From assembly GCF_008329525.1 (NCBI RefSeq), contig NZ_NPKQ01000005.1, positions 62,001 through 126,000 of the forward strand: DNA of 64,000 bases, in the 5' to 3' direction. This document shows positions 1 to 64,000 of this stretch, piece by piece. Each line of letters opens with the position of its first letter. The first letter of the stretch is position 1. The notes below the pieces were generated by a model that ran no database searches, was not told the origin of the DNA, and saw only the letters and a program-made list of their open reading frames with translations. Both the position numbers and the translations under genes were made by a program. This stretch comes from Tardiphaga sp. P9-11. Its GTDB lineage: Bacteria; Pseudomonadota; Alphaproteobacteria; Rhizobiales; Xanthobacteraceae.

Positions 1-128
1 AGGACGGCATAGTCATCCATACCGCGCTCGATGGCTTCGGCGTCGTCGGGGCTGATTGGTCTGGTCAGATCGATGCCGGTCACTTCGCCGACGAACAGGG
101 GATGCAGTTTGCGGATCGTCACGGGCAT
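1..128 (-). CDS. TauD/TfdA-family 2-oxoglutarate dioxygenase, N-terminal fragment
   Basis: Only the first 42 codons lie in the window; the gene continues past the left edge. Read on the minus strand from an ATG at 128, the peptide begins MPVTIRKLHPLFVGEVTGID and continues into an Asp-Asp-Ala-Glu helix. This closely resembles the N-terminus of TfdA-like Fe(II)/2-oxoglutarate-dependent dioxygenases (2,4-D or taurine dioxygenase family). A strong GGAGGAAA ribosome-binding site sits about six bases upstream. The catalytic HxD...H motif is outside the window, so activity and substrate cannot be judged. The next gene upstream, an SDR dehydrogenase, has the same orientation about 130 bp away and may belong to the same catabolic unit. 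Confidence 0.75.
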   Translation of the reverse strand, partial: MPVTIRKLHPLFVGEVTGIDLTRPISPDDAEAIERGMDDYAV

Positions 129-257
129 TGCAAATTTCCTCCGTGTGGAATGGTTGACCCATTCGATTGCGGCTTCCGGTCATCAATTCCAGTGACTTCG
201 GCCGCTTGAGAAAAATGCTACGCCCGCAAAGTGTGAAGTCAACCGGCGCAAACGCCG

Positions 258-1052
258 TCATGCATTGCGGGCCATCAGGCCTCCGTCGACGGGAATGATT
301 GCGCCGGTGATGTAGGACGCCGCCGGCAAGCAAAGGCTCAGCGTCATGTGTGCGACCTCTTCCGGATCTCCGTAGCGGCGCAGCACGGTGCGGCGTTTGG
401 CGAAGATCACCTTGTGCTCGTCGCTGATACGCTCGGTGATTCCCGTCGTGATCGGGCCGGGACAGATGCAGTTGACTGTAATGCCATCGCGGCCGAGTTC
501 CACTGCGAGCGAACGCGTGAGGCCGGTGACGCCGGCTTTCGCTGCGGAATAGGGACTGTGCAGTGCAGTGGCGCCAAGCGCTTCGGTGGAGGCGATATTC
601 ACGATCCGCGGCGAGGGCGATTTGCGCAAGTGCGGCAGCGCCGCGCGGATGATGCGCTGGTGCGAGGTCAGCATCACGGCGATGGCACGATCCCATGCGG
701 CGTCATAACCATCCTGGTCGATCGCGGTGCTCACCGAGATGCCGGCATTGTTGACGATGATATCGAGGCCGCCGAAATGCGCGGCGACGTCGCTGACCAC
801 TGTGCGGATGCGATCGGGATCGGCAACGTCGAGCGTCCATGCATGCGCACTGCCGCCGCCCGATGTGATCGCATCCGACACTGCGGCAATCCCGTCCGCC
901 GAAATATCCGTGACGGCAACATTAGCGCCTTCGTCGCCGAATACGCGTGCCGTCGCGCGGCCCATGCCGCTTGCAGCGCCGGTGACGAGGACTGTAAGGC
1001 CGCGCACCGAGCGGCTGAGTTGTTTGAAATCCGGCTGTTTGAAATCCGACAA
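258..1052 (-). CDS. SDR family NAD(P)-dependent oxidoreductase
   Basis: A classical short-chain dehydrogenase/reductase of about 264 residues. The Rossmann motif TGAASGMG lies near residue 25, NNAG in the middle, a catalytic Ser in VNIAST, and the YxxxK pair in PYSAAK. The C-terminus ends with the usual ITGAIIPVDGG. I chose a TTG start at 1052 because GGAGG sits five bases upstream. An ATG 75 bases further upstream (1127) is open but has no ribosome-binding site and would add an atypical tail. The gene is divergent from a second SDR gene at 1159, so the short gap between them should hold both promoters. The substrate is unknown; a hydroxy-acid or sugar-alcohol substrate would suit the dioxygenase neighbour, but that is inference. 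Confidence 0.88.
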   Translation of the reverse strand: MSDFKQPDFKQLSRSVRGLTVLVTGAASGMGRATARVFGDEGANVAVTDISADGIAAVSDAITSGGGSAHAWTLDVADPDRIRTVVSDVAAHFGGLDIIVNNAGISVSTAIDQDGYDAAWDRAIAVMLTSHQRIIRAALPHLRKSPSPRIVNIASTEALGATALHSPYSAAKAGVTGLTRSLAVELGRDGITVNCICPGPITTGITERISDEHKVIFAKRRTVLRRYGDPEEVAHMTLSLCLPAASYITGAIIPVDGGLMARNA

Positions 1053-1158
1053 GGCATCCTCCGAATGTGCGCCTTCATGATGAGGCTTGATTGAAGGCTT
1101 GCACCGATCGACGGCGCGGTCAAACATGCGCTGATAAAATCAAGAAGGACAATCAGGG

Positions 1159-1893
1159 ATGAACGAACTCGATTTCAGCGGCCAGCAGGTGCTCATCGTC
1201 GGCGGATCCAGCGGCATCGGCAACGGCATGGCGCAGGCGTTTCGTGCGCGCGGCGCAAGCGTGCATGTGTGCGGTACGCGCGCGAAGGCCAGCGACTACA
1301 CGGTCGATGAGGGTTCCGATCTCGACGGGCTCGGCTACAGCCAGCTCGATGTGAGCAGTGCAGCGGCCATCGAGGTATTCGATCCGAAGCTCGCGCGGGT
1401 CGATGTGCTGATCCTCGCGCAGGGTGCGGTGATCTATCGTCGCGGCGAGTTCGAGATGGATGGCTTTCGCAAGGTGATGGAAGTCAACCTGATGAGCCTG
1501 ATGGGCTGCGCGACGAAGTTTCATGCACAGTTGAAGGCGAGCAAGGGGCGATTGATCATCGTCAGCTCGACCGCGGCCTATCACGCCACCAAGGGCAATC
1601 CCTCCTACAACGCATCGAAGACCGGCGCGGTTGGTCTCACGCGCACATTGGCGCAGGCGTGGTCGGAAGACGGCATTCGCGTCAACGGCATCGCGCCGGG
1701 GCTCGTTGACACCAAGATGACAAAGGTCACGACAGCGAATCCGAAGCGGTTGGAAGGTGCGATTGCCAGGATCCCGCTGCAGCGTCTTGGCACGCCTGCC
1801 GATATGGCCGGCGCCGCATTGTTCCTGGCGTCGCCGTTGTCATCCTATGTTTGCGGTCACACGCTCGTCGTCGATGGCGGTTTGATCCTTTAA
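1159..1893 (+). CDS. SDR family oxidoreductase
   Basis: A 244-residue short-chain dehydrogenase. The nucleotide-binding motif is GGSSGIG near residue 15 (Gly in place of the usual leading Thr). The catalytic Ser is in IIVSSTAAY, and SYNASK gives the Tyr-x3-Lys pair. The C-terminal VCGHTLVVDGG matches the family. It shares the fold, but not close sequence, with the divergent SDR gene at 258-1052, so this is probably not a recent duplication. A GAAGG/AGGG-rich stretch precedes the ATG. NAD(P)-dependent alcohol/ketone interconversion in the cytoplasm is the family role; the substrate cannot be read from the sequence. Confidence 0.88.
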   Translation: MNELDFSGQQVLIVGGSSGIGNGMAQAFRARGASVHVCGTRAKASDYTVDEGSDLDGLGYSQLDVSSAAAIEVFDPKLARVDVLILAQGAVIYRRGEFEMDGFRKVMEVNLMSLMGCATKFHAQLKASKGRLIIVSSTAAYHATKGNPSYNASKTGAVGLTRTLAQAWSEDGIRVNGIAPGLVDTKMTKVTTANPKRLEGAIARIPLQRLGTPADMAGAALFLASPLSSYVCGHTLVVDGGLIL

Positions 1894-1975
1894 ATTCGCG
1901 GCGCCTACATCGCGACGGAACCAGTACTGGCTTCAGGCATTACACCGGCGAGAATTTCCTCACGGAGTAATGGAC

Positions 1976-2338
1976 ATGGACAAGGACCGTATTGCGGGCG
2001 CAGCCAAGGATGCCGCCGGCAAGATCGAAGGCGTCATCGGCAGTGCGACGGGCGATGCGAGGACCGAAGCATCGGGCCGCGCGCGCGAAGCCTCCGGCAC
2101 CGTGCAGAACCTGTACGGTCAGGCCAAGGACGCCGTGCGCGACGCATCGGACGCGGCCACCAGCTATGCCAAGGATGCGCTCGACAGCGACGTCTATCGC
2201 GACGGGACGCAGGCGATCACCGACAAGGTCCGCGACAATCCGCTGGGCTCGCTGCTGATCGCAGGCGGTATCGGTTTTGCGCTGGCGATGCTGATGACGC
2301 GTCCGCCGCGCCGTCGTCCGAACCGTTTCGGCTACTGA
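1976..2338 (+). CDS. CsbD/DUF883-like stress protein with C-terminal membrane anchor
   Basis: A 120-residue protein with an Ala/Lys/Asp-rich amphipathic N-terminal half (DKDRIAGAAKDAAGKIEG) typical of CsbD-type stress proteins. A single hydrophobic segment (LGSLLIAGGIGFALAMLM) lies near residues 90-107, followed by a basic tail with RPPRRRP. The helical head plus one membrane anchor resembles the ElaB/YqjD (DUF883) ribosome-associated inner-membrane proteins, so it is a CsbD/DUF883 hybrid type. GGAG lies eight bases before the ATG at 1976 and only two before the in-frame ATG at 1970, so 1976 is preferred. A clear intrinsic terminator follows. General stress induction is expected for the family, not shown here. 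Confidence 0.8.
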   Translation: MDKDRIAGAAKDAAGKIEGVIGSATGDARTEASGRAREASGTVQNLYGQAKDAVRDASDAATSYAKDALDSDVYRDGTQAITDKVRDNPLGSLLIAGGIGFALAMLMTRPPRRRPNRFGY

Positions 2339-2421
2339 TCGCGCATCGCGGCTGACACAACGAACGCCGCAGAAGCGTCAGCAGTCGCAACCGAGAAAGC
2401 GTCCAACTACGATCCAAAAGC

Positions 2422-2459
2422 AAAATCCCTCATCCTGAAAAGGCTGAGGGATTTTTTTT
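2422..2459 (+). terminator. Rho-independent terminator, probably bidirectional
   Basis: An 11-bp stem, AAAATCCCTCA paired with TGAGGGATTTT, around a 12-base loop, followed by a run of eight T. The complementary strand also ends in a T-rich stretch, so the hairpin can serve both the CsbD-like gene on the left and the convergent DUF459 gene on the right. Confidence 0.85.
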
Positions 2460-2479
2460 GTTGTCGAATTTTCGCGCGG

Positions 2480-4180
2480 TCAGCGCGTGAAGAAACCGGA
2501 GGGGGCGGAGGCGGCGGGGCCGACATTGGCCGGTGGGCGCGGGCCGGGTGGCTGGGCCGGGCGGGGGCGCTGGGGCGCCTGCTGGACGGGCGCGCGCCGC
2601 GGCTCGTCGAACCCGAAGAAGCTACCGAAGGATGACGGCGTTTCGGTGGCGATGACGGGCTTCGGCTTTTTCTTCGGCGCGGCGGGTGGTGTCATCACGG
2701 GGACGATTCCATCCGGCCCTGTGGCCGCAGCAGTGCCTGAAGTGCCCGAGGTCGCTGGTGTGACGGCAGCGACAGGAACGTCGCCCTTGGCCTGTTCGCG
2801 GCCGATCTCGCGGCGCGGCCAGGCAAAATCATCGGCGCGGCCGGCGGGCGCTGAGAGCGGCTCGCCTTTCACCAGCACCCGCGCCACCAGCGCATCGACA
2901 TTCACCGGCTTCACGCCGGGGCCGCCGAGCAGTTGATCGGTGCCGACCGAGGAGGCGACCAATGGTACGATGGGTCCAGCCAGCGGACGCGGCGGCGGCG
3001 CGCCGGGCACGGCATTGAGGTCGGGCGTCGCTGGCTCGCTCGGCAGCGCGATCGGTGCGGAGCGGCCGGACAGCAGGCGGGTGATCTCGCGCTCGACGTA
3101 ATGCGCCATCTTGCGGGCGCCGGCCTTGGTGAAATAGACGCCGTCGGCGGAGCGCAGCCGGCGGATCTGGCCTTCGAAATCCGGGCCTTGCTGCAGGAAG
3201 CGGCCGGCTTCGTCGACGAAGCCGTCCCAGATATCGACATAGGTGATGCCGGCCTTGGTCGCGGCGTCGCGATAGAGATTGTCGAGATAGAGCATGTCGG
3301 CGGTCGCCTTGGTGCCGCGCACTGCCGGCAGGCCGACCCACAGCACGGGCACGCCCTTCGCCTTCACGACGTTGATCATCTCCTCGATCTTCTTCGAGTA
3401 CAGTTCGCCCCAGCGCTCGTCGCGGAAATCGACCATGCCGCCGGTGCGCGCGCCGCGCTCGACGACGATCGAGCCGGGATCGGGAATGTCTGCATCGTCC
3501 GCCTCGGGCTCCGCCGGCTTGTCACCGGGCTTCACCTCGGCCGCGCTGTCCTTCTTCTCGTCCTTTTTGGCGCCCTTCTTTTCGGCCGCCTTGTCGGGTT
3601 CGCGGATCGCGACACGGTCATTGAGGCCGAGCATGACGACGATCGCATCGGGCTTCTCGGTGGCGAGAATGCCCTTGGCCGCTGCCGCCCAGTCCGCGGG
3701 ATCGCCCTTCGGTTGATAGCGCAGCAGGCCGGAGACGGTCTTGTGTTTGCGGATCACGCCCATGTCGGGCTGTTCGGAATAGGCGTCCTCAAGGCCGTAA
3801 GCGAGCCAGTCGGCCATGCTGTCGCCGAGCACCAGCACATTGCGCTCGGCCGCGGCATCGCGTTTTTCCGGCGAGGGCGCGCGCGAATAGTCCTCACGCG
3901 GCGCGGCCCGCTTCGGCGCCTGCTGCTGCTGGAACGGCGCAAAAAACGGGGTGTCATTGCCGCCGCCGAACCAGCCGAAGCCGCCACCGCCGCCTTGCGG
4001 CACATTGCGTTGCGGACGCGGCGGAGGTTGCTGCGGACCGCCGAAACCAAAAAATTGCGCGGAGGCGGGAGCCACGATGCCGATCAGCAGGCCCAATGCC
4101 ACGGCGAGCACCATCAGCGTGCCCTTTTCGGCACGCCAGTGGTCGATCCGCCATCTCGGCAAGTTGGGCTTCTGTGACAT
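2480..4180 (-). CDS. DUF459 SGNH/GDSL-fold protein, secreted or membrane-anchored
   Basis: About 566 residues. After a basic N-terminus comes a hydrophobic segment ending ASAQF (signal peptide or anchor), then a Pro/Gln/Gly-rich linker, an SGNH-type domain and a long Pro/Ala-rich C-terminus. SGNH blocks are visible: LVLGDSMADWL (nucleophile Ser), a Gly-containing block II, and VVMLGLNDR (block III). In block V, DGVYFTKAG keeps the Asp, but the usual His of the DxxH pair is Tyr. A Lys/Glu-rich insertion (about 35 residues) follows block III. I chose the ATG at 4180 (GAGG close upstream); an open extension to 4252 lacks a ribosome-binding site. Family role: periplasmic esterase/acetylesterase acting on envelope polysaccharide or peptidoglycan. 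With the His replaced, activity is uncertain. Confidence 0.8.
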   Translation of the reverse strand: MSQKPNLPRWRIDHWRAEKGTLMVLAVALGLLIGIVAPASAQFFGFGGPQQPPPRPQRNVPQGGGGGFGWFGGGNDTPFFAPFQQQQAPKRAAPREDYSRAPSPEKRDAAAERNVLVLGDSMADWLAYGLEDAYSEQPDMGVIRKHKTVSGLLRYQPKGDPADWAAAAKGILATEKPDAIVVMLGLNDRVAIREPDKAAEKKGAKKDEKKDSAAEVKPGDKPAEPEADDADIPDPGSIVVERGARTGGMVDFRDERWGELYSKKIEEMINVVKAKGVPVLWVGLPAVRGTKATADMLYLDNLYRDAATKAGITYVDIWDGFVDEAGRFLQQGPDFEGQIRRLRSADGVYFTKAGARKMAHYVEREITRLLSGRSAPIALPSEPATPDLNAVPGAPPPRPLAGPIVPLVASSVGTDQLLGGPGVKPVNVDALVARVLVKGEPLSAPAGRADDFAWPRREIGREQAKGDVPVAAVTPATSGTSGTAAATGPDGIVPVMTPPAAPKKKPKPVIATETPSSFGSFFGFDEPRRAPVQQAPQRPRPAQPPGPRPPANVGPAASAPSGFFTR

Positions 4181-4413
4181 GCGCCTCGACCGCAATCGCT
4201 GGGTTCGCAGACCCGGGTTCCCGCTCGACATACTACCGGATTCGGGCCGCAAGCGGGCAGCCGCAATCCCGCCATCAAGCGCCGCCCGCCGTTAACGTCA
4301 AGCAAATCCCGGAACTTTTAGCGGCAGGGTGAACGGCGTCAGGCCGCAGCCAAGGCCTGTGCCGAACAAAGCGGCAATCCCGGAGTTGTCGTGATAAATC
4401 AGGGAGGTTTGCC

Positions 4414-4668
4414 ACGAAGTCACCGCTACTCGCCGTTGCGCTCGTTTTCGCGCTGCCCTCATGGGCTTCCGCAGATACCCCCGGCAAGGACTGGATGACC
4501 GCACAGCAGGTCACCGAAAAGCTGCACAGCCTCGGCTATACCGAGGTCAGGGAGCTCGAGGCCGACGATGGCCATTGGGAAGCCGATGTCGTGAAGGACG
4601 GCCGGACCTTCGAGGTCCATGTCGATCCGCATAGCGGTGCGCTCACCAAGAACGAACCCAAGCACTGA
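4414..4668 (+). CDS. Small secreted PepSY-domain protein, apparent ACG start
   Basis: An 84-codon frame running from an ACG codon to TGA. It reads as a clean signal peptide (Lys, then hydrophobic LLAVALVFALPSWASA, cleavage before DTPGKDW) followed by one PepSY-like unit: MTAQQVTEKLHSLGYTEV, a central DGHWEADVVKDGRTFEVHVD and a GALTKNEPKH tail. GGGAGG lies six bases before the ACG, an ideal spacing, and no in-frame ATG, GTG or TTG exists upstream. The first ordinary start (ATG at 4495) would remove the whole signal peptide. Either ACG is the real initiation codon or an ATG has mutated. PepSY units are usually periplasmic peptidase-inhibitor or metal-related sensor domains; the function here is unknown. 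Confidence 0.7.
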   Translation, partial: TKSPLLAVALVFALPSWASADTPGKDWMTAQQVTEKLHSLGYTEVRELEADDGHWEADVVKDGRTFEVHVDPHSGALTKNEPKH

Positions 4669-4683
4669 CGCCGGCAGACTCGT

Positions 4684-5064
4684 CTATTTCCAGAGCCCCA
4701 AGGACTGCCATTTGGCCTGCGGAATCGCCGCGCCCGTCTTGTAGGTGAAATCCAGCACCGTCTTGTGGTCCGGCGTCGCCTTGCAGGTGAAGGCGACCTG
4801 CATCCATTTGCCGCCTGCGCGATAGGCGCCGCCCTTGGCGATCATCGTATTGCCGAGATGCTGCGGCGGCATCAGCGCGTCGGATTTGGCGCGCTCGACG
4901 CGCGGGCCACCTTTGCTGATCCGGCGCATCGCCTCGAAGTCGCAGACCTGCTCCAGTCGGGTCTTGGGATCGAGCTTGCCGAGGGCCGCCATGAAGCGGG
5001 CATCGCTGGCATGGGCCTGCGGGACAAGCGCCACGAGGCCGAGCGGAAGAAGCAGGAATTTCAT
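4684..5064 (-). CDS. DUF930 domain-containing secreted protein
   Basis: A 126-residue protein with a short signal peptide (KFLLLPLGLVALVPQAHA, cleavage near residue 19). The DUF930 hallmark follows: LDPKTRLEQVCDFEAMRRI, then a basic AKSDAL segment, and a second Cys in FTCKATPDH, so one periplasmic disulfide is plausible. It converges with the PepSY gene, with only 15 bp between the stops. There is no strong ribosome-binding site before the ATG at 5064. About 560 bp upstream on the same strand lies a strong sigma-70 promoter and a hairpin-rich region (5259-5627) that could be its leader. Function unknown; DUF930 proteins are typical of Rhizobiales. Confidence 0.8.
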   Translation of the reverse strand: MKFLLLPLGLVALVPQAHASDARFMAALGKLDPKTRLEQVCDFEAMRRISKGGPRVERAKSDALMPPQHLGNTMIAKGGAYRAGGKWMQVAFTCKATPDHKTVLDFTYKTGAAIPQAKWQSLGLWK

Positions 5065-5258
5065 GCGGGAAGGGACAACACGTTTGGAAGGTAAGAGATC
5101 GGCGGGATGATACCGCTTAGCGTGTCCGGAGGTTGCTGGCTACCCACTCTGGGATGCGCTGCGCGGCCGGTCGCGCTGTGCGAGTCCCGGTCATGAATGG
5201 GTGCGACGCGCGCACGCGCCGTCTGTCCCGCGCCGCCGCGCAGGTTGGCCTTCCGGTG
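5065..5258. other. Gap between DUF930 start and the structured RNA
   Basis: No gene, terminator or clear promoter seen. The minus strand reads continuously from the structured region to the DUF930 start codon without a U-rich terminator, which leaves open a leader role for the RNA. Open frames through here are GC-rich shadows with Arg/Ala-rich translations. Confidence 0.4.
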
Positions 5259-5627
5259 ATCCCCCGCCTGAAGTGAGGGGGATAGAGCGCCGAAAGGCGC
5301 AACATTGTAGTTCGTAGCGCGTCCCGTTGGCTGCCTGCGACAGCGACCTTCGGTGCGCGCACGCCTTTCGGCGCTCCATCGCGGCGATTTCTGTCCAGAG
5401 GACCGTTCTTCCGGGCAAAGGCACGAACCCGCAGGTTCGTCATCCCGACGGTTTCCCGCCGTTCGCCAGTGCCACGTCCAGCCGCACGCTAGCGGCAGAG
5501 CCCCGTAGTGGGCCCGGACGGTGACCCCTGACCTCCCGAGTCCGTGCTTGCGAGGCACGTCCGCGGGCGCCGCACCCTGTCCCACCTCCAAAGACGCCCT
5601 CGAGAAGCGCCCCTCGTTGGACAGGGT
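5259..5627 (-). ncRNA. Candidate structured RNA behind a strong sigma-70 promoter
   Basis: No convincing protein is encoded here, but the minus strand folds densely. Paired elements (plus-strand coordinates) are: 5619-5627 with 5574-5582 (9 bp, starting at the predicted first transcribed base); 5543-5547 with 5555-5559; a three-way junction, CGTCC/GGACG at 5475-5479 and 5516-5520, enclosing hairpins 5481-5496 and 5500-5513; 5446-5461 with a GAAA loop on the transcript; 5423-5440 (7 bp); 5285-5299 with 5362-5376 (15 bp perfect); and 5259-5265 with 5277-5283. RNase P and tmRNA signature sequences are absent. It could be a free RNA or a long leader of the DUF930 gene. No U-tract terminator was found, so the 3' end is approximate. 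Confidence 0.5.
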
Positions 5628-5633
5628 TAGGAG

Positions 5634-5662
5634 AATATAAGCCTAGTTCGATGGGGTGTCAA
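5634..5662 (-). promoter_or_regulatory. Near-consensus sigma-70 promoter
   Basis: On the minus strand TTGACA (5662-5657), a 17-base spacer, then TATATT (5639-5634). This is one substitution from the ideal -35/-10 pair. The expected start site is about base 5627, exactly where the first long helix of the candidate RNA begins. No start codon with a ribosome-binding site lies close downstream. Confidence 0.7.
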
Positions 5663-5712
5663 TCAGGGTGTTGAGATTGGATTGCTTTGCTCAGCGCGCT
5701 TGGGCCCCCCGG

Positions 5713-5745
5713 ACCCCACTCCGCTGTGCTTGAGGGAGGGAGAAG
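5713..5745 (-). repeat. Degenerate copy of a palindromic intergenic repeat
   Basis: CCCCACT followed by GCTGTGCTTGAGGGAGGGAGAAG resembles the reverse complement of the repeat at 5866-5918, with part of the centre missing. It lies between the sigma-70 promoter at 5634 and the DUF559 cassette. Confidence 0.45.
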
Positions 5746-5865
5746 AAGGTGCGCCAAATTAAGCGACCTTTCATTCGATGGGATCGGTGCAACGTCGATA
5801 AAAGTCATGTGAGACAACTACACTTTCTGATCCTTGCGGACTTCGCTAGAACATGTCGCCGGGTG

Positions 5866-5918
5866 CTTTCTTATCCCTCCCTCAAGCGCAGCGAAGCTGC
5901 GCGCAGTGGGGAGGGTGG
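5866..5918 (+). repeat. Palindromic repeat, left copy flanking DUF559
   Basis: Begins CTTTCTTATCCCTCCC (5866-5881), has the self-complementary core GCAGCGAAGCTGCGCGC (5888-5904) and ends GTGGGGAGGGTGG (5906-5918). The outer 16 bases are a perfect inverted match to 6357-6372, and the inner 13 bases to 6340-6352. The core recurs with one mismatch at 47393-47409. Confidence 0.75.
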
Positions 5919-5980
5919 CGCGGTGCGAGCGTTCAGCGAGCAACGTGACGGGTGGGGTGTTGCAACAAAGCGAGAACTGC

Positions 5981-6367
5981 GTGGCCAATTCGTTCGCGCG
6001 TGCACTCCGGAAAAACCTGACGCCGCAGGAGGTCAGGCTGTGGGTGAAGCTGCGCGAGCTGAAGCCGCTTGGCTTTCACTTTCGACGGCAGGCTCCGATC
6101 AAGCACATCATCGTGGACTTCGTGTCGTTTCGTGAGTGTCTGGTTATCGAAGTCGATGGCGGGCAGCATAATTTCGATGAGGCGGTGCGTCGGGATGAAG
6201 CGCGGGATGCGTTCTTGGGCGGCGAGGGATTTCGCGTGATGCGGTTCTGGAATTTCGAGGTGGATCGGAATCTAGACGGCGTGATGGAGTCGATAGTCGG
6301 AGCTCTGGGCTACCCCCACCCGGCCGGCCTTACGGCCGTCCACCCTCCCCACAAGGGGGAGGGATAA
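5981..6367 (+). CDS. DUF559 endonuclease-fold protein
   Basis: About 128 residues from a GTG at 5981: VANSFARALRKNLTPQEVRL opens the DUF559 domain. RQAPIKHIIVDFVSFRECLVIEVDGGQH supplies the characteristic D...E-x-D active-site strand of the PD-(D/E)xK/Vsr-like fold, and GFRVMRFWNFEV ends the domain. Function is unproven; the family is related to very-short-patch-repair endonucleases. The open frame extends upstream to 5834, but that part runs through a palindromic repeat and is unlike the family. The last 18 or so residues (after IVGALGYPH) and the stop codon are encoded by the right-hand repeat. Inverted repeat copies on both sides suggest that it arrived or moves as a cassette. Confidence 0.75.
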   Translation: MANSFARALRKNLTPQEVRLWVKLRELKPLGFHFRRQAPIKHIIVDFVSFRECLVIEVDGGQHNFDEAVRRDEARDAFLGGEGFRVMRFWNFEVDRNLDGVMESIVGALGYPHPAGLTAVHPPHKGEG

Positions 6368-6372
6368 GAAAG
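6340..6372 (-). repeat. Palindromic repeat, right copy flanking DUF559
   Basis: CCACCCTCCCCAC (6340-6352) and GGGAGGGATAAGAAAG (6357-6372) are the exact reverse complements of the two arms of the left copy at 5866-5918. Here the two arms are separated by 4 bases instead of 24. The DUF559 stop codon lies inside this copy. Confidence 0.75.
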
Positions 6373-6398
6373 GAGCCCCGACACTTTCGTGTCGAGGC
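6371..6398 (-). terminator. Rho-independent terminator of gltBD
   Basis: On the minus strand GCCTCGACAC, a GAAA loop, then GTGTCGGGGC form a 10-bp stem with one U-G wobble, followed by TCCTTTCTT. It lies about 50 bp after the gltD stop and overlaps the edge of the repeat at 6340-6372. Confidence 0.8.
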
Positions 6399-6445
6399 CC
6401 TTGAAGATCGAAAACGCTAGAAACTTGGACTCAAACAGCCCGCTC

Positions 6446-7903
6446 TTACCTCGGCAGCGTCGTGGTCCCCATCAGCGCCTGATCGATGGCGCGGGCGCAC
6501 AACCGGCCTTCGCGGATCGCCCAGACCACCAACGACTGGCCACGGCGCATGTCGCCGGCGGAGTACACTTTCGGCAGCGAGGTCGCGAAGTCGGTCGTTG
6601 GGGCGCGGACGTTGCCACGCTGGTCGAGTTCGACGCCGAGGGTCTTCAGCATGCCTTCGTGGACCGGATGGACGAAGCCCATCGCCAGCAGAACGAGATC
6701 GGCCTGCAGCGAGAACTCGCTGCCGGGGATCGGCTTGAACTTGTCGTCGACCTGCACGCAGTTCAGCTTGGTGACCTTGCCGTCGGCGCCTTCGAAGCTC
6801 TGGGTCAGCACGGCGAATTCGCGCTTGGCGCCTTCGGCCTGGCTCGACGAGGTCCGCATCTTCAGCGGCCAGTTCGGCCAGGTCAGGCCCTTGTTCTCCT
6901 GCTCGGGCGGAGCCGGCATGATTTCGAGCTGGGTCACCGACAGCGCGCCCTGACGCAGCGAGGTGCCGATGCAATCGGAGCCGGTGTCGCCGCCGCCAAT
7001 GACGACGACATGCTTGCCGCCGGCCAGGATCTCCTTGACGTCGCCGAGCGGCTCGTTGCCGACGCGACGGTTTTGTTGCGGCAGGAAGTCCATCGCGAAA
7101 TGGATGCCATCGAATTCGCGGCCGGGGATCGGCAGGTCGCGACCGTGCTCGGCGCCGCCGGTCAGCGCGATGGCTTCATAGTCCTTCAGCAGTTCGGCGG
7201 GATCGATCGCGCCGGGGGAGGTGCCGCCGACGGCCTTGCCATAATGGAAGGTGACGCCTTCGCCTTCCATCTGCGCGACGCGCCGGTCGATGACGTGCTT
7301 CTCCATCTTGAAGTCGGGAATGCCGTAACGCATCAAGCCGCCGGCCTTGGCGAATTTCTCATAGACATGGACGTCGTGTCCGGCGCGCGCGAGCTGCTGC
7401 GCGCAGGCCATGCCGGCCGGGCCGGCGCCGATCACGGCGACCTTGCGGCCGGTCTTCACGGCGGAGACTTGCGGCTTCAGCCAGCCATTGTCCCATGCCT
7501 TGTCGACGATGGCGCACTCGATGGTCTTGATGGTGACCGGGTTGTCATCGATGTTCAGCGTGCATGAGGCTTCGCACGGCGCCGGGCAGATGCGGCCGGT
7601 GAATTCCGGGAAGTTGTTGGTGGAGTGCAGGTTGCGCGAGGCTTCTTCCCAGTTGCCGGTATAGACGAGGTCGTTCCAGTCCGGGATCTGGTTGTTGACC
7701 GGGCAGCCGGGCGTGCCGGGCTGAACCGAGCCGGTGCCGTGGCAATAGGGAATGCCGCAATTCATGCAGCGCGCGGCCTGGTCGCGGGTGTCTTTCTCGC
7801 TGAGCGGAATGACGAACTCGTTATAGCCCTTCAAACGCTCGGTAACCGGCGTGTACTTGCGGTCGTGACGATCGATTTCCAGAAAACCCGTGATCTTGCC
7901 CAT
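6446..7903 (-). CDS. gltD: Glutamate synthase (NADPH), small subunit
   Basis: A 485-residue beta subunit that moves electrons from NADPH through FAD and Fe-S clusters to GltB. The N-terminal cluster-binding Cys residues are 46, 49, 54 and 67 (in [11 protein letters not shown] and beyond) plus 106, 110 and 114. The FAD motif is GAGPAG at about 159-164, and the NADPH Rossmann motif is [12 protein letters not shown] near residue 300. The C-terminal [18 protein letters not shown] is the standard FAD-contact segment. The start at 7903 gives the usual [12 protein letters not shown]; an open extension to 7939 is unlikely. It follows gltB after about 130 bp on the same strand and shares its promoter and terminator. 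Confidence 0.97.
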
Positions 7904-8032
7904 TACAACTGACGCCTCTGCAGTCTGTCCCACCGTCATCCCGAGCGTTACGCATTGGCGCGCCTCGAAGGATGATTTGCTTGTTTCGATCTCAGTCCCG
8001 CCGCCCTTTTGGGCGGCGGTTCAGTCCGTGTC

Positions 8033-11000
8033 CTAGGCGCCGATCGCGATCTGCGGTTCGGCTTCGGCATTTTTCGCTTTCAACTCGCGCAGTGCGCGGC
8101 GGTATTCGACCGGCATCACCTTGCGGAATTTCGGCAGCCAGGTTTTCCAGTCTGCGAGGATCATCGCAGCCTTGGCCGAGCCGGCATATTTCGCGTGGCG
8201 CGTGATCAGCACATGCAGGCGCTCGATGTCGCTATCGAGCAGGTTGGCGAATACGTCGACTTTGCCGTGGGCTTCGAGATCGCCGGAGTGGTGATAGGTG
8301 TTCTCGGCGATCATCTCTTCCGAGAGGACCGGTTCGAGTTCGACCATCGCCATGTTGCAAAGCTTCGGGAAGTCGCCGGTTTCGTCGAGCACGTAAGCCA
8401 CGCCGCCGGACATGCCGGCCGCGAAGTTACGGCCGGTCTTGCCGAGCACCACGACGATGCCGCCGGTCATGTATTCGCAGCAGTGATCGCCGGCGCCTTC
8501 GACGACGGCCACGGCACCGGAGTTACGTACGGCGAAACGCTCGCCGGCGACGCCACGGAAGTAGCATTCGCCCTCGATCGCGCCATACATCACGGTGTTG
8601 CCGACGATGATCGACTCTTCCGGAACGATGGCGGAGTGCGCCGGCGGGCGGACGATGATCTTGCCGCCCGAGAGGCCCTTGCCGACATAGTCGTTGCCTT
8701 CGCCTTCGAGATCGAAGGTGATGCCCTTGCACAGCCAGGCGCCGAAGGCCTGACCGGCGGTGCCTTTCAGCGACACCTTGATGGTGTCGTCGGGCAGGCC
8801 GGCATGGCCGTAGATCTTGGCCACCGCGCCCGCCAGCATGGCGCCGGCCGAACGGTTGGTGCTGTTGATCTTGGTGTCGATCTTCACCGGCGCGCCGCGG
8901 TCGAGTGCGGGCTGCGCCTGCTTGATCAACTCGCGATCGAGCACGGCTTCCAGGTGATGGTCCTGATCCTCGGTGTGATAGATCTTCTGGCCGGGCAGTT
9001 CGGGCTGGCGCACGAACAGCTTGGAGAAGTCGAGACCCTTGGCCTTCCAGTGTGACACGAGCGCCGACTGGTCGAGCATCTGCACCTGGCCGACCATCTC
9101 GTCGAAGTTGCGATAGCCGAGCTGGGCCATGATCTCGCGGACTTCCTCGGCGACGAAGAAGAAGTAGTTGATCACGTGCTCGGGCTGGCCGGTGAAGCGC
9201 TTCCGCAGCACCGGGTCTTGCGTCGCGACGCCGACCGGGCAGGTGTTGAGATGGCACTTGCGCATCATGATGCAGCCGGCGGCAATCAAAGGCGCGGTGG
9301 CGAAGCCGAATTCGTCGGCACCCAGAAGTGCGCCGATGACGACGTCACGGCCGGTGCGGAAGCCGCCATCGACCTGAACGATGATGCGGCTACGCAGCCG
9401 TTCACGCACGAGCGTCTGGTGGGTTTCGGCGAGGCCGATTTCCCATGGCGAACCCGCATGCTTGATCGAGGTCAGCGGCGACGCGCCGGTGCCGCCTTCG
9501 AAGCCGGCGATGGTCACATGGTCGGCGCGTGCCTTGGCAACGCCCGCGGCAACCGTGCCGACGCCGATTTCCGACACCAGCTTGACCGAGACCTGGCCCG
9601 TCGGATTGACGTTCTTGAGGTCGTAGATCAGCTGCGCGATGTCTTCGATCGAATAGATGTCATGATGCGGCGGTGGCGAGATCAGGCCAACACCGGGCGT
9701 CGAGTGGCGCACGGCGGCAATCGTCGCGTCGACCTTGTGGCCGGGCAACTGACCGCCTTCCCCGGGCTTCGCGCCCTGCGCCATCTTGATCTGCATCATG
9801 TCGGAATTGACGAGATATTCCGTGGTGACGCCAAAACGTCCCGACGCGACCTGCTTGATCGCCGAACGCATGCTGTCGCCATTCGGCATCGGCTTGTAGC
9901 GATCCGACTCTTCGCCGCCTTCGCCGGTGTTCGACTTGCCGCCGATCCGGTTCATGGCGATGGCCAGCGTCGTATGCGCCTCGCGCGAGATCGAGCCGTA
10001 GGACATCGCGCCAGTCGCAAAGCGCTTGACGATGTCAGCGGCGGATTCGACCTGGTCGAGCGGCACGGGCTTGCGCTTCTCGTCTTCGGCCGTCTTGATC
10101 TTGAACAGGCCGCGCAGCGTCAGCAGACGCTCGGACTGTTCGTTGAGGATCTTGGCGAAGGCGCGATAACGATCCTGCGAGTTGCCGCGCACGGCATGCT
10201 GCAGCAGCGATACCGACTCGGCGTTCCAGGCGTGGTCTTCGCCGCGGCTGCGATAGGCGTATTCGCCGCCGACATCGAGGGCGGTCTTGTAGATCTCGAT
10301 CTCACCGAACGCCTCGTTGTGGCGACGCACGGTCTCCTCGGCGATTTCGGCGAGGCCGACACCCTCGATCTTGGTGTGGGTGCCGGTGAAGTACTTGGTG
10401 ACGAATTCCTGACGCAGGCCGACGGCGTCGAAGATCTGCGCGCCGCAATAGGACTGGTAGGTCGAGATGCCCATCTTCGACATGACCTTGAGCAGGCCCT
10501 TGCCGATCGACTTGATGAAACGCTTGACGATTTCGTAGTCGTCGAGCTGCACCGGCAGCCGGTCCTTCATCGCGATGATGGATTCGAAGGCCAGATACGG
10601 GTTGATCGCTTCCGCGCCATAGCCGGCGAGGCAGGCGAAGTGATGCACTTCGCGCGGTTCGCCGGATTCGACGACCAGGCCCACTGACGTGCGCAGGCCG
10701 GTACGGATCAGGTGGTGATGCACCGAGGCGCAGGCCAGCAGCGACGGGATCGGAATGCGATCCGAGCCCGCCATGCGGTCGGACAGGATGATGATGTTGA
10801 CGCCTTCACGCACCGCAGCTTCCGCGCGGGCGCAGAGTTCGTCCAGCACCTGCTCCATGCCCGCCGCGCCGAAACCGGCATGGAAGGTGGTGTCGAGGGT
10901 GCGCGAGACGAAGTGCGACTCGGCGACGTCGGTGATCGAGCGGATCTTTTCGAGATCCTGGTCGGTGAGGATCGGCTGACGGACTTCAAGGCGCTTGGTG

Positions 11001-12790
11001 GTGGCGACGCCCTGCAGGTCGAACAGGTTCGGCCGCGGTCCGATAATCGAGACGAGGCTCATGACGAGCTCTTCGCGGATCGGGTCGATCGGCGGGTTGG
11101 TGACCTGCGCGAAGTTCTGCTTGAAGTAGGTGAACAGCGGCTTCGGCTTGCTCGACAGCGCCGAGATCGGCGTGTCGGTACCCATGGAGCCCGACGCCTC
11201 CTCGCCCTGCGACGCCATCGGCGTCAGCAGGATGGTGACGTCCTCCTGAGTGTAGCCGAAGGCCTGCTGGCGATCGAGCAGCGGCAGGTTGGAACGCTGG
11301 CCCTTGGCGAGCGCGTCCGGGAGTTCTTCCAGAACGATCTGGGTGTGTTCGAGCCAGTCACGATACGGATGGCTGGCAGCCAGCGTTGCCTTGATCTCGT
11401 CGTCAGGGATCAGACGGCCCTGGACGAGGTCGACCAGCAGCATCTTGCCAGGCTGCAGACGCCACTTGGTGATGATGTCTTCTTCCGGAATCGCCAGCAC
11501 GCCCATTTCGGACGCCATCACGATGCGGTCGTCCTTGGTGACGAGATAACGTGCGGGGCGCAGACCATTACGGTCCAGCGTCGCGCCGATCTGGCGACCG
11601 TCGGTGAAAGCGAGCGCAGCGGGACCGTCCCATGGCTCCATCATCGCGGCGTGATATTCGTAGAAGGCGCGGCGCTGCTCATCCATCAGGGGATTGCCGG
11701 CCCAGGCTTCCGGAATCATCATCATCACGGCGTGGGGCAGCGAGTAGCCACCCTGCACCAGGAATTCGAGCGCGTTGTCGAAGCAGGCGGTGTCCGACTG
11801 GCCTTCATAGGAGATCGGCCACAGACGGCTGATGTCCTTGCCGTACAGCTCGGATTCGATAGAGGCCTGACGCGCCGCCATCCAGTTGACGTTGCCGCGC
11901 AGCGTGTTGATTTCGCCGTTATGCGCGACCATGCGGTAGGGATGCGCCAGCGACCAGGTCGGGAAGGTGTTGGTCGAGAAGCGCTGATGCACCAGCGCCA
12001 GCGCGCTTTCGAAATCCTCTTCGTGCAGGTCGGCATAGTAGCTGCCGAGCTGATCGGCGAGGAACATGCCCTTATAGATGATCGTGCGGCACGACATCGA
12101 GCACGGATAGTAGCCGGCAAGGCCGCGGTCGCGGCGCTGATAGATCGCCTGCGAGATCGACTTGCGGAGAATATAGAGCCGGCGCTCGAACTCGTCTTCA
12201 TCGGCGATCTTGGCTTTGCCGATGCCGATGAAGACCTGCATATTGGCAGGCTCGGTCGGCTTCACGCTCTCGCCGAGCGAGGAATTGTCGGTCGGCACAT
12301 TGCGCCAACCGAGCAGCTTCAGGCCTTCGGCCTTGATCTGGTCGGCGATGATGCCCTTGATGACCTGACGCCAGGCGTTGTCGCGCGGCATGAACAGCGC
12401 GCCGATGGCGTATTGGCCGGGCGCGGGCAGGCTGAAGCCGAGTTCCGCAGTCTTGCGGACGAAGAACTTATGCGGGATCTGCACCAGAATACCGGCGCCG
12501 TCGCCGAAACGCGGATCTGCGCCGGTGGCGCCGCGGTGCTCAAGGTTGCAGAGGATGCTGATCGCGTCAGACACGATCTGATGCGACTTGTGGCCTTTGA
12601 TATTCGCGATGAAGCCGACGCCGCAGGCGTCCTTTTCCTGCGACGGGTCGTAGAGGCCCAGCGCCGGTGGACGGTAAGTGTGCAATTCCGGTTTGATGGC
12701 GGTGTCTTTCACGTGAGCCGATTTGATAGCCGGGGCCGCCGAATGCGTGCCGGTTTCGATCAATTGGCGCTCGTGCTCTGATCCGCTCAT
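8033..12790 (-). CDS. gltB: Glutamate synthase (NADPH), large subunit
   Basis: A 1585-residue alpha subunit that makes two glutamates from glutamine and 2-oxoglutarate. The class II glutaminase domain starts at Cys56 ([20 protein letters not shown]), so about 55 residues form a propeptide, somewhat long. The central domain follows, then the FMN/2-oxoglutarate barrel ([11 protein letters not shown]). The 3Fe-4S Cys motif [15 protein letters not shown] is near residue 1175, and the C-terminal GXGXG helix is rich in Gly ([21 protein letters not shown]). GAGAGGAC lies just upstream of the ATG at 12790; an open extension to 12850 is not supported. A sigma-54-type promoter sits about 220 bp upstream, consistent with nitrogen control. 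Confidence 0.97.
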
Positions 12791-13018
12791 CTTTGTCCTC
12801 TCAACCCCAACCGGGGTTCTGCCACCCTTGTCGGCGCACTTTTGGCGCAAGCGGAACCCTTAAGGGTCACCGCTCGCGCATAGCGCGCCTCGATTTCAGA
12901 ATTCAGACTGGTAGTGCCCGTCGTCCCCGGCGGTCGCCCCATGTCTTGCCTATAAGGATCCTGCCTTATTCGGCTCTCGTCGTAGCAGGCGTGTTTTTAG
13001 TCGCGACGCCTGCTTATG

Positions 13019-13036
13019 TTGCAAACCCCGTGCCGG
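13019..13036 (-). promoter_or_regulatory. Sigma-54-type (-24/-12) promoter for gltBD
   Basis: The minus strand reads CCGGCACGGGGTTTGCAA, which matches TGGCACG-N4-TTGCA except for the first T. The invariant GG (13034-13033) and GC (13022-13021) are exactly ten bases apart. The predicted start is about 13009, leaving a leader of roughly 220 bases. A CACAC-N6-GTGTG dyad at 13102-13117 lies about 95 bp further upstream and could be an activator site. The rest of the 12791-13357 gap shows no gene. Confidence 0.6.
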
Positions 13037-13357
13037 ATTTGCCACCAAAAATTGCGACAGTGATGCTGTCCTAACCAGGACTTTGCCAAATTTTTATCTA
13101 GCACACAAGCGCGTGTGAGTCCGTCGTCGCATGGCAACAACGCATGCCAAATCGTCCATGCCGCGAAGACACATTCGGGCGGGTGGTGCCGTGATCCGGC
13201 CCAAGGCCGGCCCAAGGGCTGCCGGATTCAGCGGTGAGGTTGCGCACCGTCCGTTAACGCCTGTGGCAGCGGTGGTTGCTGCAGCGGCGCGGATGAGAGC
13301 GTGAGGTTCCAGGAGACTGGACACACTCCGGGCGCGGGGGCGTCGAAGGAGCATGCA

Positions 13358-14191
13358 ATGAAGGTAGTTATGGGATGTCTGGCCTCGGCCGGTCTGTTGC
13401 TGGCGAGCGGTGTCGCTCAGGCGCAAGCGTTGCCGCCGATGCGCGGCGACGTTGCCCCTCCGGTGCGTGTATCGGATGTCGGCGGTCCCTATGCGGCCAT
13501 GCCGCCGGTGGAATATGCGGAGCCGCGCCCCTATGGCGTCTTGCGCCGTGGCTATGATCTAGCGGTGCTGCCGCTGCGCGAGGTCTATTCGATCCTGCGC
13601 GAGGCCGGCTTCTCGGCGCTCGGCATGCCGCAGCAGCGCGGCCTCATCTACACGGTCGCAGCGATCGACCTCGACGGCGAGGACGGCCGGCTGGTGATCG
13701 ATGCCCGCAGCGGGCGCATCCTGCGCTTCATTCCGGCCTATCGCATGGGTGACCGGATGAGTGAGGAGATCGACACGCGCTACGGCCCGCAAGGCGCAGT
13801 GCCGACCCTGCCGCAATATCGCCGCCCGCCGTTTACGGCCGGGACGGCTACACCCGCGCCGAAAGTCGCCAGCCGCACGACGACAGTGCCGTTGCCGAAG
13901 CGACCACCGGTGCGCGCGGTTGCGGCACCGGCCAAGCCTGTCACTCCGGCCGAGACCAAGCCGGTCGCAGTCACACCTGAAACGCCGCCGGCCGCAGCGC
14001 CCGTGCAGCAATCGGCCGTGACTGAGCAGAAGCCGGCTGAGACGAAGGCGCCGGAAACGACAGGGACTGCTCCGGCAACACCCGAGAAGAAGGATGCTGT
14101 TGCTCCGACAGTTGCTGCGCCCGCGACAGAAGCAAAGCCTGCGACACCGGCGGCTGCGGAAACGCCGCCGCCTGCCCAAGGGCTGGAATAA
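13358..14191 (+). CDS. Secreted protein with PepSY-like domain and Pro/Ala-rich tail
   Basis: A 277-residue protein I do not recognise by name. The signal peptide is MKVVMGCLASAGLLLASGVAQAQA. A folded part of roughly 120 residues follows, in which VYSILREAGFSALG leads to YTVAAIDLDGEDGRLVIDARSGRILRFIPA. This helix-strand pattern, ending in a DxxSGRI turn, resembles a PepSY-type repeat. From about residue 155 onward the protein is a low-complexity Pro/Ala/Thr/Lys tail, which suggests a periplasm-spanning or peptidoglycan-associated linker. AAGGAG lies seven bases before the ATG. The gene stands alone between the gltB regulatory region and a strong bidirectional hairpin. Confidence 0.75.
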   Translation: MKVVMGCLASAGLLLASGVAQAQALPPMRGDVAPPVRVSDVGGPYAAMPPVEYAEPRPYGVLRRGYDLAVLPLREVYSILREAGFSALGMPQQRGLIYTVAAIDLDGEDGRLVIDARSGRILRFIPAYRMGDRMSEEIDTRYGPQGAVPTLPQYRRPPFTAGTATPAPKVASRTTTVPLPKRPPVRAVAAPAKPVTPAETKPVAVTPETPPAAAPVQQSAVTEQKPAETKAPETTGTAPATPEKKDAVAPTVAAPATEAKPATPAAAETPPPAQGLE

Positions 14192-14209
14192 TTATACGAT
14201 ATTGACCGA

Positions 14210-14249
14210 CCCCTTCCCGAGCTACGTGATGTCGCAGCTCGGGAAGGGG
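14210..14249. terminator. Strong hairpin between convergent genes
   Basis: A perfect 14-bp inverted repeat, CCCCTTCCCGAGCT with AGCTCGGGAAGGGG, around a 12-base loop, between the stops of the secreted protein and the convergent MDR oxidoreductase. The T-tract is weak on both sides, so termination is likely but not textbook. Confidence 0.65.
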
Positions 14250-14259
14250 CGGCGCCGTT

Positions 14260-15255
14260 TTACATCTCGATAACAATCTTGCCGGCCGCGGCTTGTGTGC
14301 GCAGAGCGTCATGCGCTTCGTTGACGTCGGCGAATGTAAAGTGCCGGCTATCGAGCTTCGGTACGAGCTTGCCGGCCTCCGCCAGCTTCGTTGCCATACG
14401 CAGGATCTCCCCGTGATGAGCGCGACCTTCACCGGTCAACAACGGCAGCAGCGTGAATACGCCGGAATATGACGCGGCACGAAACGACAGCGGTGCCAGC
14501 GCATGCGTGCCCCAGCCAAGTGCGCTGACCACATGCCCGAAGCGCGTGACAGCGTTGAACGAGGCATCCAGCACAGCGCCGCCCACGGTGTCATAGATAA
14601 CGTCGAAGCCACGGCCAGCCGTATGGGCTGCGACATAGTCGGCAACCGATGTGCTGCTGTAGTCGATGAAGCGTGCGCCACGACTTTCGATATATGCTCT
14701 GTCCTTGGCTGCTCCGGTCGCAAATACATCTGCGCCCAAGGCCCGTCCGATCTGGATGGCCATCTGGCCGACACCACCGGCGCCGCCATGGACGAGCAGC
14801 TTTTGTCCGGCGCGAAGAGTTGCGCGATCCACCAGGCCTTCCCATGCGGTGATGAATACCAACGGCAATGCCGCAGCTTCGCGCATCGACAGCCTGCTCG
14901 GCTTTAACGCCAACAGGTGGGCATCGGCCGCAATGAATTCCGCCAGCGTGCCCTGATGTCCGCCGACGCCACCGGTCATGCCATAGACTTCATCGCCAAT
15001 GCTGAACTGCGTGACGCCGGGGCCCAGCTCTTCGACGATCCCGGCCATGTCGATACCGAGGATGGCCGGGAACGGATGGCGCGCATGCGCCGCTTCGCCC
15101 TTGGCAATCTTGAGGTCGAGCGGATTGACGGCGCTCGCCTTGATCCGCACGAGCACCTGTCCCGCTACCGGGCGAGGACGGGGAATGTCTGTGAGCTGCA
15201 GCGGCGCGCCTGCTTTGTCCAGAATGGCTGCCTTCATTGTGTTTGGTGATGTCAT
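14260..15255 (-). CDS. MDR-family zinc-type alcohol dehydrogenase / quinone oxidoreductase
   Basis: A 331-residue medium-chain dehydrogenase/reductase. The N-terminal GroES-like part includes VRIKASAVNPLDLKIAKGE and PAILGIDMAGIVEELG. The NAD(P)H Rossmann motif is LLVHGGAGGVGQMAIQIG near residue 155. There is no Cys/His catalytic zinc set or structural-zinc Cys cluster, so it belongs to the zinc-independent quinone oxidoreductase (QOR/zeta-crystallin) branch, with NADPH-dependent reduction of quinones or enones as the expected reaction. It is divergent from a LysR gene starting 104 bp away, which is the likely regulator. The ATG at 15255 has AAAGGG upstream; an internal Met (MKAAILDKAG) is a possible alternative start. 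Confidence 0.88.
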   Translation of the reverse strand: MTSPNTMKAAILDKAGAPLQLTDIPRPRPVAGQVLVRIKASAVNPLDLKIAKGEAAHARHPFPAILGIDMAGIVEELGPGVTQFSIGDEVYGMTGGVGGHQGTLAEFIAADAHLLALKPSRLSMREAAALPLVFITAWEGLVDRATLRAGQKLLVHGGAGGVGQMAIQIGRALGADVFATGAAKDRAYIESRGARFIDYSSTSVADYVAAHTAGRGFDVIYDTVGGAVLDASFNAVTRFGHVVSALGWGTHALAPLSFRAASYSGVFTLLPLLTGEGRAHHGEILRMATKLAEAGKLVPKLDSRHFTFADVNEAHDALRTQAAAGKIVIEM

Positions 15256-15359
15256 CGTAGTGCCCTTTCGTTTCTGGTCATTAGATGGGCGTGTTAGAGC
15301 TTGCAGGAAATCGACAAGGCTGCACGGCCTCCAAACAGAATTGAACGAGCGATCGTGTG

Positions 15360-16211
15360 ATGGAATGGAGCGACATCAGGGTCTTTCTGGCGATTGCGCG
15401 TGAGGGCACGCTCGCCGGCGCGGCCCAGAAGCTGGGCCAAAGCCAGCCCACTATGGGGCGCCGCCTGCGTGCGCTCGAACAGGCGGTCGGCCAGACGCTG
15501 TTTCAACGGACCGGTGATGGATTCGTGCTGACGGATGAAGGCGAGGCCGTGCTGGCTCATGCCGAGCGTATCGAGGAAGCGGCATTGGCGTTTCAACGCC
15601 GGCTCGATGGCAGCGATGGAGCCCTCGAGGGCTTGCTTCGCGTATCGTCATCCGACTGGTTCGGCGCGCATTTGCTGGCGCCGGTGTTTGCCGAATTCGC
15701 GCAGATGCATCCCGGTGTCGTCATCGAACTGCTGACCAGCCAGACGCGTTTCAGCCTGCCGCGGCGCGAGGCCGATCTGGTGTTCCGCATCAGGCCTTTC
15801 GACGAGCCTGAAGTGATCGCGAGGCGGCTGATGACAATCCCCTATGGCGTCTATCTGAAATCGGATCTGTCGGCGCCCAAATCGGGCGACGGGGTCGGTA
15901 CCGCGCTGATCACGATGGATACGAATTTCGTCGGGATGCCTGACGCGGTCTGGCTGCGCAGAGTGCTGCCGAATGCCCACGTCGTGTCCCGCAGCAATAA
16001 TCGCGATGTTCAGGCGCGGATGTGCATTGCCGGTGCCGGGGTCGCCGTGCTCCCGCGGCCGCTCGGTGATGCTCTGACCGGTGTGACCCGGATTGATCTC
16101 GGCGAAGCGCCGCCCAGCCGCGATACCTGGGTCGGCTATCACCGCGACCTCAAGAAGCTGGCCCGCCTCCGCACGCTGCTGGATCTGGTGGTGGAGCGAC
16201 TGGGGAACTAG
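15360..16211 (+). CDS. LysR-family transcriptional regulator
   Basis: About 283 residues. The N-terminal winged helix-turn-helix is MEWSDIRVFLAIAREGTLAG...QSQPTMGRRLRALEQAVG, followed by the effector domain (LLRVSSSDWFGAHLLAPVFAEF). It is divergent from the quinone-oxidoreductase gene at 14260-15255 across a short shared promoter region, the classical arrangement for autoregulation and neighbour control. The effector is unknown; an electrophilic or quinone compound would suit the neighbour. The preceding in-frame GTG at 15357 is an alternative start. Confidence 0.9.
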   Translation: MEWSDIRVFLAIAREGTLAGAAQKLGQSQPTMGRRLRALEQAVGQTLFQRTGDGFVLTDEGEAVLAHAERIEEAALAFQRRLDGSDGALEGLLRVSSSDWFGAHLLAPVFAEFAQMHPGVVIELLTSQTRFSLPRREADLVFRIRPFDEPEVIARRLMTIPYGVYLKSDLSAPKSGDGVGTALITMDTNFVGMPDAVWLRRVLPNAHVVSRSNNRDVQARMCIAGAGVAVLPRPLGDALTGVTRIDLGEAPPSRDTWVGYHRDLKKLARLRTLLDLVVERLGN

Positions 16212-16216
16212 GCACC

Positions 16217-16251
16217 ACAAAAAAGAAGCGCCCCGGTTTCCCGGAGCGCTT
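16217..16251 (-). terminator. Rho-independent terminator of hsp20
   Basis: The minus strand reads AAGCGCTCCGG, GAAA, CCGGGGCGCTT and then CTTTTTTG. This is an 11-bp stem with one U-G pair, a GNRA loop and a clear U-tract, about 40 bp after the hsp20 stop. Confidence 0.85.
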
Positions 16252-16291
16252 CGGACGCAGTCACATCTACAACTTCAGTTTAAAGTCGCAG

Positions 16292-16768
16292 TTACGCGGC
16301 GACTTTCTCGGCCGAGCCGTCGACCACCTGCGGCGCGCTCACGGCGCTGGTGGAAATCGGAATGCTGCGCGGTTTCTTGGCTTCCGGGATCTCACGGACG
16401 AGGTCCACATGAAGCAGGCCGTTCTCAAGCGAGGCGTTCTTCACCTGTACGAAATCGGCAAGCTGGAAGGCGCGTTCGAAAGCGCGTGCGGCGATGCCAC
16501 GATAGAGCACTTCGGCCTTGCTGCCGTTCTCGTTGGCGGCTTTCTCGCCCTTGATCGTCAGCGTGTTTTCTTTCGCGACGATGGAGAGCTCGTTCTGCGC
16601 AAAGCCGGAAACGGCGACGCTGATACGGTATTCGTTCTCGCCGGTGCGCTCGATATTATAGGGCGGATAGCCCGGCGCTGCGTCACTTGTGCTCTGATCG
16701 AGCAGACTGAACAGGCGGTCGAAACCGACGGTGGAACGATAAAACGGGGTCAGATCGTAGGTACGCAT
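16292..16768 (-). CDS. Small heat-shock protein, Hsp20/alpha-crystallin family
   Basis: A 158-residue small heat-shock chaperone (IbpA/HspA type) that binds unfolding proteins in the cytoplasm. It begins MRTYDLTPFYRSTVGFDRLF; the alpha-crystallin domain runs from YPPYNIERTGENEYRISVAV to HVDLVREIPE. The C-terminal tail contains the IxI anchor (RSIPIS) used for oligomer assembly. TGGAGGA lies seven bases before the ATG at 16768; the longer open frame upstream only reads through the leader. Expression is probably double-controlled by heat: an RpoH-type promoter and a ROSE RNA thermometer lie directly upstream, as known for small heat-shock genes of Bradyrhizobium. Confidence 0.95.
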   Translation of the reverse strand: MRTYDLTPFYRSTVGFDRLFSLLDQSTSDAAPGYPPYNIERTGENEYRISVAVSGFAQNELSIVAKENTLTIKGEKAANENGSKAEVLYRGIAARAFERAFQLADFVQVKNASLENGLLHVDLVREIPEAKKPRSIPISTSAVSAPQVVDGSAEKVAA

Positions 16769-16774
16769 AGGGTA

Positions 16775-16859
16775 GTCCTCCATTGAGCGACTGTTGCAAT
16801 AACCCGCCCGCCATAGGGGCCGGGCTTTCGTGTCATGCAGCCTAGAGAGGCCTGCATGA
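16775..16859 (-). promoter_or_regulatory. ROSE-type RNA thermometer in the hsp20 leader
   Basis: The leader has three consecutive hairpins on the minus strand. Hairpin 1 (16859-16833) is TCATGCA/TGCATGA; hairpin 2 (16825-16806) pairs GCCC and GCC with GGC and GGGC. The last hairpin (16791-16775) reads GUCGCUC, AAUG, GAGGAC: GUC/GAC and CUC/GAG pair, with a single bulged G opposite the Shine-Dalgarno. This U(U/C)GCU-type anti-SD with a bulged G is the diagnostic ROSE feature. Melting at heat-shock temperature would free GGAGGA for translation. Confidence 0.8.
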
Positions 16860-16864
16860 AGCTG

Positions 16865-16892
16865 ATATGGGAGGGGTCTGCCGGCTCGCAAG
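16865..16892 (-). promoter_or_regulatory. RpoH (sigma-32)-type promoter of hsp20
   Basis: Minus strand CTTGCGA (16892-16886), 14 bases, then CCCATAT (16871-16865), matching the heat-shock pattern CTTGAAA...CCCATNT. The expected transcription start, about 16859, coincides with the base of the first ROSE hairpin, which supports both assignments. Confidence 0.7.
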
Positions 16893-16966
16893 GGGGGCCG
16901 AAAGATTCGCGCCGACCTGTCTTCCGCCCTTGAAATCCCGCGTTTTTCGCCTAACCGGTCCCCGCC

Positions 16967-17914
16967 ATGACGCTCGTCTCCATTCCCGCCAACCCCGTTC
17001 CCGAGGGTGCCGTGTCCGGCACCATCAAGACGCCGGACGGCATTGACCTGCGCTTTGCACGCTGGGCACCGACGACCGGGCGCAAGGGCACGGTCTGCGT
17101 CTTCGCCGGGCGCGGCGAATATATCGAGAAGTATTTCGAGACCGTACGCGATCTGCGCGACCGCGGCTTTGCGGTGGCGATGATCGACTGGCGCGGGCAG
17201 GGCCATTCGTCGCGGCAGTTGCGCGATGGCCGCAAGGGTTATGTGCGCAATTTCTCCGATTTCGAGATCGACGTCGAAGCCTTCGTGCAGCAGGTGGTGA
17301 TGCCGGATTGCCCGCCGCCATACTTTGCGCTGGCGCATTCGATGGGCGGCGCGGTGATGCTGCGTGTGGCGCATTCCGGCAAGCGCTGGTTCGACCGCAT
17401 GGTGCTGTCGGCGCCGATGATCGATCTGCCCGGCCGTGCGACCTCGCTGCCGGCCCGCCTGCTGCTGCGCGTCATGCGCTGGACCGGGCAGGGCAGCAAC
17501 TATATTCCCGGCGGCAATGGCGAACTGGTCGGGACCTCGTCATTCCCCAACAACAAGCTGACCAGCGATCCCGTACGCTATGCGCGCAATGCGGCGATCC
17601 TCGAGGAAGATCCGACGCTCGGCATCGGCTCGCCGACGGTGGCCTGGGCCGATACGGCGATCCGCGGCATGCACGGCTTTCGTGGGGCCAGCTATCCCGT
17701 GAAGATCCGCCAGCCGATCCTGATGCTGGCTGCCAGCAACGACCAGGTCGTGTCGACGCCGGCCATCGAGGAATTCGCCTATCACCTGCGTGCTGGCTCG
17801 CATCTGGTGATCGCCGGCTCCCGCCACGAAATCCTGCAGGAGCAGGATCGCTACCGGCAGCAATTCTGGGCGGCGTTCGATGCGTTCGTGCCGGGCACGC
17901 CTCTGTTCAAATAA
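16967..17914 (+). CDS. Alpha/beta hydrolase, lysophospholipase-like
   Basis: A 315-residue serine hydrolase of the PldB/monoacylglycerol-lipase type. The oxyanion strand is VFAGRGEYIEKYFETV, the nucleophile elbow HSMGG lies near residue 125, a cap region follows, and the acid appears in LAASNDQVV, with the catalytic His in SRHEIL near residue 285. The expected substrates are lysophospholipids or monoacylglycerols in the cytoplasm or at the inner membrane. There is no obvious ribosome-binding site before the ATG. A LysE exporter gene follows 12 bp later and may be co-transcribed. The gene is divergent from hsp20, with both promoters in the 200-bp gap. Confidence 0.85.
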   Translation: MTLVSIPANPVPEGAVSGTIKTPDGIDLRFARWAPTTGRKGTVCVFAGRGEYIEKYFETVRDLRDRGFAVAMIDWRGQGHSSRQLRDGRKGYVRNFSDFEIDVEAFVQQVVMPDCPPPYFALAHSMGGAVMLRVAHSGKRWFDRMVLSAPMIDLPGRATSLPARLLLRVMRWTGQGSNYIPGGNGELVGTSSFPNNKLTSDPVRYARNAAILEEDPTLGIGSPTVAWADTAIRGMHGFRGASYPVKIRQPILMLAASNDQVVSTPAIEEFAYHLRAGSHLVIAGSRHEILQEQDRYRQQFWAAFDAFVPGTPLFK

Positions 17915-17926
17915 CGAAAGCCTCTC

Positions 17927-18562
17927 ATGCTCGGCATCCACGGCCTTTGGCTCTTCATCCTCTCCGGCATCCTGCTCAACGTCACGCCGGGACCGGACAC
18001 CGCCTATATCGTCGGGCGCAGCGTGCAGATGGGGTGGCGCGGCGGCGTGGCGGCGGCTTTGGGGATCAGTGCGGGATGTCTGGTCCACGTGTTCGCCGCC
18101 GCAGTCGGACTGTCGGCGTTGCTGGCGGCATCGTCCTACGCCTTCACCGCGGTGAAATGGATCGGCGCGGCCTACCTGCTCTACACCGGCGTCCAGATGC
18201 TGCGCTCGCGGCCGTCAGTGGCGACGGATGACGTTGCCGAAAGGCCGCCGCTGTCGCTGCGACAGGTGTTCTGGCAGGGCGCGTTCACGAACGCGCTGAA
18301 CCCGAAAGTGGCGCTGTTCTTTCTGGCTTTCCTGCCGCAATTCGTCGACGTGGATGCACCCAGCAAGGCGCTGGCCTTCATCGTGCTTGGGCTGATCTTC
18401 ATCAGCACGGGCACCATCTGGGGGCTCGGCACGGCTATTGTCGCGGCCAAGGCCGCCAGCCGCGTGCGGCAATCCAGTCAGGCAATGGTCTGGATCAATC
18501 GCGCGCTCGGCGGCGTGTTCATCTATCTCGGCATCCGCGTGGCGATGCTGGAAACGCGCTAG
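17927..18562 (+). CDS. LysE-family amino-acid/metabolite exporter
   Basis: A 211-residue inner-membrane protein with about six hydrophobic segments. The LysE/RhtB signature is near the start (LLNVTPGPDTAYIVGRS), followed by AAALGISAGCLVHVFAAAVG and later GAFTNALNPKVALFFLAFLPQF. Members export amino acids such as threonine, homoserine, lysine or cysteine derivatives by proton antiport; the substrate is not predictable. It lies 12 bp after the lysophospholipase-like gene. Its stop abuts the stop of the convergent TauE gene with no spacer at all. Confidence 0.9.
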   Translation: MLGIHGLWLFILSGILLNVTPGPDTAYIVGRSVQMGWRGGVAAALGISAGCLVHVFAAAVGLSALLAASSYAFTAVKWIGAAYLLYTGVQMLRSRPSVATDDVAERPPLSLRQVFWQGAFTNALNPKVALFFLAFLPQFVDVDAPSKALAFIVLGLIFISTGTIWGLGTAIVAAKAASRVRQSSQAMVWINRALGGVFIYLGIRVAMLETR

Positions 18563-19315
18563 TTACTTCAGCACCGCGAAGGTGGCGGTGACGGCAAGAT
18601 AGATCCCGAGCAGCAGCATGGCGATCAGGAACCAGCGGCGGAACTGCTCGGGCTCCATGCGGTCGCGCACCGCCTGGCCGATGAACATGCCGGCAAAGGC
18701 GGTGATCATTGCCACGATGCCGGGCACCGCCGTCGCGGCCGTGAGCAGGCCGGCGCTGGTGAGGTTGAACGCCTGGGCCATCGTGGCGACCGTGAAATAG
18801 AGCCCGAGCGCCTGCACCAGCTCGTTCTTCTCCATGCCGATCGACTGCATGAATGGCATCGAGGGAATGACCTGCACGCCTGTAGCTGCGGAGACGACGC
18901 CGGTCAGCGCACCGGCAATGCCACCGACCCATTTTTCGTTTTGCGGCGCGGTCTTGAACTGGAATTTCACCAGCGTGACCACGGCATAGATCACCAGCAG
19001 CACGCCGAGGACGATCGAGCCGTATTTGGCATAGGGCCCGGTCATCAGGCTGCCGCAGAGCCAGATGGCGATCGCGGTGCCGAGCAGCAGCGGCCACAGC
19101 CGGCGGATGATGTCGCGCAGATAGGGACCGGCGAAAGTCTGCCAGATATTGGTGACGATGGCGGGCACGATGACGATGGTCAGCGCCTGCACCGGACTCA
19201 TGGTCACCGCGAGCAAGCCTATCGAGACAGTGGGCAGGCCGAGGCCGATGACGCCTTTGACGAAGCCTGCGAGCGCAAACACCGCGGCAATGAGAATGAG
19301 CATGGAATCGATCAT
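18563..19315 (-). CDS. TauE/SafE-family sulfite/anion exporter
   Basis: About 250 residues with eight or so hydrophobic segments. The family's Gly-rich motif GFVKGVIGLGLPTVSIGLL is near the N-terminus, and the second repeat carries GALTGVVSAATGVQVIPSMPFMQSIG. TauE/SafE proteins export sulfite, sulfoacetate or related organic anions. I used MIDSMLILIAA at 19315; MCRT at 19327 and the Met at residue 5 are alternatives, none with a good ribosome-binding site. It is divergent from a LysR gene about 90 bp away, its likely regulator. Confidence 0.88.
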   Translation of the reverse strand: MIDSMLILIAAVFALAGFVKGVIGLGLPTVSIGLLAVTMSPVQALTIVIVPAIVTNIWQTFAGPYLRDIIRRLWPLLLGTAIAIWLCGSLMTGPYAKYGSIVLGVLLVIYAVVTLVKFQFKTAPQNEKWVGGIAGALTGVVSAATGVQVIPSMPFMQSIGMEKNELVQALGLYFTVATMAQAFNLTSAGLLTAATAVPGIVAMITAFAGMFIGQAVRDRMEPEQFRRWFLIAMLLLGIYLAVTATFAVLK

Positions 19316-19405
19316 GGTGCGACACATTGACCGATCCAGCAGGGCGGCACAATGTGGAGGTTACGGAGAGTGCCTTCGGTTATAACGAAGGCTGGAGGGC
19401 CGAGC

Positions 19406-20299
19406 ATGCATGCCGATATGGTCGATCTCAAACTCTTTGCGGCGGTCGCCGAGGCGCGCAGCATTACCGGCGGCGCAAATGCGGCCAATCTGGCGCTGGC
19501 CTCGGCAAGCGCCCGGATCAAGGGCCTGGAAGCGACGGTCGGTGTGCCACTGCTGAAACGGGGGCGACGCGGGGTCACGCTGACGACCGCCGGCGAAAGT
19601 CTGCTCGGCCATGCCCGCATCATCATGCAGAATGTCGAGACCATGCGCGGTGACATGGCGGCCTATGCCAATGGCATGAAGGCCAGCGTGTCGATGCTGG
19701 CCAATACGGTGGGTCTGTCCGAACATCTACCGAAGGCGCTGGCGAGTTTCCTGCGCGAGCACCCCAATGTCAGCCTTGAGGTCGAGGAGCGCGAAAGCGC
19801 CGATATCGCGCAAGCGATTGCCGCCGGCATCGCCGATCTCGGCTTCGCGGCCGAGCATACGCTGCCGGACAGTCTCGAACGCTTCACCTTCAACGAAGAC
19901 CGCCTGATGCTGGTGACAGCGCCGCGCAGCGATCTTGCCGGCCGGCGTCACATCGATTTCCATGAGATCATTGATCGCGACTTTGTCGGGCTGACCAACG
20001 CGACGGCGCTGCAAAACCACATCGGGAAATATGCGGCGCAACTCGGCGCACGGCTGCGCTATCGGGCACAGATGCGAGATTTCGATGCGATGTGCCAGAT
20101 GGCGGCGGCGGGCGTCGGCATTGCGATCGTGCCGGAAGTCGCGGCCCGGCGCTGCGCACGATCGACCGCGCTGGCGCTGATCCGGATTCGCGACCCCTGG
20201 GCGAACCGCAAGCTTGCGATCTGCTTTCGCAGCCTGAAGACGTTGTCGCGGCCCGCGCAGCAGATGATTGAGCATCTGCGGGCTGCTGCGCGAGCTTAG
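19406..20299 (+). CDS. LysR-family transcriptional regulator
   Basis: About 297 residues. The N-terminal helix-turn-helix is MVDLKLFAAVAEARSITGGANAANLALASASARIKGLE, followed by the effector-binding domain ending near the C-terminus (AICFRSLKTL). GGAGGG lies seven bases before the ATG at 19406; the open frame back to 19352 is not supported. It is divergent from the TauE-type exporter gene, which it may control. Helix 2 reads ...ASASARIKGLEATVGVPLLKR, fairly typical of the CbbR/AaeR-like branch. The effector is unknown. Confidence 0.88.
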   Translation: MHADMVDLKLFAAVAEARSITGGANAANLALASASARIKGLEATVGVPLLKRGRRGVTLTTAGESLLGHARIIMQNVETMRGDMAAYANGMKASVSMLANTVGLSEHLPKALASFLREHPNVSLEVEERESADIAQAIAAGIADLGFAAEHTLPDSLERFTFNEDRLMLVTAPRSDLAGRRHIDFHEIIDRDFVGLTNATALQNHIGKYAAQLGARLRYRAQMRDFDAMCQMAAAGVGIAIVPEVAARRCARSTALALIRIRDPWANRKLAICFRSLKTLSRPAQQMIEHLRAAARA

Positions 20300-20309
20300 C
20301 AGTGTCCGA

Positions 20310-21092
20310 TCAGGCGTTCAGGATCTTCAGCGCCGCCTCGTGCACGCGCGGATCGCCGGCGGCGACGATGCGGCCGCCGCTTTGTGCGGGCTTGCCCTCC
20401 CAGGTGGTGACCACGCCGCCGGCACCGGTGATAATCGGGATCAGCGCCGCGATGTCGTAGGGCTTCAGCTCGGTCTCGATGACGAGATCGAGATGGCCAG
20501 CGGCGAGCATGCAATACGAGTAGCAATCGCCGCCGTAGCGCGTCAGTCGCACGCCTTTTTCGACGTCCTGAAATTTCGCACGATCGGCATCGCCCATCAG
20601 CCGCGGGCTGGTGGTGAACAGCGTGGCATCTTTCAGCGATGCGCAGCGCCGCACGGCCAGCTTGCGGGTGGTGTTGTTGGCGCCTTGATAGCGCGCTGAG
20701 CCGCTGTCGCCGCTGAAACGCTCACCGATATAGGGCTGGTGCATCATGCCATAGACGGGCGTGCCCTTGTGCAGGAGTGCGATGAGCGTGCCCCAGATCG
20801 GAAAGCCGGAGATGAAGGATTTGGTGCCGTCGATCGGGTCGAGCACCCAGACATATTCGGCGTCTTCGCGCTCGGTGCCGAATTCCTCGCCGACAATGCC
20901 GTGCTGCGGGAAGTTTGCCTTGATCAGTCGGCGCATCACCGCTTCGGCCGCGCGATCGGCTTCCGTGACGGGGTCAAAATCGGCGCTATTCTTGTTGTCG
21001 ACACTCAGCGAAGTGCGAAAGAACGGCAAGATGGTCTCGCCCGACGAGGTCGCAAGGCGACCAATGAAGGCGTTGAAGTCAATGACCGTCAC
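20310..21092 (-). CDS. hisN: Histidinol-phosphatase, inositol-monophosphatase family
   Basis: A 260-residue Mg-dependent phosphatase, the HisN type used for the penultimate step of histidine synthesis in many alphaproteobacteria. Metal ligands are visible in GIVGEEFG (Glu69/70), WVLDPIDGTKSFI (Asp85, Asp88) and the late Asp in ELKPYDIAALIPIITGAGG. The start is a GTG at 21092, with AAGGA seven bases upstream. An inositol-1-phosphatase or CysQ role is possible, but the GTKSFISGFPIWGTLIAL stretch is HisN-like. It is convergent with the LysR gene (10-bp gap) and stands alone, away from other his genes. Confidence 0.85.
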   Translation of the reverse strand: MTVIDFNAFIGRLATSSGETILPFFRTSLSVDNKNSADFDPVTEADRAAEAVMRRLIKANFPQHGIVGEEFGTEREDAEYVWVLDPIDGTKSFISGFPIWGTLIALLHKGTPVYGMMHQPYIGERFSGDSGSARYQGANNTTRKLAVRRCASLKDATLFTTSPRLMGDADRAKFQDVEKGVRLTRYGGDCYSYCMLAAGHLDLVIETELKPYDIAALIPIITGAGGVVTTWEGKPAQSGGRIVAAGDPRVHEAALKILNA

Positions 21093-21235
21093 GGAGAGGT
21101 CCTTTGTTGCGGCGGCTAGATAGGGACGCGTCGCTTCCTATACAGGGCGGAAGAACAACCCGCATCTCCGCTGATCTAAATCCCTCAGCGATTCCCCCAA
21201 ACCATCGCGCTGAATCGGATTGCGATTTCCCTAAG

Positions 21236-21260
21236 ATTTCTGATGTCTGACATCAGAAAT
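21236..21260. repeat. Perfect 25-bp palindrome, possible operator
   Basis: ATTTCTGATGTC, one T, then GACATCAGAAAT: two 12-bp arms matching perfectly. It lies in an AT-rich, gene-free stretch, about 145 bp upstream of hisN and 190 bp before the small-RNA promoter. There is no T-tract, so an operator for a dimeric regulator is more likely than a terminator. Confidence 0.6.
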
Positions 21261-21414
21261 TGGCAAATGGAATGAATTTTTATTCATCTCTTTAATAGGT
21301 CAAGACTACTGTCGTTTATGTAATATATTGATATCGCTTATAAAAATTATGACGCCTATGCCTGAATGATGCGATCACCATGCGAAAATTGCATGGAAAT
21401 TTGCCCGAAAAGCC

Positions 21415-21443
21415 TTGCACTTGGTGCGTCGCGGCTGCATATT
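21415..21443 (+). promoter_or_regulatory. Sigma-70-type promoter of the candidate small RNA
   Basis: TTGCAC (21415-21420), a 17-base spacer, then CATATT (21438-21443). The predicted start is near 21450. Upstream sequence from 21260 to 21360 is markedly AT-rich compared with the window. Confidence 0.55.
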
Positions 21444-21449
21444 GTTGCG

Positions 21450-21536
21450 GTGCGGTAGCGCTTGCGCTATCGCTGCCCTCCTTGGGCGTTTCCTCCCTAG
21501 ACTTGGGCCGCTTGCTATCGCAAGCGGCCCTTTTTT
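21450..21536 (+). ncRNA. Candidate trans-acting small RNA with CCUCC motifs
   Basis: About 87 nt between a sigma-70-type promoter and a textbook terminator, with no open frame. The 5' hairpin is GCGGTAGC/GCTATCGC (21452-21473). Next comes CCCTCCTTGGG, a small loop presenting UCCUU, then an unpaired TTCCTCCCTAG, then the terminator stem. Exposed CCUCC motifs can pair with Shine-Dalgarno sequences; this layout resembles the rhizobial AbcR/alpha-r15 and other anti-SD small RNAs that silence transporter mRNAs through Hfq. Family membership is inference from layout. Confidence 0.55.
21505..21536 (+). terminator. Rho-independent terminator of the candidate small RNA
   Basis: GGGCCGCTTGC, loop TATC, GCAAGCGGCCC: a perfect 11-bp stem followed by TTTTTT. 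It is one of the strongest terminators in the window, yet no protein gene ends before it on this strand. Confidence 0.85.
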
Positions 21537-21709
21537 CTTGTCCGAGGAGTTTTGCATCAAGCGGGCCGACGTGGTCGCTGGCGATTGTCTTGTGTCGCCT
21601 GGCCTGTTCGTCGTCTGGCACCCCGACAGCCTCGGGCCCATTGCGACGTCAGTCATCAAGCAAGACTTAGTCGGCTGAGAACCTCAAGCCGCTGTCCACG
21701 TCGTGGAGG

Positions 21710-21874
21710 TTACTTCAGCGACGTATTGATGTCGGTGAACTTGGTATTGAGGGTGGTGCCGAGGCCGTTGACGACCGCAATGATCGCCAGCGAGATTCCG
21801 GCGGCGATCAGCCCGTATTCGATCGCAGTCGCTCCCGATTCGTCCGACCAGAATTTCCTGATCATGTTCTTCAT
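21710..21874 (-). CDS. Flp-family type IVb pilin
   Basis: A 54-residue pilin subunit. A short basic leader (MKNMIRKFWSDESG) is followed by ATAIEYGLIAAGISLAIIAVVNGLG, the Flp/Fap pilin hydrophobic helix with its conserved Glu-Tyr pair after the prepilin peptidase site. AGGAG lies five bases before the ATG at 21874. It would be cleaved by TadV/CpaA and assembled by the Tad machinery, but no cpa/tad genes are in the window. An isolated pilin copy is common in this group. Confidence 0.9.
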   Translation of the reverse strand: MKNMIRKFWSDESGATAIEYGLIAAGISLAIIAVVNGLGTTLNTKFTDINTSLK

Positions 21875-22093
21875 GTTCTCTCCTGCCATTTTGCGCGGTT
21901 CCAATCCGCGGAACTACGTTGGTGGGAAGAACCTAAAGTTGCATGAATCCCGATGGCAAAACCTTGCCTTACTCTCTGCGTCCTACAAAAATTGCCAATT
22001 TGTCGCAGGAAATAAGCACCTATGAGCCGGCGGTCACGGTTCCAAATACCACATCTGGTTGAGTTGACTGTTCGAGCCCCGATGGGGCCTGGC

Positions 22094-22981
22094 CTATTCG
22101 GCGGCGGCCTGGAACGGGCCGAGGCTGTCCAGCGGGATCTTCGCCAGCGCATCCGCCAAAACGGTGAAATCGGCAGCAATCTGATCGAAGCGGGCGGTTC
22201 TCTCACGGCGGCGTTCGTCCATATAGATCGCCCGGTTCAGCTCGATCTGGATGGCGTGCAGCCCGCTGGCCGGGTTGCCGTAATGCTCGGTAATGAAGCC
22301 GCCGGCATAGGGCTTGTTACGGCCCAGCGAATAGCCGAGGCCACCAAATGTCTCTTCGACCACCTCCGCCAGGATGCTGGCGCAGCTGGTGCCATAGCGG
22401 TCGCCGACGACCACGTCCGGGCGCCGGGGCTCCTCGCGTGAGATCCCGATCGAGGGCATCGAATGGCAATCCACCAGGATCACCGTACCGAAAGTCTGGT
22501 GCGCCTTGTTGATCAGGCGACGGAGGGCGCGGTGGTACGGCTTGTACAGCGCCTCGATGCGGGTGAGGGCGTCATCGACGTCGAGCCGCTCGCGGTAAAT
22601 CTCCTGGCCGTCGCCCACCACCCGGGGAATCGTGCCGAGGCCGCCGGCCACGCGCATCGAGCGGGTATTGGCAAAACTGGGCAGCCGACCGTTGAACATC
22701 CGCGGATCGAGCTCGTAGGGCTCGCGATTGACGTCCACATAGGAGCGCGGAAAGTGCACCCGAACCACCGGGAAGCCGCGATCGCTCAATCCGGCGATCA
22801 ATTCGTCCATGAACGAATCTTCCGAGCGGCGCAGCGCTGTTACATCGATGCGGGAGGTGCGCAGGAAGTCGGCCGGATAGACCGAGCCGGAATGCGGCGA
22901 ATTAAAAATGATCGGAGCGCGCCAGTTGGCGGGCTCGACGATCTCGAAGGGAGGCGACAGCTCACCGTCAAACTGGGTCAT
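22094..22981 (-). CDS. N-formylglutamate amidohydrolase family protein
   Basis: A 295-residue zinc-dependent amidohydrolase of the HutG (N-formylglutamate deformylase) superfamily. Metal-site motifs are visible: IIFNSPHSGSVYP near residue 30, and ILVDCHSMPSIG (His) with a downstream PYAGGFITEHYG. HutG releases glutamate and formate at the end of one histidine-degradation route. There are no hut genes nearby, so another N-acyl-glutamate or acidic amide is possible. It is divergent from cpdR, a pairing I associate with Bradyrhizobiaceae genomes (recollection). Confidence 0.85.
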   Translation of the reverse strand: MTQFDGELSPPFEIVEPANWRAPIIFNSPHSGSVYPADFLRTSRIDVTALRRSEDSFMDELIAGLSDRGFPVVRVHFPRSYVDVNREPYELDPRMFNGRLPSFANTRSMRVAGGLGTIPRVVGDGQEIYRERLDVDDALTRIEALYKPYHRALRRLINKAHQTFGTVILVDCHSMPSIGISREEPRRPDVVVGDRYGTSCASILAEVVEETFGGLGYSLGRNKPYAGGFITEHYGNPASGLHAIQIELNRAIYMDERRRERTARFDQIAADFTVLADALAKIPLDSLGPFQAAAE

Positions 22982-23273
22982 CGTCGCGCATCGTCCCTGC
23001 AGCCGCGTTCTTCGGTTTGCCCAGTCTGGCAGAAAACCGGCGCTTTGTGAGGCTGCATTGTCGATAACTGAAACAAGTCTGCCAAGTTAAAAACCTTCCG
23101 CAGGCGTGGCGATCGCGAGAAACGCGCTCATTTGTTGTGTTTCACCGCGTTCTGGCGCACCATTCTGAAACGCTTATGCACAGCCTGCGCTAATCACCTT
23201 CACCCGAAATTTACCAGACCTCGGGCTTAGTGGGCGAACAGGTCCTCTCATTCAGGTTCGACGTCCAACCGCC
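22982..23273. other. Promoter region between N-formylglutamate amidohydrolase and cpdR
   Basis: About 290 bp without a gene. It must carry both divergent promoters. I looked for paired TTAA (CtrA) sites because cpdR is a cell-cycle gene and found only single TTAA motifs, so no binding site is called. Confidence 0.4.
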
Positions 23274-23633
23274 ATGCACAAAATCCTTCTCGCAGAAGAC
23301 GACAACGACATGCGCCGCTTCCTGGTGAAGGCGTTGGAAAACGCCGGCTTTCAGGTGTCGCCCCACGATAACGGGATGTCAGCCTATCAGAGACTCCGCG
23401 AGGAACCCTTTGAAATGCTTCTAACGGACATCGTGATGCCGGAGATGGACGGGATCGAACTGGCACGCCGCGCCAGCGAACTCGACCCCGACATCAAGAT
23501 CATGTTCATCACCGGCTTCGCTGCCGTGGCGCTGAATTCCGACTCGGAAGCACCGAAAAACGCCAAGGTGCTGGCCAAGCCGGTTCACCTGCGCGAATTG
23601 GTCAGCGAAGTGAACAAGATGCTGGCGGCCTGA
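23274..23633 (+). CDS. cpdR: Single-domain response regulator CpdR
   Basis: A 119-residue stand-alone receiver domain. The acidic pocket is AEDDND (8-12), the phospho-acceptor is Asp52 in LLTDIVMPEMDGIEL, a conserved Thr/Ser lies near residue 80 (FITGF), and Lys102 is in LAKPV. In alphaproteobacteria unphosphorylated CpdR recruits the ClpXP protease to the pole and primes degradation of cell-cycle proteins such as CtrA and PdeA; phosphorylation through the CckA-ChpT relay switches it off. Sequence and length match CpdR closely. A tRNA-Val gene follows about 130 bp downstream. Confidence 0.93.
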   Translation: MHKILLAEDDNDMRRFLVKALENAGFQVSPHDNGMSAYQRLREEPFEMLLTDIVMPEMDGIELARRASELDPDIKIMFITGFAAVALNSDSEAPKNAKVLAKPVHLRELVSEVNKMLAA

Positions 23634-23761
23634 GGACGACCGGCTTTCTTGCCAGTCTGCTCCGATTTTCCTGTAAATGAGGCAAGGATTGGCCCTTCGG
23701 CATCCTTGCTTGTCCGGGTTTGACCCGTTATAGACCCCACACCCGTAACGACCGGTTCTTA

Positions 23762-23836
23762 GGGCGCGTAGCTCAGCGGGAGAGCACTTCCTTGACATGG
23801 AAGGGGTCACAGGTTCGATCCCTGTCGCGCCCACCA
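23762..23836 (+). tRNA. tRNA-Val (anticodon GAC)
   Basis: A complete cloverleaf. The acceptor stem is GGGCGCG/CGCGCCC with discriminator A and an encoded CCA (23834-23836). The D-arm is GCTC...GAGC, the anticodon stem CTTCC/GGAAG around TTGACAT, and the T-arm ACAGG TTCGATC CCTGT. The anticodon GAC reads GUC/GUU valine codons. Confidence 0.96.
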
Positions 23837-24008
23837 TCCTGAACGGTCACCTGCCCCCTCCAAACTGCCGAATTGATGTCATTCAAGCGCCGGGAGACGT
23901 TTCTTTCCCGAATGCTTCGATGGATGACAGTTTTGTTTCGGAACCAGTCGTGTTCGCGCCGTGACTCGGCTATAGCTCAACGGTCCAGCACTTTTCGACC
24001 GGAAGCTG

Positions 24009-24830
24009 ATGCCAACGAAGACCCGGCCGGTAATCGGCGTGATCGGCAACGCGTATCGCATTGAGAACAGGTTCTCCGTCCAGGCGGTCGGAGAAAACAA
24101 TCTTCGTGCGGTCGCTGAAGTGGCCAATGCCCTGCCGATGATGTTTGCCGGCACCCCCGACATTACCGATATTAGCCAGGTGCTCGATCTGGTCGATGGC
24201 ATCCTGTTGACTGGAGCCCGTGCCAATGTCCATCCGACCCGGTTCGGCATGGAAGCCCATGTCCGTCATGAGCCCTATGACAATGGCCGCGACGCGGTCG
24301 CTCTCTCCATGATCGAAGCCTGTGTGGCACGCGGCGTCCCGATCTTCGGAATCTGTCGCGGATTGCAAGAGATGAACGTAGCCTTCGGCGGTTCGCTGCA
24401 CCCCGAGATTCGTGAGATTCCCGGCCGCATCAATCATCGCATGCCGCGGCTTGAGAATGGCGATATCCATCCCGATCCTGCCGTCGTATTCGCCGATCGT
24501 CACGACGTGCATCTGACCAGCAACGGCACTTTCGCCAGTCTGCTGGGCCGCGATACCATCACGGTCAATTCCCTGCATGGCCAGGGCATCGATATCCCCG
24601 GTGAACGGGTGGTGATCGAGGGCATCGCCGAGGACGGCACGATCGAAGCCATTCGTATTGCCGATGCGCCGAGCTTCGCGCTCGGTGTTCAATGGCATGC
24701 CGAATATGACCCGCAGATCAATCCGATCAACCGCACGCTCTTTCAGGCCTTCGGCGATGCGGTAGCGGCCCACAAGCAACGTGGGTCCCTCACGGCTGCG
24801 GTCGCACCGCTATCAGCAGGAACGCGCTGA
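24009..24830 (+). CDS. Class I glutamine-amidotransferase-like gamma-glutamyl hydrolase (PuuD-like)
   Basis: A 273-residue peptidase C26/PuuD-type enzyme. The nucleophile Cys lies near residue 116 (VPIFGICRGLQEMNVAFGG), and the catalytic His-Glu pair is in LGVQWHAEYDP near residue 235. PuuD hydrolyses gamma-glutamyl-GABA in putrescine catabolism. No other puu genes are near, so gamma-glutamyl compounds in general are the safer assignment. The last 41 bp overlap the 3' end of the convergent MFS gene. Confidence 0.88.
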   Translation: MPTKTRPVIGVIGNAYRIENRFSVQAVGENNLRAVAEVANALPMMFAGTPDITDISQVLDLVDGILLTGARANVHPTRFGMEAHVRHEPYDNGRDAVALSMIEACVARGVPIFGICRGLQEMNVAFGGSLHPEIREIPGRINHRMPRLENGDIHPDPAVVFADRHDVHLTSNGTFASLLGRDTITVNSLHGQGIDIPGERVVIEGIAEDGTIEAIRIADAPSFALGVQWHAEYDPQINPINRTLFQAFGDAVAAHKQRGSLTAAVAPLSAGTR

Positions 24831-26208
24831 GCGCGGCTGCGACACAAAGTACGGCACCTGCGACCGTCGCTGCTGCAAATGCGCTGATTAGCGCGGGTCC
24901 CTTTGCCGCAATGACCGATCCGATCAGCGCCGTGACCACAAGCCCGCCCGTGCGTGCGACCGCGCTGTTAAAGCCGGAGGCAGATCCCGTGTGACGCGCA
25001 TCGACTGACATCAGCACGGCCGTGGTCAGGGGAGCGACGGCGCCGGCCATGCCGATAGCGATGACAAACATGGCGGGGAGCACGCTGGTCCAGTAGCTGG
25101 CGCCGGGACCGATCCTGAGCGCGAGCAGAAAACCCAGCGCGACAATCACCGGACCCAGAGTCAGCATGATCCGCGGGCCGGTCCGGGCCGCGAGCGAGCC
25201 AGCGAGCGGTGATGTCAAAGAGATGACAAGCGGCAAAGGCAGCAGCGCGGCACCGGCCTGTGTCGCCGTGTAGCCGGCAGCTTCGATCAGCAGATAAGGC
25301 ATCAGGACGAACAGCCCGCCGAGTGCGCCGTATAACAAGAATGTCAGCAGCGTCAGGCCGACGAAGCTGGCGGATCCGAACAATGCGAGCGGCATCATTG
25401 CGTGCTCGCCCTTGCGGCCTTCGACCCACACGAACACCAGCAAGAGCAGGAGGCCTGCGACAAGCGCGCCAGGCGTGAAACCCGCCCAATCATGTGATGT
25501 AGCTTCGGTCAGACTCCAGGTGGTCAGGCCAAGTCCCGCAGTCGCGAGGATGGCGCCGAAACTATCGAGCGGTTCATCCCCGTCGTGTCGATCGCGGGGG
25601 ATGCCAAGCCAGGCAAGCGCCATCGCCGCCAGCGCAATCGGCACATTGATAAGAAAGATGAGATGCCAGCTGCCGATGTCGATCAGCCATCCACCCAACA
25701 CCGGGCCGAGCGCGCCCGCTGCAGCGCCGCTGGCAGCCCAGATCCCTATGGCGCGCCCCTTGGCTTCGCCGGAAAACGTCTGGCCGAGGATCGCCAGGCT
25801 GTTCGGCATCAGCATCGCCGCGCTGACACCCTGCAGAAAACGCGCGGCCAACAGCAGACGAAGGCTGGGCGCCACAGCGCAAGCCAGCGAGGCCAGTGCA
25901 AACAGGCCAACGCCCCAGATCAGAAGTCTGCGGCGGCCGAAGCGGTCGCCTGCTGCACCGCCGAGCAAAAGAAGTGCACTAAGCGGCAACAGATAGGCAT
26001 TGATCACCCATTGCAGGTCGACGGCATCGGCCTGAAAACTCGCTGCAATGGCAGGAAGTCCGACATTCACCACCGATCCGTCGATGAAGGCCAGGCTGGA
26101 GGCCAGAATCGTGGTGGCGATTATCAGGCGGGGATGGCTGATATCGTCAATCTTTTCCGTGGCGCTGGCGGCGCCGGCGTCACAAAGCGCATGCAGGGCG
26201 TTGCTCAT
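24790..26208 (-). CDS. MFS drug/metabolite exporter, DHA2 (14-TMS) type
   Basis: About 472 residues and roughly 14 hydrophobic segments. DHA2 motifs are present: the first helix has SLAFIDGSVVNVGLPAI (motif D1), loop 2-3 has AGDRFGRRRLL (motif A), and helix 5 has GPVLGGWLI (motif C of antiporters). It is a drug or metabolite/H+ antiporter of the EmrB/QacA type at the inner membrane. I prefer the ATG at 26208 (MSNALHAL) over the open extension to 26265; no strong ribosome-binding site is visible. Its end overlaps the convergent PuuD-like gene by 41 bp. Confidence 0.88.
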   Translation of the reverse strand: MSNALHALCDAGAASATEKIDDISHPRLIIATTILASSLAFIDGSVVNVGLPAIAASFQADAVDLQWVINAYLLPLSALLLLGGAAGDRFGRRRLLIWGVGLFALASLACAVAPSLRLLLAARFLQGVSAAMLMPNSLAILGQTFSGEAKGRAIGIWAASGAAAGALGPVLGGWLIDIGSWHLIFLINVPIALAAMALAWLGIPRDRHDGDEPLDSFGAILATAGLGLTTWSLTEATSHDWAGFTPGALVAGLLLLLVFVWVEGRKGEHAMMPLALFGSASFVGLTLLTFLLYGALGGLFVLMPYLLIEAAGYTATQAGAALLPLPLVISLTSPLAGSLAARTGPRIMLTLGPVIVALGFLLALRIGPGASYWTSVLPAMFVIAIGMAGAVAPLTTAVLMSVDARHTGSASGFNSAVARTGGLVVTALIGSVIAAKGPALISAFAAATVAGAVLCVAAALSAFLLIAVRPQP

Positions 26209-26273
26209 GACCGGGTTGTACGGGAACGGGAGCTCGGAACAAACTATTGTCGCCCGATCGGGCAATTCCGTTT

Positions 26274-26289
26274 TGGCCTCGATTGTGCA
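26274..26289 (+). promoter_or_regulatory. Weak sigma-54-like element upstream of gltI
   Basis: TGGCCTCGATTGTGCA keeps the invariant GG and GC with ten bases between them and the TGCA end, but loses the CACG of the -24 box. It lies about 80 bp before the gltI start. Plausible because the operon imports glutamate, but weak. Confidence 0.3.
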
Positions 26290-26369
26290 AGCATCCCGGG
26301 CGGTCGCGCCGGGGCGCTCGGAAAGAGAGTCGTTCGACGTGAGATCGGACTGTGTTGAGGAGAGGGACT

Positions 26370-27287
26370 ATGAAACGAATTTTTCTGTTGGGGACCATGA
26401 TCGCCGCGGCGGTCTGCACGACGCAGGCGGGCGCTCAGGAGCTCACCGGCACGCTCAAGAAGATAAAGGACAGCGGCGCCATCACCATCGGCTTCCGCGA
26501 TTCCTCGGTGCCGTTTTCTTATCTGGATGACAACCAGAAGCCCGTCGGCTTCGCCATGGACATCTGCTACAAGATCGTCGATGCGGTGAAGAAAGAGCTG
26601 AAGAACGACAAGATCGAGGTGAAGCTCAATCCGGTCACCTCGGCCACGCGTATTCCGCTGATCGCCAACGGCACCGTCGATCTCGAATGCGGTTCGACCA
26701 CCAACAATGCCGATCGCCAGAAGCAGGTTGCCTTCACCAACACGCACTTCCTGACCGCCAGCCGCTTCGTCTCGAAGAAGGCCAGCAAGCTCGACAAGAT
26801 CGACGATCTGAAGGGCAAGTCGGTGGTTTCGACCTCCGGCACCACCAATATCAAGCAGCTCACCGAAGCCAATGCCGCCCGCAATCTCGGCATCAACGTC
26901 ATTCCCGCCAAGGATCACGCCGAGGCGTTCCTGATGGTCGAGACCGACCGCGCGGTAGCCTTCGTGATGGATGATATTCTGCTCGCCAGCCTTGCCGCCG
27001 GTGCGCGCGATCCGAACGCCTACGTCATCTCCAAGGATGCGTTCTCCAAGCCTGAGCCCTACGGCATCATGCTGCGCAAGGACGATGCGCCGTTCAAGAA
27101 GGTCGTCGATGCCGCCACCGCCGAACTCTACAAGAGCCCGGAAGGCGCGAAGATCTACGACAAGTGGTTCACGCAGAAGATCCCGCCGAAGGGCCTCAAT
27201 CTGAACGTTCCGATGGGAGCCGAGCAGAAGAAGGCGTTCGCCAGCCCGTCGGATTCGCCGGATCCGGACGCCTACACAGCCAACTAA
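26370..27287 (+). CDS. gltI: Glutamate/aspartate ABC transporter, periplasmic binding protein
   Basis: A 305-residue class 3 solute-binding protein. The signal peptide is MKRIFLLGTMIAAAVCTTQAGA. The mature part opens LTGTLKKIKDSGAITIGFRDS and carries the GltI hallmark DLECGSTTNNADRQKQVAFT, the ligand-domain segment VVSTSGTTNIKQL, AVAFVMDDILLA and PYGIMLRKDD. It delivers glutamate/aspartate to the GltJKL permease. GAGGAGAGGG sits just before the ATG at 26370. A strong hairpin separates it from gltJ, which normally keeps binding-protein expression above that of the membrane subunits. Confidence 0.93.
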   Translation: MKRIFLLGTMIAAAVCTTQAGAQELTGTLKKIKDSGAITIGFRDSSVPFSYLDDNQKPVGFAMDICYKIVDAVKKELKNDKIEVKLNPVTSATRIPLIANGTVDLECGSTTNNADRQKQVAFTNTHFLTASRFVSKKASKLDKIDDLKGKSVVSTSGTTNIKQLTEANAARNLGINVIPAKDHAEAFLMVETDRAVAFVMDDILLASLAAGARDPNAYVISKDAFSKPEPYGIMLRKDDAPFKKVVDAATAELYKSPEGAKIYDKWFTQKIPPKGLNLNVPMGAEQKKAFASPSDSPDPDAYTAN

Positions 27288-27296
27288 AACCATCTG

Positions 27297-27329
27297 CCCA
27301 TGCAATGGCCCGGCCATTGCATGGGTTTT
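27297..27329 (+). terminator. Intra-operon hairpin between gltI and gltJ
   Basis: CCCATGCAATGGC, loop CCG, GCCATTGCATGGG: a perfect 13-bp stem followed by TTTTA. It begins ten bases after the gltI stop. It could act as a leaky terminator or a 3'-end stabiliser that raises gltI mRNA over gltJKL mRNA. Confidence 0.75.
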
Positions 27330-27379
27330 AGCTTGAGGTTGCCAGGTTTTCGCGAGGGACGGCGCGTGGGGGTGAATGC

Positions 27380-28111
27380 GTGAACTATAACTGGAACTGG
27401 GGAATCTTCTGGGACCAGACGCCTGATGCGACGGGGACCTATTTCGGCTCGCTGATGAGCGGCCTTCAGGTCACGATCCTGCTCGCACTTTGCGCCTGGT
27501 TCATCGCTTTCGTGATGGGCTCTCTGATCGGCATCATGCGGACACTGCCTGCGCGCTGGGCGGTGTTCGTCGGCAACGCCTATATCGAGATGTTCCGCAA
27601 CATCCCGCTGCTGGTGCAGCTGTTCATCTGGTTTTTCGTCGTTCCCGAACTTTTGCCCGGCGATCTCGGCATCTGGATCAAGCAGTTGCGCAACGGGCCG
27701 TTCATTGCCGCGATGCTCGGACTTGGCTTCTATATGTCGTCGCGCGTCGCGGCGCAGATCACTGCCGGCATCAATGCGCTGCCGAAGGGCCAGCGCATGG
27801 CCGGCACGGCGATCGGACTCACGACGTGGCAGACCTATCGCTACATCCTGTTGCCGCTGGCCTATCGCATCATATTCCCGCCGCTGACCTCTGAATTCCT
27901 CAACACCATCAAGAACACGGCGCCGGCGCTGACCATCGGTGTGCTCGAACTGACGGCACGGGCGCGCTCCATGCAGGAATTCTCGTTCCAGGTGTTTGAG
28001 GCCTTCTCGGCTGCCGCAGCCATCTACCTCGTCCTCAGTGCCGTCGTGACGATCGGAATGCGCATCATCGAAAAGCGCCTGGCGATCCCCGGCTTCAACG
28101 GGGGGAAATAA
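27380..28111 (+). CDS. gltJ: Glutamate/aspartate ABC transporter permease
   Basis: A 243-residue HisM-type permease with five or so transmembrane helices. The cytoplasmic EAA-type loop is GTAIGLTTWQTYRYILLPLAYR near residue 150. The start is GTG at 27380 (MNYNWNWGIFWDQT). It pairs with GltK, whose start lies 3 bp after the stop here. An Asn/Thr-rich FLNTIKNTAPALTIGV segment follows the EAA loop as in amino-acid permeases. Confidence 0.92.
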   Translation: MNYNWNWGIFWDQTPDATGTYFGSLMSGLQVTILLALCAWFIAFVMGSLIGIMRTLPARWAVFVGNAYIEMFRNIPLLVQLFIWFFVVPELLPGDLGIWIKQLRNGPFIAAMLGLGFYMSSRVAAQITAGINALPKGQRMAGTAIGLTTWQTYRYILLPLAYRIIFPPLTSEFLNTIKNTAPALTIGVLELTARARSMQEFSFQVFEAFSAAAAIYLVLSAVVTIGMRIIEKRLAIPGFNGGK

Positions 28112-28114
28112 ACG

Positions 28115-28807
28115 ATGTTCAGCAATTTCGATTACGACGTCATCTGGCGCAGCCTGCCCTATCTGTTTCAGCAGGGCATGGTGTTCACCCTCACTTTGAC
28201 GGCGATTGCCACCGTCTTCGGCCTCATCCTCGGCACCTTGATTGCAATGATGCGGCTGTCGTCCAGTGCCGTGCTGTCGGGCTTCGCTGTGAGCTACGTC
28301 AATCTGATGCGCTCGCTGCCGCTCGTGCTGGTGATCTTCCTGTTCTACTTCCTGATGCCCTATGTCGGGCAGTGGATCATCCGGTCCGATCAACCGGTGC
28401 AGGTTGGCGCCTATGCCTCGACCATCGTCACCTTCACGCTGTTCGAGGCCGCCTACTTCTCGGAGATCATGCGGGCCGGCATCCAGTCGGTGCCGCGGGG
28501 GCAGGTGATGGCGGGCTACGCCATCGGGCTCAACTATCGCGAAGTGATGCGCCGCGTTGTGCTGCCGCAGGCGTTCCGCAACATGCTGCCTGTGATCTTC
28601 ACCCAGACCATCGTGCTGTTTCAGGACACGTCGCTGGTCTACGTGCTGTCGATTACTGACTTTCTTGGTGCGGCCTCGAAGGTCGCGCAGCGCGACGGGC
28701 GTCTCACCGAAATGTATCTGTTCGCGGCGCTCGTCTACTTCCTGATCTGCTTCACCGCCTCGTTCTTCGTGAAGCGCTTGCAGAAGCGCATCAGTATCAT
28801 CCGCTAA
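28115..28807 (+). CDS. gltK: Glutamate/aspartate ABC transporter permease
   Basis: A 230-residue HisM/HisQ-type permease. Hydrophobic segments include VFTLTLTAIATVFGLILGTLIAMM, and the EAA loop is AGYAIGLNYREVMRRVVLPQAFR. The late segment VLFQDTSLVYVLSITDF corresponds to the NTAPALTIGV region in GltJ. It follows gltJ after 3 bp, and the gltL ATPase gene follows after about 40 bp. Confidence 0.92.
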   Translation: MFSNFDYDVIWRSLPYLFQQGMVFTLTLTAIATVFGLILGTLIAMMRLSSSAVLSGFAVSYVNLMRSLPLVLVIFLFYFLMPYVGQWIIRSDQPVQVGAYASTIVTFTLFEAAYFSEIMRAGIQSVPRGQVMAGYAIGLNYREVMRRVVLPQAFRNMLPVIFTQTIVLFQDTSLVYVLSITDFLGAASKVAQRDGRLTEMYLFAALVYFLICFTASFFVKRLQKRISIIR

Positions 28808-28849
28808 TCACTCGCTTTCAGTCTTCGCTCCAACTGTCGGTCGCTCATC

Positions 28850-29587
28850 ATGCCCATGATCACCATCGAAAAAGTCAGCAAGTGGTACAATCCGCAGTTC
28901 CAGGTGCTGAAGAATTGCACGACGACCGTCGAGAAAGGCGAAGTGGTCGTCGTCTGCGGTCCGTCGGGTTCGGGGAAGTCGACGCTGATCAAGACCGTGA
29001 ATGCACTGGAGCCCGTGCAGGAGGGCACCATCACCGTCGATGGACTGAACGTCACGACGATGAAGAAGGATCTGCCGAAGCTGCGCTCGCGCGTGGGTAT
29101 GGTGTTTCAGCACTTCGAGCTGTTTCCGCATCTGAAGATCGTCGAGAACCTGTGTCTCGGCCAGACCATCGTGCTTGGTCGCTCGGAAGATGCGGCGAAG
29201 ACCAAGGCCATGAAGATGCTGGAGCGTGTTGGCCTGACTGCGCATGCGCAGAAATATCCCGGCCAGCTCTCCGGCGGTCAGCAGCAGCGCGTCGCTATTG
29301 CGCGTGCACTGGTGATGGATCCGATCTGCATGCTGTTCGACGAGCCGACCTCTGCGCTCGATCCCGAAATGATCAACGAGGTGCTCGACGTCATGGTCGA
29401 ACTCGCCAAGGAAGGCATGACCATGATGGTGGTGACCCACGAAATGGGCTTCGCCAAGAAGGTCGCCAATCGCGTCATCTTCATGGATGCAGGCGAGATC
29501 GTCGAAGACGCGCAGAAGGAAGACTTCTTCGGTCATCCGCGTAGCGATCGCGCGCAGCATTTCCTGTCCAAGATCCTCGCGCACTGA
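28850..29587 (+). CDS. gltL: Glutamate/aspartate ABC transporter ATPase
   Basis: A 245-residue ABC ATPase of the polar amino-acid (GlnQ/GltL/HisP) class. Walker A is GPSGSGKST near residue 38, the Q-loop is [20 protein letters not shown], the signature [15 protein letters not shown], Walker [15 protein letters not shown], and the H-loop VVTHEMGFA. It powers uptake through GltJK. It is the last gene of the gltIJKL operon; no intrinsic terminator was seen after it. Confidence 0.93.
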
Positions 29588-29903
29588 CGTAAAAGCAGGC
29601 GCATACACCATCGTGCAAGCGCCTCAAATTTATGCAGGTTCTTGAATGCTGCGTGACGGGGCAATTAACGAATGTGTCAGAAATGAAGTGGTATCTTTCA
29701 ACCGTGAGGGCGAGGGCCTGTTGGTCCGCTGATTGAACTCCACCGGAGCAATCGGGTCTTTGTCCTCACGGACAATCCGTGTCGCCACGTTCTCAGTTTC
29801 TGCCCGAATGCCTCTCTGACCGTCTTCCAACAACCCGAGCCGATGTTGCGCGAGCCGTGCTTGCGCGCGCCTTGACTTGGCCCCTTCCTGGAAAGTGCAT
29901 CGC
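29588..29903. other. Gap between gltL and the first chemoreceptor gene
   Basis: About 315 bp with no convincing gene, RNA or terminator. It probably contains the promoter of the chemoreceptor cluster, but no clear box was recognised. Confidence 0.35.
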
Positions 29904-31934
29904 ATGATCAAGATCAACAGCGTCGGCAACAAGTTGGGGCTTGCCGGTCTCGTTGGCATCTTGCTCTCGGTGGGTGTCGTGGCGAACCAGATGAGAACCG
30001 AGACCGCGATCTCGGAGGTCAACCGTCTGGCGGATGTGCAGCAGAAGATCGCTGACAGCGCGCTCGATGCCGAAGGCCAGATGCGCGGCATGCAACTGGC
30101 CAGCCAGAGCCTGCGCATGGCTATCACGACTCCGGAAATCGACAAGAACGCTGCTGAGATCCGGGCAACCAAGGCCGCGCAGGACCGCATCATCGATGCC
30201 GCGTCCGCGCTGGCGACCAGACCGGAATACAAGGACAATTTCACGAAGATCAAAGCGCTGACATCGACCTATGCCGCCGCCGCCGACGAGATCGCCGGTC
30301 TGCAGAAGAAACTGCTCGAACTCTATCGCAACCGCAACGTTGCGGTGATCGACTGGAATCGGCATCTCGACCAGATGCGCCTCACCACCGCTGTAACGGA
30401 GGCGACGAACTGGCCCGAGGTCGATGGACAACTCAAGATCGCGGACAATGCCATTAGTGCCGTGCAGGCCGCCGCATGGCGCTACGCCTCGATGAATGAA
30501 GTCACACAGAAGGCCCAGATCATCACCCGTGCGAAGGTGCTGACCGATGCGCTGGCGAAAGCCAGCGTGTTCGAGGACGGCGAACTCGTGCAGAATGGCT
30601 TGATCCAGCTCGGCGCCGACATGAAGAAGTTCATGGCGGCCACCGATGAAGCGATCAGCAACAACGACCAGAAGACCGATATCGTCCGCACCAGGATTAC
30701 TCCCACCGCTGCGACAGCGTCTCAACTGGTGGCGCAATCGGTATCGTCGGCCAAGGCTGCGGTGGCGGAGGCCCGGGCGCAGGCCGCCGAGGAAATGACA
30801 CGCTCCGGCCAAGTCAATCTCGCGCTTGGACTCGCGGTCGTGCTGGTGCTGATCTGCACCATGGTGTTCTCCTTCATCGGCGTTGCCCGGCCGATGACGC
30901 GTCTAAATGGCGCCATGGGCAAGATGGCGGCCGGCGATCTCGATGTCGTCATTCCCGGCGCCAAGCGTGGCGACGAAATCGGCGACATCGCCAAGACCGT
31001 TACGGTCATTCGTGCAAATGCCGAACAGAAGGCACGCGACGAGGCTGCGGCGCGGGTCGACCAGGACAGTCTTGCAGCGGCGTCGCGCAAGCGCGAAATG
31101 GTTGATCTCGCCGATACATTCGAACGCGCCGTCGGTAACATCGTCGACAATGTCTCCTCGGCATCGAGCCAGCTCGAGGAATCGGCCGGCGCGCTGACGG
31201 CGACAGCCGAACAGGCCAAGGAATTGACGGCTGCGGTCGCTGCCGCATCGGATGAGGCGTCGACTAATGTCCAGGCAGTGGCGTCGTCGACCGAAGAGAT
31301 GTCGTCGTCGGTGAACGAGATCAGCCGGCAGGTGCAGGAGTCGGCGAATATCGCCAACTCCGCCGTGGCGCAGGCGCGCAAGACCAATGACCGTGTGGCA
31401 GAGCTCGCCAAGGCAGCGGCGCGGATCGGCGACGTGGTCGAACTGATCAACACGATTGCCGGTCAGACCAATCTGCTGGCGCTCAATGCCACCATCGAGG
31501 CGGCGCGTGCCGGCGACGCCGGCCGCGGCTTTGCGGTGGTCGCATCCGAAGTGAAGGCGCTGGCCGAGCAGACGGCCAGGGCGACGGGCGATATCAGCCA
31601 CCAGATCAACGGCATCCAGGCGGCGACCGAAGAGTCGGTCGGCGCCATCAAGGAAATCGGCGACACGATTGGTCGCATGTCGGAGATTGCGTCGACCATC
31701 GCCTCTGCCGTCGAGCAACAGGGCGCGGCGACGCAGGAGATCTCCCGCAATGTTCAGCAGGCGGCGCACGGCACGATGCAGGTGACGTCGAACATCACTG
31801 ATGTGCAGCGCGGTGCCAGCGAGACCGGATCGGCCTCGACGCAGGTGCTGTCGGCGGCGCAGTCGCTGTCCGGCGAAAGCGCGCGGCTCAAGCTCGAAGT
31901 CGGCAAGTTCCTGGACTCCGTCCGGGCCGCATAA
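29904..31934 (+). CDS. Methyl-accepting chemotaxis protein 1 of 3
   Basis: A 676-residue chemoreceptor. TM1 is near residues 10-28 ([20 protein letters not shown]). A largely helical periplasmic sensor of about 275 residues follows, twice the usual four-helix bundle length. TM2 is near 306-330 ([21 protein letters not shown]), then HAMP and a long cytoplasmic coiled coil with the conserved hairpin tip [23 protein letters not shown]. It relays ligand occupancy to CheA/CheW. The C-terminus is [11 protein letters not shown], with no CheR-binding pentapeptide. GGAAAG precedes the ATG at 29904. The signalling half is nearly identical to those of the two following receptors. Confidence 0.93.
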
Positions 31935-32019
31935 ATTCATGTATCTCCCACGATGGGGGAAGCAGCAACCAAGACGGCGTCCTTCGCCGAAGCCAGATGA
32001 AGTCCTAGCTAGGAAGCCA

Positions 32020-34026
32020 ATGATGTCGCTGCTCAATCTCCGTATCCGCGGTCGCCTCTATGGTGGTTTTGGCGCGTTGGTCCTGTTCGGTCTCGCCAGT
32101 TCCGGTTTTGCCGTCTGGCAGATGACGGAAGTTGGAACACAGGTCGATTCTCTGAGTATCCTGTCGTCCAATACGATCCGGGCCGCGGAGATCGCCTCCG
32201 AACTGCACGCGATCCGTGGTGCGGTCCTGCGCTATTCGTTCGATCAGGATGAGGCGGCGCTTGCGGATGCCGACAAGCGTCTCGCCGGCGTCACCACCAG
32301 CCTGGAGACGGTGATCAAGGCCAGCCGTTCGGAAGAGCGCCGCGCCGCCTATCGCACCATCGAGAAGGACGTTGCCGATGTGAAAGCGCAGCGCCAGGCG
32401 CTCGGCGATGCGATCAAGCAGGTGGTCGCCGGCCGGGAAGTGCTGCAGGAGGCTGGCGACAAGCTGTCATCCAGCCTGCGCAAGCTGGTGATCAGCACGC
32501 GCAACACCATGTATGGGCAGGGTTCGACCAAGCTCGAATCCGATACGCTGATGGTGCAGATTGCGAATTGGCGCTTCTTCGTCAGCCGCGACGAGAAGCA
32601 TATCGAAGCCTTCAAGGATCATGTCCGGATTGCGGAGCAGCAGATCGGCGAGATGGAGAAGATGCAGATGCCGCCGACGCTCAGTGCGTTGTTCGGCACC
32701 ATCCGCAGCAACCTGAAGAGCTACGCCGCCCAGTTCGAGAAGACCGCCGCCAGCCTGCAGACGGCAGATGGCATCTTCAACAAGTCGATCAGCCCGATCG
32801 TCGTGAAAGCGATCGGCAAGGTCGAGACCGTCAAGTCCGGCATCCAGCAGACCCAGTCGCAGACCGTCGCCGCGACCAGCAATCGCGTGTCGGCGACGAG
32901 CATGCTGCAGCAGATCGTGGCCGGCGTCGCCACCGTGGTCGGTCTCGCAATCGCCTTCCTGATCGCGCGCGGAATCATCGGTCCGTTGTCGGGCCTGACA
33001 GCCGGCATGAAGCGCCTGGCGGACGGCGATTTCAGCGTGGTATTGCCTGGTCTCGCCCGCAAGGACGAGGTCGGCGACATGGCGCGGGCGGTCGAGACCT
33101 TCAAGGTGCGGGCCGAGGAAAAGGCACGCGCCGAGGCCGAAGCCAAGCTGACGCAGGGCCAGCAGGCGGCCCTTCAGCGCCGCAAGGACATGATCCGTCT
33201 CGCGGACGATTTCGAAGGCGCGGTCGGGAGTATCGTCGAGAACGTGTCTTCAGCCTCGACCCAGCTCGAAGAATCTGCGGGCGGACTGACCGCGACTGCC
33301 GAACAATCCCGCCAGCTCACCGCCATGGTGGCCGCTGCCTCCAACGAGGCGTCGACCAATGTGCAGGCGGTGGCATCCTCCACTGAAGAGATGTCGTCAT
33401 CGGTCAACGAGATCAGCCGCCAGGTCCAGGAGTCTGCCAACATCGCCAATTCGGCCGTGGCACAGGCCCGCAAGACCAATGATCGCGTGGCTGAGCTTGC
33501 CAAGGCGGCGGCACGCATCGGCGATGTCGTCGAACTGATCAATACCATTGCCGGTCAGACCAATCTGCTGGCGCTCAACGCCACGATCGAAGCCGCGCGC
33601 GCTGGCGACGCCGGTCGCGGCTTCGCTGTGGTCGCATCGGAAGTGAAGGCGCTCGCCGAACAGACGGCCAAGGCAACTGGCGATATCAGCCACCAGATCA
33701 ACGGCATCCAGGCAGCGACCCAGGAATCCGTCGGCGCGATCAAGGAAATCGGCGACACCATCGGCCGCATGTCGGAGATCGCCTCGACCATCGCATCTGC
33801 TGTCGAGGAGCAGGGCGCAGCGACGCAGGAGATCTCCCGCAATGTTCAGCAGGCCGCACAGGGCACGATGCAGGTGAGCTCCAACATCATGGATGTTCAG
33901 CGTGGTGCGAGCGACACCGGCTCTGCGTCGTCGCAGGTACTTTCCGCCGCGCGTTTGCTGTCATCGGACAGTGCGCGTCTCAAGAATGAGGTGGGCAAGT
34001 TCCTGAATTCGGTGCGCGCTGCCTAA
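32020..34026 (+). CDS. Methyl-accepting chemotaxis protein 2 of 3
   Basis: A 668-residue chemoreceptor. TM1 is near residues 11-34 ([24 protein letters not shown]). The sensor of about 260 residues begins with the four-helix-bundle pattern ...[29 protein letters not shown], close to that of HBM-type sensors. TM2 is near 295-317 ([21 protein letters not shown]), then HAMP ([21 protein letters not shown]) and the signalling domain. AGGA lies five bases before the ATG at 32020; a longer open frame upstream overlaps receptor 1 and is not used. The sensor is unlike that of receptor 1, whereas the last 250 residues are nearly the same. Confidence 0.93.
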
Positions 34027-34052
34027 CTGACCTGGCCGCAAGTCTACAATGC

Positions 34053-34080
34053 AGAAGCTGGCGCGTGAGCGCCGGCTTCT
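34053..34080 (+). terminator. Hairpin after chemoreceptor 2
   Basis: AGAAGCTGGCGC, loop GTGA, GCGCCGGCTTCT: a 12-bp stem with one U-G pair and a GNRA-type loop, 27 bp after the stop. Only a weak T-tract follows. Receptor 3 may therefore have its own promoter. Confidence 0.6.
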
Positions 34081-34317
34081 CTGTGTAACTGTGTTGTTAT
34101 GCGTGTACGCTAGATCTAACTGAAGAGCTATGCGCACGAAACAGCCACGATGCACTGCTCCTTAACCTTATCCGGACAATCTGGATCACGAGATCGTTGA
34201 TCGCTGAATGTGATCATTGCTCGGCCGGCAGCTCCAATGCATGCCGCGTCCTCAAACCCAGAAAATGCCATTCGTGCAGTTACGCGCCAACGGTCGAAAA
34301 CCGAGGGACCATCACCT

Positions 34318-35997
34318 ATGTTTGCCAGCCTGTCCATTCGTACCAAGATTACCATCGTCGTTTCATTCCTGCTCCTCGCCATGTCAGCGATGGGCGCGCT
34401 GGCTATCAAGCAGATGTACACCATCAACGGGGCGACATCCGACATCGTCATGAGCTGGCTGCCGAGCGTGCGCGCTCTGGGCGAAGTCCGGGCTGCAACG
34501 ATCAGCTATCGTTCGGTGGTTCGTGGACATCTGCTTGCGACTGATGCCGCAGATACGAAGGTCCAGGACGACACGCTGGTGCGTTATGCCGAGATGCTCG
34601 ACAAGGCGCGCAAGAGCTATGAGCCGATGATTTCGTCTCCCGAGGAGCGCGCGATGTACAGCGAATTCAGCAAGCTCTGGAGCGAATACATTGTGGCGTT
34701 GCAGCCGGTTCTTGCGTTGTCGCGCAAGAACGCCCGCGATGAAGCGCGAGATATGAACGTGAAGGTCAACTTGATTGGCTTCAAGGCGGACGATGCCCTG
34801 CAGAAGGATGTCGAGCTCAACAACAAGGGAGCTTTGACGGCCGGTGAACTGGCGACGGACAGCTTTGGGGCCGCCGTCAAGATGGTGATCGGTTCGCTCG
34901 TGCTTGCGGTTGTTGTCGGCGTCGGTGCGGCAATCCTGCTTGTGCGCGATGTTTCGGCCGGCATTACTTCGATCGTGCTGCCGATGCAGGCGCTTGGTAA
35001 AGGAGATCTGACAGCAAATGTTCCGCATCAGGGTGAGAAGACCGAGATGGGTACGATGGCGGACTCGCTTCAGGTGTTCAAGCAGGCGCTGATCGACAAG
35101 CGGGCGGCGGATGAAGCCGCAGCGGCCGATGCCGAAGCCAAGATCGAGCGCGGTCGCCGCGTCGACAGCATCACCCGCAACTTCGAATCGATGATCGGTG
35201 AGATCGTCGAGACGGTGTCGTCCGCATCGACCGAACTGGAAGCCTCGGCAGGTACGCTAACTGCCACGGCAGAACGTTCACAGGAGTTGACCACGACAGT
35301 TGCCGCGGCCTCCGAAGAAGCATCGGCCAATGTACAGTCAGTGGCATCGGCAACCGAAGAAATGGCCTCGTCGGTCAACGAGATCAGCCGTCAGGTTCAG
35401 GAATCGGCTGTCATCGCAGGACAGGCGGTCGATCAGGCACGCAAGACCAATGATCGCGTCGGCGAACTTGCCAGCGCTGCATCGCGCATCGGCGATGTGG
35501 TCGAGTTGATCAACAACATCGCAGGGCAGACAAACCTGCTGGCGCTCAACGCGACTATCGAGGCAGCACGGGCCGGCGAAGCCGGTCGCGGTTTTGCAGT
35601 GGTGGCCTCTGAAGTGAAGGCACTCGCTGAGCAGACTGCCAAGGCGACGGGTGAGATCTCGACGCAGATCTCCGGTATCCAGGCGGCGACGCAGGAATCG
35701 GTTGGCGCTATCAAGGAGATCGGAGACACCATCGGCCGCATGTCCGAGATTGCCTCGACCATCGCATCGGCGGTGGAAGAGCAGGGCGCCGCGACGCAGG
35801 AGATTTCCCGCAACGTTCAACAGGCGGCGCAGGGCACGATGCAGGTCTCGTCGAACATCGTTGATGTGCAGCGCGGAGCGACAGAAACCGGATCTGCCTC
35901 GACTCAGGTTCTCGCCGCGGCGCAATCGCTGTCCTCGGACAGCACGCGGTTGAAGGACGAAGTCAGCAAATTCCTGAACGCAGTGCGGGCAGCGTAA
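34318..35997 (+). CDS. Methyl-accepting chemotaxis protein 3 of 3
   Basis: A 559-residue chemoreceptor with a smaller sensor. TM1 is near residues 11-33 ([23 protein letters not shown]). The periplasmic part of about 155 residues is of the four-helix-bundle (4HB_MCP/Tar-like) size and contains [20 protein letters not shown]2 is near 188-209 ([21 protein letters not shown]), followed by HAMP and the signalling domain with [23 protein letters not shown] at the tip. It ends [16 protein letters not shown] lies upstream of the ATG at 34318. It is more divergent from receptors 1 and 2 than these are from each other. Confidence 0.93.
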
Positions 35998-35999
35998 TA

Positions 36000-36033
36000 C
36001 TCGCGCTCTCCCCGCATACTGGGAGAGCGCGAG
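36000..36033. terminator. Bidirectional hairpin between chemoreceptor 3 and carbamoyltransferase
   Basis: CTCGCGCTCTCCC, an 8-base loop, GGGAGAGCGCGAG: a perfect 13-bp stem sitting exactly between two convergent stop codons. There is no T-tract on either side. Confidence 0.6.
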
Positions 36034-36037
36034 ATCG

Positions 36038-37840
36038 CTACTTCACATTCGACATGACCAGTCCCGCGACGTCCATATAGGTCCGCACCAGCGGGGCGAC
36101 GAAACGATGCGCTGATGTCTTCGACACCAGCGTGTCGTGCAGGATCAGGTGGTCGATGCCGGTATTGATGAAACACGCCATGGCGTCGCGCGGAGTCTCG
36201 ACGATCGGTTCGCCCTTCACGTTGAATGACGTGTTGAGCAGCACCGGGACGCCGGTGAGCGCATCGAATTCCTTCAGCAGCCGATAGAGCACCGGATTGG
36301 TGTCTTCCGTGACTGTCTGGATTCGCGCCGTTCCATCGACGTGCACGATGGCCGGAATCTTTTCGCGCCATTCCGGTCGCACCGGGGCAGCGATCAGCAT
36401 AAACGGCGAATCCTGATCGCCTTCGAAAATCTCTCTGGCACGCTCGGCCAGCACGATCGGCGCGAATGGCCGGAACGGCTGGCGATGTTTGACGCGTGAA
36501 TTGAGGATATCTTTCATCTCCGGCCGGCGCGGATCGGCGATGATGCTGCGATTGCCGAGCGCACGTGGGCCGTATTCCGATCGACCCTGAAACCAGCCGA
36601 TTACTTTTTGATCGGCGAGCAGTTTGGCCGTGTCGCGGCAGATATTGTCGCTGTGGGCCGCGCTGGTCTGTGCCTTGACGAGTGTGCGTTGGGTGGCTGC
36701 CGCGATGTCGCGATCGGTGTATGTCTTTCCCGTGTAGGAATGTGTCATCACATAGGAGCGCGGCTGCTTCTGTAGCTCCAGCAGGCCGTAATAGGCGCAG
36801 CCGATGGCGATGCCGTTGTCGCCGGCAGCGGGCTGGATCCAGACATTTTCGAAGCCGGCTTCGCGGGCGATGCGACCATTGGCAACGCAGTTCAGCGCGA
36901 CGCCGCCGGCGATGCAAAGGTTCTTCGCGCCGGTCGTCTCGCGAAGCCAGCGCGCGCGGGCCAGCAGCACCTTCTCGGTGTCGTCCTGCACGCGCCAAGC
37001 GAGATCCTCCCAATGCCGCATGGACGGATGGGTGTCCCACTTGCCGTCGCTGTCGGCGATATAGGGCTGGTTATATTCAGGGGTCCAGCGCGGCACGCTG
37101 AGGACATTGTCGGTGATATTCATTAGCGGCTTGATCTGATCGCGGCGGCCGTAAGGCGCCAGACCCATCAGCTCGCCGCATTTGTTCCAGTCGCCGAACA
37201 CATAGGTTGAGGCGCGGCTGTAGAGCGCGCCAAGGCCCGGCATATTGTAAAATTCGTCGCTGAGAAAGCCGCGGTCCGGCTCCATCCAGACCTTCTTCAG
37301 GCAATCGAGCTGCGTGCCCTTGAACGTGTAGTAACTCTCGGATTCTCTGGCGAGCTTTGAGCCCGGCTCGTCGTCCGGATAGGTCTCCATGACGTCAGAG
37401 CGGTAGCTGCCGACGCCGTCGACGATCATGATCGCCCCCTCTTCGAAGGGGCTGACGGCAAACGCGCTATAGGCGTGCGCCAGATGATGCGAGATCGTTT
37501 TGACCTTGCCGGTACGGGAGCGGAACAGCGGATGGATGCTGGCGTCCTGCCGTTCATATTCAGGCAGGAAGCCCGGCATGTCCTGATAGATCAGGCGGTC
37601 TTCCATCTCCGGAACCGGCAGGATGTAGCAATTGCTCACCACCAGCTCGACGTCGTCGAGAGTGATGCCTTCGGCATCGAGGACGTAGTCGATCACTTCC
37701 TTGTAGAATCCGGTCGCGTGCTTGTCGCGGGTAATTCGCTCCTTCTCGATCGCATAGGCCAGCGCGCCGTCGCGCAGCAGGCAGGCGCTGACGTCGTGAT
37801 CGTAGGTGTTGAGACCGAGGATATAGCTGGGTTTGGGCAT
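36038..37840 (-). CDS. NodU/CmcH-family carbamoyltransferase
   Basis: A 600-residue carbamoyltransferase. The N-terminal Kae1-like ATPase part opens YILGLNTYDHDVSACLLRDG and has the metal-binding His motif TISHHLAHAYSAFAVS and the phosphate loop IMIVDGVGSY. The C-terminal part carries LCIAGGVALNCVANGRI and GRSEYGPRALGNRSIIADPR. The family activates carbamoyl phosphate with ATP and transfers the carbamoyl group to hydroxyls of antibiotics or Nod factors. There is no nod cluster or biosynthetic cluster around it, so the acceptor is unknown, perhaps a surface polysaccharide or secondary metabolite. AGAAG precedes the ATG. Confidence 0.9.
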   Translation of the reverse strand: MPKPSYILGLNTYDHDVSACLLRDGALAYAIEKERITRDKHATGFYKEVIDYVLDAEGITLDDVELVVSNCYILPVPEMEDRLIYQDMPGFLPEYERQDASIHPLFRSRTGKVKTISHHLAHAYSAFAVSPFEEGAIMIVDGVGSYRSDVMETYPDDEPGSKLARESESYYTFKGTQLDCLKKVWMEPDRGFLSDEFYNMPGLGALYSRASTYVFGDWNKCGELMGLAPYGRRDQIKPLMNITDNVLSVPRWTPEYNQPYIADSDGKWDTHPSMRHWEDLAWRVQDDTEKVLLARARWLRETTGAKNLCIAGGVALNCVANGRIAREAGFENVWIQPAAGDNGIAIGCAYYGLLELQKQPRSYVMTHSYTGKTYTDRDIAAATQRTLVKAQTSAAHSDNICRDTAKLLADQKVIGWFQGRSEYGPRALGNRSIIADPRRPEMKDILNSRVKHRQPFRPFAPIVLAERAREIFEGDQDSPFMLIAAPVRPEWREKIPAIVHVDGTARIQTVTEDTNPVLYRLLKEFDALTGVPVLLNTSFNVKGEPIVETPRDAMACFINTGIDHLILHDTLVSKTSAHRFVAPLVRTYMDVAGLVMSNVK

Positions 37841-38230
37841 GAATCAGCTTCTGACAATTCGCGGGAAGGGACGAACAACGGGATCGAGCTGCTGACGCAG
37901 GCGCTGTGGGTGGGACGGACCGCATATTCGCAGGTGCGAGGTGCAACAACCAGCATAGTGCGAGGCAATATGAAGAGAAGATGAACGGCGGGAGGTCAAA
38001 AGCGAGGTGACGCGTGAAGGTGCGCATTCGTTCGTTGTGACAGCGCTGCCGGCAACTTGACCCACGTTCGAGCTTGCCCCTATTGTAAAGTCGTTCGTGC
38101 GTGCACGCCTTGTGATGGCCATATTACTATTCTGGTTTCAGCACCTGTGTGAATCAGGAATTGATCACTGAACGATTCGACGTAGGAAGCATTTTAAAGC
38201 CGTGCTTCTGCAGAATGGGAGATCCTAAAA
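37841..38230. other. Divergent promoter region, carbamoyltransferase / Arg-Gly-rich peptide
   Basis: About 390 bp, more AT-rich towards 38090-38210 than its surroundings. No gene or RNA is supported. It presumably carries both divergent promoters. Confidence 0.35.
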
Positions 38231-38554
38231 ATGGCTCAAACCAAAACGACGCGCCATAACATCGTAACCCGCTGCCTGGCAGCGATGGCGCTTGTGTCAG
38301 TCTATTGTGTCGGCCTGATCGGCGCGTCCACCGTGTTGCTCACCACGGGCAGCACCTCGGCTCAAGCCCGCGGTGGCGGTCGTGGTGGCGGCGGTCGTGG
38401 CTGGGGTGGTGGCGGCCGCGGACGCGGTGGTGGGTTCTACCGCGGTGGCGGTCGTGGCTATGGTCGCGGCTATGGCTTCTATGGTGGGCCGCGTTTCGTG
38501 GCGCCGGGCTGCTATTTCAGCCGTCGCTGGGGCCGGGTGGTCTGCCCGTACTAA
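38231..38554 (+). CDS. Small secreted Arg/Gly-rich protein
   Basis: A 107-residue protein that opens with basic residues and a hydrophobic segment (CLAAMALVSVYCVGLIGAST...) ending TSAQARG, a probable signal peptide or anchor. The middle is almost pure Gly/Arg (RGGGRGGGGRGW, then GRGYGRGYGFYGG), and the end carries two Cys (APGCYFSRRWGRVVCPY). GGAGA lies eight bases before the ATG, and a terminator follows. Short Gly-rich secreted proteins like this are frequent in Bradyrhizobiaceae and are of unknown function; binding of anionic polymers or a surface coat is possible. Confidence 0.8.
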   Translation: MAQTKTTRHNIVTRCLAAMALVSVYCVGLIGASTVLLTTGSTSAQARGGGRGGGGRGWGGGGRGRGGGFYRGGGRGYGRGYGFYGGPRFVAPGCYFSRRWGRVVCPY

Positions 38555-38590
38555 GCCATAGGCGCTGCGGCGTCGAGCTATGAGATCAAG

Positions 38591-38619
38591 AGGCGCTCCA
38601 GGTAACCGGGGCGCCTTTT
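38591..38619 (+). terminator. Rho-independent terminator
   Basis: AGGCGCTCC, an 8-base loop, GGGGCGCCT followed by TTT: a 9-bp stem with one U-G pair, 37 bp after the Arg/Gly-rich gene. Confidence 0.75.
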
Positions 38620-38812
38620 GCTTTCTAGGCTCGCCTTTTCCGAGAAACGGGCACCTCCTTCGGGAATGATTTGCCGATAGCTACACTCCTTGCACAATGC
38701 TGAGGTCGCTTTTGGCATGCCATCTTGTGTTTTCTCATCCAAGTTCCAATGTCGGGATGGCAAGCCGGCGTTCCCGCGCATGGCAATTCGGTCCTCCCAC
38801 CCTGGAACCTTC

Positions 38813-39925
38813 ATGAGCGCCCTGTTCTCTCCCTTCAAGCTGCGCGATCTCACGCTGCCGAACCGCATCGTCATTGCGCCGATGTGCCAGTATTCTGCCG
38901 AAGATGGCCGGGCCACCGACTGGCACATGATCCATCTCGGCAATATGGCGCTGTCGGGCGCCGCCATGCTGGTGATCGAAGCAACCGCCGTGGAAGCCAT
39001 CGGCCGCATCACACCTGGCGATCTCGGGCTCTATAACGACGCGACCGAAGCCGCGTTGAAGCCCGTGCTGGCGGCAATCCGCAAGCATTCGAACATTGCC
39101 GTTGCCATGCAGATCGCCCATGCCGGCCGGAAGGCGTCGAGCCACGCCCCATGGGATGGCGGCCAGCAAGTCCCGCTCGACAACGGCGGCTGGGTCGCCC
39201 ACGCCCCGTCCGCCATTCCGCAGAAGTCCGGCGAATTGCCGCCGCAGGAGATCGATGCCGCAGGCCTCGTGCGCATCCGCGACGCCTTTGTCGCGACCGC
39301 CAAGCGGGCTGAACGGCTTGGTATCGATGCGCTCGAGATTCACGGTGCACATGGCTATCTGCTGCACGAGTTCCTTTCACCGATCTCCAACCAGCGCACG
39401 GATAATTACGGTGGTTCGCTAGAGAACCGGATCCGGTTTCCACTCGAAGTGTTCGATGCGGTACGCGCGGCTTTTCCCGCGCACAAGCCTGTGGGCGTAC
39501 GCGTATCGGCTTCGGACTGGGTCGAGGGCGGTTGGGATATCGAGCAGACCATCGTCTTCGCCAATGAGTTGAAGAAGCGTGGTGTCGACTGGATGGACGT
39601 TTCGTCCGGCGGTGTCTCGCCGCAGCAGAAAATCACGCTCGGACCGGGCTATCAGGTGCCGTTCGCCGAAGCGGTGAAAGCGGCGACAGGATTGCCGACG
39701 ATTGCGGTGGGGTTGATCACCGACGCGCAGCAGGCTGAAGACATCGTGGCCTCCGGCAAGGCCGATCTCGTCGCTATCGCACGTGGCATTCTCTACGATC
39801 CGCGCTGGCCGTGGCACGCGGCGGCGCAGCTCGGCGGTCAGGTGCAGGCGCCGCCGCAATACTGGCGCTCGCAGCCATCGACGCAAAAGGCGCTGTTCGG
39901 CGATACGACGTTCGGCGGCCGCTGA
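38813..39925 (+). CDS. NADH:flavin oxidoreductase, old yellow enzyme family (YqjM-type)
   Basis: A 370-residue FMN-dependent ene-reductase. It has IAPMCQYSAEDG (the Cys near residue 25 of the YqjM class), MQIAHAGRKAS (His pair that binds the substrate carbonyl), GAHGYLLHEFLSPISNQRTD and NYGGSLENR. It reduces activated C=C bonds of enals/enones with NAD(P)H, often in electrophile defence. I chose MSALFSPFKLRDL at 38813; upstream codons to 38690 are open but atypical. It is a single-gene unit with its own terminator. Confidence 0.9.
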   Translation: MSALFSPFKLRDLTLPNRIVIAPMCQYSAEDGRATDWHMIHLGNMALSGAAMLVIEATAVEAIGRITPGDLGLYNDATEAALKPVLAAIRKHSNIAVAMQIAHAGRKASSHAPWDGGQQVPLDNGGWVAHAPSAIPQKSGELPPQEIDAAGLVRIRDAFVATAKRAERLGIDALEIHGAHGYLLHEFLSPISNQRTDNYGGSLENRIRFPLEVFDAVRAAFPAHKPVGVRVSASDWVEGGWDIEQTIVFANELKKRGVDWMDVSSGGVSPQQKITLGPGYQVPFAEAVKAATGLPTIAVGLITDAQQAEDIVASGKADLVAIARGILYDPRWPWHAAAQLGGQVQAPPQYWRSQPSTQKALFGDTTFGGR

Positions 39926-39949
39926 GCCACTTCAATACGTCTCAGAATC

Positions 39950-39996
39950 AACACCCACACACCGTCCCGCGAGCCGGGAGCGATGTGTGGGTGTTT
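39950..39996 (+). terminator. Rho-independent terminator of the ene-reductase gene
   Basis: AACACCCACACA (39950-39961) pairs perfectly with TGTGTGGGTGTT (39984-39995), with an inner CCCG/CGGG helix and a short TTT run. It lies 25 bp past the stop codon. Confidence 0.75.
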
Positions 39997-40163
39997 CTGC
40001 ACTGCAGCACGCCGATCAAGGTTCTATGCCCGCTCTGCGAATGGCAGCCCTGCGGCAGCATCGTGTTTACATGACAGAATGTCGCACCTACACAGCGCAA
40101 AATTCTGCGCCGTAAAATAATCGTGGCATCCGGCGCTGCCCGCCTATCGAGAGGAGCCCCGCC

Positions 40164-40349
40164 ATGGCCCGCCATTTCTTATGGCTTCTGCTGATCCCGT
40201 TCGTCGGCCTGCTCTGGGTCCCGTTCTACAACTTTCATGATCCGGTGCTGTTCGGCTTTCCGTTCTTCTACTGGTACCAGCTCGCCTGGGTGCCGATGAC
40301 CGCCTTTCTGACCTGGCTCGCTTACCGGACCTACCCCAATGAAGACTGA
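40164..40349 (+). CDS. DUF3311 small membrane protein, symporter partner
   Basis: A 61-residue protein with two hydrophobic stretches (LWLLLIPFVGLLWVPFY and YWYQLAWVPMTAFLTWLAY). DUF3311 proteins are typically encoded just before a sodium:solute symporter and behave as its small subunit (MctS type). GAGG lies upstream of the ATG. The 3' end overlaps the following symporter gene by 11 bp, indicating translational coupling. Confidence 0.9.
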   Translation: MARHFLWLLLIPFVGLLWVPFYNFHDPVLFGFPFFYWYQLAWVPMTAFLTWLAYRTYPNED

Positions 40350-41826
40350 GCTCGATATTCCCGCCGTTGCGGTCTTTCTGTTTTTCTTCGCGCTCGTCAC
40401 CGTGATGGGCTTCGTCGCCTCGAAGTGGCGTCGCCCGAAGACCCTCGCGAGCCTCGACGAATGGGGCCTTGGTGGCCGCCAGTTCGGCACCTGGATCACC
40501 TGGTTTCTGGTCGGCGGCGATTTCTATACCGCCTATACGGTGATCGCGGTGCCGGCACTGGTCTATTCGGTCGGTGCTTATGGCTTCTTCGCGCTGCCTT
40601 ACACGATCCTGGTCTATCCCATCGTATTCATGGTGATGCCGAAGCTGTGGCAGGTCGCCAAGGACAACGGCCATGTCACCGCCGCCGACGTCGTGCATGG
40701 CCGCTACGGTTCGCGCCTGCTGGAAGCAGCCGTCGCCATCACCGGCGTCGTCGCGACCATGCCCTATATAGCGCTGCAGCTGATCGGCATGGCTACGGCT
40801 GTGAAGGCGCTCGGTTTCCAAGGTGAATTACCCTTGATCGCGGCCTTTGTCGTGCTGGCACTCTACACCTACTCGTCGGGGCTGCGTGCTCCGGCGCTGA
40901 TCGCCTTCGTCAAGGATATCATGATCTATATCGCCGTGATCGCGGCAGTGTCAGTGATCCCCGGCAAGCTCGGCGGCTATGCCGCAGTGTTCGACGCCGC
41001 CGATCAGGCATTCAAGGCCAAGGGCTCGGGCAGCATCCTGCTGCAGCCTAGCCAGTATGTCGCTTACGCCACACTGGCACTTGGTTCGGCGCTCGCAGCC
41101 TTCATGTATCCGCACACGCTGACCGGCATCTTCGCCAGCAAGAGCGCCACGACCATCCGCAAGAATGCGGTGCTGTTGCCGGCCTATACGCTGATGCTCG
41201 GCCTGCTGGCGTTGCTGGGCTATATGGGCCACGCTGCCAAGCTGAAGCTCGCCAGCAACAATGACGTGGTACCGGCGCTGTTCCAGACGCTGTTTCCGAG
41301 CTGGTTCGCTGGCTTCGCCTTTGCTGCGATCGCCATCGGCGCGCTGGTCCCTGCGGCCGTGATGAGCATCGGTGCTGCCAATCTCTTCACCCGTAATTTC
41401 TGGAAGGCCTATGTCAATCCGCAGGTCGATACAGCGGGCGAAGCCGCGGTGGCAAAGATCGCGTCGCTGGTGGTGAAGGTCGGCGCGCTGCTGGTCATCA
41501 TCTATCTGCCGACGCAGTTCGCGCTCGACCTGCAGCTTCTCGGAGGCCTGTGGATTCTGCAGACGCTGCCGGCCTTGATCTTCGGCCTGTTCACCCGCTG
41601 GTTCACGGCACCGGCACTTTTGGTTGGATGGGTGGTCGGCCTGTTCGGCGGCACATATCTGGCCTGGACGGACGGCCTCAAGCCGCTGCACATGCTGTCG
41701 ATTGGCAGCTTCCAGGCGACGGTCTATGTCGGCCTGATTGCCCTCGTCGCGAATATCGTGGTCGCGATGCTGGTCAATCTCGTGGTGCCGAAGCCGATGG
41801 TAACGGCCGAGGCGGCGGGCACTTAA
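40339..41826 (+). CDS. mctP: Sodium:solute symporter, monocarboxylate permease (MctP-like)
   Basis: A 495-residue symporter of the SSS/LeuT-fold family with about 13 hydrophobic segments. Typical features are WGLGGRQFGTWITWFLVGGDFYTAYT near the start and NKSATTIRKNA-like loops in the middle. In rhizobia MctP takes up lactate, pyruvate, propionate and alanine. The small DUF3311 partner upstream supports the MctP assignment. Rhizobial mctP is often under a MctSR-type two-component system, absent here. Confidence 0.85.
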   Translation: MKTELDIPAVAVFLFFFALVTVMGFVASKWRRPKTLASLDEWGLGGRQFGTWITWFLVGGDFYTAYTVIAVPALVYSVGAYGFFALPYTILVYPIVFMVMPKLWQVAKDNGHVTAADVVHGRYGSRLLEAAVAITGVVATMPYIALQLIGMATAVKALGFQGELPLIAAFVVLALYTYSSGLRAPALIAFVKDIMIYIAVIAAVSVIPGKLGGYAAVFDAADQAFKAKGSGSILLQPSQYVAYATLALGSALAAFMYPHTLTGIFASKSATTIRKNAVLLPAYTLMLGLLALLGYMGHAAKLKLASNNDVVPALFQTLFPSWFAGFAFAAIAIGALVPAAVMSIGAANLFTRNFWKAYVNPQVDTAGEAAVAKIASLVVKVGALLVIIYLPTQFALDLQLLGGLWILQTLPALIFGLFTRWFTAPALLVGWVVGLFGGTYLAWTDGLKPLHMLSIGSFQATVYVGLIALVANIVVAMLVNLVVPKPMVTAEAAGT

Positions 41827-41934
41827 GGGTCTCATTGTAAAGCCCGCGCGCGCATTGTTTCCGGCGCGCGCTGGCTTTATTGTCCGCGCGAACGCCCGCC
41901 ACTCTGCCGGGACCGTGGATGGAGCTTGCCTGAG

Positions 41935-42918
41935 TTGACCGAATCGATGCGCATCGGCACGCGCAAAAGCACCATGGCGCTGGCCCAGACCGAAGAGATT
42001 GCGCGCCGCCTTGCGGTGGCTGCGCCGGAACTGGCCGTCGAGATCGTCAAATTCGAGCCGGTCGGCGACCGCGACCAGACCAGCAATCTCCTGAAGCATG
42101 GCGGCAAGGGTGGCGCTTTCGTCGGCGAGATTCGCGCGGCCGTGCTCAAGGGCGCGCTGCATGCGGCAATGCATTCGCTGAAGGACATGCCGGGCAATGA
42201 AGACACGCCGGGCCTCGTGATTGGCGCTACGCTGGTGCGCGATCCTCCGACCGACTCGCTGGTCCTGCGCAAGGGCGTCAGCCTCGACGATCTCAAGCGC
42301 ACTCATGGCAAAGGCTTCAAGATCGGCACCAACGCCGTGCGCCGCGCGGCCTATATTCGGCGGCTGTTTCCCGAGATTGAGGTGATCCACTTCCGCGGCG
42401 CTGCCGATACGCGCGTGCGCAAACTCGACAATGGCGAGATGCAGCGGCTGCCTGAGGGCGACGAGGTCGGCCCCGCCGACGCACTGATCATGGCGCGTTC
42501 AGGCCTTGAGCGTGTTGGATTGGCGAGCCGTATCGCACGCGATTTCACGCCGCAGGAAATGTTACCGGCCGTGGGGCAGGGCATCGTCGCCGTCGAATGC
42601 GCGGCAAATGATTGGGCCACGCGGCGCCATCTGTCGCTGATCGACGATCCTGCGGCACATCTATCCTGCGATGCCGAGCGCGAGGTGCTGTGGGTGCTGA
42701 ACGGCCATTGCAATTCGCCGATCGCCGGTTATTCGGTGATTTCAGGCCATGAGATGTCGTTGACGGCGTCGGTGCTCGATGAAGCCGGCGGGCAATTCAT
42801 CGAGGTGACGCGCGTAGGGCCGGCGGATCGTCCGCGCGAGCTGGGGCGCGCTGTCGGGCTGGAGCTGCTGAACAAGGGCGCCGGTGTGCTGATTGAGGGT
42901 AATAGGCCGGCGGAATAG
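41935..42918 (+). CDS. hemC: Hydroxymethylbilane synthase (porphobilinogen deaminase)
   Basis: About 327 residues. It polymerises four porphobilinogens into hydroxymethylbilane in heme/chlorophyll/B12 synthesis. The N-terminal RIGTRKSTMALAQTEEIA, HSLKDMP near residue 85 and the catalytic-site GTNAVRRAAY stretch are typical. The dipyrromethane-cofactor Cys is in NGHCNSPIAGYS near residue 260. I chose TTG at 41935 (GGAG ten bases upstream); TTG at 41926 and ATG at 41947 are alternatives. Neither hemD nor tsaD, frequent partners in alphaproteobacteria, is adjacent. Confidence 0.93.
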   Translation: MTESMRIGTRKSTMALAQTEEIARRLAVAAPELAVEIVKFEPVGDRDQTSNLLKHGGKGGAFVGEIRAAVLKGALHAAMHSLKDMPGNEDTPGLVIGATLVRDPPTDSLVLRKGVSLDDLKRTHGKGFKIGTNAVRRAAYIRRLFPEIEVIHFRGAADTRVRKLDNGEMQRLPEGDEVGPADALIMARSGLERVGLASRIARDFTPQEMLPAVGQGIVAVECAANDWATRRHLSLIDDPAAHLSCDAEREVLWVLNGHCNSPIAGYSVISGHEMSLTASVLDEAGGQFIEVTRVGPADRPRELGRAVGLELLNKGAGVLIEGNRPAE

Positions 42919-42920
42919 TC

Positions 42921-42956
42921 CTTCCGAACCTCTCCCCGCAAGCGGGGAGAAGGAAG
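42921..42956. repeat. Palindromic hairpin between hemC and the S9 peptidase
   Basis: CTTCC...TCTCCCCGC, AA, GCGGGGAGA...GGAAG: a long stem between two convergent genes. It can terminate in both directions, although it lacks a clean T-tract, and resembles the pyrimidine-rich palindromic repeats elsewhere in the window. Confidence 0.6.
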
Positions 42957-42967
42957 AAAGGGCCGCC

Positions 42968-45067
42968 TTAGCCCTCCGCCATCCCCACCGACCACAGTGC
43001 AAACGCATAGACGATCGCGATCTCATCCAGCCGGTTGAACCGTCCGGACGCGCCGCCGTGGCCGGCGCCCATATTGGTCCGGAGCAGCACCGGGCCGCCA
43101 CCCGTCATCGTCGCGCGCAGCCGTGCGATCCATTTTGCGGGCTCCCAATAGGTCACGCGCGGATCGGTGAGGCCGCCCATCGCGAGGATCTTCGGATAGG
43201 GCTTGGCCACCACCTGATCGTAAGGCGAATAAGACAGGATGGTCTTGAAATCCGCCTCGCTCTCGATCGGGTTGCCCCATTCGGGCCATTCCGGCGGCGT
43301 CAGCGGCAGCGTGTCATCGAGCATGGTGTTGAGCACATCGACGAATGGCACTTCGGCGACAATCCCTGAGAACAATTCGCCCGAGCGATTGGCGACCGCG
43401 CCCATCAGCATGCCGCCAGCGCTGCCGCCGTGACCGACGATCTTCTTTTCGGATGTGTACTTAGCATCGATCAGTGCGCGCGCAGCTGCTGCGAAGTCGT
43501 CGAACGAATTCGTCTTCTTGTCGCGCTTGCCGTCGAGGTACCAGCCCCAGCCCTTGTCTGCGCCGCCGCGGATATGGGCGATGGCGTAGACGAAGCCACG
43601 ATCGACCAGCGACAGCCGGTTGGCGGAGAAAGAGGCCGGCATCGCCATGCCATAGGAGCCGTAGCCATAGAGCAGCAACGGTGCTTGCCCGTCCTGCTTG
43701 AGGTCTTTGCGATGCAGGATCGACACCGGCACTTCGGCGCCGTCATGGGCCTTGGCTAGAATGCGCGTGGTGACATAGTCGGCGGGATTGTGGCCCGAAG
43801 GGATTTCCTGACGCTTGCGCAAGGTGCGCTCGCGGGTTGCCATGTCGTAGTCGTAGACTTCCGACGGCGTCGTCATCGACGAATAGGAAAACCTCAGCGT
43901 GGTCGTGTCGAATTCGTAGCCGCCCATGGTGTCGAGCGAATATGCCGCCTCGTCGAAGGCGATGGCGTGTTCGTCCTTCGTGGTGAGATCGCGGATCACG
44001 ATCGACGGCAGCGCATTGGCCCGCTCCAACCGGACCATGTGATGGGCCGTGAGCTCCATATCTATGAGATAGATGCCTTCGCGATACGGGATCAGATCTT
44101 TCCAATTGGCGCGTCCGGGAGACGTCAGCGGAGCGGTGACGATCTTGAAGTCGATGGCGCTGCCGGCATTGGTCAGGATGAACAATTCGTCGCCGCGATC
44201 GGCCAGCGAATATTGCACGCCTTCTTCGCGCTTTGCCACGAGGCGCGGTGGCGCGTCCGGCGCGGCGAGGTCGATCAGTTGCTGCTCGGATGTTTCATGA
44301 TCGCCGCCGGCGATGACGCAGAAGCGTCCGCTGGCGCTTTCATGGATGTGGGTGAACCAGCCGGAATCCTGCTCCTCGAAGATGAGCTTGTCATCCGCTT
44401 GCTTGGTGCCGAGCCGGTGCAGCCAGACCTGCATCGGGCGATGGTTGTCGTCGAGCTTCACATAGAAGAAAGCCTTGCAGTCGAGCGTCCAGACCACGCC
44501 ACCATCGGTTTCCTCGACCACGTCGTCGAAGTCCTTGCCCGTGGCCCAGTCGCGCACGCGGATGGTGAAATATTCCGAGCCCTTGACGTCGGCGCTCCAG
44601 GCTTCCAACGCATGGTCGGGGGAATGGCGGGCGCCGCCGAACTTGAAATATTTGTGGTCGGCGGCAAGTTTGTCGCCATCGAGAATGATCGCGGCCTCGC
44701 CGCCGTCCCGTGGCATGCGGCCGAATAATTCGTGCTGGCCGCCCTCGCGGAATTTCCGCAAATAAGCATAGGGGCCATCCGGCGATGGGACGCTGGAATC
44801 GTCCTCCTTGATGCGGCCGCGCATTTCCGCGACCAGCCTTGCCTGCAGCGCTGCCGTGCCGCCGAGCAGGCTGTCGGTATAGGCATTCTCGGCGTCGAGA
44901 TAGGTGCGAATCTCCGGCTCCAGCACGCTGGGGTCGCGCAGCACCTCCTGCCATTTGGCGTCTTTCAACCAGGCGTAATCATCTGACACGGTGATGCCGT
45001 GGGTCGTGAAGGAATGTGGATGACGCGGCGCAACCGGCGCGGGCTTGGAGGATGTCTGCTTTGTCAT
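42968..45067 (-). CDS. ptrB: S9 family prolyl oligopeptidase, oligopeptidase B type
   Basis: A 699-residue serine oligopeptidase. The N-terminal seven-bladed propeller begins near DDYAWLKDAKWQEVLRDP. The catalytic domain contains FVYAIAHIRGGADKGWGWYLDGK (oligopeptidase B signature), the nucleophile in GHGGSAGGMLMGAVANR near residue 550, the acid in LTDPRVTYWEP near 635, and the His in GAGHGGASGRF near 670. It cleaves short peptides after Arg/Lys in the cytoplasm. I used MTKQTSSK at 45067 rather than the open extension to 45121. Confidence 0.92.
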   Translation of the reverse strand: MTKQTSSKPAPVAPRHPHSFTTHGITVSDDYAWLKDAKWQEVLRDPSVLEPEIRTYLDAENAYTDSLLGGTAALQARLVAEMRGRIKEDDSSVPSPDGPYAYLRKFREGGQHELFGRMPRDGGEAAIILDGDKLAADHKYFKFGGARHSPDHALEAWSADVKGSEYFTIRVRDWATGKDFDDVVEETDGGVVWTLDCKAFFYVKLDDNHRPMQVWLHRLGTKQADDKLIFEEQDSGWFTHIHESASGRFCVIAGGDHETSEQQLIDLAAPDAPPRLVAKREEGVQYSLADRGDELFILTNAGSAIDFKIVTAPLTSPGRANWKDLIPYREGIYLIDMELTAHHMVRLERANALPSIVIRDLTTKDEHAIAFDEAAYSLDTMGGYEFDTTTLRFSYSSMTTPSEVYDYDMATRERTLRKRQEIPSGHNPADYVTTRILAKAHDGAEVPVSILHRKDLKQDGQAPLLLYGYGSYGMAMPASFSANRLSLVDRGFVYAIAHIRGGADKGWGWYLDGKRDKKTNSFDDFAAAARALIDAKYTSEKKIVGHGGSAGGMLMGAVANRSGELFSGIVAEVPFVDVLNTMLDDTLPLTPPEWPEWGNPIESEADFKTILSYSPYDQVVAKPYPKILAMGGLTDPRVTYWEPAKWIARLRATMTGGGPVLLRTNMGAGHGGASGRFNRLDEIAIVYAFALWSVGMAEG

Positions 45068-45150
45068 GAACGCTCTTTTCGCGGAAGCCTGATCGGATAT
45101 GATCGCGGAACACGCACGCATCGGCGCCTGCCCCGCTTATTGGATATTCC

Positions 45151-45756
45151 ATGGATATAGAGATTATCGACCGCCTTGCCATCCGCGATCTCATTGAAAA
45201 CTGGGTGGTTTGGCGCGACGCTGGCGATTGGGATCGCTTCCGCACTGTCTGGTTCGACGATGGTCGCATGGTGGCGACCTGGACTCAGGGCACCGCCGAC
45301 GAATTCATCGCCATGAGCAAGGCCGGTTGGGCCAAGGGCGTCTCGATCATGCATTTCCTCGGCGCGCAATCGATCGATCTCGCTGGCAACCGCGCAATTT
45401 CGCAGACCAAGATGACCATTGCTCAGCGCGCGCTGGTGCATGGCGTCAATGTCGACGTGATGCTGACCGGACGCTTCTATGATTTCCTCGAAAAACGCGA
45501 CGGCAAATGGGGCATGGTGCTGCGCCAGCCGATCTATGAGAAGGACCGCATGGATCCCGTGGTGCCCGGCGCGCCGTTGAAGCTCGATGCCGACCTGCTC
45601 GCGAGCTTCCCGGAAGGTTATCGCCATCTTGCCTATCTGCAGAGCCAGATCGGCTATCAGATCAAGCCGGATATGCCCGGCCTGCGCGGCGCCGCGGTGG
45701 AAGCGCTGTATGCCAGCGGCAAGAAATGGCTGAATGGTGAGGCGCTGGATCGGTAG
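45151..45756 (+). CDS. NTF2-fold (SnoaL-like) protein
   Basis: A 201-residue single-domain protein that starts with the SnoaL_4-type helix IIDRLAIRDLIENWVVWRDAGDWDRFRTVW. Asp/Arg/His positions common in dehydratases or isomerases follow (VWFDDGRM, SIMHFLGAQ), and then the RQPIYEKDRMD strand. NTF2-fold enzymes act on small cyclic or aromatic compounds, but no catalytic motif assigns a reaction. Only 70 bp and a short hairpin (GACCTC/GAGGTC near 45770) separate it from the following acyl-CoA ligase gene, so a common pathway is possible. Confidence 0.8.
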   Translation: MDIEIIDRLAIRDLIENWVVWRDAGDWDRFRTVWFDDGRMVATWTQGTADEFIAMSKAGWAKGVSIMHFLGAQSIDLAGNRAISQTKMTIAQRALVHGVNVDVMLTGRFYDFLEKRDGKWGMVLRQPIYEKDRMDPVVPGAPLKLDADLLASFPEGYRHLAYLQSQIGYQIKPDMPGLRGAAVEALYASGKKWLNGEALDR

Positions 45757-45826
45757 CTTTCTGACCTCTCCTGGAGAGGGGAGGTCAAGCAAAGATAATC
45801 AAGTAAGAACAAAAACGAGGAAATAC

Positions 45827-47365
45827 ATGCCCGACTTCATCACCCTCGATGCACTGGTCCGTAACACCGCCGCGTCCAAGCCGACCAAGATCGCCGTGAT
45901 CGATGCCGATCGCCAGATCGATTACGCGGCCTTCGATGCGCTGATCGATCGTATCGCTGCATCACTGCAGGCGAGCGGCCTCCAGCCGCGCGACGTAATC
46001 TCGATCTGCGCACTATCATCGATCGAATATGCCGCCGTGTTTCTTGGCGCGCTACGTGCCGGCGTCGCGGTCGCGCCGCTGGCGCCGTCATCGACGTCCG
46101 TAGATTTCGCCGCAATGGTGAAGGATGCCGCGGCAAAAATCCTGTTCATGGATGACGTGACAGCGGCGTCTTTTGCAGATGCTGCGATCGACCCATCGGT
46201 TCAACGCGTCGCGCTGGATGACGGCAAGGCGGGCAAGCCGTTCGCACAGTGGCTGGCGCCTGCAGGCGCGAAGCCTCAACCGGTGGCCATCGATCCGGAA
46301 TGGGTCTTCAACATCATCTATTCCTCGGGCACTACGGGGACGCCGAAAGGCATCGTCCACACCAACCTCATGCGCTGGCGCCAGTATGGCCAGCTCGATC
46401 CGCTCGGCTATGGGCCGGATGCCGTCACCGTGCTGTCGACGCCGCTTTATTCCAACACCACGTTGGTCTGTTTCAATCCGACCCTCGCCGGTGGCGGGAC
46501 GCTGGTACTGATGAAGAAATTCGATGCGCGTGGATTTCTGGAGCTCAGTGCCAAACATCGTGCGACCCATGCGATGCTGGTGCCGGTGCAGTATCGTCGC
46601 ATCATGGGCGTTGAGGATTTTGACAGTTTCGATCTCAAATCCTTTGTGATGAAATTCTCTACCTCGGCGCCATTCGGCGGCACGCTGAAGGCCGACGTGC
46701 TGAAGCGCTGGCCGGGCGGGTTGACCGAGTATTATGGCATGACCGAAGGCGGCGGCACCTGCGTGTTGCTGGCGCATGAACACCCGACCAAGCTGCACAC
46801 CGTCGGTCAGCCGGCGCCCGATCACGACATTCGCCTGATCGACGAGGATGGCAATTTCGTCGCCCAAGGCGAGATCGGCGAAGTGGTCGGACATTCACCG
46901 ACCATCATGCATGGTTATCTCAACCAGCCCGGCAAGACGGCCGAAACATTCTGGCACGATGCATCAGGCAAGCGCTATGTCCGCACCGGCGATGTCGGTC
47001 GATTCGATGAGGAGGGGTTCCTCACGCTGATGGACCGCAAGAAGGACATGATCATCTCCGGCGGTTTCAACATCTATCCAAGCGATCTGGAAGCGGTGCT
47101 GGGCGCGCACGGCGACGTCGTCGAGGCCGCGGTCGTCGCGATGCCTTCGGAAGAGTGGGGCGAGACGCCGGTGGCTTTCGTAGTGCTGAAAGCGGGGGCT
47201 GCTGTCGATGCGGCGTCGCTGAAGGCCTGGACCAATGAGCGCGTCGGAAAATTCCAGCGTCTGAATGATGTCGTTCTGGCCGACGTACTGCCGCGAAGTG
47301 CCATAGGCAAGGTGCTGAAGCGGGAGTTACGGGATCGCAAGCTGGCGGCGGATTTGTCGGCTTAG
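45827..47365 (+). CDS. Acyl-CoA synthetase / AMP-dependent ligase
   Basis: A 512-residue class I adenylate-forming enzyme. It has the P-loop SSGTTGTPKG near residue 166, the acyl/AMP site YYGMTEGGGT, the TGD motif in YVRTGDVGRFDEEG, the hinge region DRKKDMIISGGFNIYP, and the A10 Lys in PRSAIGKVLKREL near the C-terminus. It activates a carboxylic acid to its CoA thioester. GAGGA lies seven bases before the ATG at 45827; the open region back to 45734 is not used. The substrate is not readable from sequence. It is probably linked with the NTF2-fold gene before it. Confidence 0.9.
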   Translation: MPDFITLDALVRNTAASKPTKIAVIDADRQIDYAAFDALIDRIAASLQASGLQPRDVISICALSSIEYAAVFLGALRAGVAVAPLAPSSTSVDFAAMVKDAAAKILFMDDVTAASFADAAIDPSVQRVALDDGKAGKPFAQWLAPAGAKPQPVAIDPEWVFNIIYSSGTTGTPKGIVHTNLMRWRQYGQLDPLGYGPDAVTVLSTPLYSNTTLVCFNPTLAGGGTLVLMKKFDARGFLELSAKHRATHAMLVPVQYRRIMGVEDFDSFDLKSFVMKFSTSAPFGGTLKADVLKRWPGGLTEYYGMTEGGGTCVLLAHEHPTKLHTVGQPAPDHDIRLIDEDGNFVAQGEIGEVVGHSPTIMHGYLNQPGKTAETFWHDASGKRYVRTGDVGRFDEEGFLTLMDRKKDMIISGGFNIYPSDLEAVLGAHGDVVEAAVVAMPSEEWGETPVAFVVLKAGAAVDAASLKAWTNERVGKFQRLNDVVLADVLPRSAIGKVLKRELRDRKLAADLSA

Positions 47366-47378
47366 CGTCTTCGTTTTT

Positions 47379-47427
47379 CCCACTCCCCTAGTGCAGCAAA
47401 GCTGCGCGCCGCGGGAGAGGGAAAAGG
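47379..47427 (+). repeat. Palindromic intergenic repeat, distant copy
   Basis: The core GCAGCAAAGCTGCGCGC (47393-47409) differs by one base from 5888-5904, with C-rich and GGGAGAGGG flanks as in that copy. It lies between the stop of the acyl-CoA ligase and the stop of slyX. Confidence 0.65.
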
Positions 47428-47433
47428 ATGGGC

Positions 47434-47661
47434 TCAATAATGCGGTGGCGGCTCGTTGCGCGGTGCGCCTGAGTTGCTTTCGGCTTCCTGCAGCCGCTCG
47501 CCGAGCGAGCCGACCTGCCGCGTCAGCATGTCGATCTGTTTCCACTGGGCGGTGATCGTCGCATTCAGCGTCTCGATCGTGTCGTCCTGATAGGCGACAC
47601 GAGTTTCGAGTGCGTCGATACGTTCGCGCAAGCCTGTCAGGTCTTTTGCGGTCTCACTCAT
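47434..47661 (-). CDS. slyX: SlyX family protein
   Basis: A 75-residue, almost wholly coiled-coil protein (LTGLRERIDALETRVAYQDDTIETLNATITAQWKQID) ending in the SlyX-type NEPPPHY tail. Function is unknown; a cytoplasmic coiled coil. The ATG at 47661 overlaps the last 8 bp of the upstream trhO frame (ATGAGTGA), so translation is coupled. A longer open frame upstream is inside trhO and not used. Confidence 0.9.
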   Translation of the reverse strand: MSETAKDLTGLRERIDALETRVAYQDDTIETLNATITAQWKQIDMLTRQVGSLGERLQEAESNSGAPRNEPPPHY

Positions 47662-48451
47662 CGGATGCGCTCTCCCGCAGCATCGCAAAATCTTCCGAAT
47701 TGATCGGCAGGTCAGGCTTGATCGACTGGCTTTCGACGAGGCCATGACCGAGCGCGACGCGCTGGTCGAACACGAAGCATTCGCCGCGCCAGCGGGTCTC
47801 GGCCTCGGGGATCTCCTCGAGATATTTCAGGATGCCGCCTTTGAGATGATAGACGTCGGCGAAGCCGCGCGACAGCAGATAGGAACTCGCCTTCTCGCAG
47901 CGGATGCCACCGGTGCAGAACATCGCGATCTTGGTGTGCTTGGCGGGATCGAGCGTGCGCGCCACGAAATCCTTGAACTGGCCGAAGCTTGCGATCTCCG
48001 GATCGACCGCGCCCTCAAATGTGCCCATGGCCACTTCGAACGCATTGCGCGTGTCGAGCACCAGCGTGTTCTCGTCGGCGATCAGATCGTTCCAGTCGGC
48101 CGCGTCCACATACGTGCCAACCGTCCTGGTCGGGTCGGTCTGGGGATCGCCGAGGGTGACAATCTCTTTCTTCAGCCGCACCTTCATGTGGAGGAACGGC
48201 ATCAGGCTGGCGCGGGAGAATTTCAGCTCGAGATGGTTCAGCCGGTTGCTGAACATCACGCCGGTCTCGAGTTCGCGCACCAGTGCATCGATGGCGGCAT
48301 CGGTCCCGGCCACGGTGCCGTTGATGCCTTCCTCGGCCAGCAGGATCGAGCCTTTGATGCCGAGATTGACGCAGAATGCGCGCAGCGGCTCGCGCAATTG
48401 CCGGAAATCCGGCAGTGCGGCGAATTGATAGAGGGCGGCGACCTTGAACAT
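47654..48451 (-). CDS. trhO: tRNA uridine(34) hydroxylase TrhO, rhodanese family
   Basis: A 265-residue YceA/TrhO-type protein. The N-terminal ferredoxin-like part (VNLGIKGSILLAEEGINGTVAG) is followed by the rhodanese domain with active-site Cys in MFCTGGIRCEKASSYLLSRGF. TrhO forms 5-hydroxyuridine at the wobble position of tRNAs using oxygen. It is the first gene of a two-gene unit with slyX. Confidence 0.92.
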   Translation of the reverse strand: MFKVAALYQFAALPDFRQLREPLRAFCVNLGIKGSILLAEEGINGTVAGTDAAIDALVRELETGVMFSNRLNHLELKFSRASLMPFLHMKVRLKKEIVTLGDPQTDPTRTVGTYVDAADWNDLIADENTLVLDTRNAFEVAMGTFEGAVDPEIASFGQFKDFVARTLDPAKHTKIAMFCTGGIRCEKASSYLLSRGFADVYHLKGGILKYLEEIPEAETRWRGECFVFDQRVALGHGLVESQSIKPDLPINSEDFAMLRESASDE

Positions 48452-48601
48452 GGCGGGGGTTTACCAGCCGGACCAGCGAGGGGGAAGTCCGGGAACTGGC
48501 CGAAATATCGTTGCATCAGGGCTTTGGGCCGGATGCTCGCCCTGTGCAGGTATTGACCTATGCCATTCGGGGCGGGTTGGCGTAACGATCCGACGGACAG
48601 T

Positions 48602-48628
48602 AAAAAAACCGGCCCCTCTTGGGACCGG
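48602..48628 (-). terminator. Rho-independent terminator of the CsbD gene
   Basis: The minus strand reads CCGGTCCC, AAGA, GGGGCCGG followed by seven T. One U-G pair interrupts the stem. A second hairpin (about 48640-48665) lies between it and the CsbD stop. Confidence 0.8.
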
Positions 48629-48688
48629 CTTCTTTTGCAGCGTCACCTGCGACCGGCGGGGAGTCAAAACTCCGCCGGTTGGGATTGG

Positions 48689-48904
48689 TTAAAGTTTGCG
48701 GTTCACTAAATCCGACGCCTTGTCGGCGGCGTCCTTGGCGGCCTGCTTGGCATCGCCGACAGCCTTCTGCGCATGGCCCTTACCTTCCTGGATCAGGCCT
48801 TCGCCCTGCAGGCGATCCGAACCGACGGCTTCACCGACGCCCTGCTTGGCCTTGCCGATGGCTTCGTTTGCGGTTCCCTTGATCTTGTCTGCGGTGGCAC
48901 CCAT
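48689..48904 (-). CDS. CsbD family stress-response protein
   Basis: A 71-residue, highly charged Ala/Lys/Gly-rich protein ([20 protein letters not shown], then a CsbD core [20 protein letters not shown]). CsbD proteins are induced by general stress and are probably natively flexible. AGGAG lies six bases before the ATG. Unlike the CsbD/DUF883-like gene at 1976, it has no membrane segment. Confidence 0.92.
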
Positions 48905-49069
48905 GGGATACTCCTGTCATGCTGCAGACGCAGTTCCGAGACCATTCTCGATACGCGCTGCTTGAGCTTCGCAGAGACAATTGCCAGCTCAATTGAATGT
49001 TCCTCACTCCCGGGGACGTGATGCCGCACGATGTGGCGTCATTTCCGCGGAACCCAAGAAGGCATTGAA

Positions 49070-49612
49070 ATGTCCGGTCACGACCACGATCACACCCATC
49101 CGCATGATCATTCACACGACCACGATCACTCCCACGATCATGATTCGGATCGCTGGAAGCATGACGGCATTCGCGTCATTCCGGCCGACAACCTCGATAC
49201 CAACGTACCCTCGACAAAGGGCATGGACCGCGCAGCCGCGATTAATTTCGCGCGCGTCGGTGCGCAGAAATTGTGGGCAGGCACCGTGTCGATCCAGCCG
49301 GATGCCAAGACCGGCGCGCATCATCACGGCCATCTCGAAAGCGTGATCTATGTGGTGAAGGGCAAGGCGCGGATGCGTTGGGGCGATCGCCTCCAGTTCA
49401 CGGGAGAAGCAGGCCCGGGCGATTTCATCTTCGTGCCGCCTTACGTGCCGCATCAGGAAATCAACGCAAGCCGTGACGAAGTGCTGGAATGCGTGCTGGT
49501 GCGCAGCGACGGCGAGGCGGTCGCCATCAATATCGATATCGAGCCGGTCGAGAAGCCCGAGACCGTGCTCTGGGTCGATCCCACGCATCCCGACGGCGCG
49601 GTGAAGAAGTAA
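49070..49612 (+). CDS. Cupin-domain protein with histidine-rich N-terminus
   Basis: A 180-residue protein. Residues 3-26 alternate His/Asp (HDHDHTHPHDHSHDHDHSHD, about a dozen His), a likely metal-binding or storage tail. The cupin barrel follows: motif 1 is GAHHHGHLESVIYVVKGKA (metal-binding His and Glu), and motif 2 is GDFIFVPPYVPHQEINAS (second His). AAGG precedes the ATG at 49070. Cupins of this type are metal-dependent isomerases or dioxygenases, or plain binding proteins; the reaction is unknown. Confidence 0.85.
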   Translation: MSGHDHDHTHPHDHSHDHDHSHDHDSDRWKHDGIRVIPADNLDTNVPSTKGMDRAAAINFARVGAQKLWAGTVSIQPDAKTGAHHHGHLESVIYVVKGKARMRWGDRLQFTGEAGPGDFIFVPPYVPHQEINASRDEVLECVLVRSDGEAVAINIDIEPVEKPETVLWVDPTHPDGAVKK

Positions 49613-49622
49613 GTATTGAGCT

Positions 49623-49654
49623 GAAGCCCTTGCCTGAGACCGGGCGAGGGCTTC
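49623..49654 (+). terminator. Hairpin between cupin and convergent amidase
   Basis: GAAGCCCTTGCC paired with GGCGAGGGCTTC (one wobble), followed by TTGCTATTT. It lies 10 bp after the cupin stop and 3 bp from the amidase stop. Confidence 0.65.
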
Positions 49655-49657
49655 TTG

Positions 49658-50995
49658 CTATTTGATCTCCGGCAATCCCGGCGAAAACGCCAGTGCACTC
49701 TCGATCCATTTTGCCACGCGCAATGTGCGCAGGTCGTTCAGATAGGGGCCGACCACTTGCAGGCCGAGCGGCAGATGGTTCTTGCCGAACCCGGCCGGCA
49801 GCGACAGCGCGGGCACGCCGATCAGCGTCCATGGTGCGCAATATTCGGCGTCGCCAGTATAGCTCAGCCCTTCCGGTGCTTCGCCATAGGCCGGCAGTGT
49901 CAACACCGCATCATAGTTTGCCATCTGTGCAGTGAAATCCACACGCAGCTTCGTCTGCAAAGACTTGGCCTTGAGATAGGCTGCTGCGCTGATGGCGCTG
50001 CCAGTCTCGACCAGCTTCTTCAGATGATCGCTGGTCTTGTCGGGATAACGCGCGACAAGATCGCCGAAGATCACGGCACCCTCAGCGGCGAGAATGATGT
50101 TGATTGCATCCCAGTTGCTGCGATCCAATTCGGGCAGTTCAAGTTCTTCGATTATCGCGCCGGCTCCGCGCAGCCTGGTGACGGAGGCTTCGAACACCTG
50201 CTGCTGCTCGCTCTCCGCTTTGGCGAATTTGGCAAAGCGCACCACCGCGAGACGCGGCGACGGCAGCGGTGGCACGCCGCGTTCGACGGAGATCTCGAAG
50301 GCGGGCACCGGCGCGCCATGCAGATCGCTGTCACTGGTGCCTGCGATCAGTGACAGTGCATAGGCGATGTCATCGACCTTGCGTGCGAAGAAGCCGATGT
50401 GGTCGAGCGACTGGCTGAGATGATGCGCGCCGCTGCGTGGGATCGCGCCGAAGCTTGGCTTGAAGCCGACGACGCCGTTAAAGGCAGCGGGACGGATGAT
50501 GGAGCCCAGCGTCTGCGTGCCAAGCGCCAGGGGCACGATGCCGGCAGCGACGGAGGCGGCCGAGCCCGAAGACGAGCCGCCCGGTGTGTGCTTGCTGTTC
50601 CATGGATTGGTGGTCGGGCCGGGGTGGCGCCAGGCGAATTCGGTGGAGACCGTCTTGCCGAAGATGGTGGCGCCGAGATTGCGCAATCGTTCGACCACCC
50701 AGGCGTCGGCTGATGGTACGTGATCGGCATAGACGGCCGAGCCGTTGGTTGTCGGCATGTCGGTGGTGGCGATGATGTCCTTGACGGCGACGGGGATGCC
50801 GGAGAGCGGCCCCGGTTTGCGCACGGTGTCGGTGGGGAGGACTTCGAAGGCCCTTAGCACCGGCTCGGCAGTCTTGGCCTGCGCGAGGCGCTCGGATGCG
50901 TAATGGTCTGCGGCGGAGGCGTTGCCCTTGAACAGCCGCAGCAGGTCCAGAACCCCCGCGCCAGATGTTGCGGTGCGCGCGGTTGCATTCGTCAT
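49658..50995 (-). CDS. Amidase, amidase-signature (AS) family
   Basis: A 445-residue amidase-signature hydrolase. The Ser-cisSer-Lys triad is visible: Lys72 in IPVAVKDII, a Ser near 142 in PGGSSSGSAASVAAG, and the nucleophile Ser near 165 in GTQTLGSIIRPA. It hydrolyses a carboxamide to acid plus ammonia, or acts as a Glu-tRNA amidase homologue (too short and without GatBC partners). It is the last gene of an ABC transporter operon on the same strand under a sigma-54-type promoter, so release of nitrogen from the imported compound is the likely job. AGGACG precedes the ATG at 50995. Confidence 0.9.
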   Translation of the reverse strand: MTNATARTATSGAGVLDLLRLFKGNASAADHYASERLAQAKTAEPVLRAFEVLPTDTVRKPGPLSGIPVAVKDIIATTDMPTTNGSAVYADHVPSADAWVVERLRNLGATIFGKTVSTEFAWRHPGPTTNPWNSKHTPGGSSSGSAASVAAGIVPLALGTQTLGSIIRPAAFNGVVGFKPSFGAIPRSGAHHLSQSLDHIGFFARKVDDIAYALSLIAGTSDSDLHGAPVPAFEISVERGVPPLPSPRLAVVRFAKFAKAESEQQQVFEASVTRLRGAGAIIEELELPELDRSNWDAINIILAAEGAVIFGDLVARYPDKTSDHLKKLVETGSAISAAAYLKAKSLQTKLRVDFTAQMANYDAVLTLPAYGEAPEGLSYTGDAEYCAPWTLIGVPALSLPAGFGKNHLPLGLQVVGPYLNDLRTLRVAKWIESALAFSPGLPEIK

Positions 50996-51029
50996 GTCGT
51001 ATCGTCCTGAACGTTTCTTCTGAAATCGC

Positions 51030-51063
51030 GAAAGGTGCGCAGCCGCCGGGCTGCGCACCTTTC
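51030..51063 (-). terminator. Long hairpin after the ABC substrate-binding gene
   Basis: GAAAGGTGCGCAGCC, 4-base loop, GGCTGCGCACCTTTC: a perfect 15-bp stem five bases after the stop. There is no T-tract. It may stabilise the upstream binding-protein mRNA or attenuate read-through into the amidase gene. Confidence 0.6.
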
Positions 51064-51067
51064 GATG

Positions 51068-52036
51068 TTACTTCATCGCCAGTGCAGGCTCGATGTATTT
51101 CTTCACCACAAACTTGTCATAGTCCGGCTGTGCCGCGAGATTGCCGAGCGCGATCTGGGTGTCCATGGAGATCTTCAGCGAGGGTGCAGAAATATCGACG
51201 CTGTCCGGATAGACGCCGTCGGCGAGCATGCGTTTGACAGCAGATTCGATCACGGCCGGGTCCAACGTCGGGAACTCCTTCTGTGCGATCATGACGGTTT
51301 TGGCCGGATCTTTCTTCATGAAACGCATCGCCATTTCCATGCCGTTAGTCACGCGCTGCGCCAGATCCGGATTGACGTCATTGCGCGCTGTGACCGACGA
51401 GAACGCATAGGCGCCGTAGCTCTTCGGGAAGCCGTAAACCACCTTCATGCCCTTGGCGACGACCTGATCGAGGCCGGGTTCATACATCACGGCTACATCG
51501 GCCTGTTTGGCGAGAAACGGGCCGGGCTCACTGCCGATCGCAACAGGGATCATCTCGACGTCGGTCTTGCCGTCCATGCCGTTCTCTTTCAGCAGTTTCA
51601 GGAACAGCGAGGTGCTGGTGGTCGGCATGGTGCCGACGACCACCTTCTGGCCCTTCAGACTCTTGACGTCAGTGAACTTGAAGTCCGGCGAGGTCGCGAT
51701 CCACACGGCGGCGCCGTTGACGACATTGGCGATGATGCCGACCGGCGCGCCCTTGGAGGCCGCAATGGCTGTCCATTCCGGCCCGTGGATCGAGAACTGC
51801 GCGCTGCCGGAGATCACCGCCGAGAGTGCGACGGTGGGCGAGCCCGCAGTTTCCTTGGTGAGGTCGAGGCCCTGTGCGGTGAAGAAGCCTTCGTTGATGG
51901 CGACATAAAGCGGCAGATACAGCATCGACTGGAAGGCCTGCGACAGCACGACCTTCTTGTTGTCAGCCATGGCCGGGGTGGCAAGCAGAACAGCAGCCAG
52001 CGCTGTGGCGCCGATGATACGCTTCAACAACGACAT
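51068..52036 (-). CDS. ABC transporter substrate-binding protein, NrtA/SsuA/ThiY type
   Basis: A 322-residue periplasmic binding protein. The signal peptide is MSLLKRIIGATALAAVLLATPAMA, followed by an NMT1/SsuA-type fold (VVLSQAFQSMLYLPLYVAINEGFF). The segments YEPGLDQVVAKGMKVV and AIGSEPGPFLAKQADVAV form the second ligand lobe. Family ligands include nitrate, sulfonates, pyrimidine precursors, phthalate-like acids and amides. GGAG lies seven bases before the ATG. It is third of four genes in the operon and is followed by the amidase. Confidence 0.88.
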   Translation of the reverse strand: MSLLKRIIGATALAAVLLATPAMADNKKVVLSQAFQSMLYLPLYVAINEGFFTAQGLDLTKETAGSPTVALSAVISGSAQFSIHGPEWTAIAASKGAPVGIIANVVNGAAVWIATSPDFKFTDVKSLKGQKVVVGTMPTTSTSLFLKLLKENGMDGKTDVEMIPVAIGSEPGPFLAKQADVAVMYEPGLDQVVAKGMKVVYGFPKSYGAYAFSSVTARNDVNPDLAQRVTNGMEMAMRFMKKDPAKTVMIAQKEFPTLDPAVIESAVKRMLADGVYPDSVDISAPSLKISMDTQIALGNLAAQPDYDKFVVKKYIEPALAMK

Positions 52037-52070
52037 GCAACGTCTCCTTGAGTGCGAAGGGAAAGAGAAA

Positions 52071-52928
52071 TCAAACCTGAACCTGATGCGAGGTGGTCGC
52101 CTGCTTCCAAGGCAGCAAGGTGCGCTCGATGATGTCGATGACGTAATAGAGCACGAAGCCGAGGATCATCAGCGTGAACAGCCCGACCCAGACCGAGTTG
52201 AGATCGTACAGGCTGGAGGCGAGGAAGATCATGTGGCCGAGGCCGCGCTGCGACGAGATGAATTCGCCGACTACGGCGCCCACCAGGCCGAAGCCGATAT
52301 TGATGCGGAAAGTAGCGATGATCGATGGCAGCGTGGATGGCACGACAGCTTTCCAGAACACCTGATGCTTGTCGGCGCCCATGGAGATCATCAGCGACTG
52401 CAGATCGACGTCGGCGTCCTTTGCTGCCTGATAGGCCGCGATCAGTGCCACCAGCGCAGTGAGTGAAACCGCGAGTGCGATCTTCGAGATCAGGCCGGTG
52501 CCGAACCACAGCACCACGATGGGCGCCAGAGCGATTTTTGGCACTGAATTGATGGCGACGATGAAGGGCTCGACCAGTTTCGCGACGAACACCGAGTACC
52601 ACAGCGCCAGGCCGAACAGCGATCCGAAGATAGTGCCGATGATGAAGCCCAGAATGGCTTCGAACAGCGTGTACCAGGAATCCGACAGCAGTTCGCCGCT
52701 CAGGATCAGCTTGTAGGAGGTGGCAAAGATGCCGGAAGGCGATCCCATCAGGAATGCGGAAATATAGCCGGCATGGACTCCGGCTTCCCACAGCGCGAAG
52801 AAGATGGCGACGCCAAGCAGCTGCAACATTGCGCGGCCGAGCGTGGTGTCGAAGGTGGAGCGCTTCTTGCGGGACTTGCGCGGAACGGCCTTCTTGCGCG
52901 CGGGCGCGCCGGACATCACGAGGCTCAT
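52071..52928 (-). CDS. ABC transporter permease, SsuC/TauC type
   Basis: A 285-residue membrane subunit. A basic N-terminus (RKKAVPRKSRKKRS) precedes about six hydrophobic segments, and the EAA-type loop is ISMGADKHQVFWKAVVPSTLPSI. It forms the channel with the ATPase encoded immediately upstream; the two genes overlap by ATGA (4 bp). GGAG lies upstream of the ATG at 52928. The open frame continues upstream across the ATPase gene, but that is a shadow. Confidence 0.9.
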   Translation of the reverse strand: MSLVMSGAPARKKAVPRKSRKKRSTFDTTLGRAMLQLLGVAIFFALWEAGVHAGYISAFLMGSPSGIFATSYKLILSGELLSDSWYTLFEAILGFIIGTIFGSLFGLALWYSVFVAKLVEPFIVAINSVPKIALAPIVVLWFGTGLISKIALAVSLTALVALIAAYQAAKDADVDLQSLMISMGADKHQVFWKAVVPSTLPSIIATFRINIGFGLVGAVVGEFISSQRGLGHMIFLASSLYDLNSVWVGLFTLMILGFVLYYVIDIIERTLLPWKQATTSHQVQV

Positions 52929-53707
52929 GATGTTTTCTCCGTCTGGATATCGAGTTCGGCGCAAAGCGTCTTGAAATAGGTCGAGAACTTGACGTCGTTG
53001 CGCGCGGTGATGGGCGATGTCGCCTCGATGTCGATCTCGTGCACGACCTTCACCCGCGCCGGGCGGCCGGACAACACGACGACGCGCTTCGACAGAGCCA
53101 CGGCTTCGTCGATGTCGTGAGTCACGAGGATGACTGTCTTGTTGTAGGTCTGGACGGCGTCCTTCAACACGCCTTCGAGGTACAGGCGCGTCTGGTAATC
53201 CAGCGCCGAGAAGGGCTCGTCGAGCAGCAGGATATCGGGATCCATGATCAGCGTACGGATCAGCGCGACACGCTGGCGCATGCCACCGGACAATGTCTTG
53301 GGATAGGCGTTCTCGAAGCCGGCGAGGCCGAACTGCTTGAGATACTCGCGCGCTTTCTCCTCGGCTTCCTTCTGGTCGACGCCGCGCGTCTCCAGCCCGA
53401 GGAGCACATTGCCCATCACCGTGCGCCACGGAAACAGCAGGTCCTTCTGCATCATGTAGCCGACGCGGCCACGCAGGCTTTCGATCTCCTCGCCGCGATA
53501 GGTGATGGTGCCGCCATCGGGCTCCAGCAAACCTGCGATGATGTTGAAGATCGTCGTCTTGCCGCAGCCACTGGGCCCGATGATGCTGACGAAATCGCTT
53601 TCGTTGATGGTGAAGGTGAGGTCGTCCAGCACGTTGAAGTCGCCGCCCTTGCCGGCAAACGACTTGCTGATGTTCTGGACGGTGAGCTGAATTTGTTTCG
53701 GCGGCAT
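52925..53707 (-). CDS. ABC transporter ATPase, SsuB/TauB type
   Basis: A 260-residue ABC ATPase. Walker A is GPSGCGKTT near residue 42, the Q-loop is YMMQKDLLFPWRTVMGN, the signature LSGGMRQRVALIRTLI, Walker B DILLLDEPFSALD, and the H-loop VTHDIDEAV. AGGAAA lies seven bases before the ATG at 53707. It is the first gene of the ATPase-permease-binding protein-amidase unit and lies right behind a sigma-54-type promoter. Confidence 0.92.
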   Translation of the reverse strand: MPPKQIQLTVQNISKSFAGKGGDFNVLDDLTFTINESDFVSIIGPSGCGKTTIFNIIAGLLEPDGGTITYRGEEIESLRGRVGYMMQKDLLFPWRTVMGNVLLGLETRGVDQKEAEEKAREYLKQFGLAGFENAYPKTLSGGMRQRVALIRTLIMDPDILLLDEPFSALDYQTRLYLEGVLKDAVQTYNKTVILVTHDIDEAVALSKRVVVLSGRPARVKVVHEIDIEATSPITARNDVKFSTYFKTLCAELDIQTEKTS

Positions 53708-53734
53708 GATGCGGTTTCCTGGGTACCGCACATA

Positions 53735-53750
53735 CGCAAGCTGCGTGCCA
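53735..53750 (-). promoter_or_regulatory. Consensus sigma-54 promoter of the ABC-amidase operon
   Basis: The minus strand reads TGGCACGCAGCTTGCG, matching TGGCACG-N4-TTGC at every conserved base, with GG and GC exactly ten bases apart. The predicted start near 53724 leaves a leader of about 17 bases that contains the AGGAAA ribosome-binding site. This is the strongest RpoN site I see in the window. Confidence 0.75.
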
Positions 53751-53820
53751 CCTTTGGGGGCGAAAAAGCCTCAAGCAATCGCGCAGGTTTTCTGCTGATA
53801 GCTTGATGCTTGAAGTATTT

Positions 53821-53837
53821 TGCCCCGGCTTTGGGCA
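53821..53837. promoter_or_regulatory. Candidate activator dyad upstream of the sigma-54 promoter
   Basis: TGCCC, 7 bases, GGGCA (TGC-N11-GCA): a 17-bp dyad of the length of an NtrC site, about 100 bp upstream of the predicted start, where RpoN enhancers usually lie. It does not match the full NtrC consensus. Confidence 0.3.
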
Positions 53838-53905
53838 GGCTGGATTTATTCTCGGTGATAAATTGAGCAGGTGTGGCGAAGTGTATTTTTGGCGAACACT
53901 TTGCG

Positions 53906-55597
53906 TTAGCCGGTTACGGCCATCACTGCTTCCTTGATCTTCGCCAGCGCGTAATTGCCGACCATGGCGGCGTCCACATGCGGCAGGTTCGGGATCTCGT
54001 CAGCAGCGACCACGCAATCGATGATGGCGGGTCCGTCACAGGCCAGCGCGTCGGCGATGGCCTTCTTCAGATCACCCGGCTGCTTGGCCGTAAAGCCCTG
54101 CGCGCCGCAGGCACGCGCCAGTGCGGCGAAATCGGGATTGGGGAATTCGATGGCTTCGCGGAAGGGCGCCAGGCCGATGCTTTCGGCTTCCAGCGTGATC
54201 AGGCCGAGGGCGGAGTTGTTATAGACGATGACCTTGATGGGCAGCTTGTGTTGCACGGCAGTCATGAACTCGCCCATCAGCATGTTGAAGCCGCCGTCGC
54301 CGGTGAGCACGATCACCTGCTTGCTGCGATCGAGGATCTGCACGCCGTTGCCCTGGCCGACGGACGTGCCGACCGCGGCATTGTTGAACGAGCCGATGAT
54401 GCGTTGGGTGCCGTTCTGGCGGATCCAGTTCGCCGACCACAGCGTGTTCAATCCTGTGTCGAACACGAAGATTGCATCGGGCCGTGCCAGATCGCTGGCG
54501 ATGCGCGCGACGGCCTGCGGGTGGATCTTGTTCTTGCTGCGCGCGGGATCGGCTTGCTTGTCGAGCATCTCATCCCACTTCTTGCGGGCGTGACTGGTCG
54601 TCTCGAAGAACTTGCTGTCGGTTTTGGTCTGCACCTTGTCCAGCAGCATCTTCAATGCGGGGCGTGCTGAGCCGATGACGCCGAGGCTCGTCGGTGTGCG
54701 GCGGCCGAGGGCTTCGGCGCGCACGTCGATCTGAATGACATTACCTTTACGCGGCAGGAAGTTCGAATAAGGATAGTCGGTGCCGATCATCACCAGCAGG
54801 TCGCAATCATGCACGGTATTGTAGACGGCCTTGGTGCCGATCATGCCAAGACCGCCCATCCATCTGATGTCATCGAACGCCATGATCTCCTTGCCGCGCA
54901 CCGAATGCACCAGCGGCGCCTTCAGCTTGTCGCTCAGGGCTCGCAGCAGTTCGGCGGTGCCAAGTGCACCATGGCCACACATGATCACGACGCTGCCGGC
55001 TTCATCGATGCGGCGTGCAGCTTCCTGAATCGCAGCATCGTTGGGCAGTATCTCGCCGCGCGGTACCAGCGTGGCAAGGCTCGCGGTTGCGCCTTCGGCT
55101 TTCGATGATAGCACATCGACGGGTAGGGTCAGATGCGCGACGCCCGGGCCGGCATAAGCGGTGGAGATCGCCTGATGGATCACACCGGGCGCCTGTGCCG
55201 CGGTGGTGATGGTCTGGGTGTAGAGCGCGACGTCGCGAAACAGCAGGTCCGGCTCGGTGGTCTGGAAGAAGTCGACGCCTTTGGCTGCCCGCGCCATTTC
55301 ACCAGAGAGCGCTAGCACCGGGGCATGATCGCGCGCAGCCTCATAGAGGCCGGCGACGAGATGCGTGCTGCCGGGCCCCGTGGAGCCAGCACAAACGCCG
55401 AGCTTGCCGGTGAGCTTGGCCTGGCCTGCGGCGGCCAGCGCCGCGCCTTCCTCGTGCCGTACCCCGACCCATTCGATCTTGCTGCGCCGGACCGAGTCCG
55501 CCAAAGGATTAAGCGAGTCGGCGATCAAGCCGAAAATCTGCTGTACGCCAATCGTCTCAAGCACATGGACAATCTCATCCGCGACAGTTTTCGACAT
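53906..55597 (-). CDS. poxB: Thiamine-diphosphate pyruvate oxidase (pyruvate:quinone, PoxB-like)
   Basis: A 563-residue ThDP/FAD enzyme. The N-terminal part (VADEIVHVLETIGVQQIFGLIADSLN) carries the catalytic Glu in GVRHEEGAALAAAG near residue 50. The central FAD/regulatory domain follows, and the C-terminal ThDP motif is GDGGFNMLMGEF followed by NNSALG near residue 440. It converts pyruvate to acetate plus CO2, passing electrons to quinone. Order and motifs are those of E. coli PoxB. GGAG lies five bases before the ATG at 55597, and an extension to 55699 is not used. Confidence 0.85.
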   Translation of the reverse strand: MSKTVADEIVHVLETIGVQQIFGLIADSLNPLADSVRRSKIEWVGVRHEEGAALAAAGQAKLTGKLGVCAGSTGPGSTHLVAGLYEAARDHAPVLALSGEMARAAKGVDFFQTTEPDLLFRDVALYTQTITTAAQAPGVIHQAISTAYAGPGVAHLTLPVDVLSSKAEGATASLATLVPRGEILPNDAAIQEAARRIDEAGSVVIMCGHGALGTAELLRALSDKLKAPLVHSVRGKEIMAFDDIRWMGGLGMIGTKAVYNTVHDCDLLVMIGTDYPYSNFLPRKGNVIQIDVRAEALGRRTPTSLGVIGSARPALKMLLDKVQTKTDSKFFETTSHARKKWDEMLDKQADPARSKNKIHPQAVARIASDLARPDAIFVFDTGLNTLWSANWIRQNGTQRIIGSFNNAAVGTSVGQGNGVQILDRSKQVIVLTGDGGFNMLMGEFMTAVQHKLPIKVIVYNNSALGLITLEAESIGLAPFREAIEFPNPDFAALARACGAQGFTAKQPGDLKKAIADALACDGPAIIDCVVAADEIPNLPHVDAAMVGNYALAKIKEAVMAVTG

Positions 55598-55781
55598 GGG
55601 GGCTCCGATTTCTTGAAATGGTTCGCCGCCGCGAAGCAGGCACGACGGCAATGCGTTCGGCGATCCCGACATGGGAACCGATCGATCGCATTGCGGCAAT
55701 AACTGAACCGCGAAACGGTTTCATGATCGTCAATTAAGTTTGCGCAATGCTTGGACAAGTGCGCGATGTGTTGGACGTTTG

Positions 55782-57290
55782 TTACGTGTATCTGAAGATC
55801 GGGTCGTCATAGTCGATCGCCGGAAACACGTCCTTGTCGCTCCAGTAGTCCTGGTTGTGCTGCCACTCCTGCTTGTCGCCGCGCTTCGGCAGCAGGTGCA
55901 TGCCGCGCATGATATACCCCGGGTTGAAGTCCTCGGGATCAATCCATGGCAGCAGCGGCATGTCGCTGTCCTCAGGCCGCAGCATCGGCCTCACCGTCGT
56001 CGCACCGGTCTCGTCCATATGTTTCAGCAGGCCGCAGACGAAATCGGCAACGAGATCGACGCGCAGCGTCCAGCTGGCGCGGAGATAACCGAAAATCCAT
56101 ACCAAATTTGGCACGCCGGTGAACATCATACCGCGATAGGTCACAGTGTCGGAGAAATTCAGCGGTGTGCCATCGGTGGAGAAGGCGATATCGCCGAGCA
56201 CATTGAGGTCGAAGCCGGTGGCGGTGACGACCACATCGGCGTCGATCGTCTTGCCGGATTTCAGTGCGATGCCGCCCTCGGTAAAGGTCTCGATTTCGTC
56301 GGTGACTACGGTCGCCTTACCGGCCTTGATGCTCTGGAACAGGTCGCCATCCGGAATGAAGGCGATACGCTGCCGCCATGGCCGGTAGCGTGGCGTGAAA
56401 TGTGTGGCGATGTCGTAGTCCTTGCCGAGATAGGCCTGCACGCCTTTCAGCAATTCCTCTTTCACCACCTCCGGTTCACTGTTCGTCCGCTTGGTGAAGG
56501 CCTGCTGATCGAACAGGATCTTGCGGCGGACGATCTCGTGGACCCATTCTTCGTCGACATCCAGCTCGCGCAGCGTCTCTGCCAGAGCATTGGCGTTGCG
56601 GCCGGTGATGAAGAAGGTCGGTGAGCGCTGTAGCATGGTGACTTCGGCGCATTTGTCGGCGATGGCCGGCACCAGAGTCGCCGCAGTCGCGCCAGAGCCG
56701 ATCACCACGACTTTCTTGCCGGTGATGTCGAGGTCCTCCGGCCAGGTCTGTGGATGCACCATGCGGCCCTTGAACCGGTTCATGCCGGGCCATTGCGGCG
56801 TGTAGCCCTGACTGTGGTTGTAATAGCCCTGGCACATCCAGAGAAAACGTGTGGTGAAGTTCAGCGCCTCCCCGGTATCGTGACGGACGACCGTCAGCGT
56901 CCAGAGCTTGTCGTCATTCGACCAGTTGGCGGAGAGGATCTTGTGCTTGTAGCGGATATGCGCGCCGAGGCCGTTCTCGGCGATCACGTCACCCATATAG
57001 CGCAGGATTTCCGCAGCGGTGGCGATGGGCGCCGAGGTCCATGGCTTGAAGCGATAGCCGAACGTATGAAGGTCGCTGTCGGATCGGATGCCGGGATAGC
57101 GATGGGTATGCCACGTGCCGCCGAAACTGCCCTGCGTCTCTAGGACCAGAAAACGCGTATCCGGATTCTGCTTCGTCAGATGATAGGCGGCGCCGATGCC
57201 GGAAATGCCGGCGCCGACAATGATGACATCGACATGTTCGGCGGAGTTTGCGACGGACGAATCTGTGGCGATCTTTCCCTGGACGTTCAT
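55782..57290 (-). CDS. Flavin monooxygenase, Baeyer-Villiger type
   Basis: A 502-residue class B flavoprotein. The FAD Rossmann motif is GAGISGIGAAYHL near residue 26, the second dinucleotide motif IGSGATAATLVPAIA, and the BVMO fingerprint FKGRMVHPQTWP near residue 160. It inserts oxygen next to a ketone, or N/S-oxygenates, with NADPH. The substrate is unknown. GGGAG lies near the ATG. It is encoded about 180 bp upstream of poxB on the same strand, probably as a separate unit. Confidence 0.9.
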   Translation of the reverse strand: MNVQGKIATDSSVANSAEHVDVIIVGAGISGIGAAYHLTKQNPDTRFLVLETQGSFGGTWHTHRYPGIRSDSDLHTFGYRFKPWTSAPIATAAEILRYMGDVIAENGLGAHIRYKHKILSANWSNDDKLWTLTVVRHDTGEALNFTTRFLWMCQGYYNHSQGYTPQWPGMNRFKGRMVHPQTWPEDLDITGKKVVVIGSGATAATLVPAIADKCAEVTMLQRSPTFFITGRNANALAETLRELDVDEEWVHEIVRRKILFDQQAFTKRTNSEPEVVKEELLKGVQAYLGKDYDIATHFTPRYRPWRQRIAFIPDGDLFQSIKAGKATVVTDEIETFTEGGIALKSGKTIDADVVVTATGFDLNVLGDIAFSTDGTPLNFSDTVTYRGMMFTGVPNLVWIFGYLRASWTLRVDLVADFVCGLLKHMDETGATTVRPMLRPEDSDMPLLPWIDPEDFNPGYIMRGMHLLPKRGDKQEWQHNQDYWSDKDVFPAIDYDDPIFRYT

Positions 57291-57341
57291 GGAGCTCCCG
57301 ATCTTTTTTGGCTCTCGCGCTTGGTGCGCGGATGCTTTTAT

Positions 57342-57376
57342 GCGGCGATCCCCGGTTTAAGGCCGGGGATCGCCGC
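57342..57376. terminator. Strong hairpin between DUF2339 stop and the monooxygenase start
   Basis: GCGGCGATCCCCGG, 7-base loop, CCGGGGATCGCCGC: a perfect 14-bp stem 59 bp after the DUF2339 stop. Neither strand carries a T-tract, so it is a possible Rho-type or stability element rather than a textbook terminator. Confidence 0.5.
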
Positions 57377-57434
57377 GATCGGTATCATTGACGATCACAG
57401 GGAATGCGCAAGCGGGAATTGCGCCCGGTTGATG

Positions 57435-60131
57435 TTAGCTTTCCGCCGCCGGAGCCACTGTCGGTGCCTGCGCCTTGCGCCTGGAGAACAGGATGCGCTG
57501 ATACAGCCAGCCGATGGCCACCAGCACGAGGCCGAGGCACATGAAAGACAGGGCGCGGTAGACGCCGGTGAGCGACGACATGTCGATTAGGAACGCTTTG
57601 AGGATCGTCAGTGCAATCACCACGGCAGAGGCGAGCCGGGCGCGCTGCGAGTTGAACAGGATGCCGATGCCGAGCAGCACGACGCCAAAGCCGAGCCACG
57701 CGATCGACAGCGTATATTGCTCGGCATCGGTGATCGAGGCGTTGTAGAAAATCGGCCCGTGATAGATGCGGCGGATTTCGAGCGTCACATACATCAAAGC
57801 CAGCACCAGCGCGCCACCGGCGATGGTGTTGCCATAGGCTGGTTTGCGACGGCCGGCGACGGCATAGGACAGCAGCAGGGCGAGCACCGCGGGCAGGGCA
57901 TAGCCGAGCAGCAGCAGGTTGAAGATCACGCCGCCGACATCGATATGCCAGATGCCGGGATTGGTGATGAACAGCAACCCGCCGAGACTTGCGACGCCGG
58001 CGAACAGCGTCAGCAACCCGGCACTGACGCTGTGCACGATGCTGCGGCTCCGCTCCCACAGGCGTTCCAGTCCGATTGCCATGGCCAGCGCGACGCAGAC
58101 CTGCAGCGCGACTTCGGTGAGGCTCGAGGAGGACCGATAGACATCGCCGCCATTCACGAAGTGGCGGATCTCCATGAAGGCCAGCAGTACCGTAAACAGG
58201 ATGGCAGCAGATTCCACCATGCGCAGCGGTGCGTCATCGCCGCGGCGGCGCATCAGGATGCTGGCGGCCCAGAACGAGGCAGCCGGCACGCCGTAACCCC
58301 ATAGCAGCCAGTTGAAGATCGGCGTGGTGCCGACGAGATCGCCGACCACGCGGGGCTCCCAGCCCATGCGGGCGACGACGATGCCGGCGAGGATCGCTGC
58401 GAGCCAGCGCAGGAACGGGATCGGCCGCTGCATGGAGATCCAGGCGGTGCCCAGTGCCATCAACGACAGCGCGATGGTGAGCCAGCCCTTCTCCAGTGCA
58501 AAGGTCAGCCCCAGCGCCAGCGCGCCGAGCGTGCCGGTGGCGTACAGCGCGGTGGAGATCGCGAGGCCCGGACGTGGCTCGCGCTTGCCAAGTAGTTCGG
58601 TGGCGGCCGCGGAGGCTGCGCCGATGATCACGGCGAGAATGGCGAAGGGGATCGAGCGATCGAGATGCGCGATGCGGGCATAGAGCGCGATCAGCAGCGC
58701 CAGCGGCGTGAACACCGCGGCGCCCGACCAGATCACCGGAATGACGGCATTGACGGAGCGGCCCTGGGCGAGAAAGCCGAGCACACCGAAGCCGATGGCG
58801 AAGAGCGCGGCGGATGCGAGATGCAGCGACACCGAGCTTTCCACAGGGCTGGCGCCGATACCGGCCAGCGGTCCGCCGGGCAGTACCAGCATGTCGAGAT
58901 TGCCCTGGATGGCCCACTCCAGGAAGACCACGGCGACGAAGCCTGCGGCCACGGCAACAGCCACGGTGGCCGCTTGGGCATACCACGCGACGAACAGCGT
59001 GCCGGCGACGATGAGCGCAAAGGTCACCATGGCGATGTCGGCATGGAAGCTCGAGAGCACCACCAGCGTCGCGCTGAGCAGGCTCGCACTGAGGGCGCCC
59101 GACGAGATGCCTTCGATGCGGCCTTCTTCCGCCGGCGGGCCATACATGAAGCCGCAGACGACCAGCAGCGCGGCGAGGAGGAAGCCGGCCAAGACATGGA
59201 ACGCATGGGGTGCGAGCGCCGGGGTGCCAACGTCGAGGCCTGGCAGGGTCCATAGCGTCGCGAAGGTGATGGTGGTCAGCGCCAGCCAGCGCCACAGCCG
59301 GATACGCGCGAGGCCGAAGGCGGCCGCCATGACGATGGCGAGATAGATATAGAGCGCCCAGTAATCCGGCTTGCCCGACGATACCAGCACCGGCGTCACG
59401 AACGCGGCAACGATACCGAGGCCCGCAAGCGCCGGGCCGTGCAGCAAGGCCGCAGCCATGGTGCACATGGCGACGATGCCGAGCAGGGCGAAGGCCGTGC
59501 CGGGGACGAGGAAGTTATAGAGCGCATAGGCTGCATAGACCGTGGCGAAGGCGACGGCAGTGCCGGCCGCCGTGAGGATCGCCGGAATATTGGCGATAGG
59601 CAGCGATGCGATTGCCGAGAGGCTTTCCTTGCGGCGCGCGAACTCGCCGACCCCAAGTAGCGCGAGTGCAAACAGGCCGCCGAGCAGCACGCGCACTTCG
59701 GGGCCGAGCAGGCCGGCCTCGATGGAATAGCGCACCATGAAGAAGCCGCCGAGTGCCAGCGTGAGGCCGCCGACCCAGACCACCCAGCGGGTGCCGATGC
59801 GTTCCTCGAAGCCGGGGCCAGCCGCAGGAGTTTCCACAGGCGCGGCGGGGTCGGGCGCAGTGTGAGCAGGGATATCCGGCTGGATCGAGGGGGCAGCTTC
59901 GCGGATCACCTCGGTTGGAGTCTCGGATACGGCAGGGGCAGATGCAATGTTCGGCGCGGTCGGTGTGAGGTCCGGCCTTGCGACGGCGGCCGGCGTTGCT
60001 GCCACGCGCGGCAGCGCCTCATAGGCGTCGACCCGGGCGCGCAGCACCTTTACTTCATTGCGCGCCTTGCGCGCGAAGATGAAGGCAACGATGGCAATCA
60101 CCAGCGTGACGAAACCGAAATCATCGAACAT
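57435..60131 (-). CDS. DUF2339 polytopic membrane protein
   Basis: An 898-residue protein that opens MFDDFGFVTLVIAIVAFIFARKA (first TM), then a short coiled segment, a Pro/Ala-rich linker and EERIGTRWVVWVGGLTLALGGFFMVRY, the conserved start of the DUF2339 core. More than 20 hydrophobic segments follow. The family has been discussed as cell-envelope transporters or flippase-like proteins, but no function is established. It stands alone, with a hairpin after it. Confidence 0.88.
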   Translation of the reverse strand: MFDDFGFVTLVIAIVAFIFARKARNEVKVLRARVDAYEALPRVAATPAAVARPDLTPTAPNIASAPAVSETPTEVIREAAPSIQPDIPAHTAPDPAAPVETPAAGPGFEERIGTRWVVWVGGLTLALGGFFMVRYSIEAGLLGPEVRVLLGGLFALALLGVGEFARRKESLSAIASLPIANIPAILTAAGTAVAFATVYAAYALYNFLVPGTAFALLGIVAMCTMAAALLHGPALAGLGIVAAFVTPVLVSSGKPDYWALYIYLAIVMAAAFGLARIRLWRWLALTTITFATLWTLPGLDVGTPALAPHAFHVLAGFLLAALLVVCGFMYGPPAEEGRIEGISSGALSASLLSATLVVLSSFHADIAMVTFALIVAGTLFVAWYAQAATVAVAVAAGFVAVVFLEWAIQGNLDMLVLPGGPLAGIGASPVESSVSLHLASAALFAIGFGVLGFLAQGRSVNAVIPVIWSGAAVFTPLALLIALYARIAHLDRSIPFAILAVIIGAASAAATELLGKREPRPGLAISTALYATGTLGALALGLTFALEKGWLTIALSLMALGTAWISMQRPIPFLRWLAAILAGIVVARMGWEPRVVGDLVGTTPIFNWLLWGYGVPAASFWAASILMRRRGDDAPLRMVESAAILFTVLLAFMEIRHFVNGGDVYRSSSSLTEVALQVCVALAMAIGLERLWERSRSIVHSVSAGLLTLFAGVASLGGLLFITNPGIWHIDVGGVIFNLLLLGYALPAVLALLLSYAVAGRRKPAYGNTIAGGALVLALMYVTLEIRRIYHGPIFYNASITDAEQYTLSIAWLGFGVVLLGIGILFNSQRARLASAVVIALTILKAFLIDMSSLTGVYRALSFMCLGLVLVAIGWLYQRILFSRRKAQAPTVAPAAES

Positions 60132-60257
60132 CGACTATCAAACCTTCTGGAAACAGGACGCGCGCCAATCATGCCCCGGAACGGAGTCCGGGGACATGGC
60201 CACTCTATGTGTTGTCGTGGAGAACTTTAGTTCACGCGCCGCGTATAATTGCTGGAA

Positions 60258-60764
60258 TTAATCCAGATCGAGGCGAAACGGCTTGCCGATCACGGTCAGA
60301 TTGCCGGGGCCCATCTCGTCGAGCGCGCGGACCATGCGGCCGCCGCGGCCGAGCGCCTTGTCGGCGAGGGTCACGAGCAGGCGGTTGGGGGAGGCGATCG
60401 GCGAGGCCGCGCGGATGCGCAGCGCGATATCGCGCTCGTCGCGATCCGGATTGAGCATGCAGGCGGCGGCGAAGGCGCTGGCCGTCGAGCGCGAGATGCC
60501 GGCATAGCAGTGGATCACCAGCGGTGCGGTGCGGTCCCAGTCGCGGGCGAAGTCCAGCACCTGCGCGATGTGGCCCTCGTTCGGCGCGACAAAGCCGTCG
60601 ATCGCCTCGGTGATGTCGTCGACCTGCACCCTGAGATGGTTGGCCTCCGAGATAGACGGCGGTCGCTGCACCTGCGCGACATTGGCCATGATGGTGAGCA
60701 CGTGGCTCGCGGCCGTGTCCTTCACGGTGGGATGCAGATCGGCGAGCGAGCAGACGTGGATCAT
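60258..60764 (-). CDS. Dual-specificity/tyrosine phosphatase-like protein
   Basis: A 168-residue protein with the CX5R phosphatase loop HCYAGISRS (Cys86, Arg92) preceded by an acidic loop (VDDITEAIDGFVAPNEGHI). It matches the small cytoplasmic tyrosine-phosphatase-like proteins of Rhizobiales; a phosphoinositide or protein substrate is unproven. AAGG lies seven bases before the ATG at 60764. It is the last gene of a four-gene minus-strand cluster (ygfZ, tag, HD, phosphatase). Confidence 0.85.
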   Translation of the reverse strand: MIHVCSLADLHPTVKDTAASHVLTIMANVAQVQRPPSISEANHLRVQVDDITEAIDGFVAPNEGHIAQVLDFARDWDRTAPLVIHCYAGISRSTASAFAAACMLNPDRDERDIALRIRAASPIASPNRLLVTLADKALGRGGRMVRALDEMGPGNLTVIGKPFRLDLD

Positions 60765-60841
60765 CGGGGGAGCCTTTTTGTTGAGCGTCGTTATAACGCT
60801 CCATTCTCTCCACGTCATGCCCGGGCATGACTGAGTTTAAA

Positions 60842-61456
60842 TTACGCCAGCAGCGCCTCAAACCGCGCCAGAAACCGCTTCTCAGCCTTCCCCGCCGACC
60901 ACGGCGTCAGGTAATCTTCCACCATGGCTTCCGAGAGGCCGGGGTCCTTGCCGAACAAACGCTTTGCCTCGGCTTCCTTGAAGCCTGCAAGGCATGTGGC
61001 TTCCAGATAGGCGGCGCCCATATCGGCGGCCTTGATCTGCTTGGTGATCCCCTCGACCAGGACTGGCGGCAGGCCGAAGCGGATGTGGATGGCGCCGAGC
61101 AGGCGATTCTCGATCACCTTGTAATCGCCGCCGATCACCGCTTTGAACGGCGAGATCATGTCGCCGATGACATATTCCGGCGCGTCATGCAGCAGGGCCG
61201 CGAGCCGTACGCGCTCGTCGGCGCGCGGCATCTGCTCGCGCAACACGGCTTCCACGAGAAGCGTGTGCTGTGCCACCGAGAAAATATGCGCGCCGTGGGT
61301 CTGCCCGTTCCAGCGCGCGACGCGCGCCAGCCCGTGGGCAATATCGGCAATTTCGATATCCAGCGGCGAGGGATCGAGCAGATCAAGCCGCCGGCCCGAC
61401 AGCATGCGTTGCCAGGCGCGGGTGGTGACGTCAGTGGAGAATTTTGATTTGGCCAT
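60842..61456 (-). CDS. HD-domain phosphohydrolase, YfbR-like
   Basis: A 204-residue HD superfamily hydrolase. The metal-site residues are in IFSVAQHTLLVEAVL (first His) and RLAALLHDAPEYVIGDMISP (His-Asp pair), with a late Asp in KAADMGAAYLEA. YfbR-like members are 5'-deoxynucleotidases, consistent with housekeeping of nucleotides next to a DNA-repair gene. It starts 27 bp downstream of the tag stop. Confidence 0.88.
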   Translation of the reverse strand: MAKSKFSTDVTTRAWQRMLSGRRLDLLDPSPLDIEIADIAHGLARVARWNGQTHGAHIFSVAQHTLLVEAVLREQMPRADERVRLAALLHDAPEYVIGDMISPFKAVIGGDYKVIENRLLGAIHIRFGLPPVLVEGITKQIKAADMGAAYLEATCLAGFKEAEAKRLFGKDPGLSEAMVEDYLTPWSAGKAEKRFLARFEALLA

Positions 61457-61483
61457 CGGTTCTTGGTCTTGAGTTTCTTGCTG

Positions 61484-62110
61484 CTACTTTGCCTTGAGGC
61501 GCGGCTTGCGCTTCAGGCCCATGCAGGCCTCGTGGCAAAAGCAGGTCACGAGATGATCGTTGACCATGCCTGTGGCCTCCATAAAGGCATAGACGATGGT
61601 CGGGCCGACGAATTTGAAGCCGCGCGCCTGCAGGTCTTTCGAGATCTTGGCCGATAGCGGTGTCGAGGCAGGCACGCTGCCATGGGCCTTGAAGTTGTTG
61701 ACCAGCGGTTTGCCGTCGACGAAGTCCCACAGATATTTCGAGAAGCCGGCGCCTTCCTCCATGATCTTCAGATAGCCTTTGGCACTGAGGATCGCGCCTT
61801 CGATCTTGGCGCGGTTGCGCACGATGCCGGCATCGTTCATCAGCGCATGAACTTTTTTCTCGCTGTAGCGCGCGATCTTCTCCGGCTGGAAATCATCGAA
61901 TGCTTTGCGAAAATTGTCGCGCTTGCGCAGGATGGTGATCCAGGAGAGGCCGGCTTGGAAGCCATCGAGGATCAGCTTTTCGTAGAGCGCGCGGTCGTCA
62001 TATTCCGGCACGCCCCATTCGGTGTCGTGATAGGCGACATAGAATGGATCTTCACCCGGCCACGGGCAGCGCGTCTTGCCGTCAGCATGCGTGATCGCAG
62101 GTTTGCTCAT
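61484..62110 (-). CDS. tag: DNA-3-methyladenine glycosylase I
   Basis: A 208-residue repair glycosylase that removes 3-methyladenine from alkylated DNA. It has [22 protein letters not shown] (with a zinc Cys and the Tag-specific N-terminal motif), [14 protein letters not shown], and the C-terminal zinc-site [11 protein letters not shown]. The start ATG at 62110 overlaps the ygfZ stop by 4 bp (ATGA), indicating coupling. Confidence 0.93.
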
Positions 62111-62991
62111 GCGACATTTTTCTTCGTAGCCAGCGCGCGAACCGCAGCGGCGTCAGTGAGATGGATCGCGATATCTCCGGCCGTGAAAGCCGCACCGGCA
62201 TCGAGCGCATCGGTGGCGCGGTCGGTGCGGATCATCGCGAGGCCACGGCCATCGGCAGACGAGCCCATGGTGCCGATCGGCTTGTCCGCAGCGCGGATTT
62301 CGGTGCCGGCGGCCGGCGCCGTGCCATCCAGCATGACGCCGACAATGCGCGTGCGCGCGGTGCCGCGATGCTGCATGCGGGAGACGACCTCCTGGCCGAT
62401 GTAACAACCCTTGTCGAAATCGACGCCGCCGAGCTTGTCCATATTGGCCTCATGTGGAAATGCGTCGCCATAGGCAAAGTCGGCGCCGCCACGCGGCACG
62501 CCGAGCCTGATGCGATGCGCGTCATAGGCTGATGCATCGACCAGTTCGGCCCCAACCAGCGCAGCCGTCTTCGCGGCGAGATCCGCCGGCACGAGGATGC
62601 GGTAGCCGAGCGCAGTGTTGCGCGGATCGGCAAAGGTCAGGTCCGGCTTCATGCCGGGCTCGCCGTCCCACACCGCAAGCACGCCGAGCGCGTCGGAGAG
62701 ATTCTCTACCGTCACCTTGGCGCGCAGCTTGTAGAAGCCGAGCTTGGTGGCCAGCGGTTGTGCCAGTTCGCGCGGGCAGTCGATCAGGAGCCCGCCGCCA
62801 TGGCCGGCCGGCGCTTCGGCGATGAGGAAGTCGGCGATGATCTTGCCCTGCGGCGTCAGCAGTGCGCCGAACCGGGCGAGGCCAGGCGCCACCCCCTCGA
62901 TCTCGGAGGTCACGAGGTTGTTGAGAAAACCGCGGGCGTCGTCGCCGGCGATTTTCACCACACCCCGATCGGGGAGAAACGCTGCTTTCAT
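62107..62991 (-). CDS. ygfZ: Folate-dependent Fe-S/tRNA-modification protein YgfZ
   Basis: A 294-residue GcvT-like folate-binding protein. The family signature [17 protein letters not shown] lies near residue 195 and carries the redox-active Cys. YgfZ (IBA57 homologue) uses tetrahydrofolate in maintenance of 4Fe-4S enzymes such as MiaB. The start at 62991 gives [14 protein letters not shown]; a longer open frame upstream overlaps the divergent gene and is not used. It is the first gene of the ygfZ-tag-HD-phosphatase unit. Confidence 0.92.
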
Positions 62992-63141
62992 TGGGAAAAT
63001 CTCGAAAAATCCAATAAACGAGCCAGGAAACAAGGGTGAATCACGGCTGGCGGATATGACAGCTAAAGTTAAGCCGCTAAGATGCCGACAACAAGGCCCG
63101 CGCTCATCCAGCGCGCCATTCACAGGCTGTGACGAGACCAG

Positions 63142-64000
63142 ATGACCCAGACATTCGATACCATTTTGAAGAACGGCACCGTCGTCAATCAGGACGGCGA
63201 GGGCGTGCGCGACATCGGCATCCGCAATGGCCGAATCGCGGCCATCGGATCGCTCGGTGCGGCCTCGGCCGCTGAAGTAATCGACTGCAAGGGGCTGCAC
63301 ATCCTGCCCGGCGTGATCGACACCCAGGTGCATTTCCGCGAGCCGGGCCTCGAGCAGAAGGAAGACCTGGAGACCGGATCACGCAGCGCCGTGATGGGCG
63401 GCGTCACCGGCGTGTTCGAAATGCCGAATACCAATCCGCTGACCATCGACGAAGCCACCTTCACCGACAAGGTGAAGCGGGGTCATCATCGCATGCATTG
63501 CGATTATGCCTTCTTCATCGGTGGCACCCGCGAGAACGTGCAGGACCTGCCGGAGCTGGAACGCGCGCCCGGCTGCGCCGGCGTGAAAGTATTCATCGGC
63601 TCATCCACCGGCGCGCTGCTGGTCGAGGACGACGACAGCCTTCGCCGCATCTTCCAGGTCATCAAGCGCCGCGCCGCCTTCCATGCCGAGGACGAATATC
63701 GCCTCAATGAACGCAAGAACCTGCGCATCGAAGGCGACACCCGTTCGCACCCGGTGTGGCGCGACGAGACTGCGGCGTTGATGGCGACGCAGCGGCTGGT
63801 CAACCTTGCGCGCGAGACCGGCAAGCGCATTCATGTTCTGCATATCTCGACCAAAGAAGAAATCGACTACCTGCGCGACCACAAGGACGTCGCGTCCTGC
63901 GAAGCAACGCCGCATCACCTCACGCTTGTCGCGCCGGAATGCTATGAACGGCTGGGCACGCTGACGCAGATGAATCCGCCGGTACGCGATGCCAGCCACC
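63142..64000 (+). CDS. Dihydroorotase-family amidohydrolase, 3' end outside window
   Basis: The first 286 codons of a cyclic amidohydrolase. It opens [21 protein letters not shown]; the metal motif VHFREPG is near residue 60 (HxR type of class I dihydroorotases), the carbamylated Lys is in [14 protein letters not shown], and later His ligands are in FHAEDEYRL and [10 protein letters not shown], with an ATPHHL motif. It should close or open the dihydroorotate ring, as PyrC does in pyrimidine synthesis, or act as a dihydropyrimidinase-like paralogue. It is divergent from ygfZ with about 150 bp between starts. Confidence 0.85.

Follow-up and report, generated by a model that had tools for sequence, protein, structure and literature searches.

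Multicopy genes for a structured RNA, scattered through the genomes of Tardiphaga and its relatives, with an rRNA-type boxA on about half of the copies examined

By sequence comparison, the region under study in the window (the whole 64-kb stretch of DNA that was analysed) is a member of family A, as we call a multicopy set of dispersed structured-RNA genes of about 410–430 nt. On the same grounds its members are stand-alone, non-coding and highly structured RNA genes, most of them with a promoter-like sequence at their start.

The copy in the window

A preliminary description of this DNA had placed a promoter-like TTGACA-17-TATATT at 5662–5634 of the minus strand, and we find it at exactly those coordinates; it is the sole promoter-like site found in 4000–7500 (shuffles average 0.4) and the only site of at least 11/12 within the 64-kb window. 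That description had also proposed an unannotated structured RNA of about 370 nt. The predicted RNA, its approximate size and the good promoter match stand, but the 3′ side reaches further than was thought. The 3′ end can be placed approximately, between about 5213 and 5187, as the family profile aligns to window positions 5635–5213 and the DNA in common with an RNA-free strain (NFR13, G017) restarts near 5186. The features of this copy are as follows.

5634..5662, minus strand: promoter-like TTGACA-17-TATATT, 11/12 match
A5628/A5627, minus strand: predicted RNA start, placed from the promoter-like sequence
5187..5628, minus strand: predicted structured RNA gene, family A copy (profile alignment, shared flank, covariation over 77 copies)
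5574..5627, minus strand: predicted 5′ hairpin domain, P1 (fold and covariation helices 1–3)
5381..5573, minus strand: predicted central multibranched domain, including the three-way junction 5475–5520 (fold and covariation helices 4–12)
5281..5380, minus strand: predicted long hairpin with a 20-bp helix, 5361–5380/5281–5300 (fold, complementarity and covariation helices 13–15)
5261..5279, minus strand: predicted short 3′ hairpin (fold and helix 16, the latter weaker, with 1/4 pairs changed on both sides)

The minimum-energy fold of the window RNA has a free energy of −202.9 kcal/mol, compared with −170.0 (sd 5.3) for 100 dinucleotide shuffles (z −6.2). Two structures proposed earlier, a 9-bp helix that begins at the first base (5627–5619 with 5582–5574) and the three-way junction at 5475–5520, are both present in this fold; a third, the 15-bp helix of 5285–5299 with 5362–5376, is exactly complementary and forms part of the 20-bp helix listed above. 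As had also been reported, no protein with a family match is readable here: the longest frame that overlaps the region (176 aa) has no Pfam match.

Downstream of the window RNA, on the same strand, lies a DUF930 gene, and upstream lie a DUF559 gene and an oxidoreductase gene that we read from its domains as gltD. The DUF559 (endonuclease-like) gene occupies window positions 5981–6367, between the oxidoreductase gene and the RNA, and the gap at 5640–6446 is hypervariable, with different DNA in other genomes.

Size and range of the family

The preliminary description suspected that the RNA occurs in related genomes, and homologues are present in all 18 of the 18 genomes of the same genus, with 2 to 23 BLAST matches each, where one copy can yield several matches. 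In the window's own genome (G000) there are 11 BLAST matches, which we read as nine loci, and a tenth place, G000:C2, brings the number to about ten copies. Within the same family at least 78 of 149 genomes and at least 32 of 47 genera match by BLAST; four candidates per genome were scored, so these counts are lower bounds. Rhodopseudomonas records also carry a 27-base core motif, which is found in 14 stretches in total.

In the order, a covariance model of the 5′ domain detects the family in at least 20 of 397 genomes, spread over 15 of 141 genera. Seventeen of these 20 genomes belong to eight other families, four of these reaching E 2e-8 or better. Nine such distant loci were compared with the family profile: four can be aligned to most of its length and the other five to part of it. 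In the class as a whole the window's own genome is the only one among 385 to match (0/384 others), an absence that is weak since in the class and order searches strict filters were applied and about eight candidates were scored for each genome. Among plasmid and phage records, a set from which those nearest the window's genome were possibly left out, there was no match at E 1e-5, and a plasmid or phage element was rejected on that result.

A chosen part of the genus and family matches listed, 123 loci, less four duplicates (L037–L040), gave the 119 copies on which the following comparisons are based.

Covariation supports a common fold

The covariation analysis that had been proposed for this region gave a strongly positive result. 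From 78 representatives picked by k-mer similarity, one was dropped because it is cut by a contig end, and the remaining 77 diverse copies were aligned with MAFFT; a consensus fold was derived, in which the stem that closes the three-way junction was placed by hand. Changes on both sides are seen in 70 of 112 pairs. Double-change cells number 825, compared with 289 (sd 17) after shuffling, a comparison that is inflated by the relatedness of the copies, and with 127–252 when the structure is slid. Paired cells amount to 90.3%, versus 80.9% shuffled and 42–48% slid, a measure on which the structure is favoured, having been taken from the same alignment on which it was tested. Within this alignment the double-change counts are the stronger evidence for the fold. 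Pairs with a Watson-Crick consensus contain 612 G-U and 159 A-C cells, and this G-U excess identifies the strand read here as that of the RNA.

The stem drawn as closing the three-way junction is provisional: it is nearly invariant (one of its five pairs shows a double change), and some of its bases could be used instead by another long-range pairing. Pairing is least regular in helices 14–16, where 68–82% of cells are paired.

The copies as stand-alone genes

A promoter-like sequence (≥9/12) stands at the RNA start in 99 of the 114 copies (of 119) that have at least 400 nt of upstream DNA, and in 0 of 114 control stretches 300 nt further up. Of the 119 copies, 55 are followed by a gene on their own strand, 63 by one on the opposite strand and 1 by none, and homologous copies precede unrelated genes on either strand. 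Hexamer scores give no coding signal inside any of the 119 copies; together with the lack of a Pfam match for the longest frame, this led us to reject a protein-coding region. Flanks of 1.5–2.5 kb at 96 of the 119 loci contain no protein family that recurs beside the copies of a genome, save one three-member cluster, and an RNA linked to an enzyme, whether a guide or a transposon RNA, was rejected for that reason.

The mixed orientation of the next gene bears on the other possibility raised in the preliminary description, that the RNA is a long leader belonging to the DUF930 gene. In strain NFR13 (G017) the DUF930 region is present and the RNA is absent, and because of these two observations we conclude that it is not a DUF930 leader.

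A boxA of the rRNA type at the 3′ end, and a second family

The sequence GGCTGTTTGA, the 10-base core of the boxA found in the rRNA leaders of these genomes, occurs 300–640 nt after the start in 57 of the 119 copies, 36 of which have the full 12-mer GGCTGTTTGACA. Core matches in the interval +300 to +640 of the copies are 58 in sense and 0 in antisense orientation, while the rest of the 497 kb has one of each. The same 12-mer is present in the 16S leader of the window's own genome and in those of G001, G002, G015 and G016 (258–281 nt upstream of 16S), and the G007 leader has a one-base variant of it. The downstream gene of the 57 boxA-tailed copies is on the same strand in 21 cases and on the opposite strand in 36, so that read-through from a tailed copy would more often be antisense to it.

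Across eight genomes, with one or two rrn operons where counted, the 12-mer has 101 sites compared with 9 for a reversed control. Thirty loci from this search comprise 5 rRNA leaders (by sequence), 11 family A copies and 14 members of a second family, B, with none left over. In 61 genomes of the same family the corresponding figures are 138 and 26, and 20 loci inspected from that search are 5 rRNA leaders, 8 family A copies (two of them weak), 1 weak and partial family B match and 6 that are neither.

Family B is a second multicopy RNA family with a 515-nt core, the same boxA tail and a promoter of the TTGACA type. In the window's genome eight copies (L124–L131) carry the tail at their end, and there are 14 further loci among L138–L167. 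By eye the two families have promoter, 5′ hairpin and tail in common. At the expected place the family A 5′ model gives 8.8–15.4 bits (E 0.057–2) for seven of eight family B loci, but scores at other places go up to 17.1 bits (window position 15351) and 16.2 bits (a second place in L129), and these scores are therefore no evidence for homology of A and B. Four loci in G001 and G002 (L153, L159, L160 and L165) resemble family B along the greater part of its sequence, and the first three, not L165, also weakly match the 3′ end of family A, as if modules had been exchanged.

BoxA is not essential to family A, since the core is absent from 62 of the 119 copies, including the window copy (best match 8/12), and from the nine distant loci of other families, the best of which has 4 mismatches. 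In E. coli, boxA binds NusB-S10, according to PMC5725501; by analogy, NusB-S10 might bind the boxA tails of the present RNAs.

LexA-type boxes at some promoters

The pattern GTTC-N7-GTTC, which we take to be the alphaproteobacterial LexA site, directly precedes the −35 hexamer (positions −48 to −50) in 18 of the 117 copies (of 119) covered, these 18 being relatives and not independent events. They come from G001, G002, G009 and G014, and G002 alone, with 13 copies taken, accounts for 11 of the 18. Promoters (9.4 kb) have 18 occurrences, compared with one in 103 kb of upstream and four in 112 kb of downstream DNA, and all four genomes tested have such a box in front of lexA. The promoter of the window copy has no such box.

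Dynamics of the copies

Within one genome, copies that stand in unrelated surroundings can be as much as 99.6% identical. In several pairs the stretch in common extends from about −50 to +409..+463, and in other pairs it begins at about +1. Many sites are common to five Tardiphaga genomes (G000, G003, G004, G015 and G017), with fast-changing DNA adjoining them. At the window's site, the oxidoreductase and DUF930 genes of NFR13 (G017) are about 75 nt apart, compared with 1.25–1.4 kb including the RNA in G000, G003 and G015; those 75 nt are of different sequence, and the adjoining DNA differs too. In G002, copy L116 joins two flanks, each of which has a copy of its own in G001, G005, G006, G009 and G014, and because the breakpoint of this rearrangement falls within L116, copies act as points of recombination or rearrangement. 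These dynamics are accounted for about equally well by mobility and by gene conversion, together with gain and loss, among old loci.

Comparison with known RNAs

The search against Rfam that had been proposed earlier showed no family covering the region. At gathering scores Rfam 15 matches the window at suhB and one tRNA, both elsewhere, and searched up to E 10 the region itself has no credible match, the best being an insect flavivirus element (E 0.2; 18.7 bits against a cut-off of 50). Neither eight family B loci nor 17 further loci match an Rfam family, and a known Rfam RNA was therefore rejected. ARAGORN finds no tRNA or tmRNA at the locus, and two tRNAs elsewhere in the window. The suhB match, at window positions 21468–21545, is to RF00519 (suhB/mmgR sRNA), with 73.7 bits. 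A search of the open-licence literature found no paper on family A.

The nearest counterparts differ from family A in several respects. The large ornate bacterial RNAs OLE, ROOL and GOLLD, described in PMC12286853 as long, structured and non-coding with unresolved function, resemble it in length, high structure and lack of coding, whereas family A has many dispersed copies per chromosome, a promoter-like start on nearly all of them, an rRNA-type boxA on about half of the copies examined, and no Rfam match. With rRNA operon leaders, as PMC10250234 and PMC5725501 present them, it has the identical 12-mer GGCTGTTTGACA in the same genomes, but there boxA precedes 16S, and in family A it is found at the 3′ end and is not followed by rRNA. 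The E. coli suhB mRNA likewise carries a boxA outside rRNA operons, which according to PMC5725501 lies in the 5′ UTR and controls suhB, whereas the gene downstream of family A may be on either strand. Finally, PMC5082802 reports repeated intergenic RNAs or palindromic DNA (BjsR5-7, BjsR10 and Br-REP1/2) from a related genus, in Bradyrhizobium japonicum; from BjsR5-7 and BjsR10 (2–4 copies, sized against 60–160 nt markers) and from the short palindromes Br-REP1/2 family A is set apart by their description there. A boxA identical to that of the genome's own 16S leader is found on the tailed copies (36 with the full 12-mer, 57 with the core) and not on the window copy. Judged by its sequences, family A fits the definition of neither large ornate RNAs nor rRNA leaders.

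Possible functions

Our best explanation, which on the whole we find probable, is that family A encodes a structured RNA that acts in trans, is loaded with Nus factors where boxA is present, and is damage-inducible in the copies with LexA-type boxes. Every copy would be transcribed as a free RNA and act through its conserved fold, alone or with a protein. On tailed copies NusB-S10 and the remaining Nus complex would bind the tail as on pre-rRNA, and the bound complex might control the 3′ end, folding or read-through of the RNA, or tie its output to rRNA synthesis; against such a role, a terminal boxA can affect only sequence that is transcribed after it. LexA boxes at the promoters in one group of Tardiphaga genomes would allow DNA damage to induce many copies there. 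Since the window copy lacks both boxA and LexA box, only the stand-alone structured-RNA part of this explanation applies to it.

A different reading of the same loci, rather unlikely in our judgement, is a selfish, non-autonomous repeat in which a unit of promoter and RNA is spread by enzymes acting in trans and the fold is kept for spreading and not for the host. The near-identical copies with unrelated flanks, which also count against a host RNA, fit such a mobile repeat, as do the unit from about −50 to +409..+463 in several pairs, the 2 to 23 matches per genome of the genus, the empty oxidoreductase–DUF930 site of G017 and the copies at genome rearrangement points. However, many sites are common to five Tardiphaga genomes; gene conversion among old loci would also account for the identity, and some shared parts start at about +1; the neighbouring proteins do not recur, apart from the three-member cluster (96/119 loci); the plasmid and phage records covered gave no match; and neither terminal repeats nor target-site duplications were established. 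Because promoters are kept, sites are shared and no protein is linked, we hold a trans-acting RNA that serves the host to be modestly likelier than a selfish repeat. The tailed copies could instead be mainly decoys that titrate NusB-S10 and so lower rRNA synthesis, for example in stress. Their tail is that of the rrn boxA and outnumbers it (101 sites in the eight genomes with one or two rrn operons where counted), yet the core is missing from 62 of the 119 copies and a decoy does not need a conserved fold of 400 nt, which makes this improbable.

Control of the next gene by a 5′ leader would suit the same-strand DUF930 gene here and is very improbable, since across the 119 copies the gene that follows is randomly oriented and G017 retains the DUF930 region without the RNA. 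Dispersed, GC-rich, hairpin-rich intergenic DNA might also be a repeat that works at the DNA level, like the REP elements that PMC5082802 describes in Bradyrhizobium, with no functional RNA; long-range covariation in 16 helices, the G-U excess on one strand, a promoter-like start at a fixed place and a tail on one strand only leave this hardly any probability.

An RNA with a conserved fold, with about ten copies in the window's genome and presence in other families of the order, would represent a large and so far undescribed class of RNA genes among bacteria that live in soil or with plants. A boxA that ends non-coding RNAs makes it testable whether Nus factors act beyond rRNA and a few mRNAs in Alphaproteobacteria, and the LexA-type boxes point to DNA damage as the first condition in which to look for expression. 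We consider unlikely the wider idea of a chromosome-wide set of Nus-loading RNAs, made up of families A and B with the rRNA boxA as their 3′ module and in part SOS-controlled, through which ribosome synthesis would be tied to stress; if true, this set would be a new RNA-based layer of growth control.

Other sequences near the promoters

Two further sequences were seen by eye upstream of the copies. Loci L041, L042, L049, L053 and L190, which are from other genera, have no TTGACA and show a recurring ATCCCC-N(8-10)-AACCTC before TATxxT, perhaps another type of promoter or operator. In the window's own genome, a T-rich box like ACATTTTTTCCTA lies just before the −35 hexamer in members of both families A and B (L034, L064 and L124–L131).
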